Shown one piece after another: positions 1 to 64,000 of a DNA stretch of 64,000 nucleotides. How positions within the stretch are numbered: the first letter of the stretch is position 1; every line of letters begins with the position of its first letter. The position numbers and the translations under genes are program-made. The notes under the pieces are model-generated. The model made no database searches. It had not been told where the DNA came from and saw only the letters and a program-made list of their open reading frames with translations. Origin of the DNA: Indolivaga macrotermitis (GTDB lineage Bacteria; Bacteroidota; Bacteroidia; Bacteroidales; Dysgonomonadaceae); assembly GCF_900128985.1 (NCBI RefSeq), contig NZ_FQUC01000002.1:62001-126000 (forward strand). Direction: 5' to 3'.

Positions 1-2515
1 AACTAAAGATGAGCTGGGTAGCAAAGAGTTCGGTTCATCCGGAAGTTCGGAAGCTGCTGCCGATATCAACCCCGAAGATATTGAGTCTTTAACCGTACTG
101 AACGGAGCTGCCGCTTCTGCTCTTTATGGTAGTAATGCTGCAAATGGGGTAATTTTGATTACAACCAAAAAGGGAAAAGCAGGCAAAACAACTGTTTCTT
201 TTACTCAAAACACAGAGTTTCTGACACCTTTCGTGTTACCTAAATTCCAGAATTCGTATGGAACAGGTTCCGGTGGTGTAAACACTACCAGCACCGATCT
301 GAGCTGGGGGTCTAAGCTCAACTCAAGTAATTACATGGGATACGATCCGCAAAGCGATTATTTCAGAACCGGTGTAGTTACAACCGAAGCCGTGACTCTG
401 TCTACGGGTAATGACCGTAATCAGACATATGCCTCAGCCGGAGCCGTTAATTCGGAAGGAATTATACATAATAATACATATGACCGTCTAAACTTTTCGA
501 TTCGCAATACGACATCAATGTTGAATGATAAGATGACTCTTGACGTAGGAGCAAGCTATATCAAACAGAAAGATAATAATATGACCAACCAGGGGGTATA
601 TCAGAACCCGTTGGTATCGGCTTACCTGTTCCCCAGAGGAGGAGACTGGAATGATGTTAAGATGTACGAAGAATGGAATCCTTCGCGTAAGATCAATACA
701 CAACGCTGGGACTACGGTATCGAGACATATAATGCCCAGAACCCATACTGGATCAATTACCGTAACCTTCGTAAAAACACGAAAGACCGTTATATGATCA
801 ACGCCAGCTTAAGTTACGACATATTAGACTGGTTGAATATATCGGGGCGTGTACGTTCAGACTTCTCTCAAACTAAATACACCGAAAGATTATTTGCATC
901 GACCAATACAACTCTGACTGAAGGATCTAGCACCGGTTACTATGGCGAAAGATCGACAAGGGACAGACAAACATACGCCGATGTATTGGCAAACATAAAT
1001 AAATCTTTCTCTGAAGACATCGTTCTTTCGGCTACAGGAGGAGCATCTATTTCTGATGTAATGCAAGACTACTTGAATGTAAGAGGCCCACTTATGGATG
1101 GGACTTATGAAGGCGCTATTCCTAATGTGTTCAATGTAATGCAAATAGACAGAAATAAACTAAAACCGGAACAAAATAAGTTCCAGGATCAGACACAGTC
1201 TGTATTTGCAAGTGCCGAAGTTGGTTACAAAGGGGCTTACTACCTTACACTGACAGGACGTTTCGACTGGCCGTCACAATTGGCAGGGGAGCAATCTTCT
1301 AAAAGCGGATTCTTCTATCCTTCAATAGGAACATCTTTCATCCTGTCCGAAATATTTACGATGCCTAAGCAAGTCAATTATCTGAAATTAAGAAGTTCAT
1401 TTGCGTCGGTAGGTTTGCCGTTCGCCCGCCATCTTGCACAGAGATACCACACATGGGATGAAGATACCAACGGATATAATCCTAACTATGACCACTTCCC
1501 CATTACGTTTCTCGATCCTCAAAAGACCGATTCGTGGGAAATTGGACTAACAACTAAAGTCTTCAAAAACTTCAAATTAGACATAGGTCTTTATCATGCC
1601 AAAACGTACAATCAGGTTTTCAACGCCAACCTGTCGGCTTCATCAGGATATGACCACTATTATGTACAATCAGGTAGTGTGACTAATAAAGGTATCGAAA
1701 TGTCTTTTGGTTATGAAAACACTTGGGGAGCATTCTCATGGTCTTCGACCTATACCTTAAGTGCAAACAGCAACAAAGTAAACGAACTGGCTAATAACTA
1801 TGTGAATCCTACAACAGGCGAATTGTATCCTGTAGAAAGTCTTATTCTCCCAACATTAGGAGACGTTAGATTTATTCTGAAAAAAGGAGGCACATTAGGT
1901 GATATTTATTCTCTATCTGATCTGCAAAAAGACTCTAACGGCAATATCTATGTAGATTCTAACGGTAATATAAGCAAAATAAGTGTAGCCGATAATCCTA
2001 TAAAGCTGGGAAGTGTACTCCCCAAAGCCAACATGTCGTGGAGAAACGATTTTTCTTGGAAAAACTTCAACATGGGATTCATGATATCTGCACGGTTAGG
2101 TGGTGTGGTATACTCCGCAACACAGGCAGTTTTAGACAGTCAGGGTGTATCTGAAGCCTCAGAAAGTGCTCGTGACAATGGTGGAGTTGTAATTAATGGA
2201 ACTGATGTGATCGATGCCCAAACATGGTATTCCAAAATCGGAACAAGTTCCAATATCGCCCAATATTACACATATAGTGCGACCAATGTGCGCCTGCAAG
2301 AAGTATCGTTCGGATATACTTTCCCTAGAGCTCAATTGTGGGGAATAGCAGATGCTACTATCTCTCTGGTAGGACGTAACCTATGGATGATCTATAATAA
2401 AGCGCCATTCGATCCGGAAGGTGTAGCTACAACTGGTAACAACTATCAGGGTATCGATTATTTCATGATGCCAAGCACCAGAAGCATGGGATTCAATGTC
2501 AAATTAAGATTTTAA
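1..2515 (+). CDS. SusC-like TonB-dependent outer-membrane transporter, 5' end outside window
   Basis: This is the 3' part of a SusC/RagA transporter that imports oligosaccharides across the outer membrane with its SusD partner. The frame is open from base 2, before the first ATG at 155. The first codons read as the end of a TonB plug domain (INPEDIESLTVLNGAAASAL, then YGSNAANGVILITTKKG), so the gene starts upstream of the window. About 837 codons are visible. The rest is beta-barrel sequence ending in the aromatic C-terminus NVKLRF typical of outer-membrane proteins. The missing part should hold the signal peptide, carboxypeptidase-like domain and TonB box. The susD-like gene starts 22 bp downstream, and the gene leads an N-glycan PUL. 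The family is clear. The mannose-rich N-glycan substrate is inferred from the downstream enzymes. Confidence 0.95.
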   Translation, partial: TKDELGSKEFGSSGSSEAAADINPEDIESLTVLNGAAASALYGSNAANGVILITTKKGKAGKTTVSFTQNTEFLTPFVLPKFQNSYGTGSGGVNTTSTDLSWGSKLNSSNYMGYDPQSDYFRTGVVTTEAVTLSTGNDRNQTYASAGAVNSEGIIHNNTYDRLNFSIRNTTSMLNDKMTLDVGASYIKQKDNNMTNQGVYQNPLVSAYLFPRGGDWNDVKMYEEWNPSRKINTQRWDYGIETYNAQNPYWINYRNLRKNTKDRYMINASLSYDILDWLNISGRVRSDFSQTKYTERLFASTNTTLTEGSSTGYYGERSTRDRQTYADVLANINKSFSEDIVLSATGGASISDVMQDYLNVRGPLMDGTYEGAIPNVFNVMQIDRNKLKPEQNKFQDQTQSVFASAEVGYKGAYYLTLTGRFDWPSQLAGEQSSKSGFFYPSIGTSFILSEIFTMPKQVNYLKLRSSFASVGLPFARHLAQRYHTWDEDTNGYNPNYDHFPITFLDPQKTDSWEIGLTTKVFKNFKLDIGLYHAKTYNQVFNANLSASSGYDHYYVQSGSVTNKGIEMSFGYENTWGAFSWSSTYTLSANSNKVNELANNYVNPTTGELYPVESLILPTLGDVRFILKKGGTLGDIYSLSDLQKDSNGNIYVDSNGNISKISVADNPIKLGSVLPKANMSWRNDFSWKNFNMGFMISARLGGVVYSATQAVLDSQGVSEASESARDNGGVVINGTDVIDAQTWYSKIGTSSNIAQYYTYSATNVRLQEVSFGYTFPRAQLWGIADATISLVGRNLWMIYNKAPFDPEGVATTGNNYQGIDYFMMPSTRSMGFNVKLRF

Positions 2516-2537
2516 ATAATCTAATAATAGAGCAATA

Positions 2538-4112
2538 ATGAAAGCACATAAATATATAACAATCATACTATTGTCGTTTACGACTATCCTCTTCACACAG
2601 TGCACCGATGCTTATGACGATTATAATAAGACCGGTGTTAACGATGACGAAGGAGAAAGGGATGCCTACTTCCTGAGGCAGCATATGGTTAATATGCAGA
2701 ACTGGGTTATACCCAGCGTAGAACATGCCAATCAGTTTACAGAACAATTGCTTGGAGGTCCATATGGTGGCTATTTTGCAGATGCAAGCCCCGGATTCAA
2801 CAACCGTAATTTTTCGACCTATACTCCGGAAAATGCATGGATCGTTCCAACCTTCGATAATGCATTGAAAAATTCCATAACATCTTACAATACCATCGTT
2901 TCGATGACCGAAGACCCGATATTCCTTTCTGTAGCAAAAATACTGAAAGTGATGACAATGTCTAGGGTTACAGATGTCTATGGACCGGTACCTTATTCTC
3001 AGCTAGGATCAACCGGAGCTTTAAATGCAGCTTATGATTCGCAAGAGAAAATCTACGAGACTATGATTTCGGAACTCAACGAGGCTATTGAAGAATTAAC
3101 ACCCAACCAGACTTCACTTTTCTCTTCCAAAGCCGATCGTTTTTACGGAGGAAAAGTATTGAATTGGATCAAATTAGCTAATTCTGTAAAACTCCGTTTA
3201 GCCATAAGAATGGCAGACGTAAAAGCCGATTTAGCTAAGTCAACCGCCGAATCTGTAATCAACGACCCCATCGGGCCGATTACCTCTAATGCCGACAATG
3301 CTGTTTTATTACTAATATCGGGACAATCGAACCCATATCAGACCGGAATGGTTGAGTGGAACGGGGGCGATAGCCGCATAAGCGCCGATATTACATCGTA
3401 CATGAACGGATATAACGACCCACGCAGGGAAAAATATTTCGACGTATCGGAAGCATTCGGAGGTATTTTTGTAGGATTCCGTTCCGGTGTTACAATTCCA
3501 AGCCCTCAGGCTACAGTCCAACAGTATTCGAATATGAGCGAAAGTATGCGTAAAGAATCAAGCATGCGCATCATGTGCGCTGCCGAAACCGCATTCTTAA
3601 GGGCTGAAGGTGCTTTGCGTGGATGGAGCATGGGTGGAACAGCGAAAGAACTATACGAATCGGGCATTACCCTTTCTTTTGAGCAGAATGGCGTATCCGG
3701 TGCGGCCGCTTATATCGAGAATAATACTAATACACCGGGCAGATATATAGACCCATTGGATAATTTCACCTTCTCGGGAGCAACTTCTACCGTAAAGATC
3801 GCTTGGGACAATGCAACATCTGCTACAGCTAAAGAAACTAATCTCGAAAGAATTATTACCCAAAAATGGATTGCTATTTTCCCTAATGGAATAGAGGCAT
3901 GGACCGAGTTCCGCCGTACAGGATATCCAAAACTGATGCCGGTAATAACAAACAACAGCAGCGTGGTTAGCACTTCACGTATGGCCAGAAGACTGCCTTA
4001 CCCTCAAAGCGAATATACCGGTAACCTGACCAATGTTCAGTACGCTGTTTCCAATTATCTGAATGGCGCTGACAACATGGCTACAGACCTATGGTGGGCT
4101 AAGAAAAACTAA
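2538..4112 (+). CDS. SusD-like surface glycan-binding lipoprotein (SusD-like_2 type)
   Basis: This 524-residue lipoprotein has a signal peptide ending in a lipobox (TQC near residue 22), so it should be a SusD/RagB-family lid for the upstream SusC. Mid-protein sequence such as the SRVTDVYGPVPYSQLG segment and the helical TPR-like regions fit the SusD-like_2 group rather than classical SusD. The protein probably binds glycan at the cell surface and closes the SusC barrel during import. It lies 22 bp after susC and 22 bp before a GH18-like gene, so it is almost certainly cotranscribed. The exact glycan is inferred from context. Confidence 0.93.
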   Translation: MKAHKYITIILLSFTTILFTQCTDAYDDYNKTGVNDDEGERDAYFLRQHMVNMQNWVIPSVEHANQFTEQLLGGPYGGYFADASPGFNNRNFSTYTPENAWIVPTFDNALKNSITSYNTIVSMTEDPIFLSVAKILKVMTMSRVTDVYGPVPYSQLGSTGALNAAYDSQEKIYETMISELNEAIEELTPNQTSLFSSKADRFYGGKVLNWIKLANSVKLRLAIRMADVKADLAKSTAESVINDPIGPITSNADNAVLLLISGQSNPYQTGMVEWNGGDSRISADITSYMNGYNDPRREKYFDVSEAFGGIFVGFRSGVTIPSPQATVQQYSNMSESMRKESSMRIMCAAETAFLRAEGALRGWSMGGTAKELYESGITLSFEQNGVSGAAAYIENNTNTPGRYIDPLDNFTFSGATSTVKIAWDNATSATAKETNLERIITQKWIAIFPNGIEAWTEFRRTGYPKLMPVITNNSSVVSTSRMARRLPYPQSEYTGNLTNVQYAVSNYLNGADNMATDLWWAKKN

Positions 4113-4134
4113 TTTAATTACAATCTATTAAATT

Positions 4135-5166
4135 ATGGAAAAGAAAAACTTAAATAAAATACTCATATTTCTGTTATCGTTTATAGCGGGAGGTTTCTTA
4201 CTTACCTCATGCAGCGATTGGACTGAAGATAAAAGCGTAGACATTAACCAGCCTACACATCCGGCATATAGCAAATATCTGGAAAAACTGAGAGCATATA
4301 AAAGTTCAGACCACAGCTATATATATGCATGGTTCGACAACAGCGAAAAAGCACCTTACAGCCGTGGGCAGCACATGTACGATATTCCTGATAGTGTAGA
4401 CGTTGTAATTCTGATGCATCCTGCATCATTAGCCGATTTTGAAGTAAAAGAAATGCAATCGCTAAAAACCGACAAAGGAACGCAGGTTGCATATTCGGTC
4501 AGCTACGATGCAATTCAGAAAACATATGAGCAAATGGTAAAAGACGAAACCGAGAAGAATGAAAACTACGAAGCTCCTGCATTTCTTTCTTACCTGAAAG
4601 AAAAGGTAGACGATTTGTTAGCCTTATCTTCAACTTACAGTTACGATGGAATTATTGTCAGCTATAAAGGACAAAGTACTGTCTACATGACTAATGAAGA
4701 GAAAGCTGAATATACTAAAAATCAGGAGGCTTTCCTTAGCCAAATATCAACATGGTACAACGGCAATAAATCCCGATTTATAGTATTCGAAGGTAGTCCG
4801 CAATTCCTTCTGGACAAAACACTTTTAGCATCATGTAAGCATATTATATTCAATAATATGAATGAGACATCGGCCAACGACCTCTCTGTCGAAGTTCTGG
4901 AAGCAATGGATACAGATGTACCTACCGACCGCTTCATTGTTGCAGCCAGTGCAACATCTCTCGATCCTTCCGATAAGAAAACAGGATATTATGGCGACAA
5001 TCGTGCTATCATAGAAGCAGCTTATTGGGTAACTGAAAAAGGAAACGGATATACTAAAGCCGGACTGGGTATTTATAATATTCAGAATGATTATTACAAT
5101 ATCACAAATGTATATCAGTATGCCAAAAAGTCAATTAATATTATGAACCCTGCTCCCATAAATTAA
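4135..5166 (+). CDS. GH18-like surface lipoprotein with the catalytic motif lost (probable glycan-binding protein)
   Basis: This 343-residue lipoprotein (lipobox LLTSC near residue 26) has a GH18-type TIM-barrel layout but appears non-catalytic. The family motif DxxDxDxE should fall at residues 171-178. There the sequence keeps D171 and G172, but the other three acidic positions are I174, S176 and K178 (DGIIVSYK). The active GH18 two genes downstream keeps DGIDFDDE. Without the acid and the aspartates that support the substrate N-acetyl group, hydrolysis is unlikely. The likely role is a surface glycan-binding protein that presents N-glycan to SusCD. It sits between susD and the DUF1735/LamG gene (7 bp gap). 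From memory, B. thetaiotaomicron BT3986 holds the same position. Confidence 0.8.
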   Translation: MEKKNLNKILIFLLSFIAGGFLLTSCSDWTEDKSVDINQPTHPAYSKYLEKLRAYKSSDHSYIYAWFDNSEKAPYSRGQHMYDIPDSVDVVILMHPASLADFEVKEMQSLKTDKGTQVAYSVSYDAIQKTYEQMVKDETEKNENYEAPAFLSYLKEKVDDLLALSSTYSYDGIIVSYKGQSTVYMTNEEKAEYTKNQEAFLSQISTWYNGNKSRFIVFEGSPQFLLDKTLLASCKHIIFNNMNETSANDLSVEVLEAMDTDVPTDRFIVAASATSLDPSDKKTGYYGDNRAIIEAAYWVTEKGNGYTKAGLGIYNIQNDYYNITNVYQYAKKSINIMNPAPIN

Positions 5167-5173
5167 ACAGAAT

Positions 5174-6340
5174 ATGAAACAGACAATATTATATATGATT
5201 TCTCTGGCATTAACTGCAAGCCTTTTTTCCGGTTGCAGCGACAGTGAGGAGTCTTTTGATAACAAAATCTATATAGCATCCACTGCAAAGACAAGCAGTA
5301 TCCTGCTAAAAGGGAATGATACCGATCAGGCCAGCTTTCATGTAGCAATGCCTAAGACCGAAACCAAGAATATATCTTTCTCGATAACAGCAGAATCCTC
5401 GTTGGTTAAGACCTATAACGAAGCATACTACGACAATGCGATTTTACTACCCGGCGAATATTATAAAATATCAGATTCGGAAGTCGTTATAAATGCAGGA
5501 AGTGTTACTTCTACCGATATAACCGTATCATTTAATAAACTGACCGAACTCGACCGCCAGTTGAAATATGTGCTTCCGGTATCGATCAACAGCTCTAATG
5601 TGGGTATTTTACAAAGTGCACGTACCATGTATTATGTGATCAAAGGTGCGGCTCTTATCAATGTTGTTGCAGATATTGAAGAGAACAACGTATATGTAGA
5701 CTGGAAAGATAACAGTGATTTTACAGCTATGCGTAAATTTACGGCCGAGGCTCTGATCTATCCACGTAATTTTGACAGAATGCTTACCACTATAATGGGT
5801 ATCGAAGGTAAATTCCTGATACGTGTTGGTGACTCAGGCATACCGTCCAATCAGCTACAGGTTGCAACATCGGAAGGTAATTATACAAATTCGGATTTGC
5901 TTATCCCTACAAATACATGGACACACATAGCGGTGACATACGATGCTGATGCTAAAGAAGTAACTGTATTTATCAATGGTAAAAATATGCTCACGACTTC
6001 GGTTAGTGCTAATATCGGCGCAGTAAACTGGGGAGTGCCACATTCCGACGAATCTGATGGAAAACCCCGTTGTTTCTGGATCGGTTATGCATATGATAAC
6101 AACCGTTATCTGGCCGGACAAATAAGTGAATGCCGTATTTGGAACAAGGTTTTAACAGCTACTGATTTGAATGCTCTCAACCACTTCTATTATGTAGATC
6201 CTGCCTCGGAAGGATTGATCGCCTACTGGAAATTTGACGATGGTGGCGGAAATACCGTTAAGGACCATTCTATAAATGGGAACGATGCAACAGCATCCAA
6301 CGATCTGAAGTGGACGAAAGTAGAACTTCCCGTAGAATAA
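5174..6340 (+). CDS. DUF1735 plus LamG-like (concanavalin-type) lipoprotein
   Basis: This 388-residue lipoprotein carries a lipobox (LFSGC, about residue 21). The N-terminal third resembles DUF1735 (BT_3987-like_N), a beta-sandwich common in Bacteroidetes surface proteins. Residues from about 170 to 385 look like a LamG/concanavalin-type jelly roll, with the typical run WTHIAVTYD, FINGK and LAGQISECRIWNKVL followed by GLIAYWKFDDG. No catalytic residues can be assigned, so a surface carbohydrate-binding role is most likely. It starts 7 bp after the GH18-like gene and is followed 34 bp later by the active GH18. Gene order suggests a counterpart of BT3985. Confidence 0.8.
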   Translation: MKQTILYMISLALTASLFSGCSDSEESFDNKIYIASTAKTSSILLKGNDTDQASFHVAMPKTETKNISFSITAESSLVKTYNEAYYDNAILLPGEYYKISDSEVVINAGSVTSTDITVSFNKLTELDRQLKYVLPVSINSSNVGILQSARTMYYVIKGAALINVVADIEENNVYVDWKDNSDFTAMRKFTAEALIYPRNFDRMLTTIMGIEGKFLIRVGDSGIPSNQLQVATSEGNYTNSDLLIPTNTWTHIAVTYDADAKEVTVFINGKNMLTTSVSANIGAVNWGVPHSDESDGKPRCFWIGYAYDNNRYLAGQISECRIWNKVLTATDLNALNHFYYVDPASEGLIAYWKFDDGGGNTVKDHSINGNDATASNDLKWTKVELPVE

Positions 6341-6374
6341 TTGTTTCATTTTTTTAATATCTAAAAAACAAAAT

Positions 6375-8315
6375 ATGAAATATTTAAATCATATAAAATA
6401 TTACCTGCTGACAATGTCGGTTCTGTTTGTTGCATCGTGCTTTACAGCTTGTAACGATGATATTGACCTGGCAACTAATGGCAACTACGATAATATAGAA
6501 GGTATATACGGTACCGTAAAAAACGTCTCCGGTGCGCGTGAATTATCTACCATCACCATTTTCGGAAATAATACAGGTACCGGTCAATTATACTTTGAAT
6601 TGACAGAGAAAGCTTCGGATGCCGTTAAGGTTCAGCTAAAAATAAGTAAAGAAGCTCTGGAGGCTTATAATACAGCGAACGGAACATCTTACGAGATTTA
6701 TCCCGAATCGCAAGTTACTTTCGCAAACGGAGGTACACTGAATATTGCTGCCGGTGCGCAAAAATCAGAAACTGTAGATATTACTGTCGCTTCCAATAAC
6801 GGTGTAGGTAAAACATATGCCTTACCTATATCAGCAGAAGTCACAGTAGGTGGAGTTGCTGTTTCCAAAGCAAATCAAAGTTACATATATTTGATCAAGC
6901 CATATGGAGCAATACCTAACTCAGACAAAGGAACAGGTATAAAATCTATTCTTTATATCGAAGTAAATGACGAAAACCTGCTGAATGCCGGTGAATACAT
7001 GATGGTCGGCAGCGGAAAACCATTCTTCGATGTGGTGAACATCTTTGCTGCTAATATCAATTACAATAGCGAAACCAAGAGAGCCTATGTTAATTGTAAT
7101 GAGAACATTTCCTACCTGTTGCAACATGCCGACGAATACATCCGTCCATTACAGGCTAAAGGAATCAAAGTATGCCTTACCATTTTAGGAAACCACGACG
7201 AAGCAGGAGTTGCAAACCTTTCCCGCGAAGCCGCAGCCGATTTTGCACGTGAACTGAAATCGTATGTAGATGTATACGGGTTAGATGGTATCGACTTCGA
7301 CGATGAATATTCGAAATATAATTCGGAGAACCCAAGCCCAGGATTCGAAGCACCTTCCGGTTCTGCTGCTGCGAATCTTGTTTATGAGTGCCGTAAAATC
7401 ATGCCCGACAAAATTATCTCGGTTTATGATTATACCAACTACCTTCCCTCAGGAAGCATAGAAGGCAAAGAAATAGGAACCTTGATAGACTATGCTTATT
7501 GGGGAGCCTACGCCAACTGGTCTGATCGTCACGAAAAGATTACAGGAATGACAAAAAAACAATACGGACCATCGTCATTCAACCTAAATCTCTCTGCCAG
7601 CAATGGCGGTTACAATCTGGAAGACGTAAAAGCAGTCAGAAAAGACGGATACGGAATCCAAATGTATTATAACCTGAAAGTAGGTTATGACTATAGCGGA
7701 GCTTTAAACCAAATGGCAAAAGTACTTTTCGACGATGAAGTTGAATGGACAGGGGTTACTTATACTAAAAACTCCACCTCGGGTATTAAGAACTCTCCAT
7801 CCTATAGTTCATACTTGGGAGAGTGGAAAACTACCTCAGCCAACAGTCTGTATTACTACTATCCGGGACCTTGGTGGGACTGGAGCGGAAGTATGTCTAC
7901 AACTCTGAAATTCGAGCAAAAAGTTGCAGGAGAAAGCTACAATGTTTACGGTTGGTATGGAACTGAAAATGATTTGCCGCTGGTCATAAATTATAACAGC
8001 AAAACAGGCTGGATAGAGATGCCTCTTCCTCAAAAAGCAAAAGATACCAAAACCGGAGAAGAATGGCTGTATATGGGAAGATACCAATATCCTTACAGTT
8101 CTGCGTACTGGATGAATTATCCGGAACAATATGTTGCCTATTCCGGTGTTCTGAACAATGACGGAATCAACATTCAGGCTACTCCGGTTTCGGGTTACCG
8201 TTTAACCCGGACGATGTCTGCTGTACAGTTGAATACTGCCGGTACCGAAATTGTCGCTGTGAAAGGCGAGTTGGACAAAGGCGTCGTATGGCAACCATAC
8301 AGCCTCGGAAAATAG
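6375..8315 (+). CDS. GH18 endo-beta-N-acetylglucosaminidase (N-glycan releasing)
   Basis: This 646-residue lipoprotein has three parts: an N-terminal DUF1735-like domain (about residues 40-170), a GH18 TIM barrel (about 180-450) and a C-terminal beta-rich domain. The GH18 catalytic motif is intact at residues 304-311 (DGIDFDDE), with E311 as the predicted acid. Enzymes of this type cleave the GlcNAc-GlcNAc bond of the N-glycan core and leave one GlcNAc on the protein. Surface location through a lipobox near residue 26 would let it release glycans before import. A perfect 13-bp hairpin follows 25 bp after the stop. The high-mannose preference is inferred from the GH92/GH125 enzymes downstream. 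Confidence 0.88.
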   Translation: MKYLNHIKYYLLTMSVLFVASCFTACNDDIDLATNGNYDNIEGIYGTVKNVSGARELSTITIFGNNTGTGQLYFELTEKASDAVKVQLKISKEALEAYNTANGTSYEIYPESQVTFANGGTLNIAAGAQKSETVDITVASNNGVGKTYALPISAEVTVGGVAVSKANQSYIYLIKPYGAIPNSDKGTGIKSILYIEVNDENLLNAGEYMMVGSGKPFFDVVNIFAANINYNSETKRAYVNCNENISYLLQHADEYIRPLQAKGIKVCLTILGNHDEAGVANLSREAAADFARELKSYVDVYGLDGIDFDDEYSKYNSENPSPGFEAPSGSAAANLVYECRKIMPDKIISVYDYTNYLPSGSIEGKEIGTLIDYAYWGAYANWSDRHEKITGMTKKQYGPSSFNLNLSASNGGYNLEDVKAVRKDGYGIQMYYNLKVGYDYSGALNQMAKVLFDDEVEWTGVTYTKNSTSGIKNSPSYSSYLGEWKTTSANSLYYYYPGPWWDWSGSMSTTLKFEQKVAGESYNVYGWYGTENDLPLVINYNSKTGWIEMPLPQKAKDTKTGEEWLYMGRYQYPYSSAYWMNYPEQYVAYSGVLNNDGINIQATPVSGYRLTRTMSAVQLNTAGTEIVAVKGELDKGVVWQPYSLGK

Positions 8316-8340
8316 TTATCACATAACATTCAATAATTCT

Positions 8341-8370
8341 TACCATGTGCAACGTTTGTTGCACATGGTA
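8341..8370 (+). terminator. Strong stem-loop between the GH18 and GH92 genes
   Basis: TACCATGTGCAAC and GTTGCACATGGTA form a perfect 13-bp stem around a GTTT loop. There is only a weak T-rich tail afterwards. It could be a terminator, a partial terminator or an RNA-stability element separating the binding/import genes from the mannosidase genes. Confidence 0.6.
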
Positions 8371-8495
8371 TTGATAACGATAATTTCGATTTTATAATCT
8401 CTGTAAAACTCTGATTATCGAGCTAATTGTTATTCTCCATCACTTTGTGATAATATGGAGTCAGATCTCCTCTTATTACAGAAAAAACATTATCT

Positions 8496-10802
8496 ATGAA
8501 GGGAAGTTTGTTATTGTTAGCAGCTATATTATCCTTATTGCCGATACAAGGGCAAAATAAAGATTATACAACCTATGTCAATCCATTGGTTGGCACACTG
8601 AGTAAATACGAATTATCGTCAGGTAACACATATCCTGTTATAGCCCGTCCATGGGGTATGAACTTTTGGTCTCCCCAAACAGGAAAAATGGGAGACGGCT
8701 GGGTATACACCTACGATGCCAATAAAATAAGGGGATTCAAACAGACCCATCAACCAAGTCCGTGGATAAATGATTACGGACAATTCTCTATAATGCCGGT
8801 CACAGGCAAACCGGTCTTCGATGAAGAAGAGAGAGCCAGCTGGTTTTCGCATAAGGCAGAAAAGGCTCAACCTCATTATTATTCAGTATATCTGGCTGAT
8901 TATGATATCACAACAGAACTATCGCCTACATCACGGGCAGCCATGTTCCGTTTTACTTTTCCTGAAAATGAAAACTCATTTGTCGTTATCGATGCCTTCG
9001 ATAAAGGCTCTTATATAAAAATCATTCCCGAAGAAAATAAAATCATAGGCTATACCACAAAAAACAGTGGTGGTGTACCCGATAATTTCAAAAATTATTT
9101 TGTCATTATATTCGACAAACCCTTTGAATATAAAGCCACTGTTCAATCGGGCAATATATCCGAAAATAACATCGAGGTCACCGGAGATCATGCGGGAGGA
9201 ATTATCGGATTCTCTACAAAACGGGGCGAGCAAATACATGCCCGCGTAGCGTCTTCTTTTATCAGCCACGAACAAGCAGATAGAAACTTGCAAGAACTCG
9301 GAAACATGACTTTTAGCTCATTAGTTGATCAGGGACACCAAGAATGGAATGATATACTTGGCAGAATCAATATTGAAGACGATAATCTGGATAATATCAG
9401 AACATTTTACTCTTGTCTTTACCGCTCTGTGCTTTTCCCCCGTTCGTTTTACGAAACGGATAAAGAAGGAAAAACCGTACACTACAGCCCTTATAACGGC
9501 AAAGTATTACCTGGATACATGTTTACCGACACAGGATTCTGGGATACATTCCGCAGTTTGTTTCCATTTCTCAACCTGATGTATCCGGAGATGAATGTTA
9601 AGATGCAGGAAGGATTGGTCAATACATACAAAGAAAGTGGTTTCTTGCCGGAATGGGCTAGCCCCGGGCACAGAGACTGCATGGTAGGGAACAATTCCGC
9701 ATCAGTAGTAGCAGATGCCTATCTAAAAGGATTAAAAGGGTATGATATAGAAACACTATGGCAGGCCGTCATTCACGGAGCTAACAGCGTTCACCCCGAA
9801 GTCAGCTCTACAGGACGTAAAGGTTTCGAATATTACAATAAACTGGGATACGTGCCCTATGATGTAAATATAAATGAAAATGCTGCCCGTACACTCGAAT
9901 ACGCTTATAACGACTGGTGTATCTATCAACTGGGAAAAAAGTTGGGAAAACCGCAAAAAGAAATAGAGGTATACAAACAAAGAGCCTTTAATTATAAAAA
10001 CCTCTTTGACAAGGAACATAAATTGATGCGCGGAAAAAATAAAGATGGCTCTTTCCAATCTCCATTTAATCCGCTAAAATGGGGCGACGCATTTACCGAA
10101 GGAAATTCGTGGCACTACACATGGTCAGTATTCCACGATCCACAGGGGCTCATCAATCTGATGGGTGGTAGGGATGGCTTCAACCAGATGATGGACTCGG
10201 TATTCAATGTTCCCCCATTGTTCGACGACAGTTATTATGGACAAGTTATTCACGAAATACGAGAGATGCAGATCGTTAATATGGGTAATTATGCACATGG
10301 CAACCAACCATTGCAACATATGATATACTTCTATAACTATTCGGCCGAACCATGGAAAGCCCAATATTGGACACGGGAAGTTATGGATAAACTTTACAAT
10401 GCCAACCCCGACGGTTACTGTGGAGACGAAGACAATGGTCAAACATCCGCTTGGTACATATTTTCGGCACTCGGGTTCTACCCTGTATGCCCGGGTACAG
10501 ACCAATATATTGTAGGCTCTCCCCTATTCCGTAAAGCAACTTTATCACTTAGCAACGGCAATAAAATAGAAATATCAGCAGATAATAATAACAAGAACAG
10601 CCGCTATATAAAATCGATGAATGTCAATGGCAACATCTATACCAAAAACTATTTGTCACATGACATATTAATAAACGGGGCTACTATTAATTTTCAAATG
10701 ACAGAGACTCCTAACAAAGAAAGAGGAACAAGCGAAACTGATTTGCCATATTCTTTCACCAATGAAGTAACCGACAAGAATATCTCAAAAATAAAAAAAT
10801 AA
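8496..10802 (+). CDS. GH92 alpha-mannosidase (first copy, divergent active-site motif)
   Basis: This 768-residue protein has a signal peptide (cleavage likely after IQGQN) and should act in the periplasm. It is a GH92 exo-alpha-mannosidase: inverting, calcium-dependent enzymes with an N-terminal beta-sandwich and a C-terminal (alpha/alpha)6 barrel. Motifs seen include TEGNSWHY (about residue 535) and CGDEDNGQTSAW near residue 650. The usual HGNEPSHH motif reads HGNQPLQH here, with Q604 in place of glutamate. The second GH92 of this locus keeps the usual form, so the two copies probably prefer different linkages. The GH125 gene starts 3 bp after the stop. A 180-bp gap with a hairpin precedes it, so it may have its own promoter. 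Confidence 0.92.
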   Translation: MKGSLLLLAAILSLLPIQGQNKDYTTYVNPLVGTLSKYELSSGNTYPVIARPWGMNFWSPQTGKMGDGWVYTYDANKIRGFKQTHQPSPWINDYGQFSIMPVTGKPVFDEEERASWFSHKAEKAQPHYYSVYLADYDITTELSPTSRAAMFRFTFPENENSFVVIDAFDKGSYIKIIPEENKIIGYTTKNSGGVPDNFKNYFVIIFDKPFEYKATVQSGNISENNIEVTGDHAGGIIGFSTKRGEQIHARVASSFISHEQADRNLQELGNMTFSSLVDQGHQEWNDILGRINIEDDNLDNIRTFYSCLYRSVLFPRSFYETDKEGKTVHYSPYNGKVLPGYMFTDTGFWDTFRSLFPFLNLMYPEMNVKMQEGLVNTYKESGFLPEWASPGHRDCMVGNNSASVVADAYLKGLKGYDIETLWQAVIHGANSVHPEVSSTGRKGFEYYNKLGYVPYDVNINENAARTLEYAYNDWCIYQLGKKLGKPQKEIEVYKQRAFNYKNLFDKEHKLMRGKNKDGSFQSPFNPLKWGDAFTEGNSWHYTWSVFHDPQGLINLMGGRDGFNQMMDSVFNVPPLFDDSYYGQVIHEIREMQIVNMGNYAHGNQPLQHMIYFYNYSAEPWKAQYWTREVMDKLYNANPDGYCGDEDNGQTSAWYIFSALGFYPVCPGTDQYIVGSPLFRKATLSLSNGNKIEISADNNNKNSRYIKSMNVNGNIYTKNYLSHDILINGATINFQMTETPNKERGTSETDLPYSFTNEVTDKNISKIKK

Positions 10803-10805
10803 ATT

Positions 10806-12299
10806 ATGAATAACTTAATCTCCTTAAGAACAGGTATCATAAGCATATTTACATTATGTACAACAGCTGCATTTGCTGGGCTATCTCAACCAGAAATAGC
10901 TTCTATACAAGACAATACAACTGTAAATAATACCGATTATAAATATAAAGACCAACGTCCGGCAAAAGCCGAAAGGCTATTTACATCTAAAGCAATAGAG
11001 AATGAAATCATCCGGGTAAAAAAGCTGCTGAAAAACCCGAAACTTGCATGGATGTTCGAAAACTGTTTTCCTAATACACTGGATACAACTGTACGTTACC
11101 GCAAAACTGATGGTAAAGATGATACAGTTGTTTATACCGGTGACATTCACGCCATGTGGCTTCGCGACTCGGGAGCACAGGTATGGCCCTATGTACAACT
11201 GTCTAATACCGACCCTGAATTAAAAGCGATGCTTGCAGGTGTAATCCGCCGCCAGTTCAAGTGCATTATAATTGATCCGTATGCTAATGCCTTCCTCGAT
11301 CCGTATGATCCAAATCCCGATCATCAGTGGCAGTCGGACCTGACGGATATGAAACCCGAATTACACGAGCGTAAATGGGAAATCGACTCACTTTGTTATC
11401 CGCTGCGCCTTGCCTATCATTACTGGAAAACGACAGGTGACGCAAGTATATTCGACAACGAATGGATTGCGGCCATCGAGAATATATTAAAAACATTCAA
11501 AGAACAACAACGCAAAGAAAATCTGGGACCGTACAAATTTCAGCGTGAAACCGCCAGAGCATCCGATACAGTAATGAACGATGGCTGGGGCAATCCTGTA
11601 AAACCGGTAGGGCTAATTGCCTCTACCTTCCGTCCGTCTGATGACGCAACTATCTATCAATTCCTGATACCGTCCAATTTCTTTGCAGTAACATCACTTC
11701 GGAAAGCCTCGGAAATATTAGCCGAAGTTAATAAGAATAAACCACTGGCTGATGAGTGTACGGCTTTAGCTAACGAAGTTGAGGCCGCACTGAAAAAATA
11801 CGCCACAGTTGAACATCCTGAATTCGGAACTATCTACGCATTCGAAATCGACGGTTACGGAAGTGTAAACCTTATGGACGATGCCAATGTGCCAAGCCTT
11901 CTGGCAATGCCTTATCTCGGAGACATAAATGTGGACGATGCTATCTATCAGAATACCCGGAAATTTGTTTGGAGCGAAAACAACCCATACTTTTTCAAGG
12001 GAACTGCCGGAGAAGGCATAGGCGGCCCTCATGTATCGCATGTCAGCCTGAATATGATCTGGCCGATGAGTATTATGATGAAAGCTTTTACCTCGCAAGA
12101 CGACGAAGAAATAAAAACCTGTATAAAAATGCTGATGGATACCGATGCCGGTACTGGTTTTATGCACGAATCATTCTATAAAGACGACGCAACTAAATTC
12201 ACCCGCGAATGGTTCGCTTGGCAGAATACCCTGTTCGGGGAGTTAATACTTAAACTCGTAAACGAAGGAAAAACAGATTTGCTGAACGACATACAATAA
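10806..12299 (+). CDS. GH125 exo-alpha-1,6-mannosidase
   Basis: This 497-residue protein has an N-terminal signal peptide ending in AFA and family GH125 motifs. These include AMWLRDSGAQVWPY (about residue 117), the run ASDTVMNDGWGNPV and the STFRPSDDATIYQFLIPSN segment. GH125 enzymes are metal-independent inverting exo-mannosidases that remove alpha-1,6-mannose from non-reducing ends. Here the enzyme would cleave the alpha-1,6 branch of N-glycans that GH92 enzymes leave behind. It is sandwiched between two GH92 genes with 3-bp and 12-bp gaps, so all three are likely on one transcript. Length is usual for the family. Confidence 0.93.
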   Translation: MNNLISLRTGIISIFTLCTTAAFAGLSQPEIASIQDNTTVNNTDYKYKDQRPAKAERLFTSKAIENEIIRVKKLLKNPKLAWMFENCFPNTLDTTVRYRKTDGKDDTVVYTGDIHAMWLRDSGAQVWPYVQLSNTDPELKAMLAGVIRRQFKCIIIDPYANAFLDPYDPNPDHQWQSDLTDMKPELHERKWEIDSLCYPLRLAYHYWKTTGDASIFDNEWIAAIENILKTFKEQQRKENLGPYKFQRETARASDTVMNDGWGNPVKPVGLIASTFRPSDDATIYQFLIPSNFFAVTSLRKASEILAEVNKNKPLADECTALANEVEAALKKYATVEHPEFGTIYAFEIDGYGSVNLMDDANVPSLLAMPYLGDINVDDAIYQNTRKFVWSENNPYFFKGTAGEGIGGPHVSHVSLNMIWPMSIMMKAFTSQDDEEIKTCIKMLMDTDAGTGFMHESFYKDDATKFTREWFAWQNTLFGELILKLVNEGKTDLLNDIQ

Positions 12300-12311
12300 A
12301 AAAGACAATAT

Positions 12312-14591
12312 ATGAACTTAAATAAAATATCAGGTTTTATAGTTGCTTCCGTAGTGCTATTGGGCGCCTGTTCAGGTAAAAACACAGAAGACTCCGGCCT
12401 ACAGAATCTCACCCAATATGTCGACCCTTATATCGGAACCGGCGACCACGGGCATGTATTTATGGGAGCAAATGTTCCTTTCGGATTCGTACAACTCGGA
12501 CCTACAAATATCACAGAAGGTTGGGATTGGACATCAGGCTATCATATCACAGATTCTACAATCTGGAGTTTTACACATACACACCTGAATGGTACAGGCA
12601 TAGGTGATCTGCTTGATATAGCTTTTATGCCCGTTATCGGAGATGTAAAATTGGGTAGAGGCGTAATCGAAGACCCCGCATCGGGCATGTATTCACTTTT
12701 CAGCCACGAACGGGAAACAGCTAAAGCAGGATATTATGCCGTACATCTCGACAGGTACAATATCGATGTAGAGCTGACCGCAACAAGCCGGGTAGGTTTT
12801 CACAAATATACTTTTCCTGCATCTACCGAATCGAAGGTTATAATAGACCTGAAAAGTAAAATGAACTGGGATAAGCCAACCGATACTTATCTCGTATACG
12901 AAAACGACACTACAATATCCGGCTATCGCTTTTCCGAAGGATGGGCTAATGATCAGCGAGTTTTCTTTACAGCTCACTTTTCTAAACCAATCAAAAAGTT
13001 TCTCTTATCTGAAAACGAAGATCCGGCAAGTGCTAAGGAAGGAACAGAGCTAAAAGCAGCAGGTGTATATGGACAGGTTCTGTTCGACACAAAAGAGAAA
13101 GAAGAAATATATATCAAAGTGGCTCTTTCTCCTGTTAGTATCGAAAACGCCAAACTCAACATGCAGACCGAACTACCGGGATGGGATTTTCAGAAAACTA
13201 TTGCGAATGCGGATAAAGCATGGAACGAAGAGTTGAACAAAATTCAGATAAAGGTTAGCGATGATAAGGTGAAACGAACTTTCTATACAGCTCTTTACCA
13301 TACGATGATAGCACCTTCAGCGTTTTGCGATGTAAACGGAGACTATTACGGTTCTGATCATCAGATGCATAAAAAAGGAAATTTCAAGAACTATACAACC
13401 TTCTCTTTGTGGGACACTTATCGTGCAGCTCATCCATTGATGACGATAATACATCCCGAAAAGGTCAACGATATCATCAATACAATGCTTACCATCTATC
13501 AGCAACAAGGAAAACTACCGGTATGGCACCTGATGGGTTGCGAAACCGATTGTATGGTAGGTAATCCGGGAATCTCAGTTGTTGCGGACGCAATACTCAA
13601 AGGTTATGACGGATTTGATAAAGAACTGGCATATGAGGCTATGAAAAATTCTGCCATGCTTGATGAAAGAGGCTTGAATTATCTGAAAGAATACGGATAT
13701 ATCCCCTATGATAAAGAACCGGAAGGCTTGTCTAAAGCAATGGAATATTCTATTGCAGACTGGGCATTGGCACAGGTTGCTAAGAAAATGGGCAAAACCG
13801 AAGACTATGAATATTTCAAGAAACGGAGTACAGCTTATACCCATTACTTTGATAAAGAAACCGGTTTTGTGCGGGGTTTATCTTCTGAAGGAAAATTCAG
13901 GCCAAATTTCAACCCGTTCGAATCGGTACACCGAGACAACGACTACACCGAAGGTAATGCCTGGCAGTATACATGGCTTGTGCCTCACGACTTGCAAGGA
14001 TTAATGAATTTATTTGGAAGCAAAGATGCATTTGTTACAAAACTCGATTCCCTTTTCCTTGTAGAAGGAACTTTGGGTGAGCATGCATCTCCTGATATCA
14101 GCGGACTCATCGGGCAATATGCGCACGGAAACGAGCCCAGTCACCATATCCTATATATCTATCCGTATATCGGCCAGCCATGGAAAGCTGCTGATCTGAT
14201 ACGTAAGGTTATGTCGGAACTTTATCATGACCAGCCTGCCGGATTATCGGGTAACGAAGATGTCGGACAAATGTCGGCATGGTATATACTATCAGCTATT
14301 GGATTTTATCAGGTCGAACCGGCCGGAGGAAAATATATTTTCGGTAGCCCGATAGTTGATGAAGCCACTATAAGAGTAAAAGATGGAAAAACATTTAAAG
14401 TAATCACTAAAAATAACAGTCCCGAAAATAAGTATATACAGGACGTATCCTTAAATGGAAAACCTTATGATAAATATTATATATCATTCCAAGACATAGA
14501 AGCAGGAGGTATACTCGAATTCACAATGGGTAATACCCCTTCCAAAACATGGGGTACAACTGTAGACATTCTGGATATCACAAATAAATAA
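12312..14591 (+). CDS. GH92 alpha-mannosidase (second copy, canonical motifs)
   Basis: This 759-residue lipoprotein has a lipobox (LLGAC, about residue 20). It is a GH92 exo-alpha-mannosidase with all the usual motifs: DYTEGNAWQYTW around E547, AHGNEPSHHILY around E608 and SGNEDVGQMSAWY around D650. These residues supply the acid/base machinery and calcium site in the family. Canonical HGNE-bearing members include alpha-1,2-mannosidases, which is the activity needed first on high-mannose glycans (inference). It ends the GH92-GH125-GH92 group, and a strong palindrome follows at 14744. The lipobox suggests membrane anchoring, whereas the first GH92 looks soluble. Confidence 0.93.
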   Translation: MNLNKISGFIVASVVLLGACSGKNTEDSGLQNLTQYVDPYIGTGDHGHVFMGANVPFGFVQLGPTNITEGWDWTSGYHITDSTIWSFTHTHLNGTGIGDLLDIAFMPVIGDVKLGRGVIEDPASGMYSLFSHERETAKAGYYAVHLDRYNIDVELTATSRVGFHKYTFPASTESKVIIDLKSKMNWDKPTDTYLVYENDTTISGYRFSEGWANDQRVFFTAHFSKPIKKFLLSENEDPASAKEGTELKAAGVYGQVLFDTKEKEEIYIKVALSPVSIENAKLNMQTELPGWDFQKTIANADKAWNEELNKIQIKVSDDKVKRTFYTALYHTMIAPSAFCDVNGDYYGSDHQMHKKGNFKNYTTFSLWDTYRAAHPLMTIIHPEKVNDIINTMLTIYQQQGKLPVWHLMGCETDCMVGNPGISVVADAILKGYDGFDKELAYEAMKNSAMLDERGLNYLKEYGYIPYDKEPEGLSKAMEYSIADWALAQVAKKMGKTEDYEYFKKRSTAYTHYFDKETGFVRGLSSEGKFRPNFNPFESVHRDNDYTEGNAWQYTWLVPHDLQGLMNLFGSKDAFVTKLDSLFLVEGTLGEHASPDISGLIGQYAHGNEPSHHILYIYPYIGQPWKAADLIRKVMSELYHDQPAGLSGNEDVGQMSAWYILSAIGFYQVEPAGGKYIFGSPIVDEATIRVKDGKTFKVITKNNSPENKYIQDVSLNGKPYDKYYISFQDIEAGGILEFTMGNTPSKTWGTTVDILDITNK

Positions 14592-14743
14592 CAGTATAAG
14601 GACTTTATAACCAATTTATAAAATTCCAACAGCAGGTCGACAATCCATAGAGTCTTACTTTATAAAGAATTTGGAAATAGGTATAAAATTCGACTCACAC
14701 AAATGCTCTTTTAGATGATGTTTGTCCGACCGGTTGGAAATAT

Positions 14744-14769
14744 TAGGGGCGAATAGCTATTCGCCCCTA
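14744..14769 (+). terminator. 26-bp perfect palindrome, probable terminator after the second GH92
   Basis: TAGGGGCGAATAG and CTATTCGCCCCTA meet without a spacer, so the RNA would fold into a GC-rich hairpin with a small loop. An A-rich run follows on the + strand. It most likely ends the mannosidase transcript 150 bp after the stop codon. Confidence 0.65.
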
Positions 14770-14924
14770 TAAAAATAAAAAACTTATACTCCTGTTATTT
14801 CTTAATTGTAAATAACAGTCAGTACTTAATCTCACATTTTCGAAGCATAGCCGGTTATTGTTTTTTACTTACAAAACCGACAAAAAGGTCTGAGACCTTA
14901 GAACGTTAATAATATAATTATGAT
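14770..14924 (+). promoter_or_regulatory. Leader of the GH2 gene with two inverted repeats
   Basis: Two symmetric elements lie upstream of the GH2 start. CTGTTATTT at 14792-14800 pairs with AAATAACAG at 14810-14818. AAGGTCTGAGACCTT at 14885-14899 is a 7-bp inverted repeat around one base, 25 bp before the start codon. The second could be an operator or a small hairpin. No convincing TAnnTTTG promoter element was found. Confidence 0.35.
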
Positions 14925-17555
14925 ATGAGAAAACACATAGTATTAATACTTATATGTTTGGTCACTGCAGGCTGGTTACCGGCACAAAACCGTTACGAAT
15001 TAAATTCGGGCTGGAAATGCCACCCCCTGAGCCAAACAAAAGACAGAGGAGAAAACATTTCCAATCCGTCCTATTCCATATCCAAATGGAAAAATGCGGT
15101 TGTCCCGGGAACGGTACTTACTTCTCTACTGGCAAATAAAGAGATACCCGATCCTTTTTATGGAATGAACAACGAAAAAATTCCGGATATATACGACACA
15201 GGACGGGATTATTATACCTATTGGTTCGTGAAAGATTTCCAAGAAAACACACCGGTAAATGGCGAACAAATATGGCTGACATTCAGAGGTATAAATTATA
15301 GTTGTGAAATTTATCTGAACGGACAAAAAGTAAATAAAGAAAAATACGAAGGGATGTTCCTTCGCAAAACTTTTAACATCACCGGTCTCCTGTCTAAAAA
15401 CGGGAAAAACCGTTTAGCTGTGATTGTTTATCCACCTGATCCTGTTGGTAAACCCAATGGAGGGCAAGGCGGAGATGGGCGCATCGCTAAAAACGTAAGC
15501 CACCAATACGTTGCAGGATGGGACTGGATACAACCGATACGAGACCGAAATACTGGTATATGGGATAAAGTTTATATAGAGAAGACAGGATTGGTAAACC
15601 TTAAAAACCCGCATGTAATAACCCTTGTTCCGGGAAAAAGAATTCCGGGTGATAAGCAAGATGAGGCTGTTTTAAAAGTGTCAGCAGAGCTTCAGAATGC
15701 AGGTAATGCCAAAATATCCGGGACTCTGAAATATGAAATAAATGGAGATATAGTAACTCAAAAAGTTAGCGTCGACGCTAATTCGGAAATTGAGGTTTCA
15801 ATGCCTGATTATACAATCAAAAATCCAAAACTCTGGTGGCCATCGGGCTACGGTAATCAGGATTTATACAAAATAAAGATCGAATTTGTTGATGAGAGTA
15901 ATCAGAAAACTCAGGATTTCGAAATCGTACAGTTTGGCGTTCGTGAGATACAAACTGAATGGAACAGTCATACGAGAAGTAAAGAAATTTACGTCAATGG
16001 GCAACGTATCTTTATTAAAGGCGGTAACTGGATCATATCCGATGCTATGCTCCGTTTCAGCAATGAGCGCTACGATGCCGAAATACGTTATCACAGAGAC
16101 ATGAATCTCAATCTTATCCGTATTTGGGGTGGTGCGTTGACCGAACGTCCTGAATTTTACGAAGCTTGCAATAAGTACGGAATGCTTGTCATACAGGATT
16201 TCTGGTTTTCGGGCGATTGTAATGGACGCTGGCTCGATCCGTTGAAGGCTGAAGACCAATGGACCAGGCGCAAATATCCCGATAATCATGGCCTGGTATT
16301 AGAGTCGGCCATCGACATGATAAAAATGATCCGTAACCATGCATCACTCGCGATGTGGTGTGGTGGCAATGAGATAAAACCGCCTGTTGATATACTGCTA
16401 CCATTGCGTGATACCATTCTCCCTAAATTGGACGGTACACGCTGGTTTATAGACTATTCCAACTCGGACGAATGGTCATACAATTTCCTTGGAGGAAATG
16501 GAGACGGCCCGTACACCATACAGCCCATAGAATCATTCTGGGAGAAACAAACCTGGCCTTTCAATTCGGAAGTCGGCTCTGTAGGTGTTGGAGATTACGA
16601 GTCGCTGTTACGCTTTATCCCTAAAGAAAACCTTATAGCTCCACGTTATAATCCGGATGCAAAGTTCAAGGAGGATGTTGACCCTGTCTGGACATACCAC
16701 ACATACTCGGGTGTGGGGTATGAGAACCATATCCTACCCTACGGCGAACCAACGGATATAAAAGACTTCGCGATGAAAGCCCAACTTGTAAACTACAACC
16801 AATACAGGGCTTTGATCGAAGGGTTTAGCTCTCATATGTGGGAGTGGTACACCGGTACTATTATCTGGAAAACCCAGAATCCATGGACATCGATGCGCGG
16901 ACAGATGTATGATTATTACCTCGACCCGAATGCGTGCCTTTTCGGTTTACGTAAAGGAAGTGAAATGATACATATTATGTGCAATCCGGTAACCAAACAA
17001 ACGATGGTAGTGAACAACAGCTTCGAACCGTTAAATGATATGATGCTGGTAGCCAAACATTATGACTATGCAGGAAATGAAACCCTTCTGACTCAGGAAG
17101 TCCTTTATATGGAAGCTTCCCACAGTAAGAAAATCATTCCATTACAAAAGCAATTAGAAGAAAAGCTGAAAGAAGACGGAGGATTTCTTTATCTACAACT
17201 GCTTGACAGAAATCAGAAATTGGTAAGTGACAATTTTTATTGGTATCCGAATGCTAAGGGTGAATATACCGGATTGAATAAGATGAACAAAACAGAGATC
17301 AAGGTTACTTCCCGAATCGCTGCATCAGGTAAAATGGAAATAAGTATTACAAATGCAGAAAAAGGCCCGGTTGCTTTTTTCAATCGTATCGCTATAGTCG
17401 ATTCGAAGACAGGAGAGCGCATACTTCCGGCATTTTATAGTGATAATTATATTTCTGTAGTTCCCGGAGAAACAAAAAACATAACTGTTGAATATACTCC
17501 ACAACCGGATGTAACCCCCAAAGTAGTAGTTTTAGGTTGGAATACAGAAAAGTGA
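14925..17555 (+). CDS. GH2 beta-mannosidase, mannosylglycoprotein endo-beta-mannosidase-like
   Basis: This 876-residue protein has a signal peptide ending near LPAQN, so it should be periplasmic. It has the GH2 order: galactose-binding-like sandwich, immunoglobulin-like domain, TIM barrel and C-terminal beta domains. The acid/base is E483 in MWCGGNE. The predicted nucleophile is E549 in FNSEVGS. The overall sequence, including GGNWIISDAM and IRIWGGALTERPEFYEACNKYGM, fits the group that includes mannosylglycoprotein endo-beta-mannosidase and exo-beta-glucosaminidase. With GH18, GH92 and GH125 upstream, cutting the core Man-beta-1,4-GlcNAc linkage is the best guess. It sits alone after a terminator, so it may form its own unit. 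It converges on the GH65 gene. Confidence 0.85.
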   Translation: MRKHIVLILICLVTAGWLPAQNRYELNSGWKCHPLSQTKDRGENISNPSYSISKWKNAVVPGTVLTSLLANKEIPDPFYGMNNEKIPDIYDTGRDYYTYWFVKDFQENTPVNGEQIWLTFRGINYSCEIYLNGQKVNKEKYEGMFLRKTFNITGLLSKNGKNRLAVIVYPPDPVGKPNGGQGGDGRIAKNVSHQYVAGWDWIQPIRDRNTGIWDKVYIEKTGLVNLKNPHVITLVPGKRIPGDKQDEAVLKVSAELQNAGNAKISGTLKYEINGDIVTQKVSVDANSEIEVSMPDYTIKNPKLWWPSGYGNQDLYKIKIEFVDESNQKTQDFEIVQFGVREIQTEWNSHTRSKEIYVNGQRIFIKGGNWIISDAMLRFSNERYDAEIRYHRDMNLNLIRIWGGALTERPEFYEACNKYGMLVIQDFWFSGDCNGRWLDPLKAEDQWTRRKYPDNHGLVLESAIDMIKMIRNHASLAMWCGGNEIKPPVDILLPLRDTILPKLDGTRWFIDYSNSDEWSYNFLGGNGDGPYTIQPIESFWEKQTWPFNSEVGSVGVGDYESLLRFIPKENLIAPRYNPDAKFKEDVDPVWTYHTYSGVGYENHILPYGEPTDIKDFAMKAQLVNYNQYRALIEGFSSHMWEWYTGTIIWKTQNPWTSMRGQMYDYYLDPNACLFGLRKGSEMIHIMCNPVTKQTMVVNNSFEPLNDMMLVAKHYDYAGNETLLTQEVLYMEASHSKKIIPLQKQLEEKLKEDGGFLYLQLLDRNQKLVSDNFYWYPNAKGEYTGLNKMNKTEIKVTSRIAASGKMEISITNAEKGPVAFFNRIAIVDSKTGERILPAFYSDNYISVVPGETKNITVEYTPQPDVTPKVVVLGWNTEK

Positions 17556-17590
17556 CAAAGTCTCCTTCTTACACACCTTCTGTATATTGA

Positions 17591-17627
17591 AAGAGGGCTG
17601 GCAGATTGATTTCTGTCAGCTCTTCTT
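17591..17627. terminator. Hairpin between convergent GH2 and GH65 genes
   Basis: GGGCTGGCAGA pairs with TCTGTCAGCTC through about 11 bp, including two G-U pairs. The flanks are AAGA and CTTCTT. It lies between two convergent stop codons 92 bp apart, so it probably acts as a terminator in both directions. Confidence 0.6.
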
Positions 17628-17647
17628 ATATTATAACTGAAGAAACA

Positions 17648-21801
<4,154 letters not shown>

Positions 21802-21983
21802 TTATTATTGTTTTATAGATTACCTAAAACAAAGAAATAAAAGGATCGCATCAAAAACGACTGATTAACCCGGAATAAGAAATGTTAAACAGAATACATT
21901 CCTACAAACAAACAACTTACGCACAATATACAAAATAAAAATTAAGATCGAATCAGACCATAAAAGGTTTCTAAAACGGTCTT

Positions 21984-23603
21984 CTACTCTCCTTTCTTTA
22001 TACGCATTATTTTATATTCAAACTCTTCTTTAGGCACAATGGATTTACTCTTTATTCTAGCTTTATAGACATAAATAGTATTTACCGATAAATTTAGGAA
22101 TCTGGCAATTCTTTCATTTTCATTTATACCCAACCGTATTAATGCAAAGATTCGCAGTTCGGGGGTAAGTATATAAGGATCTTCTAACCGGATTTGTTCC
22201 TCCAGAGGGAAAAGCTCATTAAAGTCATGTATAAAATGCGGAAACAGCTTTAAGAATGCAGAATCAAAAAATGAAAAGATACTCTCTCTTTCCTTCTTCA
22301 AGTCATACTCGATACGAAGCTTGTAAATATCTTCATATTGACGCGCTTTAAGTTTATTCTCAAGTTTTTTGAAAAGGCTTTCTGTTTTATCTAAAAGCTC
22401 GGATTTACCATATAGCGATTGAATTATATACTGATCTTTTATTTCATTCGACTCTTTCAACTGGCTATTTACCGTATTCAGTTTTTCGTTGAACACCGAT
22501 AATTCGTCCAACTGATCCTGAATAATCCTTTTTGCGTCCTTCAGTTTTTTCTTTTGCTTATAATTTACTACTAATAAAGCCAGAAATAACAGGGACAACA
22601 CACTGACGACAAATAAGGATAATGAGAGGCGGTCGCGCTGTTCTTCTATAGCATTCAGCCGTTCGTTTTCGATAATAGGCAAAATCGAATTTATATCCAT
22701 TTTACGATGGCGCGCATTATAAAAATTGGCATCTTCGAGCGCTATTTGTATATACCTGCTTGCATTTTTAACATCCCCTTTTCTATACAGATATCTGGCC
22801 AGTGATGTTTTAGAAGTTGTCTCTGTAGTTGCTGTTCTTATATCCAATATCGAAGATAGGGCCATATAATATACAGCATTCTCAATATCATTCTTAAACA
22901 TATAAAGATTACCCAAATGCGATGCATTTATTGCTAACTGATGCTCGTCAATACCAGGCATATTAATCAGACTGGAGTAATTAGTAATTTTTTCATCTAT
23001 ACTAGAGTTGATCTCCTTCATAGAAACAATATTACGATATTCGTATGAGTCGGGAGAAAGATGCAAAAGAGCAGAATCGCAATATTGTACACTTTTATTT
23101 TGATAATCGGACTTATATGGTTGAGACGTATTATAATTGACCAGATCGAGGAATAACCTTGCACACTGCGAGTAATATACAGCCTTCAACTCATCCGATA
23201 CAGACTGTACATTGGTCGAGTTTATTATATCTACAGCTTCTTTAAACAAGCCCGATGACATAAAGCAAAACAATAAATTGCAGTTTGCTTTAACTTGCAA
23301 CTCATTGTTATTTAATCCATCAGCTATATATTTTGTTTTACCGGCATATACATATGCCGAATCATACTGATACGACTTATATTCATTATAGATCTCATTA
23401 TTCAGAAAAAACTTGTCATTATCGCTAACTGCATTGAATAAGGATAGCTTTAAATTTGTTATTCTGTTCTCTTTTGCCGAATAATAAATACTTCTGTTTT
23501 TAATCTCCTTATCTAATACATGTAATATAGAATCACTTTTTGTTTGCGTATAAGACGAACAGGCAAATAGTGATATAAGAATTAAGAAGATAAGTCTTTT
23601 CAT
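21984..23603 (-). CDS. SusR-like (DUF6377) membrane-spanning transcriptional regulator
   Basis: The likely start is the ATG at 23603, which gives MKRLIFLILISLFACSSYTQ as a signal peptide and 539 residues. An in-frame start 63 bp upstream would put a poor extension before it. The N-terminal 300 residues look like helical TPR-type repeats in the periplasm. One membrane segment follows (about LFVVSVLSLLFLALLVV, residue 310), then a coiled coil and a C-terminal LuxR-type helix-turn-helix (LGINENERIARFLNLSVNTI). This layout matches the SusR/DUF6377 regulators that sense alpha-glucan signals. The next genes downstream are a SusB-like GH97 and a GH65, the expected targets. Which sugar it senses cannot be read from sequence. 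Confidence 0.78.
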   Translation of the reverse strand: MKRLIFLILISLFACSSYTQTKSDSILHVLDKEIKNRSIYYSAKENRITNLKLSLFNAVSDNDKFFLNNEIYNEYKSYQYDSAYVYAGKTKYIADGLNNNELQVKANCNLLFCFMSSGLFKEAVDIINSTNVQSVSDELKAVYYSQCARLFLDLVNYNTSQPYKSDYQNKSVQYCDSALLHLSPDSYEYRNIVSMKEINSSIDEKITNYSSLINMPGIDEHQLAINASHLGNLYMFKNDIENAVYYMALSSILDIRTATTETTSKTSLARYLYRKGDVKNASRYIQIALEDANFYNARHRKMDINSILPIIENERLNAIEEQRDRLSLSLFVVSVLSLLFLALLVVNYKQKKKLKDAKRIIQDQLDELSVFNEKLNTVNSQLKESNEIKDQYIIQSLYGKSELLDKTESLFKKLENKLKARQYEDIYKLRIEYDLKKERESIFSFFDSAFLKLFPHFIHDFNELFPLEEQIRLEDPYILTPELRIFALIRLGINENERIARFLNLSVNTIYVYKARIKSKSIVPKEEFEYKIMRIKKGE

Positions 23604-23708
23604 TACAGGGTATAAGATTATATTCAGTACAAATTTAATATTAAAAAGCAGAGGAATATATATCACCCGTAGTATTTGAAAGAGTACCTATAGAAAAATT
23701 ATTCTTGA

Positions 23709-23716
23709 CAAATCTA
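23709..23716 (-). promoter_or_regulatory. Possible -7 promoter element for the SusR-like gene
   Basis: On the - strand this reads TAGATTTG and matches the Bacteroidetes TAnnTTTG element. A TTG lies about 16 bp upstream, which is shorter than the usual spacing. It would give a leader of about 100 nt. Confidence 0.35.
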
Positions 23717-23873
23717 CACTATATAGAAAATACAATTTCATAAAAGCCCAACAAACAACATATTAAAGTAAACCGATCGAATTACAATATATACAATTCT
23801 AGAAATCAACAAAGAATCTTCTTTCCATTAGAAAAAGATATCCATTTCAAAAAACAATGCTTATATTCTTTTT

Positions 23874-24563
23874 TTAAAAAGAATAAGTAATACCTCCGTT
23901 TAGTCTCACTCCAGACCAGTTAATATTTGGAGAATAAGGAAGCTCCTTAAATTCTGATCCTGAAGAAATATCATACCCCAACACGACCTGTAATCCAATA
24001 TTTGAAGTAAGATGATACTTAAAGCCTGCTTGTAATAATACACTTATTCCATTAGCATTAAATTTATCATCTTCTGAGTCTAGAGTGTTTTCTTCAACAA
24101 TTAAATATCCAGTATGTTTAACCTGAGAGAATGTTACACCTGGCGCAATCTCACCAAAAAGAGAAAATAATTCTTTGCCCTTGTTTGAAGTAAACGTATA
24201 AAAATAGTTTCTGTAATAAAAACTGCCCTTATAACCATTTAAGATGAATTTCATTTCATAGCTACCAGAGTAATCAATTTTAGATAACTTACCACCTGTT
24301 GTGTGATACTCCCCTTTGATTCCAAATTCATGTTTTGCTATTCTATACCCAACATTAATAGAATTATATATGTTTCCTGGAAAATCATCCATATTCTTTG
24401 CTCCAATTGTTGATGCAGGAGGTGTAGTTTGGATACTATTCAACATATCCTTCATCTCTCCCATATTATAAGTCGCATATCCGAAAGAATATCCAACAGT
24501 TAACTGAGCTTTCAGAGTTGAACAAATAACAATAAGTACAGATAACAAAACTATTTTCTTCAT
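23874..24563 (-). CDS. Outer-membrane beta-barrel protein (porin-family type)
   Basis: The start at 24563 is preferred because it gives a clean signal peptide (MKKIVLLSVLIVICSTLKAQ). The upstream in-frame ATG adds only six residues. The mature protein of about 209 residues has alternating beta-strand patterns, such as VGYSFGYATYNM, FGIKGEYHTTGGKL and GLQVVLGYDISSG, and ends in a C-terminal phenylalanine (GGITYSF). This fits a small 8- to 10-strand outer-membrane barrel. It lies 59 bp after the second of two lipoprotein genes and is probably their operon partner. Function is unknown. It could anchor or help expose the lipoproteins. Confidence 0.7.
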   Translation of the reverse strand: MKKIVLLSVLIVICSTLKAQLTVGYSFGYATYNMGEMKDMLNSIQTTPPASTIGAKNMDDFPGNIYNSINVGYRIAKHEFGIKGEYHTTGGKLSKIDYSGSYEMKFILNGYKGSFYYRNYFYTFTSNKGKELFSLFGEIAPGVTFSQVKHTGYLIVEENTLDSEDDKFNANGISVLLQAGFKYHLTSNIGLQVVLGYDISSGSEFKELPYSPNINWSGVRLNGGITYSF

Positions 24564-24622
24564 TATTCTTAGCTTTAACATTGCATAAAATGGTTATAAA
24601 AAGTTTTTCTAAATAATACAGT

Positions 24623-26458
24623 TTAATTTTTGATGTAGGGTTTCAAGTCTAAATAATAAAGAGCTCCACTAAACGCATTCAACAAAATATTATCGTATAA
24701 CCTCGGCTGAATATTAGTTATGGCAGGCAAAGTCAATAGAGTTCTATCTAGTTGAAAGTTCATAATAGTCACCATCTCATTTTCTCTCTCCAATACAATA
24801 TTTCCGGTAAATGGGTCTTCAGTTATAAATTTTCCATTTATTGGCCCTATTCTTTCTCCCGTTACAATATTTAGTTTATAAAAATTATCATCCTCTATCA
24901 TATACAAAATCTCATTTTGAAACTGACTAAAGAAACTATCTTTATATTTAGAGAGATCTACTTTTGTTTTACTTATTACTTGAAGTTCTGTTTGTCCCAC
25001 TTTATATCCAATAGCTAACCCTGCCATACTACAAAGTATATCTCCATCCTTAGATAAAAAAGCAGGACCATATCCAAGTTGTTCACTATACATAAACTTA
25101 TTAGTAGAAATATCATAAATCTTCAATGTTTTACCTGAATTTCCCGATTCACAAGTTACAACTCTATTATCTTTACTTAAACATAGAATAGAATAAACAG
25201 TAACTTGCGTTCCCTGAGTCAATTTTGCATGAACAGTAGATATTGAATCTAAACCCTTATTCAGAATCATAAATTTTTCATGTTCTGCAAAAACCAGTTT
25301 TTCTAAATAATTAGAATAAGCAAGATTTTTTTTACCCCAGTCCCACAGAGTCAACACAGATCTACTCCTTAATATCTGCATTTCTTTTAGATCAACAGAT
25401 AAAAGTTTTCCTTCGTCATAAACATAAAGTTGTGAATCCTTCAAGTTAAAATCAAAGTCCATAGGATAACGAATATTTCCTATCTTTTTAGATGTAATAT
25501 TTTGCATAGAGTATGGGGTTCTTTCTATAGATCCTGTAAAATCAAGTGGAATAGTGTGTAATTTCACATCCAGATGGACGGGAAAAGAATAATTGTGTTC
25601 AATCTCAATCTCAGTTTTTTCTCCACAATCTATTATAGTACCATCTAAATACTCCAAAGCATATCGGCATCTGTATTTGTTATCACCCCATGTCACTTTT
25701 ATTTTATTAAGACCTATCGGTTCAGAAACTATATTATATGATGGATAATCGTCCTGTTTTGTATAATAATTATACTGCCATACCATTCGGTCATTTTTAA
25801 AATAAGGCATTACCAGATATCTCCTATATCCGGATGTATAACTTTCGTCAATAAAGAAAGTCTGAGTAGGATCTGTAATAGTAGTTACCTTTTTTTCAGT
25901 ACCATTTTCATCACGATAAAACACATCATAGTAATCTACCTCAACTTGCTCCAGAGGAGGCAGCGCCCAGAATACCTTTAAATATCTTTCATCAGTGATC
26001 TCGTCTTTAAAGTCCAATGTAAAGCTCGCATTTTTAGATATTTTGATCTTATAATTATAATCTCCAACATATTTCTCATATCCTAATTTCTCAGCAATAC
26101 TATTACTTCCTGTTGCTAGCTCTACTTTTATCGTAAGCTGTATCTCTTCATTATCCGAGTATCTCTCTGGATTAATTTCTATTATTCCATCCGAATCCGG
26201 CTGTATTATCTCATTACCTAGCTTTATTTCATGCTCCAATATATTTTTAGACTTAAAGTCGTATAAATAATGCAATTTTGTTGGCGCATATATATAAATG
26301 GTCTGCCCATTGGATATCCCATCCAGATTTATATCAATTGTAATATCCTCAGGCTTCTGAACATCATTATGATATGACTCTTCATTATTATATTCACAGC
26401 CTCCCAGCAAAAAGAGTATAACAAAGCTGGTTAGAACAAATATGTTTCTCATTGACAT
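24623..26458 (-). CDS. Surface lipoprotein with FnIII-like and beta-propeller-like regions (paralogue A)
   Basis: This 611-residue protein of unknown function has a lipobox (LLGGC). An N-terminal domain of about 120 residues ends in GYEKYVGDYNYKIKI. A fibronectin-III-like stretch follows (about 145-270, with LKVFWALPPLEQVEVDYYDVFYR). The C-terminal 300 residues resemble blades of a YVTN/WD-type propeller, with repeated short strands such as QLYVYDEGKLLSVDL. It is clearly related to the gene just upstream: compare GYEKYVGDYNYKIKI with GYEKYVGKYEYYVKF. The two genes are 2 bp apart, a tandem duplication that has since diverged. The region is AT-rich compared with the PUL genes, which hints at a separate origin. 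A surface binding or adhesion role is only a guess. Confidence 0.7.
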   Translation of the reverse strand: MSMRNIFVLTSFVILFLLGGCEYNNEESYHNDVQKPEDITIDINLDGISNGQTIYIYAPTKLHYLYDFKSKNILEHEIKLGNEIIQPDSDGIIEINPERYSDNEEIQLTIKVELATGSNSIAEKLGYEKYVGDYNYKIKISKNASFTLDFKDEITDERYLKVFWALPPLEQVEVDYYDVFYRDENGTEKKVTTITDPTQTFFIDESYTSGYRRYLVMPYFKNDRMVWQYNYYTKQDDYPSYNIVSEPIGLNKIKVTWGDNKYRCRYALEYLDGTIIDCGEKTEIEIEHNYSFPVHLDVKLHTIPLDFTGSIERTPYSMQNITSKKIGNIRYPMDFDFNLKDSQLYVYDEGKLLSVDLKEMQILRSRSVLTLWDWGKKNLAYSNYLEKLVFAEHEKFMILNKGLDSISTVHAKLTQGTQVTVYSILCLSKDNRVVTCESGNSGKTLKIYDISTNKFMYSEQLGYGPAFLSKDGDILCSMAGLAIGYKVGQTELQVISKTKVDLSKYKDSFFSQFQNEILYMIEDDNFYKLNIVTGERIGPINGKFITEDPFTGNIVLERENEMVTIMNFQLDRTLLTLPAITNIQPRLYDNILLNAFSGALYYLDLKPYIKN

Positions 26459-26460
26459 TA

Positions 26461-28350
26461 TTACTTTATATAATTAGTAAGATCGATATAATATGTTTGA
26501 AAATCAGCATAAATCAACCGATTATTTAAAAAATACCAAGATCCATCAAATTTATTTAGGGGCAACCGTCCCATAATCCTTGACAAATCCTTATCATATA
26601 TATTTGCAATAAAGTTTTCAGTATAATCTTTATCTAAGATAACCATATTACCATTTACCGGATCTTGGGCAACAAAATCACCTTTTACATTAACCTTTTG
26701 AGTAAGAGATGGAATGTCAAATACTAAAAAATTATCCCCCCCACCTAAAAGCAGTTCGTGAGGGTTTACAGAGCTAAATTGACATAAAGAGTACCTGTAA
26801 TTATCATTAGTATAGTTATAAATTAACTGAGCAGAAGATTCTCTTAACTCATAAATTTTCAAATGTCCTTTATAAACTTCACTCAAATATTTTCCATCGC
26901 GGGATATACTTATATTTGATTCTCTCCCCATTAATTCAATAGAATAAATTAAATCCCCATTCTGCGAATTATAAGCATAACATTTATTTATTAATTCTGT
27001 TAAATCACTATTAAACTCCAATTCTGTAAAAAACAATCGATAATTATCTGTTAAATAAAGATTATCTTCTATCAGTTTATCTGCCAGGACAAACGGTTCT
27101 TCATAACGGTTATTACTGTATATATAAATATTATACGTGGAGGTAGGAGTAGGCCATGTATATTTATAGATAGCTATCTGTGAGGTTGTTTCATTAGATG
27201 CAATGGCAGTCTTATTATAACCATTAATTTCAGGTAGAGTATAACGCTTTTTCAGGCTAAAATTGGAGATGTTATATACTATAAGCTGTCCAAAATGATC
27301 ATAGAAATAATATTCATTTTTCTTCATATTCAAGGCCAAAGGTGCAGTCATTTGCCCCTCAGCATAAGATAAATTAACCCCAATTGCAATACCTTTATCA
27401 TATTGTTCATAAGGCAGATCATAAGGTAACATATAAAATGTAAATCTATTAGCATCAGCCGGAAATCTGAAGCGCTGTATAACAATACTTTTTTGATTAT
27501 ATGCAAGTTGGTTCTGCTCTCCATTTGCATCTATTAGTAAATATTTACAATTATAATTAGTCAAATCCCAATACACACGCATCGTCTCATTATCTATAAT
27601 CTCATATTTAAATACAGGATCTTCCAACTCTTTATATTTAGGTATAAAGTAAAATGTCTCCGAATTAATATAGTTTACATCTTTATTTTTATATTCGACT
27701 GATAGAGTATAGGTTCGATGTCCCCAGAAATAGCTCCTATCAATAAAACTAGTTATATCAGGGTCAGCTATTTCTATCTGATCATATTCTCCTTTTACAT
27801 CATTCAAAAAAGAAAGAGTATATTTCAAAATATATGCGTTATCAAGTATTGGTTTTTCCCAATGCAGTTTCAAGAAACCTTCCTCCGAAAATCCTCCTTG
27901 AAGATTAACTTCAAATTCCTCTGTTAACTTTATAAATTTAACATAGTATTCATATTTTCCAACATATTTTTCATATCCGAGTAAATCACTAATACTTCCC
28001 GTATGACTTTTTAATTCAACATCAACAGTTAATTTATGAACCGAGTTATCATAAGCCTTCGGATATAAAACTATATAGTCTTCCACATATTCAAATTCCG
28101 AATCTATACTTATTACATTCTTCAGAATATTCTTTCCCTTAGAATCAACACGATAATATAGCTTGGTTCTTTCATATATGATAATTGTATCATTCGGATT
28201 AACATTTGCAAGATTTATATTTATATCTATACTATCAGACTTCTGCTTTATATCAACGTTATAAACATCATCACTAACATATTCACATGAATAAAAAACG
28301 ATGAAAAAAGAAATAATAAATAAGATGAAAGTTTTAGATTGTGCTTTCAT
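26461..28350 (-). CDS. Surface lipoprotein, paralogue B of the downstream gene
   Basis: This 629-residue lipoprotein (cysteine at about residue 22, FYSCEYVSDD) has the same layout as its downstream neighbour. It has an N-terminal domain opening DSIDININLANVNPNDTI, an FnIII-like middle and a propeller-like C-terminus. No catalytic motif is visible. It is the first gene of a three-gene operon (lipoprotein B, lipoprotein A, beta-barrel). The promoter region 30-70 bp upstream holds two copies of a 14-bp palindrome, so the operon is probably under specific control. The start at 28350 gives a standard lipoprotein signal. Function is unknown; surface attachment or ligand binding is inference. Confidence 0.7.
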   Translation of the reverse strand: MKAQSKTFILFIISFFIVFYSCEYVSDDVYNVDIKQKSDSIDININLANVNPNDTIIIYERTKLYYRVDSKGKNILKNVISIDSEFEYVEDYIVLYPKAYDNSVHKLTVDVELKSHTGSISDLLGYEKYVGKYEYYVKFIKLTEEFEVNLQGGFSEEGFLKLHWEKPILDNAYILKYTLSFLNDVKGEYDQIEIADPDITSFIDRSYFWGHRTYTLSVEYKNKDVNYINSETFYFIPKYKELEDPVFKYEIIDNETMRVYWDLTNYNCKYLLIDANGEQNQLAYNQKSIVIQRFRFPADANRFTFYMLPYDLPYEQYDKGIAIGVNLSYAEGQMTAPLALNMKKNEYYFYDHFGQLIVYNISNFSLKKRYTLPEINGYNKTAIASNETTSQIAIYKYTWPTPTSTYNIYIYSNNRYEEPFVLADKLIEDNLYLTDNYRLFFTELEFNSDLTELINKCYAYNSQNGDLIYSIELMGRESNISISRDGKYLSEVYKGHLKIYELRESSAQLIYNYTNDNYRYSLCQFSSVNPHELLLGGGDNFLVFDIPSLTQKVNVKGDFVAQDPVNGNMVILDKDYTENFIANIYDKDLSRIMGRLPLNKFDGSWYFLNNRLIYADFQTYYIDLTNYIK

Positions 28351-28376
28351 TTTCGATTAGACATTATGTTAATTAG

Positions 28377-28418
28377 TAATTGTAAATATTTACAAATATA
28401 TGTAAATATTTACAATTA
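28377..28418 (-). promoter_or_regulatory. Twin-palindrome operator flanking a promoter element
   Basis: TGTAAATATTTACA occurs at 28381-28394 and again at 28401-28414, exactly 20 bp apart. Both copies extend into a larger near-palindrome (TAATTG...CAATTA). On the - strand the sequence overlapping the first copy's edge and the spacer reads TATATTTG (28393-28400), a match to the TAnnTTTG -7 element. The predicted leader is about 37 nt. A dimeric regulator bound at both sites would cover the promoter. Confidence 0.6.
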
Positions 28419-28792
28419 CCTAAAATTAAGCAAAATTAACTCAGTGTGTGAGCATGGCAAGAAATCACAAGACGAAATCTATTCTTTAGAATGGCATTAT
28501 CCAAACCCCTGAAATACATGTAGTAAAATTAGTCATCAACATCCTTTCGTAAGAATTAGTAATAGGTAAAGAAAAAAAATCGATTTCTGTAGATGATATT
28601 CGAAATGTTTGGCTCAAGTATAGCTTACAGAGCTCTCAATTACATATTAAGATACTCTAACACAGTTATTTACAAGATATACACATCTTAACAGTCCTTA
28701 ATCTTGTAGTATTAGAGAAAACTAAGGAAGAGAATAAAGAAATCTGGTAATCATAGAGATAATCTACTAGTTTAGTTTAAATCTTTGCTATT
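28419..28792. other. AT-rich intergenic region, possibly with decayed coding sequence
   Basis: No intact gene is visible. Short open stretches, for example one on the + strand reading KEKKSISVDDIRNVWLKYS before a stop, could be remnants of a gene but are too short to assign. No terminator hairpin or RNA gene was recognised. Confidence 0.3.
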
Positions 28793-29287
28793 TCAAGCTA
28801 TAAATCTTCTGATTTCTTTCCGGCTCTTCAATATAACCAGTTTTGCTTCTTTATTTATATCTAATAGATCATACACACGAGGTCTTATCTTTCTGTTATA
28901 ATTCCACACATATCTGAGAAATTCTGTATCCAGCCTCTCTTTGCAACCGATAGTCATATCATCTCGCGTACCACTGCTTTGTATAATCCGTTTCAAGACA
29001 CTGAACAAGCAAGTCCATTTATCTATATCTAAAAAGACAATCAAATCTGCTTCTTTTAGTCTTATTTCCATTGAACTTATATAATTCCCATCCAGTATCC
29101 ACCTTGGTTTAGAAATTAGGGACAACACTTTATCATTCCATTTCTCTTTTTCCGGACACTTCCAATCGGCTTCATAATACTCTCTATCCAGATGAATTAA
29201 GGGTAAGCCGGTTCTATAGGCCAGTTGCTTAGCCAATGTACTTTTTCCGGCACCGCAATTACCTATTATCATAATTTTATTCATCAT
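28793..29287 (-). CDS. Small P-loop kinase-like ATPase (FlaR/adenylate-kinase-like)
   Basis: This 164-residue cytoplasmic protein has a Walker A motif at residues 9-17 (GNCGAGKST). The pattern LPLIHLDREYYEADW and WILDGNYISSMEIRLKEADLIVFLDI matches the FlaR/topology-modulation group of small kinase-like P-loop proteins. The natural substrate of that group is not well established. Its ATG adjoins the stop of the LytTR regulator gene with no gap, so it is the last gene of the efflux/two-component operon. Whether it has a role in metal response is unknown. Confidence 0.75.
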   Translation of the reverse strand: MMNKIMIIGNCGAGKSTLAKQLAYRTGLPLIHLDREYYEADWKCPEKEKWNDKVLSLISKPRWILDGNYISSMEIRLKEADLIVFLDIDKWTCLFSVLKRIIQSSGTRDDMTIGCKERLDTEFLRYVWNYNRKIRPRVYDLLDINKEAKLVILKSRKEIRRFIA

Positions 29288-30055
29288 TCACGACTTTCCG
29301 GTAAACCACTCTTTAAACTCTTGTACCTTGGCTTTACTAACCAATATCTTTTCGGTTTGATTCCGCTTTAAATTGACAGACAAACGGTTATTAAACCACA
29401 AGTCCATATCTTTAATAGAATTTCTTGAGATCAGATACTGCCTGTTTATACGGAAAAACTCTGCGGGATCTAAACTTTCGGCCAATTCGTCCATAGCAAG
29501 ACTGAATGTGTACTCTTTTCCGTCCGTCGTCACAGCCTTAACAATACCTTCCCTGATATAAAAGTAAAGTATATCTTTTACAGGCATCGGTAAGAGTTTG
29601 TCACCTTTAACAGGTACAAGAAAATGTGTTCTAAAGCTTGTTTTTGTCAGCAACGAGTCTATAATACCTTTATAATCGGCGAACGGTTGTTGACCAATAT
29701 TAGAAAAGCTCTTTAGCTTGTCCAGCGCCTTCCGTATATCTTGCTTTCCAATGGGTTTGAGTAAATAATCGAGACTATTAACTTTAAAAGCTTTTAGTGC
29801 ATACTCATCATATGCTGTAGTGAATATAACCGGGCATTTAATATCTGCATACTTAAATATCTCAAATGCAGAACCATCTGCCAAATGTATATCCATAAAA
29901 ACCAATTCGGGACATTCATTCATCTCAAACCATTCCAACGAATCTTTGATACTGTCCAGAACTGTTATAATCTTTAATTCGGGGATCTCGTCCGCAAGAA
30001 GTGTTGTAAGATTACGTACAGCTGCTTTTTCATCTTCTATAATAATAGCATTCAT
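29288..30055 (-). CDS. LytTR-family response regulator
   Basis: This 255-residue protein has an N-terminal receiver domain with the phospho-acceptor D55 (ELVFMDIHLADG), the early acidic pair IIEDEK and K107-type conserved region YLLKPIGKQD. The C-terminal LytTR DNA-binding domain covers about residues 150-250, with the FFRINRQYLIS segment typical of the family. It is coupled to the sensor kinase gene upstream, whose stop is 1 bp before this start. It likely controls the czc-type efflux genes or another regulon in response to the kinase. Confidence 0.92.
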   Translation of the reverse strand: MNAIIIEDEKAAVRNLTTLLADEIPELKIITVLDSIKDSLEWFEMNECPELVFMDIHLADGSAFEIFKYADIKCPVIFTTAYDEYALKAFKVNSLDYLLKPIGKQDIRKALDKLKSFSNIGQQPFADYKGIIDSLLTKTSFRTHFLVPVKGDKLLPMPVKDILYFYIREGIVKAVTTDGKEYTFSLAMDELAESLDPAEFFRINRQYLISRNSIKDMDLWFNNRLSVNLKRNQTEKILVSKAKVQEFKEWFTGKS

Positions 30056-30056
30056 A

Positions 30057-31094
30057 TTATATTAAAGGTATTGCTACAGAAAAAAACTGATTATCCTTTT
30101 TTATATCGATCTCTTTCCGGAACATCAACTGATAACGTTTATCCAAATTAGACAGCCCTATCCCCAAGCCGTTATAAGGTGTACGTTTGGGTTGTATCCG
30201 ATTACTTACGATAAGATGGTCTTCTGTTGTTTCGATATTTATGGATAAGGGATTACGGTTACTTATCTCGTTATGTTTTACAGCATTCTCTATTAATAAT
30301 TGTATAGCCATAGGTGGTATAAGGCAGTCTTCGTATGCTCGATCAATTCGTACATTGAATATCAGATTATCTTCATAACGCATCTTCAATAAAAAAATAA
30401 AAGACTGTACAAATTCCATTTCTTCCCGTACAGTCACGCTTTGATTCTGGTTTTCCTGTAATGTATAGCGTAACACATGAGATAATTCCTGTACATAATC
30501 CTGTGCCTTGGAAGGAGAATCGGGTATTAAAGACTGTAAGGTATTTAGCGAATTAAACATCATATGAGGATTCAATTGATTTTTTAGAGCCTCATATTTA
30601 TTGATAAGGCTTTCAGCCTGCAAAGCCTGGTAGTCGGCTTGTATCCGCTGATTATGCCTTATCAGGAAAATAATATAGCTACTGCCCACAACAATTAGAG
30701 CAATAACAAAATCGCGCAGAGGGTGAAGATAATTATGCGCGATAGCCTCCACCGCAGGAAAAAGTCCTAATGTATGCATATAGAAAAACAACCGCGAAAG
30801 CAAACCACTCAAAAACCAAACAAGGATCAAGGTATAACAAGTCTTTTTCCAACTCATCAGTTTAGTTATACCGTTAAGATTAAATATAAATATACTCAAC
30901 CCAAATAACAGTAATAACGATACAATAGTAAAAACAACTTCGCTAAACACATCAACCCTCGACATTCCGTAAAAAAGATTATCCGGATCATTGTCTATCA
31001 GGGTAATTATCTCCGGTAAATGCATCAAGATGGCTACTATCAGCGATATACCCGCTAATAGCAAAACATATTTATTTTTACTGATAAGTTGCAT
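30057..31094 (-). CDS. LytS-like sensor histidine kinase (His_kinase family)
   Basis: This 345-residue protein has about four to five membrane segments in its first 145 residues, a short coiled coil and a His_kinase domain. The predicted phosphorylated histidine is H177 in QLNPHMMFNSLN. The N-box is at PMAIQLLIENAVKHN, and a short GLGIGLSNLDKRY glycine motif completes the ATP site. This is the LytS/YehU layout that pairs with LytTR regulators, and the partner gene follows directly. The kinase starts 16 bp after the adaptor gene, so it belongs to the efflux operon. The signal is unknown; metal or envelope stress is inferred from context. Confidence 0.9.
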   Translation of the reverse strand: MQLISKNKYVLLLAGISLIVAILMHLPEIITLIDNDPDNLFYGMSRVDVFSEVVFTIVSLLLLFGLSIFIFNLNGITKLMSWKKTCYTLILVWFLSGLLSRLFFYMHTLGLFPAVEAIAHNYLHPLRDFVIALIVVGSSYIIFLIRHNQRIQADYQALQAESLINKYEALKNQLNPHMMFNSLNTLQSLIPDSPSKAQDYVQELSHVLRYTLQENQNQSVTVREEMEFVQSFIFLLKMRYEDNLIFNVRIDRAYEDCLIPPMAIQLLIENAVKHNEISNRNPLSINIETTEDHLIVSNRIQPKRTPYNGLGIGLSNLDKRYQLMFRKEIDIKKDNQFFSVAIPLI

Positions 31095-31110
31095 TAAACA
31101 AAGATAGTTT

Positions 31111-32010
31111 TTATTTCTTTTTTATCTGTGCCGTAACATACATACCGGGGCGAAATCCTGTATTCGAATTATTTACCTTAGCATATACATTTAATGAGCG
31201 GCTTACCGGATCAATTTCCTGCCCTATAGATATCACTGTGGCATCAAACATGATATTGCCAAGGCTATTAGCCCGAAATGTAACCGGACTTCCAGCCGAA
31301 AGATATTCGAGATCTTTTTCATAAGCTGTTAAACAAAGCATGGTCTGGCTCTTGTTCACGATCTCACAAATAGCTTCTCCCGAATTAATATATTTACCCA
31401 GATTCGCTTTAGTCCCGGTAATATATCCGCTAATCGGCGCTGTTATCAATAGAGATTGTATGATGCCGCTTTTTTCAATATTTTCGGGAGATATTCCTAA
31501 TATTCTTAGTTGTGCGGCAGCAGCGGCTTTCTTTGATTTCATCGAAAGATAATCCGCTTTACTCTCCTGAAAGCGTTTCTTTGATGCAGCTTCCTGTTCA
31601 CTTAGTGTCTTCTGCCGATTATACTCAGTTTCTAAAAATTCTAACTGTGCTGCCGATTCCAGATAATTCTGCTGCAAATTTATAAATTCCGGATTTTCGA
31701 GCTTAGCGATCACACTTCCCTTATTGACATACTCTCCCGGTAAGAAACTGATAGACCGCAAAGTTCCTCCCATCATTATAGTCACAGAGGCATGATTTTG
31801 AGGAGAAACTATAATAGTTCCGTTCAGAGATACATTTTCAGGTGATACCATTTTTTCTGCTGTTTCATCCTGATCTGCTACTTCCTCTGTTTCAGCAACC
31901 ACCTCCTCTTTTACTGTTGACAGAGCTTTATTGTCTGTTGCTTTTTCATTAGATTGGCAAGCCAGAAGTATCAGACATATTACGGGCAAAAGTTTATATT
32001 TCATTTTCAT
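31111..32010 (-). CDS. RND efflux periplasmic adaptor (CzcB/HlyD type)
   Basis: The preferred start is 32010 (MKMKYKLLPVICLILLAC), which gives a lipoprotein signal and 299 residues. An upstream ATG would add a non-signal extension and overlap the pump gene. The protein has a barrel-sandwich/lipoyl-like half (GTIIVSPQNHASV, LLITAPISGYITG), a helical hairpin from about residue 110 to 175 rich in alanine and lysine, and a beta-barrel domain. It should bridge the inner-membrane pump and the outer-membrane channel. No methionine-rich or histidine-rich metal-binding tail is seen. It lies 70 bp after the pump gene, upstream of the kinase. Confidence 0.88.
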   Translation of the reverse strand: MKMKYKLLPVICLILLACQSNEKATDNKALSTVKEEVVAETEEVADQDETAEKMVSPENVSLNGTIIVSPQNHASVTIMMGGTLRSISFLPGEYVNKGSVIAKLENPEFINLQQNYLESAAQLEFLETEYNRQKTLSEQEAASKKRFQESKADYLSMKSKKAAAAAQLRILGISPENIEKSGIIQSLLITAPISGYITGTKANLGKYINSGEAICEIVNKSQTMLCLTAYEKDLEYLSAGSPVTFRANSLGNIMFDATVISIGQEIDPVSRSLNVYAKVNNSNTGFRPGMYVTAQIKKK

Positions 32011-32080
32011 ATGATCATATTTTAAGAAATTGTAAGTATTAAATGATTTCAAAACAGATAAAAAGCACTGAATCTTCTTT

Positions 32081-35000
32081 CTATTTTGTATATAATTCCA
32101 ATTCGAGCAAAGAGACATTATAATTGTATAAAGCTTCCAGATACCCTAATTTTATGTCTCTTACGGTATTAAAACTCTGAATAAACTGCATTATGTCAGT
32201 ATCACTTTCATAGAATTGGAGTGACGCACTTTGCATCAGAGCATCGGCTTCGGGTAACGCACCCTTCCGATAATAATCGACACTCTCTTTCTGCTGTTTA
32301 GCACGGGCTAAAAGTTCGTCTATTTTGTTCGAAAACTCTTTCTTTTGATACTCATTTTCAATTGTAGAAATATAATAATCTATCTTCGCCTGTTTGATAC
32401 GGCTTTTCTGCTGATTGAAAAACAAAGGAATTGATATCCCTACAGTCCACGAATCAAGACCTGTCAGCGGAGCAATTTTTTGCCTTGAATATCCTAAAGA
32501 GATTTCCGGAAAAAAACGACTCTTTTCTATGCTTATCTGAGCCGCTTTCTCTGCGGATAAACTTTCAAGATAATTTATATGCGACAGAGAAAGGGATTTT
32601 ATCGGAAACATATCCAACGGAACTTCTACAAAAGCCGTATCTGCCGGTATTAAATCAGTTTCCGAATAACACACCCATGCAAGACGACGGGTTGCAATAC
32701 GTAATTCTTCCTGTGTCTGTAGCAAACGTGTAGACATATCTGCGGAAAGTGCCGTAGCCGAGTTTCTATCCAGCAAGGTAATATCTCCTTGCTCATATCT
32801 CAGTTGTGTAGCTTTCCGTAGCCGTTGAATCCATTCATTCTGCTCCTCGTACAACGATAACTGATGAGTTACATACAGATAATTTACCCAAGCACGTTTT
32901 ACTTCGGCTATAATTTCTTTTTTTACAATTTCTTTATAATTCTCACCTGTTGTTACCTGTTTAGATACCAAAGCATTCTTATAATAAGGAGTTAATAAAG
33001 AACCGAATGACTGATTAATCTGAAATTCATTATCGTTCTTATCAGTCCCATTCAACTGCCCCCATGAGTAAGAAAAAGACGTGGCAGGAATTTCCCAAGC
33101 TTCTCCCCGCATTGCCTTTGTCCGCTCAATGGAAGCATTAGCCGATGTTAAGCGAGGATGATTTTCCAAAGCCATAGAAACAGCCTGATCCAATGTTACC
33201 TTTACCTGAGCATTTATTCCTAAATAGGGTAATATCAGCAAGATCAAACCGGCAAAAATCTTTTTGTACCATCCTTTTCTTTTCCATACTACCGTACTGT
33301 TTACTGTACGATAAAGAACCGGTATAATAATTAGGGTCAACAATGTTGATATAATAAGTCCACCGATTACCACTGTCGCCAATGGGCGTTGCACTTCAGC
33401 ACCTGCGGATGTGGCTATTGCCATAGGCACAAATCCTAGTGAGGCTACAAGACCGGTAAGGAAAACAGGACGCAGCAAATGAGGGCAGCCCTTCTCTATT
33501 ATTTTGTGAGTAGATAGTGCATAACGGTTTTTCATACGCAGGGCATTAAAGTGATTTATCATCAAAATACCATTCAAAACTGCAACACCAAAGAGAGCAA
33601 TGAATCCTACCCCGGCAGATATACTGAATGGAAGGTCTCTTAACCATAGAGCCAATATTCCCCCAATTAATGAAAGGGGTACAGTTGTAAATATAACGAG
33701 TGTATACACAATACTCCTGAATGCAAAAAACAGTAAGAGTAAAATCAGCATCAGCGCTACCGGTATTACTACGGTTAATGTAGATATTGCATTCTGCAGA
33801 TTTTCGAATTGACCGCCATATTCGAAATAATATCCCGGCTTAAGTTTCATATTCTCATCTAAAGTGGTTTGTATTTGTTCTACGACATTCTGGATATCGC
33901 CATCGCGGACATTTACCCCTATAACAATACGTCTTTTGGTTGCATCCCTATTGATTTGCAATGGTCCCGAACGGTATTCAACATCCGCAACCTCAGTAAC
34001 AGGGATCAGGCTGCCTTCTGCTGCCCGTACATATAATTTGTCCAGATTCAATTCGGGCACTTTATCATTATTCAAACGTACCACAAGGTCGAACCTCCTT
34101 TCATTCTCAAAAACAACACCTGCTGCTTCTCCTGCATATGCAGTTCTTATTATTGTATTTAATTCTTCAATATTCATTCCATACCGGGCTATTTTAGCCC
34201 GGTCATATTTCACTATCAATTGAGGTAATCCCATTGTCTGTTCAACTAATACATCGGCTGCTCCGGGTACTTGCTCTACAAATCGTGCCGCTTCTTTTGC
34301 TTTCTTATAAAGTTCCTCAGTATCTTCTCCATAAAGCTTTATGGCAATATCGGCTTTTGTTCCACTCATCAACTCATTAAATCTCAGCTGAATCGGTTGG
34401 CTGAAATTAAATTCGACATCAGGAATAATATCCAATGACTCTTTCATCTTTTCTACCATTTCGGCCCGGCTATCTGCAGTAGTCCATTCTTTGAAAGGCT
34501 TCATTATAATCATAATATCTGCATCTTCTACAGCCATAGGATCGGTAGGTACTTCAGCTGTTCCTATTTTAGAGACCACATGCTTTATCTCAGGAAAATT
34601 TTTCAAAAGTATTTTTTCAGCCTGGTCTGCAATTTCAATGCTTCTAGAAAGGGAACTTCCGGCAGGTAAAGTCATCTGCATGGCAAAATCCCCCTCATCC
34701 AATGTCGGAATAAACTCTGCCCCAAGACGATTGAAAAGAAGAAGAGAAGCCCCTAAAGCTGTAAAAGCTATAATTACGGTTAATCCTGCAAAACGGATAG
34801 ACTTATTCAGTACCCGTTTATAAATACTATTCAATTTATTGAAAAAACGATCTGCAAAAGTCAGCTTATTGTTGATAGTACGTTTTAGGAACAGAGATGC
34901 CATCATCGGTACATAAGTCAGAGAAAGAATCAGCGCGCCGATGATGCAAAAAACAAGAGTCTTTGCCATTGGGGTAAAGTATTTCCCTTCAATTCCTGTC

Positions 35001-36397
35001 AAAGTAAGAATCGGGAAAAACACAATAAGTATGATCAACACAGCAAACGTTGCACTGCGTACAACCTCTCCGGCACCGGCTTCTACTTCCGCATCCATTT
35101 GTTGCGGGGTCAGTGTGCGCCCTGCTAACCGGCTACTGTATATATAAGCGAGTATACCCTCTACTATTACAATCGAGCCATCCACCACTATACCAAAATC
35201 TATAGCCCCTAGACTCATCAGATTAGCCGAAACACCGAACAAGCGCATCAGTATAAAGCCAAAAAGCATAGAAAGAGGTATCACGGAAGCAACAATCAGT
35301 CCGGCACGTACATTTCCTAAAAAAATGATAAGTACCAGAAACACAATCAACGCCCCTTCAATAAGATTAAAGATAACGGTAGAGATATTTCGGGTTACTA
35401 ATTCGGAACGGTTAAGATAAGGTTCTATAGTAACTCCTTCCGGCAGTAGTTTTTGAACTTTCTCCACTCTGGATTCCAATTCTTTAGTAACTGCACTTGC
35501 ATTTGCCCCTTTCAGCATCATGGCTATACCGCCTACACATTCTCCTTTTCCGTCTTTTGTCATTGCGCCGAAACGTTTCGGTGAGCCAAACCTTACACTG
35601 CCTATCGCATCTATATGTATAGGTATACCTCCACGATTAGCAACAACAATCTGCTCTATATCGCTTATATCCTCGATCATACCTTCGCTCCGGATATAAT
35701 AAGCTCGATTGACCTTTTCGATATAGCTGCCACCTGTATTTTGATTATTACTTTGTAGGGCAGTATACACATCACCTATAGTTATATCCATTGCATACAA
35801 AGCATCCGGATCAACTGCAACTTCGTACTGTTTCATATATCCCCCGAAGCTATTGATCTCGACAATACCGGGAATACCTGATAAATGTCGCTTCACAATC
35901 CAATCTTGTATCGTACGCAATTCCATTGCATCATACTTGTCTTCGTAACCAGGTGCTACATTTAACACATATTGATATATCTCCCCCAGCCCTGTAGTTA
36001 TGGGCATAAGTTCAGGTGTACCCAACTCTGACGGAATTTCATCGATTACTGTCTGTATCTGTTCGTTGATCAACTGGCGTGCCGCCAGAGTCGGAACATC
36101 TTCTTCAAACACGACTGTTACAAGAGATAGCCCGAAGCGCGACACCGAACGGATCTCCTTCACATTCATGATATTACTCATTGCTATTTCTATAGGAAAA
36201 GTTATCAACTGTTCGACCTCTTGCGGTGCCAAAGTTGGTGAAACCGTCACTATCTGAACCTGATTATTGGTAATATCGGGAACTGCATCTACGGGCAAAG
36301 TAAGCATGGCATAAATTCCCCCCAGTAACAGAAAAAAAGTAGTTAAGGCTACAAATAACTTTTTACGTATTGAGAACCGGACGATAGATTTAAACAT
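32081..36397 (-). CDS. CzcA-type heavy-metal RND pump fused to a TolC-like outer-membrane domain
   Basis: This protein has 1438 residues. Residues 1 to about 1045 form an RND transporter with twelve membrane segments. The heavy-metal signature is in segment 4: D400, D406 and E413 (AIDFGIVVDGSIVIVE), each two residues before the D402/D408/E415 proton-relay residues of CzcA. This pattern is typical of divalent-cation (Zn/Co/Cd) pumps rather than copper/silver CusA types. From about residue 1055 onward (INAQVKVTLDQAVSMALENHP) it continues as an outer-membrane efflux protein domain, a fusion seen in other Bacteroidetes. A single polypeptide would therefore provide both pump and exit channel. It heads the operon with adaptor, kinase, regulator and P-loop genes. 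Confidence 0.92.
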   Translation of the reverse strand: MFKSIVRFSIRKKLFVALTTFFLLLGGIYAMLTLPVDAVPDITNNQVQIVTVSPTLAPQEVEQLITFPIEIAMSNIMNVKEIRSVSRFGLSLVTVVFEEDVPTLAARQLINEQIQTVIDEIPSELGTPELMPITTGLGEIYQYVLNVAPGYEDKYDAMELRTIQDWIVKRHLSGIPGIVEINSFGGYMKQYEVAVDPDALYAMDITIGDVYTALQSNNQNTGGSYIEKVNRAYYIRSEGMIEDISDIEQIVVANRGGIPIHIDAIGSVRFGSPKRFGAMTKDGKGECVGGIAMMLKGANASAVTKELESRVEKVQKLLPEGVTIEPYLNRSELVTRNISTVIFNLIEGALIVFLVLIIFLGNVRAGLIVASVIPLSMLFGFILMRLFGVSANLMSLGAIDFGIVVDGSIVIVEGILAYIYSSRLAGRTLTPQQMDAEVEAGAGEVVRSATFAVLIILIVFFPILTLTGIEGKYFTPMAKTLVFCIIGALILSLTYVPMMASLFLKRTINNKLTFADRFFNKLNSIYKRVLNKSIRFAGLTVIIAFTALGASLLLFNRLGAEFIPTLDEGDFAMQMTLPAGSSLSRSIEIADQAEKILLKNFPEIKHVVSKIGTAEVPTDPMAVEDADIMIIMKPFKEWTTADSRAEMVEKMKESLDIIPDVEFNFSQPIQLRFNELMSGTKADIAIKLYGEDTEELYKKAKEAARFVEQVPGAADVLVEQTMGLPQLIVKYDRAKIARYGMNIEELNTIIRTAYAGEAAGVVFENERRFDLVVRLNNDKVPELNLDKLYVRAAEGSLIPVTEVADVEYRSGPLQINRDATKRRIVIGVNVRDGDIQNVVEQIQTTLDENMKLKPGYYFEYGGQFENLQNAISTLTVVIPVALMLILLLLFFAFRSIVYTLVIFTTVPLSLIGGILALWLRDLPFSISAGVGFIALFGVAVLNGILMINHFNALRMKNRYALSTHKIIEKGCPHLLRPVFLTGLVASLGFVPMAIATSAGAEVQRPLATVVIGGLIISTLLTLIIIPVLYRTVNSTVVWKRKGWYKKIFAGLILLILPYLGINAQVKVTLDQAVSMALENHPRLTSANASIERTKAMRGEAWEIPATSFSYSWGQLNGTDKNDNEFQINQSFGSLLTPYYKNALVSKQVTTGENYKEIVKKEIIAEVKRAWVNYLYVTHQLSLYEEQNEWIQRLRKATQLRYEQGDITLLDRNSATALSADMSTRLLQTQEELRIATRRLAWVCYSETDLIPADTAFVEVPLDMFPIKSLSLSHINYLESLSAEKAAQISIEKSRFFPEISLGYSRQKIAPLTGLDSWTVGISIPLFFNQQKSRIKQAKIDYYISTIENEYQKKEFSNKIDELLARAKQQKESVDYYRKGALPEADALMQSASLQFYESDTDIMQFIQSFNTVRDIKLGYLEALYNYNVSLLELELYTK

Positions 36398-36428
36398 GTG
36401 TGTCTTATATTTTGTATTTGTATAGACA

Positions 36429-36436
36429 CAAAAATA
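36429..36436 (-). promoter_or_regulatory. Probable -7 promoter element of the efflux operon
   Basis: On the - strand this reads TATTTTTG and fits TAnnTTTG. It would start transcription about 25 nt before the pump ATG. No clear -33 TTTG was found at the usual distance. Confidence 0.4.
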
Positions 36437-36519
36437 AAGCCTATCTTCAGCCGATGACTCTTAAATATACCGAACCGGAAATTTTAAGGGGTGAACGGAA
36501 GAAAATAGATTGTGAGTAG

Positions 36520-36793
36520 TTTGCAAATATATTTTAGTATATTTGTATCGAAATCGCAACAACAACATTTTGGGAACAATCCTTTTATATATACTGGCAT
36601 AAGTCAGCTTCAACATACCACAAGCTGATGTTTTTCATTCGGGACAACTTCATCCGAATCGGTATATCATTTAAATCATTCAAAATATAAATTATTTACG
36701 GTGTCACCGGCATCCGTAAAATCCTGTATTAATTTAATGCGGCGTACACTGCTGTGTTGAAGCAGGATATAACTCCGAAAGGATTGTTCTTAT
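36520..36793 (+). promoter_or_regulatory. Structured leader before the DUF1062 gene
   Basis: A TATATTTG element at 36538-36545, with TTTG at 36520, could be a promoter, though the spacing is short. Three stem-loops follow: TCAGCTT/AAGCTGA (36604-36628), ATTCGG/CCGAAT (36637-36659) and TTTACGG/CCGTAAA (36695-36720). The gene starts at 36794, so the leader would be about 240 nt. It may be a regulatory leader or an unannotated small RNA. The rest of the divergent gap, 36437-36519, shows nothing clear. Confidence 0.35.
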
Positions 36794-37423
36794 ATGAAAA
36801 CCGTTAAACATTATACATGGGAAGTTACCGCCTTAACAACTCCCCTAATAAAGAAAAAGTGCAGTAAATGTAACAAAAACACCCTTTTTTATTGTAGTGA
36901 TAAGTTCCGGCTAAACTCACAAAAGAAGTATCTGGATGTATGGCTTATTTACAGATGTAATGATTGTGACACAACTTATAATCTGACCATCTTATCGCGT
37001 ACAAAACCTGATATGATAGATAGAGTTCTTCTTCAAAAATTTATGCAAAACGATGATCAGCAGGCATCGCAATATGCGTTGGATTCGGACGTGGCAAAAA
37101 GAAATCAGGTAGAACACGATTACAGTCAGATGGAGTACAATATTATCAGAGAAGAATTATCATTGTCGCAGATCGCAGAAATCGACTCCGATTTTGTTGA
37201 GTTCGAAATAAAACTCGACCATAGCCTGCCTTTGAAACTGAATCAAATTATCAGAACGGCATTGGATATATCGGCAACCCGCTTGGATAAGATGTTAAGC
37301 CTGGGCATTGTTTCTGTATTGCCAACTGGTACCAGCCAAAAACAAAAGGTAAAGAACGGTATATCAGTTATTGTAGATACTCTCAAACTAAAATCACTTT
37401 TGCAAGAAATATCTAATGAGTAA
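36794..37423 (+). CDS. DUF1062 family zinc-ribbon protein
   Basis: This 209-residue cytoplasmic protein has a probable N-terminal zinc ribbon: C23xxC26 (KKCSKCNKN) and C55xxC58 (YRCNDCDTT). The middle and C-terminal parts are helical. A segment near residue 160 (SATRLDKMLSLGIVSVLPTG) resembles small RNA- or DNA-binding helices, but this is only an impression. The pattern matches DUF1062, which has no established function. A long structured leader precedes it and a strong hairpin follows 10 bp after its stop, so it appears to be a single-gene unit and not part of the downstream cassette. Confidence 0.7.
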   Translation: MKTVKHYTWEVTALTTPLIKKKCSKCNKNTLFYCSDKFRLNSQKKYLDVWLIYRCNDCDTTYNLTILSRTKPDMIDRVLLQKFMQNDDQQASQYALDSDVAKRNQVEHDYSQMEYNIIREELSLSQIAEIDSDFVEFEIKLDHSLPLKLNQIIRTALDISATRLDKMLSLGIVSVLPTGTSQKQKVKNGISVIVDTLKLKSLLQEISNE

Positions 37424-37433
37424 CACTTAACAG

Positions 37434-37466
37434 ATCATGTAGGGATAAGAGTTATTCCTACATGAT
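37434..37466 (+). terminator. Hairpin terminator after the DUF1062 gene
   Basis: ATCATGTAGGGATAA pairs with TTATTCCTACATGAT through 15 positions including one G-U pair, with a GAG loop. A short T-rich run follows. It insulates the Ibr-type cassette from the upstream gene. Confidence 0.65.
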
Positions 37467-37714
37467 TATTTCCATATTTCATTTGCAGTAGATAAAACCT
37501 GTATATTGTCGAAACCGCTTGTCGATATGCTCAATACACTTGTAAACAGTTAACAATTTTCAATAAAATATACAAAAAGAAAAATAAAATTGTTTTTTTT
37601 CATTAAAAGCATCCGATATGCTATTTTGTTAAAAAATGAATTGCTAATTTTATAAAATATAGAATTTTGCTAATAGCCAATAAACACTTTTACTTAACAT
37701 CAGACTTACACTAT
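37467..37714 (+). promoter_or_regulatory. Upstream region of the Ibr-type cassette
   Basis: This AT-rich stretch must carry the promoter of the four-gene cassette. TATTTTG at 37622-37628 is the closest match to a -7 element, but it lacks one base of the consensus and has no well-placed -33 box. A TTG codon in frame at 37667 is unlikely to be the real start. Confidence 0.25.
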
Positions 37715-39349
37715 ATGGAAAATCTTCTTATGAAGCTTCAATGTAGAATTAAGGGATCCAGAATATATAATGCATCATCAGGGGAAAGGCTATATATTCC
37801 ATATTACATTGACCGCACACATCCGGTTAAAGTCAAAGTTTTTTTTGAGGTAATCAATGCGCGTCTAAAACTTTTCGTCGAGATACAATCTAATACATAT
37901 AGTAAAGACTGGTGCCTTTGCAAAGCCGAGCAAATCGAAGATTCTCTGAAAAGTCAGTTACACGAAATAATACACGATTGCGAAATTAAACGTAATCAGT
38001 ACTGTTTGCATAAGCAATTGGAAGATGATATCGAGCCCGAACTTTCGGATGTTTCGCCAGTCGAAACAAAAGCAATTCGTTTCTTATGTCAGCGGAAAGT
38101 AGGCGCTTTGATCTCAGATTCGCAATCAAGCCGGTGGCTAGTCGCAATTAGGTTAGTACAGAGCCGTTATCGGGCAATGCAGTTGGAGAGATTGATCGTT
38201 TTCATGCCCAAAGAAGACATCAGACAATTTAAAGATTTATATTCTTCGATTTGGAAAAACAAAACATTTCCTGCCCTTTTTATCAGTATCGAGAGCCTCA
38301 GCCGTAATTTCCAATTATATGAGAGACTGGCGTCTTATGCAAACTCTGCGACAATGATACTGATCGACAGTTGTCATTTATTTAAATCTCCCCTATCCGT
38401 CCGGTCACAGAGAATGGAGAATATAGCTAATAAATGCAATTATAAACTGATTATGACAGACTCTCTGATCACCAATCAAATACATGATGTATACATGCAA
38501 TACAATATACTGGATAGCCTAATCCTGCGGTATTACCGTTGGGAAGATTTTTCCAGAATGCATATCATATTCGGCGGATTAGATAATAATCATATATTAG
38601 GATATAAAAATATAGGTTATCTTGTTGATAAGATCGAACCTTATACTTTCAGCCTTGAAAATGAAAAAACAAACAAATGTAAAGCGAAGATAAAGACATA
38701 TACTTACTATTGCGACCTGACTTCGAGGCAGAAGTATCACTATTCGAAGAAAAAAACAGAACTACTACTACTCATCGAGAAAAACGAATTAACTATACAC
38801 GATGTTTTCAGGACTTTTATCTCCCTCCAAAAAATCGTCTGCGGATACCCGCTGGGAAAAGACAATATTCCGGGATCTTCGGAAACAAATAAGCTCCTCC
38901 TGTTTAAAGAAAACGTAGAAGAAAATAGTATTATCTTCTGCAAATATCTGTTCGAGATAGATATACTATTGTATTTTCTGGGTAGGAGGAATTGCGCTGT
39001 TATAAGAAATAAAGAAGATCACAGTCTGGAAAAGGATTTGTTTCTGCAGAAAAAGAAAAAGTATCTAATTTCCACATTGTATTCTCCGGCAACTAAGCTA
39101 AGCGGTATAGCAAATTGTCACAATATAGTTTTTTTCAGCTTATCTTTCCATTATGCCGATTACCGGCGTTGCTTTACATATATAGCAGATTGCGGTATAT
39201 CCGGTGTAGTTGTAAAACGCTTTGTTACCAATTCGGGGATAGACAAGATTATTGTAGAGAATCTGAAACGGAAAAACAAATTAGCCAAAGAATTACACAG
39301 CTTACTGGCAGATAAAAACAGACTTGCCGAATTTATAAAATGTTTATAA
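37715..39349 (+). CDS. SNF2-type helicase-like protein with all ATPase motifs degenerate
   Basis: From the ATG at 37715 the protein has 544 residues. The order of segments matches a SNF2 superfamily 2 helicase, but the motifs have decayed. The Walker A position (about 130-139) reads GALISDSQSS where active forms have a GxGKT loop. Motif II (about 215-224) is ILIDSCHLFK instead of DExH. Motif III (about 245-254) is LIMTDSLITN instead of LTGTPI. The C-terminal half keeps the fold pattern up to the final NLKRKNKLAKEL helix but lacks the QxxGRxxR arginines. The frame is intact over 1.6 kb, so the protein is probably made and used as a non-catalytic DNA or protein binder. The GNAT-like gene follows after 19 bp. 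Confidence 0.65.
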   Translation: MENLLMKLQCRIKGSRIYNASSGERLYIPYYIDRTHPVKVKVFFEVINARLKLFVEIQSNTYSKDWCLCKAEQIEDSLKSQLHEIIHDCEIKRNQYCLHKQLEDDIEPELSDVSPVETKAIRFLCQRKVGALISDSQSSRWLVAIRLVQSRYRAMQLERLIVFMPKEDIRQFKDLYSSIWKNKTFPALFISIESLSRNFQLYERLASYANSATMILIDSCHLFKSPLSVRSQRMENIANKCNYKLIMTDSLITNQIHDVYMQYNILDSLILRYYRWEDFSRMHIIFGGLDNNHILGYKNIGYLVDKIEPYTFSLENEKTNKCKAKIKTYTYYCDLTSRQKYHYSKKKTELLLLIEKNELTIHDVFRTFISLQKIVCGYPLGKDNIPGSSETNKLLLFKENVEENSIIFCKYLFEIDILLYFLGRRNCAVIRNKEDHSLEKDLFLQKKKKYLISTLYSPATKLSGIANCHNIVFFSLSFHYADYRRCFTYIADCGISGVVVKRFVTNSGIDKIIVENLKRKNKLAKELHSLLADKNRLAEFIKCL

Positions 39350-39368
39350 ACTTAAGACAACACATACG

Positions 39369-39779
39369 ATGAACGCACCTGATATTAAAGCACAAACTTA
39401 TCATATCGAAAAAGTATGGGGAACCGACAACCGTTTATATAACCTTATCGGACCTTTTGTTATGAATCCCACTGTTATCCGGTTGAATGGTGGCTATCCT
39501 TTCAAGAATACCGAAGATCATATCTGGTATATAGCAATGAAAAATAAGAATATGGTAATCGGCTTCTTATCCGTTCATAACAAGAATATTTGTAATGATT
39601 TTACCTGGCAGGATAATAATGTGTTAAGAATACTGATAGACAAAGCTCTTTCGGATATGAATACGGGAACTATGGTCTCTTTTACTGCAGTCGAGCGCGA
39701 ACTCGAACTTCTCGAATCCCTCGGTTTTTCGCTCGAACAAAAATATACCCAATACTTCAAGATGGTTAAGACCGTATAA
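39369..39779 (+). CDS. Small GNAT-like protein of the Ibr-type cassette
   Basis: This 136-residue cytoplasmic protein has a GNAT-like order of elements. A central strand region KNMVIGFLSVHN is followed by a helix DNNVLRILIDKAL. The C-terminal strand-helix-strand FTAVERELELLESLGFSLEQKYTQYFKM is typical of the end of acetyltransferase folds. The acetyl-CoA pyrophosphate loop (Q/RxxGxG/A) is not recognisable, so activity is uncertain. It lies 19 bp after the helicase-like gene and 12 bp before the IbrA-like gene, so it is part of the same transcript. The assignment to the fold is by pattern only. Confidence 0.5.
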   Translation: MNAPDIKAQTYHIEKVWGTDNRLYNLIGPFVMNPTVIRLNGGYPFKNTEDHIWYIAMKNKNMVIGFLSVHNKNICNDFTWQDNNVLRILIDKALSDMNTGTMVSFTAVERELELLESLGFSLEQKYTQYFKMVKTV

Positions 39780-39791
39780 TACCCAAGAGTT

Positions 39792-41090
39792 ATGCTGTAT
39801 AAGAATGTATATCAGAAAACGATGGAGCGCATCGAGTATATTTTCAGCCACTTCGATAACATATATGTATCTTTCTCGGGTGGTAAAGATAGTGGGGTAT
39901 TGCTCAACCTGACTCTCGATTATATGCGTACCCATCATATAACTAAAAAGATCACGGTATTGCATATCGATGTAGAAGCGTCTTATCAGACAACGATGAA
40001 TTTTGTAGAAAAAATGTATCTCGAGAATCTCGATCTGATTAATCCATATTGGGTATGTCTTCCTCTTATCACAACAAACGCTGTTTCAATGTACGAACCT
40101 TACTGGATATTCTGGGACTCGAAGAAGAAAGACAAGTGGGTACGCCCTATGCCGAACCATCCATTTGTTATAAATGAAAACAATAATCCTTTCGGGTTTT
40201 ACAAAGAGAATATGACTTTCGAAGAGTTTGCTCCTAATTTTGGAGTCTGGCTCAATAAACATACCAATTCGAAAAGAACGGCTTGCCTGATTGGTATTCG
40301 TTCGGACGAAAGCCTGAACCGTTATTGGGCTATACACAGAGAGGACAAATCTCTATTCGAAGGGAAGAAATATTCTACACAGATTTCCGAATCCTGTTAT
40401 AATTTTTATCCGATCTTCGATTGGAAAGTATCTGATATCTGGGTATACAACGGAAAGTTCAATAAACCATATAATCAGATTTATGACTTATTTTATAAGG
40501 CCGGAGTACCTCTTTCGAGGATGCGAATTTGCGAACCATACGGAGATGAGCAAAAAGCGGGATTGAATCTGTTCAAGATACTTGAACCCGAAACATGGGT
40601 ACGCCTCGTAGACAGGGTCAGCGGAGCCAACTTCGGAAATATATATTGTGGCACCAAAGCCACAGGCTCAAAAAAAATTATACTGCCTGAAGGACATACT
40701 TGGAAAAGCTACTGCAAATTCCTGTTAAAAACTTTACCGGAGGAAACCCGTAAAATATATATGACCAAGTTTATCCGCTTTATCCGTTACTGGAATAAAA
40801 CAGGAAGTCCTGTTGCTAATGAAGATATAGAACAGTTAAATCCGGATATGATTGTTAACACATACACTTTCAGTAATCGCGGGAAAGGAGATAAATACGT
40901 TGTCAGATTCAAAACAATACCGGATGTATTGCCTGGTCTGGATAACAAAACCGATTTCCTATCATGGAAACGTATGTGTATGGCTATTCTAAAGAATGAC
41001 ATTACATGCCAGTCTCTCTCATTCTCTATAACCAAACGGCAGATTTTACGCCAGCAGGAGCTACTCGAAAAATACAAAATACTATTATGA
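39792..41090 (+). CDS. IbrA-like PAPS-reductase-family protein (DUF3440)
   Basis: This 432-residue protein has an N-type ATP pyrophosphatase PP-loop at residues 29-34 (SGGKDS) and the later family segment GIRSDESLNRYWAI. The central block RICEPYGDEQKAGLNLFKILEPETW and the length match DUF3440/IbrA. IbrA and IbrB of E. coli are a gene pair that affects expression of prophage-borne surface genes. The mechanism is not known. The PP-loop family activates substrates by adenylation, as in CysH or the DNA phosphorothioation protein DndC. No cysH-type partner genes are nearby, and a ParB-domain gene overlaps its stop (ATGA). It therefore belongs to the accessory cassette and not to sulfate assimilation. 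Confidence 0.85.
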   Translation: MLYKNVYQKTMERIEYIFSHFDNIYVSFSGGKDSGVLLNLTLDYMRTHHITKKITVLHIDVEASYQTTMNFVEKMYLENLDLINPYWVCLPLITTNAVSMYEPYWIFWDSKKKDKWVRPMPNHPFVINENNNPFGFYKENMTFEEFAPNFGVWLNKHTNSKRTACLIGIRSDESLNRYWAIHREDKSLFEGKKYSTQISESCYNFYPIFDWKVSDIWVYNGKFNKPYNQIYDLFYKAGVPLSRMRICEPYGDEQKAGLNLFKILEPETWVRLVDRVSGANFGNIYCGTKATGSKKIILPEGHTWKSYCKFLLKTLPEETRKIYMTKFIRFIRYWNKTGSPVANEDIEQLNPDMIVNTYTFSNRGKGDKYVVRFKTIPDVLPGLDNKTDFLSWKRMCMAILKNDITCQSLSFSITKRQILRQQELLEKYKILL

Positions 41091-41746
41091 AACCAGATAC
41101 AACCGACATAAACAAGACTATACAATCTCTTACTAAAGAGATTTGCACGCTTATCGGACAACTATCCGATTTAGATTATAAGATTGACACCCTCAACTAT
41201 ATACGTCTGATGTTACATAAGGTCAGCCCATTAAAGCACCAGCCTGTTGATTTTGTGGCTTGGGAAAAAACAGCGAATATAGAAGGCAACGACTATAACC
41301 CCAACAATGTAGCCCCTCCTGAAAAGAGATTATTAATAACCTCGATAGAAGAGGATGGCTATACGATGCCAATTGTTACTTGCCCCGAAGACGGATTGTT
41401 CAGGATAGTAGATGGTTTTCACCGCAGGCAGGCTGAGAAACATTCTTTAAAAATATCGCAAAACACTTACGGACGTTTGCCTGTCACCTTTATACGCGAA
41501 TCGAAACGTGAACTCGACGACCGGATGGCCTCAACAGTACGTCACAACAGGGCCAGAGGTTCTCACGATATTGATATGATGGCTAATATCGTCAAAGAAC
41601 TGATATCGATCGGCAGGTCTCCGGGATGGATATCCAAACATGTGGGAATGGATCTGGACGAGATTCTTCGCCTAAAACAAATAACAGGTATTGCATCGCT
41701 GTTTGCAGATAAGGACTTTTCTTACAGTAAAGAAATCGGAGATTAG
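41087..41746 (+). CDS. IbrB-like ParB-domain protein
   Basis: The ATG at 41087 overlaps the TGA of the IbrA-like gene and gives 219 residues. An upstream in-frame ATG at 41006 lies inside that gene and is unlikely. Residues about 65-175 form a ParB/Srx-type nuclease-like domain with the motif IVDGFHRRQAEK (107-118) and a preceding NDYNPNNVAPPEKRL segment. A C-terminal helix-turn-helix-like stretch follows (ELISIGRSPGWISKHVGMDLDEILRLKQITG). This pairing with an IbrA-like protein matches the ibrA-ibrB arrangement. Members of the ParB superfamily can bind DNA and CTP, and some cut nucleic acids. Which applies here is unknown. It converges on the carbonic anhydrase gene, 45 bp away. Confidence 0.83.
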   Translation: MKPDTTDINKTIQSLTKEICTLIGQLSDLDYKIDTLNYIRLMLHKVSPLKHQPVDFVAWEKTANIEGNDYNPNNVAPPEKRLLITSIEEDGYTMPIVTCPEDGLFRIVDGFHRRQAEKHSLKISQNTYGRLPVTFIRESKRELDDRMASTVRHNRARGSHDIDMMANIVKELISIGRSPGWISKHVGMDLDEILRLKQITGIASLFADKDFSYSKEIGD

Positions 41747-41791
41747 CCCGGGCTTACTTTCCTTTTCAGCCAAGTATGTTTATCTAATTAT

Positions 41792-42442
41792 TTACAGATT
41801 ACCTGTAATATCATAAATATCTTTTATCTTTTCGAGCTCTCCATCTAAATCGAAATGCAAATCATGGAGCCGGGCGTCTTTGATATCGAATACCCATGCG
41901 GCAACTTTAGGATACCCTTTTTCGTAATATGACTTCTGTACTTCTCCTATTTTCAGAATGTTGCGACATTGTTCATAGGTATTAAGCTCGACAAGGCGGC
42001 GATGCTTAGCATCTTTGCTTTCAATAGCATCGAGCTCTTTTTTGTGAAGATGGTAAACATCCCGTATAGTTCTTAGCCAAGGGTTGAGTATACCGTAGTC
42101 CGATTTTGCCATAGCAGCTTGTATACCTCCACATCCGTAGTGACCACAAACGATGATATATTTAACTTTCAGATATTCCACACCATAGTTGATAACCGAG
42201 AGAGCACTCAGGTCTGTGGTTATAACCATGTTCGCAATATTACGGTGAATAAAAACTTCTCCCGGTTTTAACCCCATAATCTGGTTTGGATGAACCCTGC
42301 TGTCTGAACAGCCGATATATAAAAAATCGGGATGCTGGTCTGCAGCTAATAATTTAAATAATCCGGGATTATCTACTTTATTCTTTTCAATCCAGCTATT
42401 ATTAGACTCAAATATTTTATCATATTTTTCCTGATCTGTCAT
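41792..42442 (-). CDS. can: Beta-class carbonic anhydrase
   Basis: This 216-residue cytoplasmic enzyme interconverts CO2 and bicarbonate. The zinc site is C45, H101 and C104, in CSDSR (45-49) and HYGCGG (101-106), with the D47/R49 pair intact. The ATG at 42442 was chosen because a TTG 24 bp upstream lies inside the predicted promoter element. It is a single gene, convergent with the Ibr-type cassette. It may supply bicarbonate for the carboxylation reactions of a succinate-producing fermenter (inference). Confidence 0.93.
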   Translation of the reverse strand: MTDQEKYDKIFESNNSWIEKNKVDNPGLFKLLAADQHPDFLYIGCSDSRVHPNQIMGLKPGEVFIHRNIANMVITTDLSALSVINYGVEYLKVKYIIVCGHYGCGGIQAAMAKSDYGILNPWLRTIRDVYHLHKKELDAIESKDAKHRRLVELNTYEQCRNILKIGEVQKSYYEKGYPKVAAWVFDIKDARLHDLHFDLDGELEKIKDIYDITGNL

Positions 42443-42463
42443 CTTTTCATCTTTTATTTGCGT

Positions 42464-42471
42464 CAAAGATA
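42464..42471 (-). promoter_or_regulatory. -7 promoter element of the carbonic anhydrase gene
   Basis: On the - strand this reads TATCTTTG, a full match to TAnnTTTG, about 22 bp before the ATG at 42442. No clear -33 TTTG was found. Confidence 0.5.
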
Positions 42472-42551
42472 ATATTTGTAGAATAAATAGAAACTTTTTT
42501 TTAACGTACGAAGTCTCCTTCTCTATTTACCCGAAAACGTCCGAAATAAAA

Positions 42552-42574
42552 AACTCCCGAAGAATCCGGGAGTT
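42552..42574 (-). terminator. Hairpin terminator at the end of the pectin PUL
   Basis: AACTCCCG pairs with CGGGAGTT around a 7-base loop. On the - strand the stem is followed by a run of T residues (TTTTTTATTTC), the layout of an intrinsic terminator. It lies 530 bp after the last gene of the pectin PUL and upstream of the carbonic anhydrase promoter. Confidence 0.6.
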
Positions 42575-42730
42575 CGTTTTAAGTATTCTTAATTTTCTTC
42601 TATTATACAAATTCTTTTTTTCTAAAGTCAGATGACTCTCTTATTCTGATAATTCTAAGCTATTTTTAAATAAAGAATGTCAATCAGCAGTTGAAATGCG
42701 ATCTTTTTTCAGCTGTGGCAGTCTTTATAA

Positions 42731-42865
42731 AAAGGTGACAATGACTAAACAAAGGTGACATCTGTCTGTTACCTGAATGTCACTTTTGTCACCTATTTAT
42801 TCTATTGTTTATCAGTGAATTACTCCTCATAAAGTGACAAAGGTGACAAAAGTGACACCTTTGTC
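42731..42865. repeat. Cluster of GTGACA repeats with a 17-bp inverted repeat
   Basis: GTGACA or its complement occurs seven times in about 125 bp. AAAGGTGACA is at 42731 and 42751, exactly 20 bp apart. Three 9-bp units (AAAGTGACA, AAGGTGACA, AAAGTGACA) run in tandem from 42831. AGGTGACAAAAGTGACA at 42841-42857 is a perfect inverted copy of 42778-42794. It lies in a 640-bp gene-free region (42472-43106) in which nothing else but a terminator was recognised. It could be a protein-binding array, the end of a lost element or a decayed coding repeat. Confidence 0.6.
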
Positions 42866-43106
42866 TCATTTTTTTTCTCCGTACTTTTTAGTTTTTTTTC
42901 TCATTTTCAGTATTTCAAAGAACCTCCTTTATATATAGATAAATTTAAAACTGACTCTTAATAATTGAAAGAAGTTCTTTATTTTTTGCTCATTTACCAA
43001 TAAGCCTTCGGTTGACAGGCAGAAACGAAATTGTGTATATCAAAGAACGTTTTCAACTACTCATTCACATTAATAAGAAATTGGTTTGTATATATATCGT
43101 AGAAAA

Positions 43107-45137
43107 TCAATAACCTCCCAGTTTCAACCACACTGACATATCATAATTTCCACGGTTATTCCATGCATAATAAGGTATCAGGGAAATATTTATATCCTGC
43201 ATGCCGGATTTAACTTCATGGTACAGTCTATTATTCCAATCCGTACTTTGTTTCTTTTTAGCGATTCCTTCTAAAGCTACAACTTTGGAACCTTCCATAT
43301 AAATAGGCTTTGGCTTAAGTTGAATATTAGCAGGAATTACGACATCGTAAATAGAAGTATTGGCAGGCAAATCTATCGATTCCAAACAATAAACCATGGG
43401 TCCGTACATTACAGCTGTTTGATTACGGGTTTCTTCTACCAACGGATTTGATTCTACCAAACGGGCGTGCAAAGGCATATCCAATACAATTTCGTCTCCT
43501 TTTTTCCAAGTTCCTTTTATCTCGGCATATGTACCGGATGTAATCTTAGTATCAGATTGTTTTCCATTGATCAAAATGCTCGCACCTTTTGCCCATTCGG
43601 GAATTCTCAGGAAAAAGGAATAGGCCTTTTCCGGAGCTTTGTCTATAATCAGTTTTATAGTACCATCCCAAGGATAATCCGTATCTTGAATAAGGCTTAT
43701 TTCATTCCCGTCAGTTGTTTTTGTATTTAGCGTATTACTTCCATAAATATTACAATACAACCCCTTATCTGATACAGCATAAGCATAACTGTTAGCTTCT
43801 GCGATAGTACGAACTGTATTGGGCGGACAACAGAAACAAGTTATGTATTCTTGTCTGAAATTACCCCAACGTAAATTGTAAGGAAAATCAGCTGTTTGGC
43901 TCAAAGGGTTTGTATAAAGATATTTCTTTCCATCCAGACTAATTCCCGATAAAATACTATTGTAATAAGTCAGTTCCATTATATCCGCATACTTGGAATC
44001 GCCCGACAACTGTAGCATCCTGAAATTCCAAAGCATATTTCCGATATTGGCACATGTCTCATTATGTGCTGTTTCCTGAGGCAGTTGATATGCCCGTCCA
44101 TACGATTGGTGCACTTTTTGTATACTGTCGGGCTCATAAGCTGTACCATCAGGAGATGTTCCGTCATACAAGGCTCCACATCCTCCTGTAATATACATTT
44201 TCCGGTAAGTAACATCGTCCCATATCGGATTCAGGCAATCCAGTAATGTTTTATCACCTGTTTCCAGATATACATCAGCTACACCTGCATACAAATAATT
44301 GGCACGCACGGCATGCCCCATTGCTGTTTTCTGTTCACGGAAAGGGATCCGATCCTGATTATCGTCCGTTCCATTCTCTACCATTCCCCTGATATCTATA
44401 AGGCTTTTAGACAATTCCAGATATTTGGGGTCACGGGTAGTACGGTACATCTCCACCACTCCCATATAATGAGAAGGGCAAATAGCACTACGTGCCAGTT
44501 CATTGGTTGCAGTTTTATAGAAATTATACAGAAAATCGGTCGTTTTAATAGCGATATCGAGCAAAGACCTTTTTCCTGTAGCACGAAAATGTACACATCC
44601 GGCAGTCATTAAATGTCCCATATTATAGGTCTCGAAATGAAGACGTTCTTCGAATCCTTTTTTAGCTCCGGGATTGTTCATATCGGCAACGATGGTTGCA
44701 GTATGGATATATCCGTCCTCACGTTGCGACAAACGGATAGTTTCGATAAACTTGTCCATCAACTGGTCCAGTTCGGGATCTTTGGTGATAGCATAAACCG
44801 CAGCTACACCTTCGAGCCATTTATACATATCGCCATCAAAGAATGGAGGGTCTTTGTGTTCACCTTTTTCAAAACCTGCCGCAATCTCAAAGTTGCGGTA
44901 TGCATGGCTTAATTCCGGATCATCAAAGATTCGCCACATATTAATCAACATTGTATCTTTACAGACATCGAACCGTTCCGCCCAAAAACCTTTCGTCCAT
45001 GATACATCATTCAGATTTAAGTTATGCATCTTTGCATAAGGGCTTTTCATAGTATTAGTTAACCCGCTTGATTGAGAGTTTACCGAGATAACAAAACTCC
45101 CGATTAATAATAAGGCTAATATATTTTTTATCTTCAT
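43107..45137 (-). CDS. GH127 beta-L-arabinofuranosidase (DUF1680)
   Basis: This 676-residue protein has a signal peptide (cleavage near VNSQ) and is expected in the periplasm. GH127 enzymes are cysteine glycosidases with a zinc site. The expected residues are present: E360 and C362 in HNETCAN, and C434, C436, C437 in TCFCCPPN, which hold the nucleophile and remaining zinc ligand. The (alpha/alpha)6 barrel covers most of the protein, followed by C-terminal beta domains. It should remove terminal beta-L-arabinofuranose, a side-chain sugar of some pectic glycans. It is the last gene of the pectin PUL, 9 bp after the GH78 gene. Confidence 0.9.
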   Translation of the reverse strand: MKIKNILALLLIGSFVISVNSQSSGLTNTMKSPYAKMHNLNLNDVSWTKGFWAERFDVCKDTMLINMWRIFDDPELSHAYRNFEIAAGFEKGEHKDPPFFDGDMYKWLEGVAAVYAITKDPELDQLMDKFIETIRLSQREDGYIHTATIVADMNNPGAKKGFEERLHFETYNMGHLMTAGCVHFRATGKRSLLDIAIKTTDFLYNFYKTATNELARSAICPSHYMGVVEMYRTTRDPKYLELSKSLIDIRGMVENGTDDNQDRIPFREQKTAMGHAVRANYLYAGVADVYLETGDKTLLDCLNPIWDDVTYRKMYITGGCGALYDGTSPDGTAYEPDSIQKVHQSYGRAYQLPQETAHNETCANIGNMLWNFRMLQLSGDSKYADIMELTYYNSILSGISLDGKKYLYTNPLSQTADFPYNLRWGNFRQEYITCFCCPPNTVRTIAEANSYAYAVSDKGLYCNIYGSNTLNTKTTDGNEISLIQDTDYPWDGTIKLIIDKAPEKAYSFFLRIPEWAKGASILINGKQSDTKITSGTYAEIKGTWKKGDEIVLDMPLHARLVESNPLVEETRNQTAVMYGPMVYCLESIDLPANTSIYDVVIPANIQLKPKPIYMEGSKVVALEGIAKKKQSTDWNNRLYHEVKSGMQDINISLIPYYAWNNRGNYDMSVWLKLGGY

Positions 45138-45146
45138 ACCAATAAT

Positions 45147-47822
45147 TTATAGTTTACACTCAAAGTCGTGCTTGCCTGAGCTTACTGTTCTTTTACTTCC
45201 ATCAGGCAAGATTACATTTGCTCTGGTATTTCCGGGGACTTCTACCGATAAGAGAAATTTTCCATTCTCTCGTTTCCAGTCAACTACGATCTTACCGTAC
45301 AATGTCTCATGAGATGTTTTTAGCCACTTAAGGTCTCCAACTGGCTGGGGCTGAATATTAAACTCCTTAAACCCGTCTTTTACAGGCTCTATCCCTGCCA
45401 GACTTCTGAAAAACCATTCATCGATCTGCCCCATCATAAAGTGATTCCACGAAGCGCCTTTTCGGGGATCCCATTGTTCAGTCAGGGTCGTAACACCGTA
45501 TTTTACCTGAAACCCATAGCCCGGTGCATCCGTATGATTGTGCATCAGATACATCAGTTCATTCTCTCCGTTCAGAGCCAATACCTGAAAAAGATAACGG
45601 TTGCCGACGTCGCCTGTTGTCAGGCGATTACCATGTTTACGTATATCAGCTTTCAGGTTTTCCATCACAGCCTGTTTGTATTCCGGTTCCACCAATCCCA
45701 TATATATAGCAACGGCATTACAGAACTGGCTTCCCGTACCGTATTGCTTTGTTTCTTTATTAAAAAACTTTGTATTGAAAGCATTCCGTATATGATTTGC
45801 CAGTGCACGGTATTTCTTTTCATCACCCGATTTACCTAACATCTTTGCTGCTTCCGCAACAAGATGTGCAGCATAATAGTAATGTGCAGTTGCCGAAACT
45901 TCAACCGGACTATTCTTCGAAAAACCAGCCCGATGTTCACCATAATCATACCAATCGCCTAACCCATGGGATACGATATAACCGGTCGAACGAGAGGTCA
46001 TATGATTCACATACCCTTTCATCACATCGAAATAATTTTTTATCAATGAATCATCGCCATAAAATTTGTAATACAGCCATGGATCAATAATAGCAGCAAT
46101 CCCCCATTCGGGCGAATCGTGAAAAACATCGAGGCTCTCATCAAATACAACATACTGAGGTACGATTGTCGGGATAAAACCTCCCGCATCCTGGGCATCT
46201 CTGATATCCTGCATGATTTTAGGATAGAATTGTGTCATATCCCAGTTATAAAGAAGACCGGGGCCATTCAGGTGTGTTTCTTCGAGCCATCCTAATTTTT
46301 CGCGGTGAGGACAGTCTGTAAATACAGAGTGCATATTGCTTCTTACTGCATTTTTTATAATCTCATGAGCTTTATTGAATATCTCATTCGAACATTCGAA
46401 ATGCCCTCTCTCGGGTGTCGAGTTATAAACGAAATGAGATTTAATATCTAATACAACAGGCCTGTCGGATTCGGTTGTCAGCATATCCGCTCCATCAACT
46501 TGTATATATTGAAAGCCATAATAGGTAAACTCCGGATGCCATTCTTCAATTCCTTCACCTTTCAGCGTATATGAATAGGTATGAGGCCCTCCCGACTGTT
46601 TTTGCGAAACTTTACCTGTTTCCGGATTGAGGAGCTCCCCCACCGTGAGTTTTATTGTCTGGCCTTTTTTGCCCTTTACTTTTATGGCCGGATACCCCGA
46701 CAAATTCTGTTTCATATCCAACACATATGAAGTGTCTATCTTTGACATGGTAACAGCACCATATTCTTTCATTTTCCGCACGCTTGTAATTTGCTGCGGA
46801 CGCAATGTTCCCTTAGGTGCCCCTTGCATAACTACCGGACTCCAGTTAGAATCACTGAAATCGGACTTGTTCCAATTCTTTTGTTCTAAACGGGCATCGT
46901 AGTCTTCCCCTCCGTAGATATCGTTAAACGTAATAGGACTTAATGCATATTTCCACGACTCATCCGAAACTATTGTATCGGAAGTCCCGTCTTTATAATA
47001 AATGTGCATTTCCAAAAACAAAGTGGGTGGGCCGAAAGATATCCACAATTTACGATACCGATTCCCCATCGCATTATAGAAGCCGTTACCTAAAACTACC
47101 CCTATTGCATTGTTACCTTTTTCTAGTAATGTATCTACCTGATAAGTATTGTAGTAAACTGTCTTATCATAATCGCTCCAGACAGGAGTAAACACATCTT
47201 TACTTACTTTTTCTCCATTAATAGATAAATTGTAGTGTCCAAGTCCGGAAACATGTACAATAGCTTTGTCTATTTCTTTCGGGGTATTAAATGATTTCCG
47301 CAGCATTATACTTTTCAATGCTAACGGATTGACTCTATCGAAAACGTCTTTATTTTCTTTATTCTTGAAGGATGGCCCGTGAAAGTCGCGTCTCCCTATA
47401 GGAAGATTAGAATCTTCGCGTGTTATCGCACCTATCCATTTTGCTTTGGTTTGAGATAAGTCAGGAGCCATATCGAAGTAAGAAGAAGCCTCGTCTGTAC
47501 CGTTACCTTTCATATTCCAGACTTTCACCGTCCAGTCATACCGTTTTCCCTTTTCCAAAGGTTTTCCCGTATAAGGGACTAGTTGGCTTTGACCGGAAGC
47601 CTTCTTCCCTGAATTCCAAATCGTTTTACCATTTTGCAGAACTTCTATCTGATAGAAAGCCTGGTACTCTCCATCTGCTGCCAATTTCCATCCGAAGCGG
47701 GGAGTAAGATTTTCAACATTCAGTGGCTCATGCCGCATTTCACAATAAAGATTTTGAATCTTCACGGGAAATGCGACCGTCGCACACAATAGTAAGCATA
47801 TACTTGCTATTAGTTTTTTCAT
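45147..47822 (-). CDS. GH78 alpha-L-rhamnosidase
   Basis: This 891-residue protein has a signal peptide (MKKLIASICLLLCATVAFP). It follows the bacterial rhamnosidase order: N-terminal fibronectin-like region, carbohydrate-binding sandwiches (about 170-460), an (alpha/alpha)6 catalytic barrel (about 480-800) and a C-terminal beta domain. The family signature DCPHREKLGW is at 503-512. A DCPxRE glutamate and a downstream glutamate in the barrel act as acid and base in GH78. Rhamnose removal fits the pectin context (rhamnogalacturonan side or main chains). It lies 7 bp after the two-module gene and 9 bp before GH127. Confidence 0.92.
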   Translation of the reverse strand: MKKLIASICLLLCATVAFPVKIQNLYCEMRHEPLNVENLTPRFGWKLAADGEYQAFYQIEVLQNGKTIWNSGKKASGQSQLVPYTGKPLEKGKRYDWTVKVWNMKGNGTDEASSYFDMAPDLSQTKAKWIGAITREDSNLPIGRRDFHGPSFKNKENKDVFDRVNPLALKSIMLRKSFNTPKEIDKAIVHVSGLGHYNLSINGEKVSKDVFTPVWSDYDKTVYYNTYQVDTLLEKGNNAIGVVLGNGFYNAMGNRYRKLWISFGPPTLFLEMHIYYKDGTSDTIVSDESWKYALSPITFNDIYGGEDYDARLEQKNWNKSDFSDSNWSPVVMQGAPKGTLRPQQITSVRKMKEYGAVTMSKIDTSYVLDMKQNLSGYPAIKVKGKKGQTIKLTVGELLNPETGKVSQKQSGGPHTYSYTLKGEGIEEWHPEFTYYGFQYIQVDGADMLTTESDRPVVLDIKSHFVYNSTPERGHFECSNEIFNKAHEIIKNAVRSNMHSVFTDCPHREKLGWLEETHLNGPGLLYNWDMTQFYPKIMQDIRDAQDAGGFIPTIVPQYVVFDESLDVFHDSPEWGIAAIIDPWLYYKFYGDDSLIKNYFDVMKGYVNHMTSRSTGYIVSHGLGDWYDYGEHRAGFSKNSPVEVSATAHYYYAAHLVAEAAKMLGKSGDEKKYRALANHIRNAFNTKFFNKETKQYGTGSQFCNAVAIYMGLVEPEYKQAVMENLKADIRKHGNRLTTGDVGNRYLFQVLALNGENELMYLMHNHTDAPGYGFQVKYGVTTLTEQWDPRKGASWNHFMMGQIDEWFFRSLAGIEPVKDGFKEFNIQPQPVGDLKWLKTSHETLYGKIVVDWKRENGKFLLSVEVPGNTRANVILPDGSKRTVSSGKHDFECKL

Positions 47823-47829
47823 ACTTGTA

Positions 47830-50800
47830 TTAGATATTATAAACTAATCTTTCGAGTTTATTTGATTTAGCTACAACTTTGCCATCCAGTAAGATATAAA
47901 AACCCTGTCCTCTCTTGTATTTTTCGCCGGTTTTATCCCAAACAACAGTAACAGTTTTTCCCTTATACGGAACATTATCAAGACAGAACCAATCCCATTT
48001 ATCCTGAGGAACAAGTGGGTTTACCTCCAATACATTATCAAGTCTGGGTTTTAAACCTATCAATCCCGAAATAATCAAATCATTAAAAGTCGAATGATTA
48101 TAATAACGGCTACGCTCCTGATCTCCTTTTAGCCAGTATCCGGTGACTTCATCCAAATATTCACCTATATAAGGTCTTCCGCGATGATGTTGACTTTCGA
48201 CATACAACTCCATGTGGTGGAAATATACGCTGTCGTTTACTACATTTTGTTTGTAATTATTCAGTAAATTAGCCATAGCTGTCAACGTCTGCGATGTAGC
48301 AAAAGGCCATATAGCACCGTCCCATTCACATTTGCAACAGCCATGCGTACGGAACTCAGGATGGCGACGTTCGGCTGTAGTCAAACCATAAGGAGCAGAA
48401 AAACCTCCTTCGTCCTTCACTTGTCCCCATGCCTGCGCATAATTGGCTTTGTCATCCGGCAGATTGAAATACCATGGAAGATATCCGATAGCCTCACGTA
48501 CCAAAGCAAACTCTCCGGGCTTTCTCAATGTCTCGAAAAAGAGACTATCATTATTCCAGAGTTGGTTTTGAACGAGAGTTTTTATTTCCAAGGCTTTTTC
48601 GTCGTATTTCTTCGCTGTGTTTTCATCTCCTTTTACACGGGCAATTGCGGCCAGAGCTTTCGCATTTCCGTACATATAAGAATTAATTGTCGGACGGGCA
48701 TATTGTTTGCGGCGTCCACCACTGATAGTTTCTTCCATACCGTCCTGCACATCTCCCTGCCAATACAATCCGCTTGGCAAACGATGGTCTCCTTCCCATA
48801 ATGCATATTCTTTTTCCAGATCGGGGAACATATCCAACAAATAATTCTTATCGCCATCAACAAGGTATTTATTGTAAAGAGCATTTGCTGTCCAACTACT
48901 GAAGTTTCGCAATTTCTTCATCGGTTGCCCTTCATTTCCCCTGAACCATACATGTACATACTGATTCAGATACTCAGGATTCCGCAACCAGCGGCTTTCA
49001 TATATATGGTGTCCCAGAGCGCAGGATATAAGATTGTATTTATCTGCATAAGTCCGGTTAACCAGAAACTCGGTCATAACATAACCGGCAGGTGTTTCCT
49101 TGATATGTTTCCTGAGCGACCACCAACGGTAATAGAACATTTCTTCGAAGTTCTCCTGCGGACATTCAAATAATGGAATATTAGCTTTCATCCATTCCCA
49201 TGACTGAGAATTAGGAATTGCCTGTGCAATATTTTCGTCTTCCATTGTGTTGAAATAATCAACATAATGTTTGAAATTATCCACATCTAAGATTGCCGAT
49301 TTTTTAGAAGAATCGGATGTTTTCAGATAAGAAATATAATACTCGGCACGGGGTTCGTCTGTCCCTGTATCAGGCATATCCGTAAACCGGTCGGCCGGCG
49401 TATTAGGTGTAGGTTCGATTGGTAAATCTCCTGTACGAAACACCACTCTGGTGATAGATTCTACCGGATTGAAAAATAGTCTTGCAGGTATATTTTTGTC
49501 ATTGATCTTCATAGTCAGGCTACGTGTTGCGGTAGTAAGGGATACCGAAATATCATAGACTTTTCCTGCCTCATACGGAGTCAATGTATTATAACGTGAA
49601 CCTGTTTTCAGTTTCATCAGACCGTCATTATCAAATATAATGCGTGTACAAGCCTCTCCTTTGGAATTCTGAAATTCGATCTGCAAATTTCCTTTATCAT
49701 TCTGAGCCGGTAATACAGCGAAAGATGCATCTAATGTTTTAGATTCGGGAACTATTCTTTCCGCTTTGGCGTAATCGAAATAATCCCAGTCTTTCAACGA
49801 TAGCCAGCGTTTTCCATCATTCCATTTTTCAATTTTCACAGGAGCCCATAGGGGACTATATATATTCCAGACATCCAATTCACGGCCTTCAGGCATCGTG
49901 TCAAAGGTTTCATCAGCGTGACTTATTGCTTTGTCTGTAATAGGAACAGGAACACGGGCCACCCACATATCTTCCTTATTCATACTGTAAGTCACCCACA
50001 TATCGCCATTGGGCGGAGTTCCGTTATTCTCCTGAATACCTCTTACATACTGGGGGCCTCTCGATTTGTAATTTCCGCCATAACGCATAGGAGTAAGATC
50101 TCCATGCACCAGATAAAGTGTATTATAATTCAATCCGTCTTCGCTGGTAGATACAGCCAACGGCCAACGGAACTCCGAAGGATTATAAACAGTCGCGTAT
50201 TTACCATCCGAAGTCTTTTGTCCCCATATCTTAGCGTTGCTATTTACAAATCCGGGAGCACGGTATGCATTTTCGGGCCAAGTTTTTCCCCCGTCCTGAC
50301 TGATCGCCGTAAGTGCATGTTTCCACAATGCTGCGATACGTCCATCTGGTAAAGTATAATAACTGAATGCCTTATACGGTTTTTTCAGCGGAATAAGCGG
50401 ATCGTTGCGGTCTGCCTCTTCGACCCATTGCATCATATACAATGGATTGGATAACAGCTCGTCACAAGCTTCAATAAACCCTTTGTCTTTACTCTTTTTA
50501 TAGAATTTATAATCTGTATTCTTCTCATTGAAATTATGACTGTAACGGATAAAATAAATATCTCCGAAAGAACCGTCTTTTTTGATTTCGCGCACAACAC
50601 GCCCTATTCCGTTGCCATCATTGGGATCGTCTTTCATATCCAGACAAACTCCATAGTAACTCATAGCCAACAGACGTCCTTTAGCAGATGTAAAGAAGCC
50701 TACTCTTTGGTGTGTGATAGCATATAAATCTTTTGCCACTCCCTCATAATCGGGCTTGGTATATCCATCGGGAACTTTATATTTCGGAAAGAGCGGTAGC

Positions 50801-51150
50801 GGTTTAGACCAGTTATAACCATCTTTCGATGTTTGCAGCATAGTTTGCCCGGGGGGCACGTGCTCGCCCACAGGCGCATTCAAATATTCGAGATAAAATG
50901 TGCCGTTCCAATATGCCAGCATGGGAGCATGATTGTATGTCCATCCCAAACCGTCGCTACCCTCTCTGTCCGGATGCTCGCGGCTTGCCCTCAATGTCTG
51001 AATATTATGGGTACCGACCGCAGGACTTAATTGCCCATGATGGTAATCAACATTCGATAATGTTTTCCCTGTATAATGTACTCCATCCTGAGCCTGTAAT
51101 TGCAACAAGCTAAAAATACAGAATGAAGAAAGTAAAATCGCTTTTTTCAT
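47830..51150 (-). CDS. Two-module secreted protein: N-terminal beta-propeller and C-terminal (alpha/alpha)6 glycosidase-like domain
   Basis: This 1106-residue protein has a signal peptide (LLQLQAQD). Residues about 25-420 look like a five- or six-bladed propeller with BNR/sialidase-like strings such as LQTSKDGYNWSKPLP, AISQDGGKTWPENAY and VSTSEDGLNYN. A beta-sandwich segment (about 430-610) follows. Residues from about 660 to 1060 resemble a six-hairpin (MGH1/GH63-like) glycosidase, with WQGDVQDGMEETISGG, RRKQYARPTINSYMYGN and CEWDGAIWPFATSQT. I cannot assign a CAZy family to either half with confidence. Its position between GH43 (2 bp) and GH78 (7 bp) in the pectin PUL suggests action on a pectic side chain. 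Confidence 0.65.
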   Translation of the reverse strand: MKKAILLSSFCIFSLLQLQAQDGVHYTGKTLSNVDYHHGQLSPAVGTHNIQTLRASREHPDREGSDGLGWTYNHAPMLAYWNGTFYLEYLNAPVGEHVPPGQTMLQTSKDGYNWSKPLPLFPKYKVPDGYTKPDYEGVAKDLYAITHQRVGFFTSAKGRLLAMSYYGVCLDMKDDPNDGNGIGRVVREIKKDGSFGDIYFIRYSHNFNEKNTDYKFYKKSKDKGFIEACDELLSNPLYMMQWVEEADRNDPLIPLKKPYKAFSYYTLPDGRIAALWKHALTAISQDGGKTWPENAYRAPGFVNSNAKIWGQKTSDGKYATVYNPSEFRWPLAVSTSEDGLNYNTLYLVHGDLTPMRYGGNYKSRGPQYVRGIQENNGTPPNGDMWVTYSMNKEDMWVARVPVPITDKAISHADETFDTMPEGRELDVWNIYSPLWAPVKIEKWNDGKRWLSLKDWDYFDYAKAERIVPESKTLDASFAVLPAQNDKGNLQIEFQNSKGEACTRIIFDNDGLMKLKTGSRYNTLTPYEAGKVYDISVSLTTATRSLTMKINDKNIPARLFFNPVESITRVVFRTGDLPIEPTPNTPADRFTDMPDTGTDEPRAEYYISYLKTSDSSKKSAILDVDNFKHYVDYFNTMEDENIAQAIPNSQSWEWMKANIPLFECPQENFEEMFYYRWWSLRKHIKETPAGYVMTEFLVNRTYADKYNLISCALGHHIYESRWLRNPEYLNQYVHVWFRGNEGQPMKKLRNFSSWTANALYNKYLVDGDKNYLLDMFPDLEKEYALWEGDHRLPSGLYWQGDVQDGMEETISGGRRKQYARPTINSYMYGNAKALAAIARVKGDENTAKKYDEKALEIKTLVQNQLWNNDSLFFETLRKPGEFALVREAIGYLPWYFNLPDDKANYAQAWGQVKDEGGFSAPYGLTTAERRHPEFRTHGCCKCEWDGAIWPFATSQTLTAMANLLNNYKQNVVNDSVYFHHMELYVESQHHRGRPYIGEYLDEVTGYWLKGDQERSRYYNHSTFNDLIISGLIGLKPRLDNVLEVNPLVPQDKWDWFCLDNVPYKGKTVTVVWDKTGEKYKRGQGFYILLDGKVVAKSNKLERLVYNI

Positions 51151-51152
51151 AA

Positions 51153-52118
51153 TTAGTTATTGGCTTTAGCTGAGATAAGTCCTTTTAGAATGCTTTCTTT
51201 AGCTTTAAAAATTGTTCCGTGCTTATGTCCTTCGGGTACGGATATTTTATCGTTCACATCGGTAAATGTTTTGAAATCTTTGGTAGATACGGCATCGTAT
51301 GATTTCTTTTCGTAAGCATCGAAGTAGATCAGCCATTCGTCTCCGACTTTTACAACCGAAGGACCTTCGGTGAAATTAACTGTAAACTTCTCTGTCGGAT
51401 TTTGGTATGGCCCGGTTGCTGATTTTCCGAAGGCAGCGTGCATATTTCGTTCGGGACGAGTATTATCCTTGAATACCAGAACATAGTCGGCAGGGGCCTT
51501 TTTCACAATAATGGCATCGATAGAACTGTAACCCGGATCATATAATAATTCTGCCTTGGTAAAATCTTTGAAGTCTTTTGTCTTCGTGTAATACAGGCGA
51601 TGGTTATTGTATTCGTCTTCTATACCTTTCTCAAATTTGAAGGGAATAGTAGAAGACCATACAACGACGAAATCTTTGTTCTCATCATCATAAAAAAGTT
51701 CGGGAGCCCACACATTTACAGTCGTTGTATCAAAAGCCATCACGGGAATGTACTGTTGAGGAGACCAGTTAACCAAATCTTTGGAAGACGCGTATCCAAA
51801 TCCGGGATCGCCTTTCCAGCTGCAAGTCCATACAAGATGGAAAGTTCCATCGGGACCTGCAACAATACTGGGATCGCGCATTACCTTTTGGATACCTGTT
51901 TCAGGTTTCAGAAATACACCGGGGATACTGTCCCATTTATAACCGTCGTAGCTATAAAGAAACCTCAACCCATCTGTCGCAGGCTCTCTGAAAGAAGTAA
52001 ACATATATACTTCTTTATCCTCAGTCGTGGTTACATCCCTACTGTTTTTTTCTTTTTTATTCGTGTTACATGCCAACATCATAAGCCCTATCAGCATGAA
52101 TAAAAATGTTTTTCTCAT
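51153..52118 (-). CDS. GH43-family glycosidase lipoprotein
   Basis: This 321-residue lipoprotein (lipobox LMLAC, cysteine 17) has a five-bladed propeller fold typical of GH43. The three acidic residues expected in the active site can be placed: D82 in RDPS as base, D201 in IDAIIV as pKa modulator and E251 in FTEGPSVV as acid. GH43 members in pectin loci are usually arabinofuranosidases or galactosidases acting on side chains. Which applies here cannot be decided. It lies 7 bp after the beta-helix fusion gene and 2 bp before the two-module protein. Confidence 0.82.
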   Translation of the reverse strand: MRKTFLFMLIGLMMLACNTNKKEKNSRDVTTTEDKEVYMFTSFREPATDGLRFLYSYDGYKWDSIPGVFLKPETGIQKVMRDPSIVAGPDGTFHLVWTCSWKGDPGFGYASSKDLVNWSPQQYIPVMAFDTTTVNVWAPELFYDDENKDFVVVWSSTIPFKFEKGIEDEYNNHRLYYTKTKDFKDFTKAELLYDPGYSSIDAIIVKKAPADYVLVFKDNTRPERNMHAAFGKSATGPYQNPTEKFTVNFTEGPSVVKVGDEWLIYFDAYEKKSYDAVSTKDFKTFTDVNDKISVPEGHKHGTIFKAKESILKGLISAKANN

Positions 52119-52125
52119 ATGGTTT

Positions 52126-55100
52126 TTATTTTTTCACCAGCCAGGCTACACTTGCCTGCCCTGTAGGACTTGTCAGTTTTATAGTATTATTGCCTTTTAT
52201 TTGTTGTTTAGCCTTAATTACCTCTCCTGATTGGGGATTAATCCAAAACAAGTCAAACTTCGATTTTGCATTTAGATTCAAGTCTATGTTTCCGGTTTCG
52301 GCATAAATGATATAACCTCGATCCGGATTGCCAAGTACATATTGATTTTCTGTATTCAATTCAGTGAGGACAGACATAGAAGATGCCTGTTGTAAAAAAG
52401 CGTCGTCTTTGATAGCAGGTAAACACGCCAGCGAACCACCTGCCATAAAGGAAGCCCAAGCCTGTGAAGGATATGTATCGGCATAATAAACAACAGCTTT
52501 TTCAGGATATTTGGTTCGGTACTCATTAACGGCTCTGTAAACGGACGCAAAAGAATGCTTGCCTGTTTTTGTCAAACGCGCATGTTGACGGGGTGCCAGG
52601 TTTTGCCCTCCTTTTGGTTCATAAGTCGTATTATCATCTCTATAAAACCAATAACGAATATCTATTATATCTACAATTGCAGAACGGACAGGGTCAGCCA
52701 AAATCGCATCCTGTACATCTTTGGTTGTACTAAGCGCTATCAATTGTTTTTCACCTGTTTCTTTTTCCCATTCGGCAATAACATCCAACCAAAATTCAAC
52801 AAAATGCAGAGGACCAGTATACTCGGCGCTTATCAGTTGGATAACACCATTTTGTCCCCTAAAATTATCCAAACATTGACGAATATATTTCCGATGAAGT
52901 TCTCTTCTCACCGGATGGTTTATATCGTAAAACTGCTCAGCTAAGAATATCCGTTTGTCCCCTGCATATGGAGCCGGTTCCGGAAAACCTGTATTGTTAA
53001 TGTTATTCGCCGGACGCCACGGACTGTCAGCCCAGTGCGCTCCCGCCTCAATGATATTATGTTGAAAATAGTTCTGGTGCATCAAAATTAAACCTTCCCG
53101 GTCTGCTACTTCTACAAACCTGTGAAGGCGCCTCCAATACCAATCGTTATATTTTGTCAGGTCATATTTGCTCAATCCATCATAAGCAGTACCCTCTCCG
53201 CTACGGGCAAAAGGTTGCTCATAGAAAGGAGCCCATACATCACCATTGATACGTCGGATACGTTCATGGTCGTCCCTCCGGCGTTCGTACCACAAGCCAT
53301 AGTTATGATCTAATACTGCAATGTTATTCCGTTTCATTATTACAGCAACAGAGTCAATATCGTCTGTTAAGCCTGTTCCTGTTCTTCCCGGTACAAAACG
53401 TGTCACATGCGGTGATGCCGATTTGTTTAAATATGCAGGTTGAACAGTACCGTTCCACCACTGGATAGTATGTTTCAAACCTGTTTGTACTTCATTTCCT
53501 CTTACCAGCCATCCGTTTTTTATCATTAACGGAGAAGTTTTAGCTGCAGGTTTGTATATCTGCTTCAATACTTTGGTATTGCCTTCCTTATAAAGGAGAG
53601 ATTCGTCAAAAGAAACAGGTATATTATTGCCAGCCTGAAGTTTGTCAATCCATTCAAATAGGGTCAGAGCTGGAGTATACGCCTCTTTTGTCAATTGCAT
53701 AGCAACCTCTATCGGGGGAGAACTGGAGGCCTCTCCGCTGAAAGGTAATAAATTCGCCCTATCCGTATATTCGTTTCCTAACCGTTCTGTTAATTGCTGA
53801 TAGTACAAACTTCTGGGTTGGATATGATTGTTGCTTTCGTTCCAATATCCATTTCCCGAAAATTCCGACCAAGATCCGATAGCCCAGTTTTGTGCAGTTG
53901 GCGGTGCAAAATTTTCAATCAGAGAAGCCGAACACTGCCAGAACACACTATTGGCTGCCGTCCATCCGGCACCCTGCCCTTCCTGCATCCTGTTTTTATA
54001 GCTTAAAGCGTTACCGTCTATATTCACAACATCGAATAATACACCCGATGCCCAACTGTCGATAGCGCCGCTAAAGCTATATGGCAGTCCCGAATAACAT
54101 TGTACAAAGGCATTCGGCCCTGCTGCACAAAATCCGACCGCAAAATCGTGATAACCTTGTTCTGCATATAATCTTTGAAACAGGCATTGTTGCCCCATTG
54201 TGAAGAATGTATACCGACGTTGTCCTCCAATTTCGGATACGGGTTCCTGCGATTTACAATTTTCGACTGTAATACGTTTCGATGTTTCGAGGATCATTAC
54301 TGCTGAACCTGCAAAATGCTTGAAATTTGTATTCCTCACCCAGGCATCCGATGTATTTTCAATAGTAATAGCCATCCACGAATGTGCTTCATCTTTCAGG
54401 TTAAGTTTATCATATTCCGATACCAGTGTCAAATTCTCAACACCAATATTAGAAATACGCCCGTCCCAAAAATAAGGGACGATATATCCGCCGCCATATT
54501 GAGCATCCAATGCTGTCGTAATAGGGGCGTCGATTGTTATTTTATTGTTATTGACGGATGTTATAGTCCTGTCCCAATAAATGTTATGTTCATCCGCTTT
54601 CCAGCCCAAAGCTGTTATACCTCCACCAAAATGTACTGTACCAAGCTTATCGATCCATTCTTTAGTAGAAGGTCTTTTTATTAATATTTTATCTCCTGTT
54701 TTTAAGTTGTGATTTGCCGGTAATGTAACGGACATAGAGTTTACCGGAACATAAGTATCATTAACTGGAATAGCCTCTTTTATAACTCTGTCATTCTCTC
54801 CCAATATACGTATCAATGTACGACGATCTTTACCCGTTGCAGTCAGCCTTGTTCCCTTATCACTTGTTCCACTTCCTCTTAGAATAACTCCCGAATTTCG
54901 AATTAGCAAACTTCCCGATACTTTATATTCTCCGCTTTGTAGTAATACCGTACCTCTGAATCCGTTTGTATCGGGGTTCAACGAACCAACGTAATTCAAC
55001 GCTTTTTGAATTGCTTCTGTTGCATCCCCGTTCGTAAGGGGTACAACAACCTTTACTTCAACATTCGGGATAGGTTTTTCTCCTGCCATATATCCTGCAT

Positions 55101-55263
55101 ATGAGAAATCAGGAATACGGTTTCCCAAACTATCAGGTTGATAAGAAAGCTTTCCTTCCTTAAACTGAATAGGAGGAATCGGAGTGGGAACATTCTTTTT
55201 TTGGGAAAAAGTATTTGTTCCTGTTAAAAGAAAAATAAGAAAACAAACGGATATTTTTTTCAT
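52126..55263 (-). CDS. Pectate-lyase-like beta-helix (DUF4955) fused to a DUF6298-like domain
   Basis: This 1045-residue protein has a signal peptide (GTNTFSQ). Residues about 70-560 form a right-handed beta-helix like Pectate_lyase_3 and DUF4955 proteins, opening with DATEAIQKALNYVG and GTVLLQSGEYKVSG. From about residue 600 a second domain with TIM-barrel character follows (MKRNNIAVLDHNYGLWYERRR is split around the start, then QNGVIQLISAEYTGPLHFVEFWL), which I recognise as DUF6298-like. No activity has been assigned to this fusion as far as I know. Context points to lyase or hydrolase action on the pectic backbone. It follows DUF3826 by 52 bp and precedes GH43. Confidence 0.72.
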   Translation of the reverse strand: MKKISVCFLIFLLTGTNTFSQKKNVPTPIPPIQFKEGKLSYQPDSLGNRIPDFSYAGYMAGEKPIPNVEVKVVVPLTNGDATEAIQKALNYVGSLNPDTNGFRGTVLLQSGEYKVSGSLLIRNSGVILRGSGTSDKGTRLTATGKDRRTLIRILGENDRVIKEAIPVNDTYVPVNSMSVTLPANHNLKTGDKILIKRPSTKEWIDKLGTVHFGGGITALGWKADEHNIYWDRTITSVNNNKITIDAPITTALDAQYGGGYIVPYFWDGRISNIGVENLTLVSEYDKLNLKDEAHSWMAITIENTSDAWVRNTNFKHFAGSAVMILETSKRITVENCKSQEPVSEIGGQRRYTFFTMGQQCLFQRLYAEQGYHDFAVGFCAAGPNAFVQCYSGLPYSFSGAIDSWASGVLFDVVNIDGNALSYKNRMQEGQGAGWTAANSVFWQCSASLIENFAPPTAQNWAIGSWSEFSGNGYWNESNNHIQPRSLYYQQLTERLGNEYTDRANLLPFSGEASSSPPIEVAMQLTKEAYTPALTLFEWIDKLQAGNNIPVSFDESLLYKEGNTKVLKQIYKPAAKTSPLMIKNGWLVRGNEVQTGLKHTIQWWNGTVQPAYLNKSASPHVTRFVPGRTGTGLTDDIDSVAVIMKRNNIAVLDHNYGLWYERRRDDHERIRRINGDVWAPFYEQPFARSGEGTAYDGLSKYDLTKYNDWYWRRLHRFVEVADREGLILMHQNYFQHNIIEAGAHWADSPWRPANNINNTGFPEPAPYAGDKRIFLAEQFYDINHPVRRELHRKYIRQCLDNFRGQNGVIQLISAEYTGPLHFVEFWLDVIAEWEKETGEKQLIALSTTKDVQDAILADPVRSAIVDIIDIRYWFYRDDNTTYEPKGGQNLAPRQHARLTKTGKHSFASVYRAVNEYRTKYPEKAVVYYADTYPSQAWASFMAGGSLACLPAIKDDAFLQQASSMSVLTELNTENQYVLGNPDRGYIIYAETGNIDLNLNAKSKFDLFWINPQSGEVIKAKQQIKGNNTIKLTSPTGQASVAWLVKK

Positions 55264-55315
55264 AGCGCTTAAGTTATATATACTATATCAAACAATCAAA
55301 AAACGAATGAATGTA

Positions 55316-55963
55316 TTATAGTGTACCACCCGCAGCTTTAACTCTTTCTTCCCACGCCGCACGCTCTTTTTGTATATCGTATCCTTGTTTTGACAGATAA
55401 TTATTAATTCGTCCTTTATATTTACCGAACCAGCCATGTTTATCTTTCGACGACGATGCACTCATCGCATGCTCACGAGCCTCAACCAACCATGCATACA
55501 ACTGTCGCTTCTCAAAGTCTTTTAATGAAGGAACCATATCGCAATACGATTTATAGGTAACCATAAGCACCCCATAAGTCATGCCATCTTTCACCTGATC
55601 AATTTGCTCATTTGTCAGGTCTGCCGATAAATTCCCTAAAAATGCACACTGTGCATTATATAATTGAGTCATTTTCTCATTAGACAAAGCTTGAGATGCT
55701 TCTTCTAATTTTGCTTTATCTGCTATTTTCCCTTTAGCTGCTTTGATGTTATTATCATATCCATCATTTATTTCACCTAAAGCTTTATATTGATTTACCA
55801 GAGTTTCTATAACCCTGTTATATTTTTCCGAATCAGTGATACCTAGTGTCTTTACAATTTTATCTGCTCTACCTGTCAGTACTTTTGTATATTCTGCATC
55901 ATTCTGAGAGAAGGCAGACATACAAATGAAAAAACCTGCTATAATACTTAATAAACTTTTCAT
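55316..55963 (-). CDS. DUF3826 family secreted protein
   Basis: This 215-residue protein has a signal peptide (FFICMSAFSQ) and a mostly helical mature part with conserved stretches such as MTYGVLMVTYKSYCDMVPSL and KDKHGWFGKYKGRINNYL. It matches the DUF3826 family, often found in pectin PULs but without an established function. It lies between the PL1 lyase gene (89 bp) and the beta-helix fusion gene (52 bp). It may be a periplasmic accessory or binding protein. No enzymatic motif is visible. Confidence 0.72.
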   Translation of the reverse strand: MKSLLSIIAGFFICMSAFSQNDAEYTKVLTGRADKIVKTLGITDSEKYNRVIETLVNQYKALGEINDGYDNNIKAAKGKIADKAKLEEASQALSNEKMTQLYNAQCAFLGNLSADLTNEQIDQVKDGMTYGVLMVTYKSYCDMVPSLKDFEKRQLYAWLVEAREHAMSASSSKDKHGWFGKYKGRINNYLSKQGYDIQKERAAWEERVKAAGGTL

Positions 55964-56052
55964 ATTTTTCTCCTTGACATATTTTCTAAAAATGATTAAC
56001 GGTACACGGTTAAATCATGCACCGTCAATCATAGAAACTAATCTAAAAATGC

Positions 56053-57744
56053 TCAAAACAAACTTTTCTTACCTGTTAATGTGTCGTAATTATTATCAGG
56101 ATTTGTCCAATCTACTTTTTTTGTAGGATCAATCCCATTAATATATTTTTCGATGTTAGTGTAACCATCTCCATTCATATCTTTGACAGCATCTGACGGG
56201 TCATTTGGATTTAATCCGTATTTAACTTCCCATGCATCAGGTATTCCATCACCATCACTGTCTTTATATGGAGTTCCTTTATATTCGGGATATCCTCCTA
56301 CCTGAGATATATCGGTAATGACACCGTGTTTATACGAATCGGCAGGCAGACGGCGATGTTTAAACTGATAAAAGCTATTAGGATCAAGCCCTTTTTCATA
56401 ATAAACATTTCCGGTTTTCACCTGTTCGATAACGCGTTGGTCTACTATATCACGTTTAGGGAATGTAGCACCTACATTATCCATCACAAAATTATATGCT
56501 TCTTGGGCCGACATTATAGGGAATGGATTCTGAATAGGGAAAGGCTTATCCCATTTCATGTTTTCAGTATATCCTTCGGTATCTTTCTGTTCTTGTACCT
56601 GAATACCTCCTGCCCAGTTATCTTTTGTAACTTCAGGAAAACCTTCCATAATATTACCATTAGCATATACACGCCCGAAAACATAATAACCTAATTTGCT
56701 ACGTCCCGATTCCGGTTTTAATATTCTATGTCCTACGGGCGAATCTTTCGGAGTGAGTGGACCCGGTTTATAGTAATTGTTGATAATATTATAAAGGGCT
56801 GTATAGTCACCTCCATCCACAGAGCGGTGTACCCAGTTATAAATTACATTATTCACGAAGTTGAAAACTCCGTTCCAGCCAATAGAAGGATTACGTCCTG
56901 CATTATTAGCCCAAAGGTTACGCATAAAAGTACAATTTTCGCCACCAAGAGTACTACCAAACGCATGATTATAAGTATCCAGTGCCTGAGAAGATATTGT
57001 ATTCTGGATAGTAACATTTACAGTGCCCAATTTCAGGTGTTTTGATCCATCTCCCGGATCGAACATATGGCGATAGAAAGAAATGTTTTCGTCCAATCCC
57101 CAACTTGTCGAGCAGTGGTCTATCATAACATTTCCTATCGGATTCCCTCCAAAAGAGTCATCGCGGCGACCTACATTAGTCTCTCCACGACGGAAACGCA
57201 TATGTCGCACAACGATATCATGTGTATCTGCCCAAATGGTTTCTCCGGCAATACATATTCCATCTCCCGGAGCTGTTTGTCCTGCAATAGTAATATAGGG
57301 CGCACGGATAATAACCGGCGTTTTTAATCTGATTATTCCCGCAACATTAAATACAATAATACGGGCTCCTCCTTGTTCACAAGCTTCACGGAAACTTCCG
57401 GGGCCACTATCGTTCAGGTTTGTCACAACTATAACTTTTCCGCCACGACCTCCGAAACTATAAGCACCACCACCCTGAGCACCCGGAAATGCAGGAATAT
57501 CTGCCTGAGGTAAATCGGTAGGACGAGCAGCCCAAGGAATATAAGGTTTCCCTTCTTTAGCCTCTTTCTGTATAATCGGCAATGCTTTTTCCCAGGCTAT
57601 GTCAGAAAGACGTTGATTTTCTTTCATCATTTCGTCCGTTGCCTTTTTTACATCATCAGGAACCTGAGGATACTGGGCATAAACTAATGTTGTAGACGCA
57701 CACATTAGCAAAGTAACACATGGAATAAATAAATTCTTTTTCAT
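56053..57744 (-). CDS. PL1-type pectate lyase with C-terminal calcium-binding repeats
   Basis: The ATG at 57744 gives a signal peptide (MKKNLFIPCVTLLMCASTTLVYAQ) and 563 residues. A start 42 bp upstream would bury it. The mature protein is a parallel beta-helix opening with PGAQGGGAYSFGGRGG and VTNLNDSGPGSFREA, typical of PL1 pectate lyases that split polygalacturonate by beta-elimination. The C-terminus has a thrombospondin-3/dockerin-like calcium segment (DSDGDGIPDAWE, then DMNGDGYTNIEKYI). It is the first enzyme gene after susD, separated by a hairpin. It probably acts on the homogalacturonan or rhamnogalacturonan backbone. Confidence 0.87.
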   Translation of the reverse strand: MKKNLFIPCVTLLMCASTTLVYAQYPQVPDDVKKATDEMMKENQRLSDIAWEKALPIIQKEAKEGKPYIPWAARPTDLPQADIPAFPGAQGGGAYSFGGRGGKVIVVTNLNDSGPGSFREACEQGGARIIVFNVAGIIRLKTPVIIRAPYITIAGQTAPGDGICIAGETIWADTHDIVVRHMRFRRGETNVGRRDDSFGGNPIGNVMIDHCSTSWGLDENISFYRHMFDPGDGSKHLKLGTVNVTIQNTISSQALDTYNHAFGSTLGGENCTFMRNLWANNAGRNPSIGWNGVFNFVNNVIYNWVHRSVDGGDYTALYNIINNYYKPGPLTPKDSPVGHRILKPESGRSKLGYYVFGRVYANGNIMEGFPEVTKDNWAGGIQVQEQKDTEGYTENMKWDKPFPIQNPFPIMSAQEAYNFVMDNVGATFPKRDIVDQRVIEQVKTGNVYYEKGLDPNSFYQFKHRRLPADSYKHGVITDISQVGGYPEYKGTPYKDSDGDGIPDAWEVKYGLNPNDPSDAVKDMNGDGYTNIEKYINGIDPTKKVDWTNPDNNYDTLTGKKSLF

Positions 57745-57824
57745 TATTAAATATTTATGATATACCCTGTGGTCTAAAGATCTCAAAGTATTGTTTTACT
57801 ACTTTTTAGTTTGAGATTGTTTCA

Positions 57825-57854
57825 AACTTCTGCGGAATCAAATCCGCAGAAGTT
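57825..57854 (-). terminator. Stem-loop between susD and the pectate lyase gene
   Basis: AACTTCTGCGGA pairs perfectly with TCCGCAGAAGTT (12 bp) around a 6-base loop, 17 bp after the susD stop. There is no strong T run after it on the - strand. It may be a partial terminator or an RNA-stabilising end that lets susCD be expressed above the enzyme genes. Confidence 0.5.
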
Positions 57855-57871
57855 CATTATGTTATAGTTTT

Positions 57872-59863
57872 TTATTCCTGATATCTGGATGTTCCGTCTG
57901 CACTGTTAGCATCCAACCAACCAATGGTTTGAGTTAACCATGTATTTTGCGAAAGCGCTGTTCTGTCAAGACCATATATATAATAGCGTTGACGCCATAA
58001 AATATTAACAGGTTCATTGTTATAGTTATCCATCGCAACCTCAGGTTCAACTAAAACAAAATGATCTTGATAAAACTGAGCCAGAGTTTTCAAATCCGCA
58101 TCAAAGGTACCGGCATCAGGGTTTACTGCTGTAGGACGTATGCTCAATAAAGGATCATCTCCTGATGTTGTACTTACATTGTATTGCAGATAATGTCCTG
58201 TCCGGCATGTACTGTTAAGAGGAGTCACGCCCAATTTAGCACATGTATTGTTTGCGCTTACAATTGCAGTACTATTATCGTCATTATAAAGCATCCAGCG
58301 TTGAATATCAAACCAACGTTTTCCCTCATAAGCCAATTCGACTTGTCTCTCATATAAGCAAGCTCTTAGAGCATCGTATTTATTAGAGAATGTACCGAGC
58401 CCATAATTCGCCGAACCTTCAGGGATACCAACACGTTTACGAATACGTTTCAAATAAGCCAAACTGTTAACTTTATCATCTTTAGCAGCATAACACTCTG
58501 CAATATTCAATAATAATTCAGCATAGCGGTATTCCATTATATCTGTTGTTGAATATTTGAAATCGGCATTATCCGCTTTCGGATCTGACATCTTACGTAC
58601 AAACGCCGGACTATTTACTCCTGTATTTCCATCACTGTAACTAAAGCTGCCATTATCACCCCAACGATATGCCCAAACTTCATCTTCTGTTCCTTTATAA
58701 TCCCACTTGCTTCCGGAGAATGCAAATGTACGGTAGAAACGGGGATCGCGGTTCAGGAAGAATTTGAATTCATCATAACCTGAAGTCGGATCATCGGGGC
58801 GTTTTCCGTCTTTCATCGGGAATAGGTCTATCATTTCTTTAGGAGCCTTCAAGCCTCCGCTTCCGCCTTGGCTTAGCAAACGAATACTGTTTTCCCAGCC
58901 ATTATTTTCCGCCGCACTTGTATTTGACGATAATAATTTAACCATAATTGCTTCTTTACAGAAAGTAGCACCTTGGTCTATCAAAAACATCTCGCCCCAA
59001 GCCTTAGCATTATTTCCAGGATTATCTTCTCCATATAAACCATATTCGGTACCAAGAGCCTCTTCTGCTTCTTTTCCTGCGGCCAAAGCAGCAGCCCAAC
59101 GTTCGTTGTTTGGATTGTCCCAGTCTTTATTGAAAAGAGGACTAGCATAAGTAAGTAAAACACGGCTCTTCATCGCCAAAGCAGCAGCTTTCGAAAAACG
59201 TCCGCGATTAGCTGCATCCCAAGTCATCGGCAATAAGCTGGCAGCTGCATCCAAATCTGCAATAATCTGTTTCACAACTTCAGAAACAGAAGCCCTTGGG
59301 TGTTTGATCGACTCATCGATAGACGAAGCTATTTCTACCTCGGTCACAATAGGTACCTCACCATACATTCGCATCAAATCGAAATATTGTACTCCCCGTA
59401 AGAAATACATCTGCCCTTTGGCAAGGTCTTTTGCGCTCGTTGTTACAGTGCTTCCTGCTAATTCGTCTACCCTTTCCAGTAAGAAATTGCAATTCCTTAT
59501 TTTTGTATAGGTATAATTATTTGTACCGCTGGTTATTGCGCCTCCAAAATAATTAGGACATTCGTCTGTTTTGGTTTTTTCCATTTTAGGATTGAGCAAA
59601 TCAGTTATGCCACCCTTTTCCTCTGTCCATGAAGTACGGTCTTCCCAAAGTCCTACTATATTCTTACCGGGGCTATTATATCCATAATAAAAGTCATAAT
59701 ATATTCTATCGACATACCAACCAATAGTCTGATCGGTCAAGAAAACTGTTTTTTCATCAAATTTACCATACTGCTTCTTATCTTCGAGAAAGGTATCACT
59801 ACACCCGCTAAATAAGATAAGGCCGCTTAGTAATGTTGCACATAATATTTTAGTTGTTCTCAT
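57872..59863 (-). CDS. SusD/RagB-like glycan-binding lipoprotein (pectin PUL)
   Basis: This 663-residue lipoprotein has a lipobox (LILFSGC, cysteine 21) and the helical TPR scaffold of SusD/RagB. Typical segments are KGQMYFLRGVQYFDLMRMYGEVPIV and YRYAELLLNIAECYA, and the C-terminal region includes LRACLYERQVELAYEGKRWFDIQRW. It should cap the SusC barrel and bind pectic oligosaccharides at the surface. It lies 23 bp downstream of susC. A perfect stem-loop follows its stop. Confidence 0.95.
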   Translation of the reverse strand: MRTTKILCATLLSGLILFSGCSDTFLEDKKQYGKFDEKTVFLTDQTIGWYVDRIYYDFYYGYNSPGKNIVGLWEDRTSWTEEKGGITDLLNPKMEKTKTDECPNYFGGAITSGTNNYTYTKIRNCNFLLERVDELAGSTVTTSAKDLAKGQMYFLRGVQYFDLMRMYGEVPIVTEVEIASSIDESIKHPRASVSEVVKQIIADLDAAASLLPMTWDAANRGRFSKAAALAMKSRVLLTYASPLFNKDWDNPNNERWAAALAAGKEAEEALGTEYGLYGEDNPGNNAKAWGEMFLIDQGATFCKEAIMVKLLSSNTSAAENNGWENSIRLLSQGGSGGLKAPKEMIDLFPMKDGKRPDDPTSGYDEFKFFLNRDPRFYRTFAFSGSKWDYKGTEDEVWAYRWGDNGSFSYSDGNTGVNSPAFVRKMSDPKADNADFKYSTTDIMEYRYAELLLNIAECYAAKDDKVNSLAYLKRIRKRVGIPEGSANYGLGTFSNKYDALRACLYERQVELAYEGKRWFDIQRWMLYNDDNSTAIVSANNTCAKLGVTPLNSTCRTGHYLQYNVSTTSGDDPLLSIRPTAVNPDAGTFDADLKTLAQFYQDHFVLVEPEVAMDNYNNEPVNILWRQRYYIYGLDRTALSQNTWLTQTIGWLDANSADGTSRYQE

Positions 59864-59886
59864 GTTCTATTCTTTGTTAGCGATTC

Positions 59887-62800
59887 TTAAAAAGTTAGAT
59901 TTACTCCTAATGACCAAGTTCTCAATGTAGGATACATAGATTTTGAGCTATCATACATATTCCGGTATTTTTTAGGATACGGATTATAGAAATCCCAAAG
60001 GTTTGTTCCTGTCAGACTTAACTTGGCAGATTCTATTCTCAAATTTTTAATCCACTCTCTAGGTAAAGTATAGCCTACACTCATATTTCTGATATAACAA
60101 CGGAAAGTACTTACAGTCCAGAAATCGGATTGAGCAAGCTGGTTTACATCGCTATATCCTATATTAGGATATTTTCCGTTAGGGTTTAATTCTTCATCAA
60201 ACATATCAGACCAGTAAGATTCGGGAGACCAAATCATCTGATTACTACTGGTCAGCAATTTATAGTTATCGATTGTACGCACCCCACCCCATGATGTGGA
60301 AATTAGAGCACTAAAACTGATTCCTTTCCACGATGCACCTATCTTTGTATTAAAACCATAAGTTTTGTCGTTATTCTTTAACTTAGCTAAATCTTCTTTA
60401 TCTGCAATTTGTCCGTTTGGAGCAGCCAAATTACCATCGGCATCTAAAGCTCCGCTAATATCCTGATAAGCTAACATACCCGGTTTTAAACCCGATTTGT
60501 CTGAAATATTAAAAAATTTCGGTGTAGATCCTGCAGCCGTTGCATTCTCTGTCAGATAATTCCAGTACGCATCGATATCCGCCTGATTACGTAAAATACC
60601 GTCACCTGTAGATGTTCCACGCCATACTTTATATCCCCATACAGGCATAAATGTTGAAGATCCTACCCGAAGAGTATTAGCTGAAGGATAACTAGGTGGA
60701 AGATCAGGCCATTCCTTTACTTTACTTCCGCTAAATCCAAAATCAACTCCAACATTATAGTTTACAGGTCCTACCTTATCACGCCAATTGATAGATATTT
60801 CTGTACCATAAGCATCGATTCTACCGAAGTTTTCTTCAGCATACGAGCCTCCCACTGTGATAGGAACACCTATGATAGAAGCCATTTGTTGATTAAGGAT
60901 ATCATCATTGATATCATAGTAATAATCTATACCTGCGCTCAAACGTCCGTCAAGGAATCTCATATCCAAACCGACGTTCCACTTATCAGTTTTGTCCCAA
61001 TGGGCGCTACGGTTGGGCACTTTATCCGGAGTAATACCGTTACCAAGTGTTCCTCCGGCAGTACCAAATTGAAATCCTTTGTCTGTGTTATTTGTATATT
61101 GTTGTATCCACGCCCAAGCTTTGATATTGTCTTTACCTGTGCGCCCCCATGAAGCTCTTAATTTCAAATAATCAAACCAACGGCTTAAGTTGGCACTTTC
61201 TTTAAACCAAGGTTCTTCAGAAATAATCCAACCTGCTGAAATACCTGGAAAGAATCCCCAATAATTTTCAGGAGCAAACTTGGTAGACGCATCCGAACGG
61301 AACATAAACTGAGCCATATAACGGCCTTCGTAATTATAATTTACACGTCCTAAATAAGAAAGAGACCCTGATTCGCTTCTATAATGATAGCTGTTGGAAG
61401 ATAGTGTACCTGCAGTAGCATTAGTTCCTAAGTACGGAATACTTGGATTTTCGTATAATTGTCTGTCGCTTATCCATTCTGAGTCTGTACGCTCTATAGA
61501 AAACATAGCAGATACGTCATGTTTTCCGAATGTACGGTCATAGTTTACATAAAAGTTCATTTGACGATTGCTGTTTACTACGTCATCATAAACTATACGC
61601 GATTGCTTGTCATTTAATTTAAATGCATAATCGTCAACACTGGTCCACGCACTATAAAGGTGTTTGTTTTCCTTTGTCATCTTACTACCCAAGAATGCAA
61701 GAGTAAAAGGTAATTGATTTTGTTCAGCTTTATGATTGCTTCGCATTGTAGCGTAAGAAGCCTTTACACTTAATCCTTTGACAAAAGGAATTTCGTACGA
61801 CAAAGAGAAATTGGCTGAATAACCGAAATCTTTATTCTCTTGCATCGAACCATCTTCCATTATACTGAAATAGTTCCATGATGCAACCTGATTATTAGAT
61901 GTGGCATTCCCTGAAGATGCATGAGAGCCTAATGCCGGAGACGTAAAATAGGTATTACCATCATCCAAAGTCACTTCCCACGGAATATATTGAGGCATAT
62001 GCAGTAACAGGTTATAATCGCCCTGCTCACCGGCATTCTGTCCATAAGCAGCGATAGAACTACCATTCTTTGTAAAGGATTTTTCCTGTGAAGTCTGATT
62101 TGCAGATACCGAAGCAGTAAATTTCAGATTAGAGGCTAATTTAATTTCTGATCCGGCACGGAACGTCCATTTTTCATAATCCTGTTTTCCTAAGTTAGCA
62201 CCTTGTGTAAAGTAACTACCTCCCGCAAAATAAGTAGCCCGGTCCGACCCTCCGTTTACATTTATAGAGTGAGTCATTGTAGTTGCAGAAGACCATGCTT
62301 TATCTAACCAATCATAGTTAAGCCCTTTCATCTCTTCCAGTTCAGTCTGGCTGAATAACTTATCTACTTCGCCAGCTTTAACCTTACCAGCTGCAACCAA
62401 TGCACTGTTTGACCAAACGCCATAATCATAAGCATTTAGAGTTTTAGAATGACCTACAGCATCATTATAACCAAATTTACCGGAATAACTAACTCTGGGA
62501 ACACCGGGTTGACCGCGCTTAGTCTTAACCAATATAGCTCCTTGAGAAGCACGTGTTCCATAAATTGCCGCACTGGCATCACGTAACACTGTAATACTTT
62601 CTACTTCCGAAGCATCCAAGAGATTAAATTGTTCCAATGTTGGCTGTCCTGTATTAGGGTCAATTTGCATAACATCATCAATAATGATAAGAGGAATAGA
62701 TGTTCCTCCATCTTTAGAGTATGAAAATGATTGACGGACACTCAAACTTGCTGCATCTCCGGGACGTGAACTACCACCGGTTACCGATAGTCCGTTGATT

Positions 62801-63279
62801 TGTCCTGCTAAAGCCTCGGCTAAATTCGAAACAGGTAATTCTTCGATAGTACTGGCTGATATCTGGGTAATAGCTCCGGTTACGTTTTTCAATTTTTGAG
62901 TACCGTAACCTACTACCACTACTTCATCCAGACTCTGAGTATCTTCTACTAATGTAATAAGAACAGTAGATTTACCTCCAACCTTTACACTCTGGGACAA
63001 ATACCCGAGGTAAGAAACATGAAGTGTGGCATCCGATGGTACCGACAATGTAAATTTTCCGTCTAAATCTGATATAGTTCCCGTAGTGCCGCTTTTGACA
63101 GAAGCTCCTACGATGGGCTCTCCGGATTCATCTGTCACAGTACCTTTTACGTTCAATTGTTGCGCGTATATAGCAGGAGCAAATACTACACAACAAAAAA
63201 GCAACATGATTGCTTTCGCGTAAAGGTTCTTAGACAAAATCTTTGCGTGTTTGTACAAATTTGAATAAGTGTCTCTCAT
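59887..63279 (-). CDS. SusC-like TonB-dependent transporter (pectin PUL)
   Basis: This 1130-residue outer-membrane transporter is complete. It has a signal peptide ending near IYAQQ, then a carboxypeptidase-like domain (VKGTVTDESGEPIVGASV), a TonB-box region (DEVVVVGYGTQ), a plug domain and a 22-strand barrel ending in LGVNLTF. It imports oligosaccharides together with the SusD protein encoded next. It is the first gene of the pectin PUL and faces the GntR-family regulator gene across a 317-bp region with repeated boxes. No match to TAnnTTTG was found upstream. Confidence 0.96.
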   Translation of the reverse strand: MRDTYSNLYKHAKILSKNLYAKAIMLLFCCVVFAPAIYAQQLNVKGTVTDESGEPIVGASVKSGTTGTISDLDGKFTLSVPSDATLHVSYLGYLSQSVKVGGKSTVLITLVEDTQSLDEVVVVGYGTQKLKNVTGAITQISASTIEELPVSNLAEALAGQINGLSVTGGSSRPGDAASLSVRQSFSYSKDGGTSIPLIIIDDVMQIDPNTGQPTLEQFNLLDASEVESITVLRDASAAIYGTRASQGAILVKTKRGQPGVPRVSYSGKFGYNDAVGHSKTLNAYDYGVWSNSALVAAGKVKAGEVDKLFSQTELEEMKGLNYDWLDKAWSSATTMTHSINVNGGSDRATYFAGGSYFTQGANLGKQDYEKWTFRAGSEIKLASNLKFTASVSANQTSQEKSFTKNGSSIAAYGQNAGEQGDYNLLLHMPQYIPWEVTLDDGNTYFTSPALGSHASSGNATSNNQVASWNYFSIMEDGSMQENKDFGYSANFSLSYEIPFVKGLSVKASYATMRSNHKAEQNQLPFTLAFLGSKMTKENKHLYSAWTSVDDYAFKLNDKQSRIVYDDVVNSNRQMNFYVNYDRTFGKHDVSAMFSIERTDSEWISDRQLYENPSIPYLGTNATAGTLSSNSYHYRSESGSLSYLGRVNYNYEGRYMAQFMFRSDASTKFAPENYWGFFPGISAGWIISEEPWFKESANLSRWFDYLKLRASWGRTGKDNIKAWAWIQQYTNNTDKGFQFGTAGGTLGNGITPDKVPNRSAHWDKTDKWNVGLDMRFLDGRLSAGIDYYYDINDDILNQQMASIIGVPITVGGSYAEENFGRIDAYGTEISINWRDKVGPVNYNVGVDFGFSGSKVKEWPDLPPSYPSANTLRVGSSTFMPVWGYKVWRGTSTGDGILRNQADIDAYWNYLTENATAAGSTPKFFNISDKSGLKPGMLAYQDISGALDADGNLAAPNGQIADKEDLAKLKNNDKTYGFNTKIGASWKGISFSALISTSWGGVRTIDNYKLLTSSNQMIWSPESYWSDMFDEELNPNGKYPNIGYSDVNQLAQSDFWTVSTFRCYIRNMSVGYTLPREWIKNLRIESAKLSLTGTNLWDFYNPYPKKYRNMYDSSKSMYPTLRTWSLGVNLTF

Positions 63280-63366
63280 GATTTTAATTATTAAATAAAT
63301 ACCTACATTTTTAAGGATACATTAATTGTTTTTTCATAAAAAAAAGATTCCTAGATGTTCAAAAGG

Positions 63367-63553
63367 AAGGATAGTGATATAAAAACTAAAGTTTCAATCA
63401 TTCAAACTATCCTGTCCTGTGCTAATTGCGACAAAACTATTAAAAAAAATAGTTAAGAAGGGAAAATAAATTAATGTTTAATAACATATTCACTAATAAT
63501 TTGTAGATAATAAAAAAATTCCTTTCTTTGTTAGTCAGGATAGTTCAGGATAG
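63367..63553. promoter_or_regulatory. Repeated CAGGATAG boxes between susC and the GntR-family gene
   Basis: AAGGATAGT is at 63367-63375. ACTATCCTG, its near inverse, is at 63406-63414 and is followed by a second partial copy (TCCTGT). TCAGGATAG is at 63535-63543 and again at 63545-63553, a direct repeat with a 10-bp period, which is one helical turn. The boxes lie on both sides of the divergent control region, near each start. They are candidate operators for the GntR-type regulator next to them. The rest of the 317-bp region is AT-rich with no recognised promoter. Confidence 0.5.
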
Positions 63554-63596
63554 ATCACTTATGGTCTGTTGCAGGACTTCAATAAAAAGTAAATGT

Positions 63597-64000
63597 ATGA
63601 TTGTTGAATTTGATCAAAACAAGAGTAAGGTTAGACAGGTGGCAGATGCTATACGCACAGCCATTTCTAACGGAGAGTTTAAGGAAGGGGATATTCTTCC
63701 CTCGATTAATAAAATAAGCAGTAGGTATAGTATAGCACGGGATACGGTATATAAAGCTTTTCAGGACTTAAAAGAAAAGGGAATTATCGAATCTGCCCCG
63801 ACTAAAGGATACTTTGTGTCTAATACGGTAAATAACATCTTCGTACTATTAGATATTTTCAGTCCTTACAAAGAAGATTTATATAAAGAATTAACAGCTA
63901 ATCTGCCGCTCAATTATAAATTAGATTTATACTTTCATCATTACAACAAAAGGTCGTTCAATAATATTATACTGGATAGTCTGGGCCGGTATGATATGTA
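63597..64000 (+). CDS. GntR-family transcriptional regulator, 3' end outside window
   Basis: The ATG at 63597 opens a frame that runs off the window after about 134 codons. The first 75 residues form a winged helix of the GntR type: VRQVADAIRTAISNGEFKEG, DILPSINKISSRYSIARDTV and YKAFQDLKEKGIIESAPTKG. The following part (NNIFVLLDIFSPYKEDLYKEL) looks like the start of a LacI-type periplasmic-binding-like effector domain. It is divergent to the pectin PUL, so it most likely controls that locus in response to a pectin-derived sugar. No adjacent SusC/D anti-sigma pair was seen here. An ATG two bases earlier in another frame hits a stop after four codons. Confidence 0.85.
   Translation, partial: MIVEFDQNKSKVRQVADAIRTAISNGEFKEGDILPSINKISSRYSIARDTVYKAFQDLKEKGIIESAPTKGYFVSNTVNNIFVLLDIFSPYKEDLYKELTANLPLNYKLDLYFHHYNKRSFNNIILDSLGRYDM

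Follow-up and report, generated by a model that had tools for sequence, protein, structure and literature searches.

What might a helicase-like protein, a small protein of GNAT fold and the pair IbrA and IbrB do together? Positions 37715-41746 of the window (the whole 64,000-nucleotide stretch of Indolivaga macrotermitis DNA that was analysed) hold four co-directional genes on the plus strand. They encode P1, an SNF2-like pseudo-helicase of 544 aa (37715..39349); P2, a GNAT-fold protein of 136 aa (39369..39779); P3, the IbrA/DUF3440 protein with its PP-loop domain (432 aa, 39792..41090); and P4, the ParB/sulfiredoxin-like IbrB (219 aa, 41087..41746). The intergenic gaps are 19, 12 and -4 bp. 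P1 was taken to start at ATG 37715, which homolog alignment backs; the mechanical ORF begins at TTG 37667. The preliminary description had listed four same-strand genes for an SNF2-like protein without ATPase motifs, a small GNAT-like protein, a PP-loop (SGGKDS) DUF3440 protein and a ParB-domain protein. The ORFs were found at the positions it claimed, and all four identities were borne out by the evidence given below. Downstream lies a convergent carbonic anhydrase gene (41792-42466, minus strand). Upstream, a 16-bp hairpin at 37433..37467 (plus strand) is strong (-19.7 kcal/mol, z -4.76) and may be the terminator of the preceding gene, but it is absent from the list of the terminator scan. 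A prophage in place at the window was rejected, as the genes nearby code for efflux, regulator, carbonic anhydrase and glycosidase proteins; no neighbour gene of the cassette points to the target of a complex.

The complete cassette, in the same gene order, occurs in 8/101 genomes of the same family (Dysgonomonadaceae) and spans two genera. Since this order is kept, the four-gene arrangement is not due to chance, and the lack of conservation that had been named as an argument against a linked system was not found. No flanking genes are common to the window and the other cassettes in the stretches compared, and in three cassettes a nucleotide identity of 88-89% is limited to 4.15-4.45 kb. Partial sets also exist. 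One genome (G421, L194) carries a P2-IbrA-IbrB set of the cassette clade without P1, and a three-gene form (L199-L202) has the same gene next to it in four genomes that belong to one genus, as a resident operon would. At L070, P2 stands together with an intact SNF2 gene, which indicates that P2 is compatible with a working motor. No paper describing the four-gene cassette turned up in the literature excerpts available.

P1 matches a DNA helicase family (phrog_62, E 9.5e-22). Helicase motifs I, II, III, V and VI are gone in 8/8 cassette copies, and P1 does not qualify as an active SNF2/SF2 helicase by Walker A and B, TGTP and motifs V and VI. At the former motif I (Walker A; 38114..38140, plus strand) P1 now reads SDSQSSRWL, with an (R/K)W pair common to 8/8 cassette copies; the relative L069 has SDVGTGKTK there. 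A decaying pseudogene was ruled out, because the ORF is full length in 8/8 cassette copies and dN/dS values of 0.13-0.16 in three measurable pairs of relatives reveal purifying selection. Judged from its sequence, P1 is a retained pseudo-motor, in which the motor was lost and the protein conserved. In one strong P1 relative (G410:C267, L224) the motifs are intact, and the 17 kb examined there contain no IbrA. No P1 relatives were found in the viral contigs scanned.

P2 has no family match at E <= 1 in Pfam, NCBIfam, PHROGs or PADLOC. Its AlphaFold (AF2) model (pLDDT 88.9) has a GNAT fold; the top Foldseek match is the GNAT 5jph (E 3.6e-5), and TM is about 0.66 to GNAT enzymes. The CoA-binding loop of GNATs has the pattern (R/Q)xxGx(G/A) between strand 4 and helix 3. 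This string occurs in 4/84 P2 sequences and in none at the strand 4-helix 3 site; the structure alignment comprised 51 P2 rows, one from the window and the others from 50 of the 80 loci. Thus P2 is predicted to belong to the GNAT superfamily by its fold but not to the CoA-dependent acetyltransferases by motif. P2 is a near-obligate neighbour of IbrA. The two adjoin in 27/27 loci of one set and in 79/80 loci of a genome scan in which the best 80 of 102 relatives were kept. Among 393 Bacteroidales genomes DUF3440 was found in 34 and P2 in 27, so that some IbrA proteins occur without P2, a few of them divergent or close to the end of a contig. P2 was detected by tblastn at L197 (E 4e-32) and not at L071, L168, L196, L205 or L225, and the viral contigs scanned with P2 yielded no relatives.

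IbrA scores 184.6 bits against DUF3440 (PF11922; cut-off 25), with the domain at residues 238-417 (40503..41042, plus strand), 56.7 bits against the PAPS-reductase domain (cut-off 22.5), and 3.5e-103 against phrog_2302. The PP-loop occupies residues 29-34 (39876..39893, plus strand; alignment A3) and reads SGGKDS in 91/99 collected IbrA sequences, SCGKDS in 7 and SSGKDS in 1. The structural neighbours of IbrA are CysH, FMN adenylyltransferase, CysD and FAD synthase, and its PP-loop relatives are adenylyltransferases or PAPS reductases; the C-terminal half was modelled with low confidence. ECGxH is the catalytic motif of the CysH PAPS reductase. On its absence from 58/58 IbrA sequences an ordinary sulfate-assimilation enzyme, the identity that had been named as counting against a linked system, was rejected. 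IbrA was also rejected as a DndC relative. It scores 27.9 bits against NCBIfam TIGR03183, where the cut-off is 290.4, and does not qualify as DndC by this cut-off and by the 4Fe-4S cysteines. No cysteine is invariant in IbrA alignments of 12 and 40 sequences, which weakens the case for DndC-type sulfur chemistry; C89 and C396, present in 96% and 94% of the 99 sequences, still allow sulfur chemistry. The earlier link from the PP-loop to nucleic-acid modification is reasonable, and its DndC-type version has lost ground.

IbrB matches phrog_2159 (E 3.4e-59), and in the PDB its profile finds ParB, Noc and, weakly, SbnI (E 0.0013). It combines a ParB-like domain with two boxes and a position beside IbrA. 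The first box, DGFHR (family pattern DGxHR; 41411..41425, plus strand), has D109, G110, H112 and R113 invariant among the 11 sequences of alignment A4. The second, RHNRARG (41540..41560, plus strand), has N154, R155 and G158 invariant in A4 and the other four residues conserved at >=90%. The N-terminal extension resembles that of the E. coli phage IbrB in A4, and a part resembling a helix-turn-helix was recognised by eye. The likeness to DndB is weak (E 0.058) and that to DpdB-type ParB proteins distant (best pairwise E 2e-4).

Phage genomes contain the likely kin of this set. An SNF2 gene lies beside IbrA-IbrB in 7/19 phage or viral loci examined, and these seven proteins keep their ATPase motifs (in L004, NGTL replaces NGTP). 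No SNF2 gene was seen in the other 12/19 loci, several of them on short contigs, suggesting that the core may be able to do without the motor. At L168 a P1-type SNF2 gene accompanies IbrA-IbrB, and one contig of the genome from which the window comes carries a second SNF2-IbrA-IbrB set, with SNF2 motifs intact, in a phage-like region. Of the ParB-like genes in phage phiFN37, one stands next to IbrA and another next to a homolog of queuine tRNA-ribosyltransferase. In an IbrA tree of 58 rows the cassette clade is nested among phage SNF2-IbrA-IbrB lineages, while the chromosomal P2-IbrA-IbrB operons, the common form, make up a separate clade; the placement of L070 is weakly supported (86/63). A one-clade test, chosen with the first tree already in view, rejected the idea that the P2 linkage arose only once (p-AU 7.5e-8). 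It used a second tree of 37 of these rows, and the 21 rows left out include the five long-branch rows.

We infer that nucleic-acid modification is the likeliest role of the cassette. The reading that we tentatively favour, at somewhat less than an even chance, is that the four-gene set is a chromosomally domesticated phage module in which a complex of IbrA, IbrB, P1 and P2 marks nucleic acid and so alters gene or prophage expression. The PP-loop of IbrA would adenylate an acceptor on nucleic acid, most likely DNA, or a small group for attachment, and IbrB, as a ParB-like DNA- and nucleotide-binding subunit, would bring IbrA to DNA. The SNF2 protein of phages may translocate along or remodel DNA to give the enzyme access; in the domesticated form P1 would retain a binding or scaffold role only, and P2 may complete or tune the reaction. 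Such a change of expression would agree with what is reported for E. coli IbrAB, which affects prophage eib genes. Reportedly, IbrAB was named by Sandt (2002) for activating these genes. An effect of IbrAB on eib is likewise cited in a passage of PMC7649339. A dead-motor SNF2 protein with an added GNAT-fold protein points to a new complex, chemical or regulatory, that may act on DNA or RNA. It is possible, though a weaker proposition, that phage SNF2-IbrA-IbrB modules became domesticated on two or more occasions in Bacteroidales chromosomes, and that on every occasion a GNAT-fold subunit was gained and the motor dropped or made into a conserved pseudo-ATPase, to yield a new nucleic-acid-modifying complex.

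GNAT and PP-loop enzymes act also on tRNA, proteins and metabolites, and we wondered which other roles fit. One, to which we give a rather low probability, is modification of tRNA or other RNA, in which IbrA would adenylate a base, P2 would handle an acyl group or amine and the SNF2-like protein would be an RNA or RNP scaffold. TilS, TtuA and NcsA are among the structural matches of IbrA, many PP-loop enzymes modify tRNA, and the tRNA cytidine acetyltransferase TmcA joins a helicase to a GNAT. However, SNF2-type proteins, such as the phage partner, are double-stranded DNA translocases, IbrB resembles the DNA-binding protein ParB, and Pfam gives no known RNA-binding domain in the four proteins.

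Equally improbable is a complex that regulates transcription of prophage or host genes with no new nucleic-acid chemistry. IbrB would bind operators, IbrA would sense ATP or some other nucleotide, and P1 and P2 would be accessory. The naming of IbrAB after eib activation and the ParB boxes and helix-turn-helix-like part kept in IbrB agree with this, as does the repression of the E. coli ybdNM operon by CitR stated in a part of PMC9068703. The prevalence of SGGKDS and five residues of IbrA that resemble an active site and are invariant in 40 sequences (D60, E62, R170, E173 and R245) fit catalysis instead.

An anti-phage defence or anti-superinfection system is less probable still. The phage kinship, the patchy spread and the transfer as a unit between loci would suit such a cargo, and PADLOC gave weak, partial matches of IbrA to DndC (E 3e-8) and BrxP (E 7.4e-7) and of P1 to DrmD (E 0.0097). 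None of the four proteins matches a nuclease or toxin family above curated cut-offs, and the three-gene form behaves like a resident operon. PADLOC was run on 73 of the 74 neighbours of the eight cassettes (ORFs of >=120 aa within 9 kb; the one dropped is a duplicate IbrA of L195). It returned 11 families with one protein each, so a defence island was rejected. The defence role put forward in the preliminary description is thus not supported by genomic context. Least probable is a sulfur or cysteine metabolic set of a PAPS-reductase-like enzyme, a ParB-fold serine kinase and an acyltransferase: CysH and CysD are near IbrA in fold and IbrB has its SbnI match, SbnI being a serine kinase, but ECGxH is missing, P2 has no CoA loop, and IbrA is tied to SNF2 genes and phage genomes.

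Should the complex mark DNA or RNA, a new modification pathway would be added, one that could explain the effect of IbrAB on prophage genes. The IbrA-IbrB pair occurs widely, in phages as in bacterial genomes, and its near-obligate GNAT partner and its phage SNF2 partner each offer a concrete way into reconstitution. A natural series leads from an intact motor, by way of a partly decayed one, to the conserved pseudo-motor, and with it the role of the motor and its dispensability in the host can be tested directly.

Several known systems share parts of this design. Dnd/Ssp phosphorothioation (DndC, DndB) likewise pairs a PP-loop enzyme with a ParB-superfamily partner, but DndA, DndD and DndE are not among the four genes. 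In the Dpd and CmoX/CmoY systems a ParB-like protein stands beside a DNA base-modifying enzyme, and the catalytic enzymes differ from those of the cassette. Sections of PMC12839542 describe such a companion for DpdA (DpdB) and report that some Dpd clusters can do without DpdB; a section of PMC12783734 describes one for CmoX/CmoY and calls the role of the ParBc protein beside CmoX unknown. Listeria may have a comparable set, lmo1311-1310-1309, for which one table of PMC5736727 gives adjacent locus tags for SNF2, IbrA and IbrB. In a Streptococcus and Lactobacillus phage trio, too, an SNF2 gene leads, standing directly ahead of IbrA-IbrB; these three phages have a shorter SNF2 protein (389-412 aa) with intact motifs and no P2 match. 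The GNAT-IbrA-IbrB operons on chromosomes of Bacteroides, Parabacteroides, Odoribacter and other Bacteroidales have the P2-IbrA-IbrB order of the cassette, but belong to the separate IbrA clade and have no SNF2 gene in flanks of up to 8 kb (80/80 loci, the best 80 of 102). The E. coli phage IbrAB locus has neither an annotated SNF2 gene nor a P2 match beside the pair, and the cassette has both. IbrA-IbrB of E. coli and its phages (DUF3440/YbdN and ParB-like/YbdM) are nevertheless the same two families in the same order, and the cassette proteins are about 38% (IbrA) and 42% (IbrB) identical to those of phage PhiR5_2.

The preliminary description placed four genes on one strand of the window, and ORF analysis reproduces its coordinates and gaps on the forward strand: P1 (37715-39349), P2 (39369-39779), IbrA (39792-41090) and IbrB (41087-41746) are spaced by 19, 12 and -4 bp. 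Of the protein kinds it named, Pfam, NCBIfam and PHROGs recovered three. P1 is a SNF2-like relative of DNA helicases, IbrA is a DUF3440 protein with a PAPS-reductase-type PP-loop domain, and IbrB is ParB-like. Both IbrA and IbrB belong to established families; P2 matches no family in the three collections. The proposed upstream terminator is real as a hairpin (37433-37467, fold confirmed) but is absent from the terminator-scan listing. Elsewhere in the window, a 1438-aa ORF (32081-36397, reverse strand) encodes an RND efflux permease-like part followed by a TolC-like outer-membrane part in a single frame; Pfam ACR_tran occurs among the cassette neighbours, and the TolC part was judged by eye.

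IbrA was detected in 16/101 Dysgonomonadaceae genomes (E ≤ 1e-20) and P1 in 8/101 (E ≤ 1e-15). The order P1-P2-IbrA-IbrB is present in 8/8 of the latter. The cassette clade also includes P2-IbrA-IbrB from a ninth genome, G421, where P1 is absent. No flanking gene is common to the window and any of the other seven cassettes or G421 (20 window ORFs tested, stretches up to 19 kb). Three cassettes (L190, L191 and L193) have DNA identity of 87.6-88.7% that is confined to 4.15-4.45 kb and stops 3-18 bases past the IbrB stop codon. Because identity is limited to the cassette and flanks are not shared, the cassette moves between loci, or is exchanged, as one unit. No recombinase-like gene lies within it. 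Four genomes from a different genus of this family (L199-L202) have the three-gene form P2-IbrA-IbrB with one and the same 231-aa gene adjoining IbrB, a shared flank that would fit a resident operon. The cassette locus L195 (G410:C310) contains a tandem repeat of the P2-IbrA pair 3' of IbrB (6377-10583).

Location in a defence island, a possibility raised earlier, found no backing from PADLOC, which among the 73 neighbours of 8 cassettes matched 11 families, each by a single protein, including dGTPase and reverse transcriptase. Among the families listed, those from Pfam (25 of 101) are for the most part regulators, metabolic enzymes, efflux proteins and glycosidases, and PHROGs (25 of 45) include one integrase-family match. 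By gene content the surroundings resemble neither a defence island nor a prophage.

Five helicase motifs (I, II, III, V and VI) have been lost from P1 in 8/8 cassettes, extending the original reading of a SNF2-like protein without ATPase motifs. All eight copies have (R/K)W at the former motif I and MTxSL at the motif III position, and 7/8 have DxCH at the motif II position. dN/dS was 0.130, 0.157 and 0.136 in three of eight tested pairs, those with unsaturated silent sites; these are pairs of relatives, as silent sites are saturated in pairs involving the window copy. These values place P1 under purifying selection, and P1 is, judged from sequence, a retained pseudo-motor. Among P1-type relatives, L069 (a partial protein with SDVGTGKTK, DESH and TGTP) and L222 have intact motifs and phage-like neighbours, as judged by eye. 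In L068 and L168 motif I deviates slightly (TMKSK), but II, III, V and VI are retained. A class-level relative in G706, encoded directly 5' of IbrA and then IbrB with no P2, has intact GSGKT, DNSH at motif II and no TGTP; it is intermediate in motif loss.

P2 was found in 27/393 Bacteroidales genomes with IbrA adjoining in 27/27. IbrB was seen in 23/27 of these loci, which are short. DUF3440 is present in 34/393 genomes versus 27 for P2, therefore some IbrA lack P2. In the best 80 of 102 P2 relatives from genome contigs, IbrA lies 3' of P2 in 79/80 (in a few loci it is split or truncated; the exception ends at a contig edge), IbrB is present in 77/80, and a SNF2 gene in 0/80 within flanks of up to 8 kb. 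The AlphaFold model of P2 is confident (pLDDT 88.9, pTM 0.81). Its best PDB matches by Foldseek are GNAT enzymes, 5jph (E 3.6e-5, TM 0.66) and ElaA, and viral structure matches include phage acetyltransferases. P2 is thus a predicted GNAT-fold partner of IbrA. GNAT enzymes bind CoA through the loop (R/Q)xxGx(G/A). This string is at the corresponding place in 0/84 P2 proteins and elsewhere in 4/84, so P2 may not be an ordinary acetyltransferase. Mom of phage Mu, a GNAT-like DNA-modifying enzyme, offers a possible parallel.

The PP-loop of IbrA is SGGKDS in 91/99 sequences, SCGKDS in 7/99 and SSGKDS in 1/99. The predicted structure (pLDDT 80, less confident over the C-terminal half) matches CysH, FMN adenylyltransferase, CysD and FAD synthase. 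That IbrA might be an ordinary sulfate-assimilation enzyme had been considered; the CysH motif ECGxH is missing from 58/58 IbrA. Invariant residues among 40 sequences include D60, E62, R170, E173 and R245. No cysteine is invariant in alignments of 12 or 40 sequences; C89 and C396 occur in 96% and 94% of 99 sequences; for the 19 viral sequences among them the figures are 84% and 74%. IbrB has the boxes DGxHR and RHNRARG, and its profile matches are ParB, Noc and, weakly, SbnI.

IbrA relatives occur in 216/50,697 phage records, 39 of 216 with coverage ≥ 80%. Nineteen phage/viral loci were examined, 9 from this search and 10 from IMG/VR; two further records were also inspected. SNF2 lies beside IbrA-IbrB in 7/19, upstream in L001, L002, L003, L009, L030 and L037 and downstream in L004. 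All seven proteins keep the motifs, with NGTL for NGTP in L004. Additional to the 19, the viral contig L168 has P1-type SNF2 together with IbrA-IbrB. P2 is in 1/19, the unverified record L008 with bacterial-looking neighbours. The window's genome carries a second SNF2-IbrA-IbrB set (L196, G000:C26, 4481-8023) in phage-like surroundings with terminase-like genes, as judged by eye. Its SNF2 (486 aa) is 69% identical to that of L070 and has GTGKT, DES, NGTP, GLN and RTGQ.

Several other features of these loci were observed. L008, L214 and L215 are labelled phage or plasmid, and their P2-IbrA-IbrB surroundings resemble Bacteroidales chromosome, suggesting possible mislabelling. A conserved 77-116 aa protein is encoded immediately 5' of SNF2 in phage-type loci (L070:5758-6108; L071:2954-3277; L205:7325-7645; L224:9871-10104), and the L071 copy has no Pfam match. 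A 130-141 aa protein with a YHPxWLWED-type start adjoins IbrA in several SNF2-less phages (L033:350-748; L036:4830-5237; L038:4333-4725; L213:3552-3977), and the L033 copy has no Pfam match. Small ORFs resembling the IbrA end (KNDxxxxxLG region) lie directly 5' of IbrA (L031:218-487; L032:2877-3176). The SNF2 gene by IbrA-IbrB at L205:7626-8790 is split across two reading frames, with an integrase adjoining.

Nine rows form the cassette clade of the IbrA tree (support 100/99); its sister is SNF2-linked L071, followed by SNF2-linked L002 and L030 (95/87). The common chromosomal P2-IbrA-IbrB clade is placed apart, near L070 (86/63, weak), the C26 copy of the window's genome (96/84) and phage L001 (100/99). 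L070 carries both intact SNF2 and P2. A 37-row tree without long branches gave the same picture and rejected a single clade of P2-linked IbrA (p-AU 7.5e-8). So P2 would have joined IbrA at least twice, or been lost from phage lines, or IbrA genes would have been swapped between such operons.

These genes suggest a mechanism in which IbrA would adenylate an acceptor and IbrB would direct IbrA to DNA. The phage SNF2 motor may have served delivery, a step that P2 and the pseudo-motor P1 would replace or tune. In the open-licence literature we found no published description of the SNF2-IbrA-IbrB trio as a system, of the GNAT partner or of the pseudo-motor; locus tags in a table place a Listeria SNF2 gene adjacent to IbrA-IbrB (PMC5736727). 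ParB-like proteins accompany other modification enzymes. DpdB, a ParB-like ATPase, is said to drive base insertion by DpdA, although some clusters may be able to do without it (PMC12839542), and CmoX and CmoY are accompanied by ParBc proteins whose role is reported as unknown (PMC12783734). Phage phiFN37 carries, besides the ParB-like gene at IbrA, a further one adjoining a queuine tRNA-ribosyltransferase homolog. IbrB is only distantly like the ParB-like proteins of DNA-modification systems, and IbrA-IbrB is tied to such ParB-accompanied systems by analogy.
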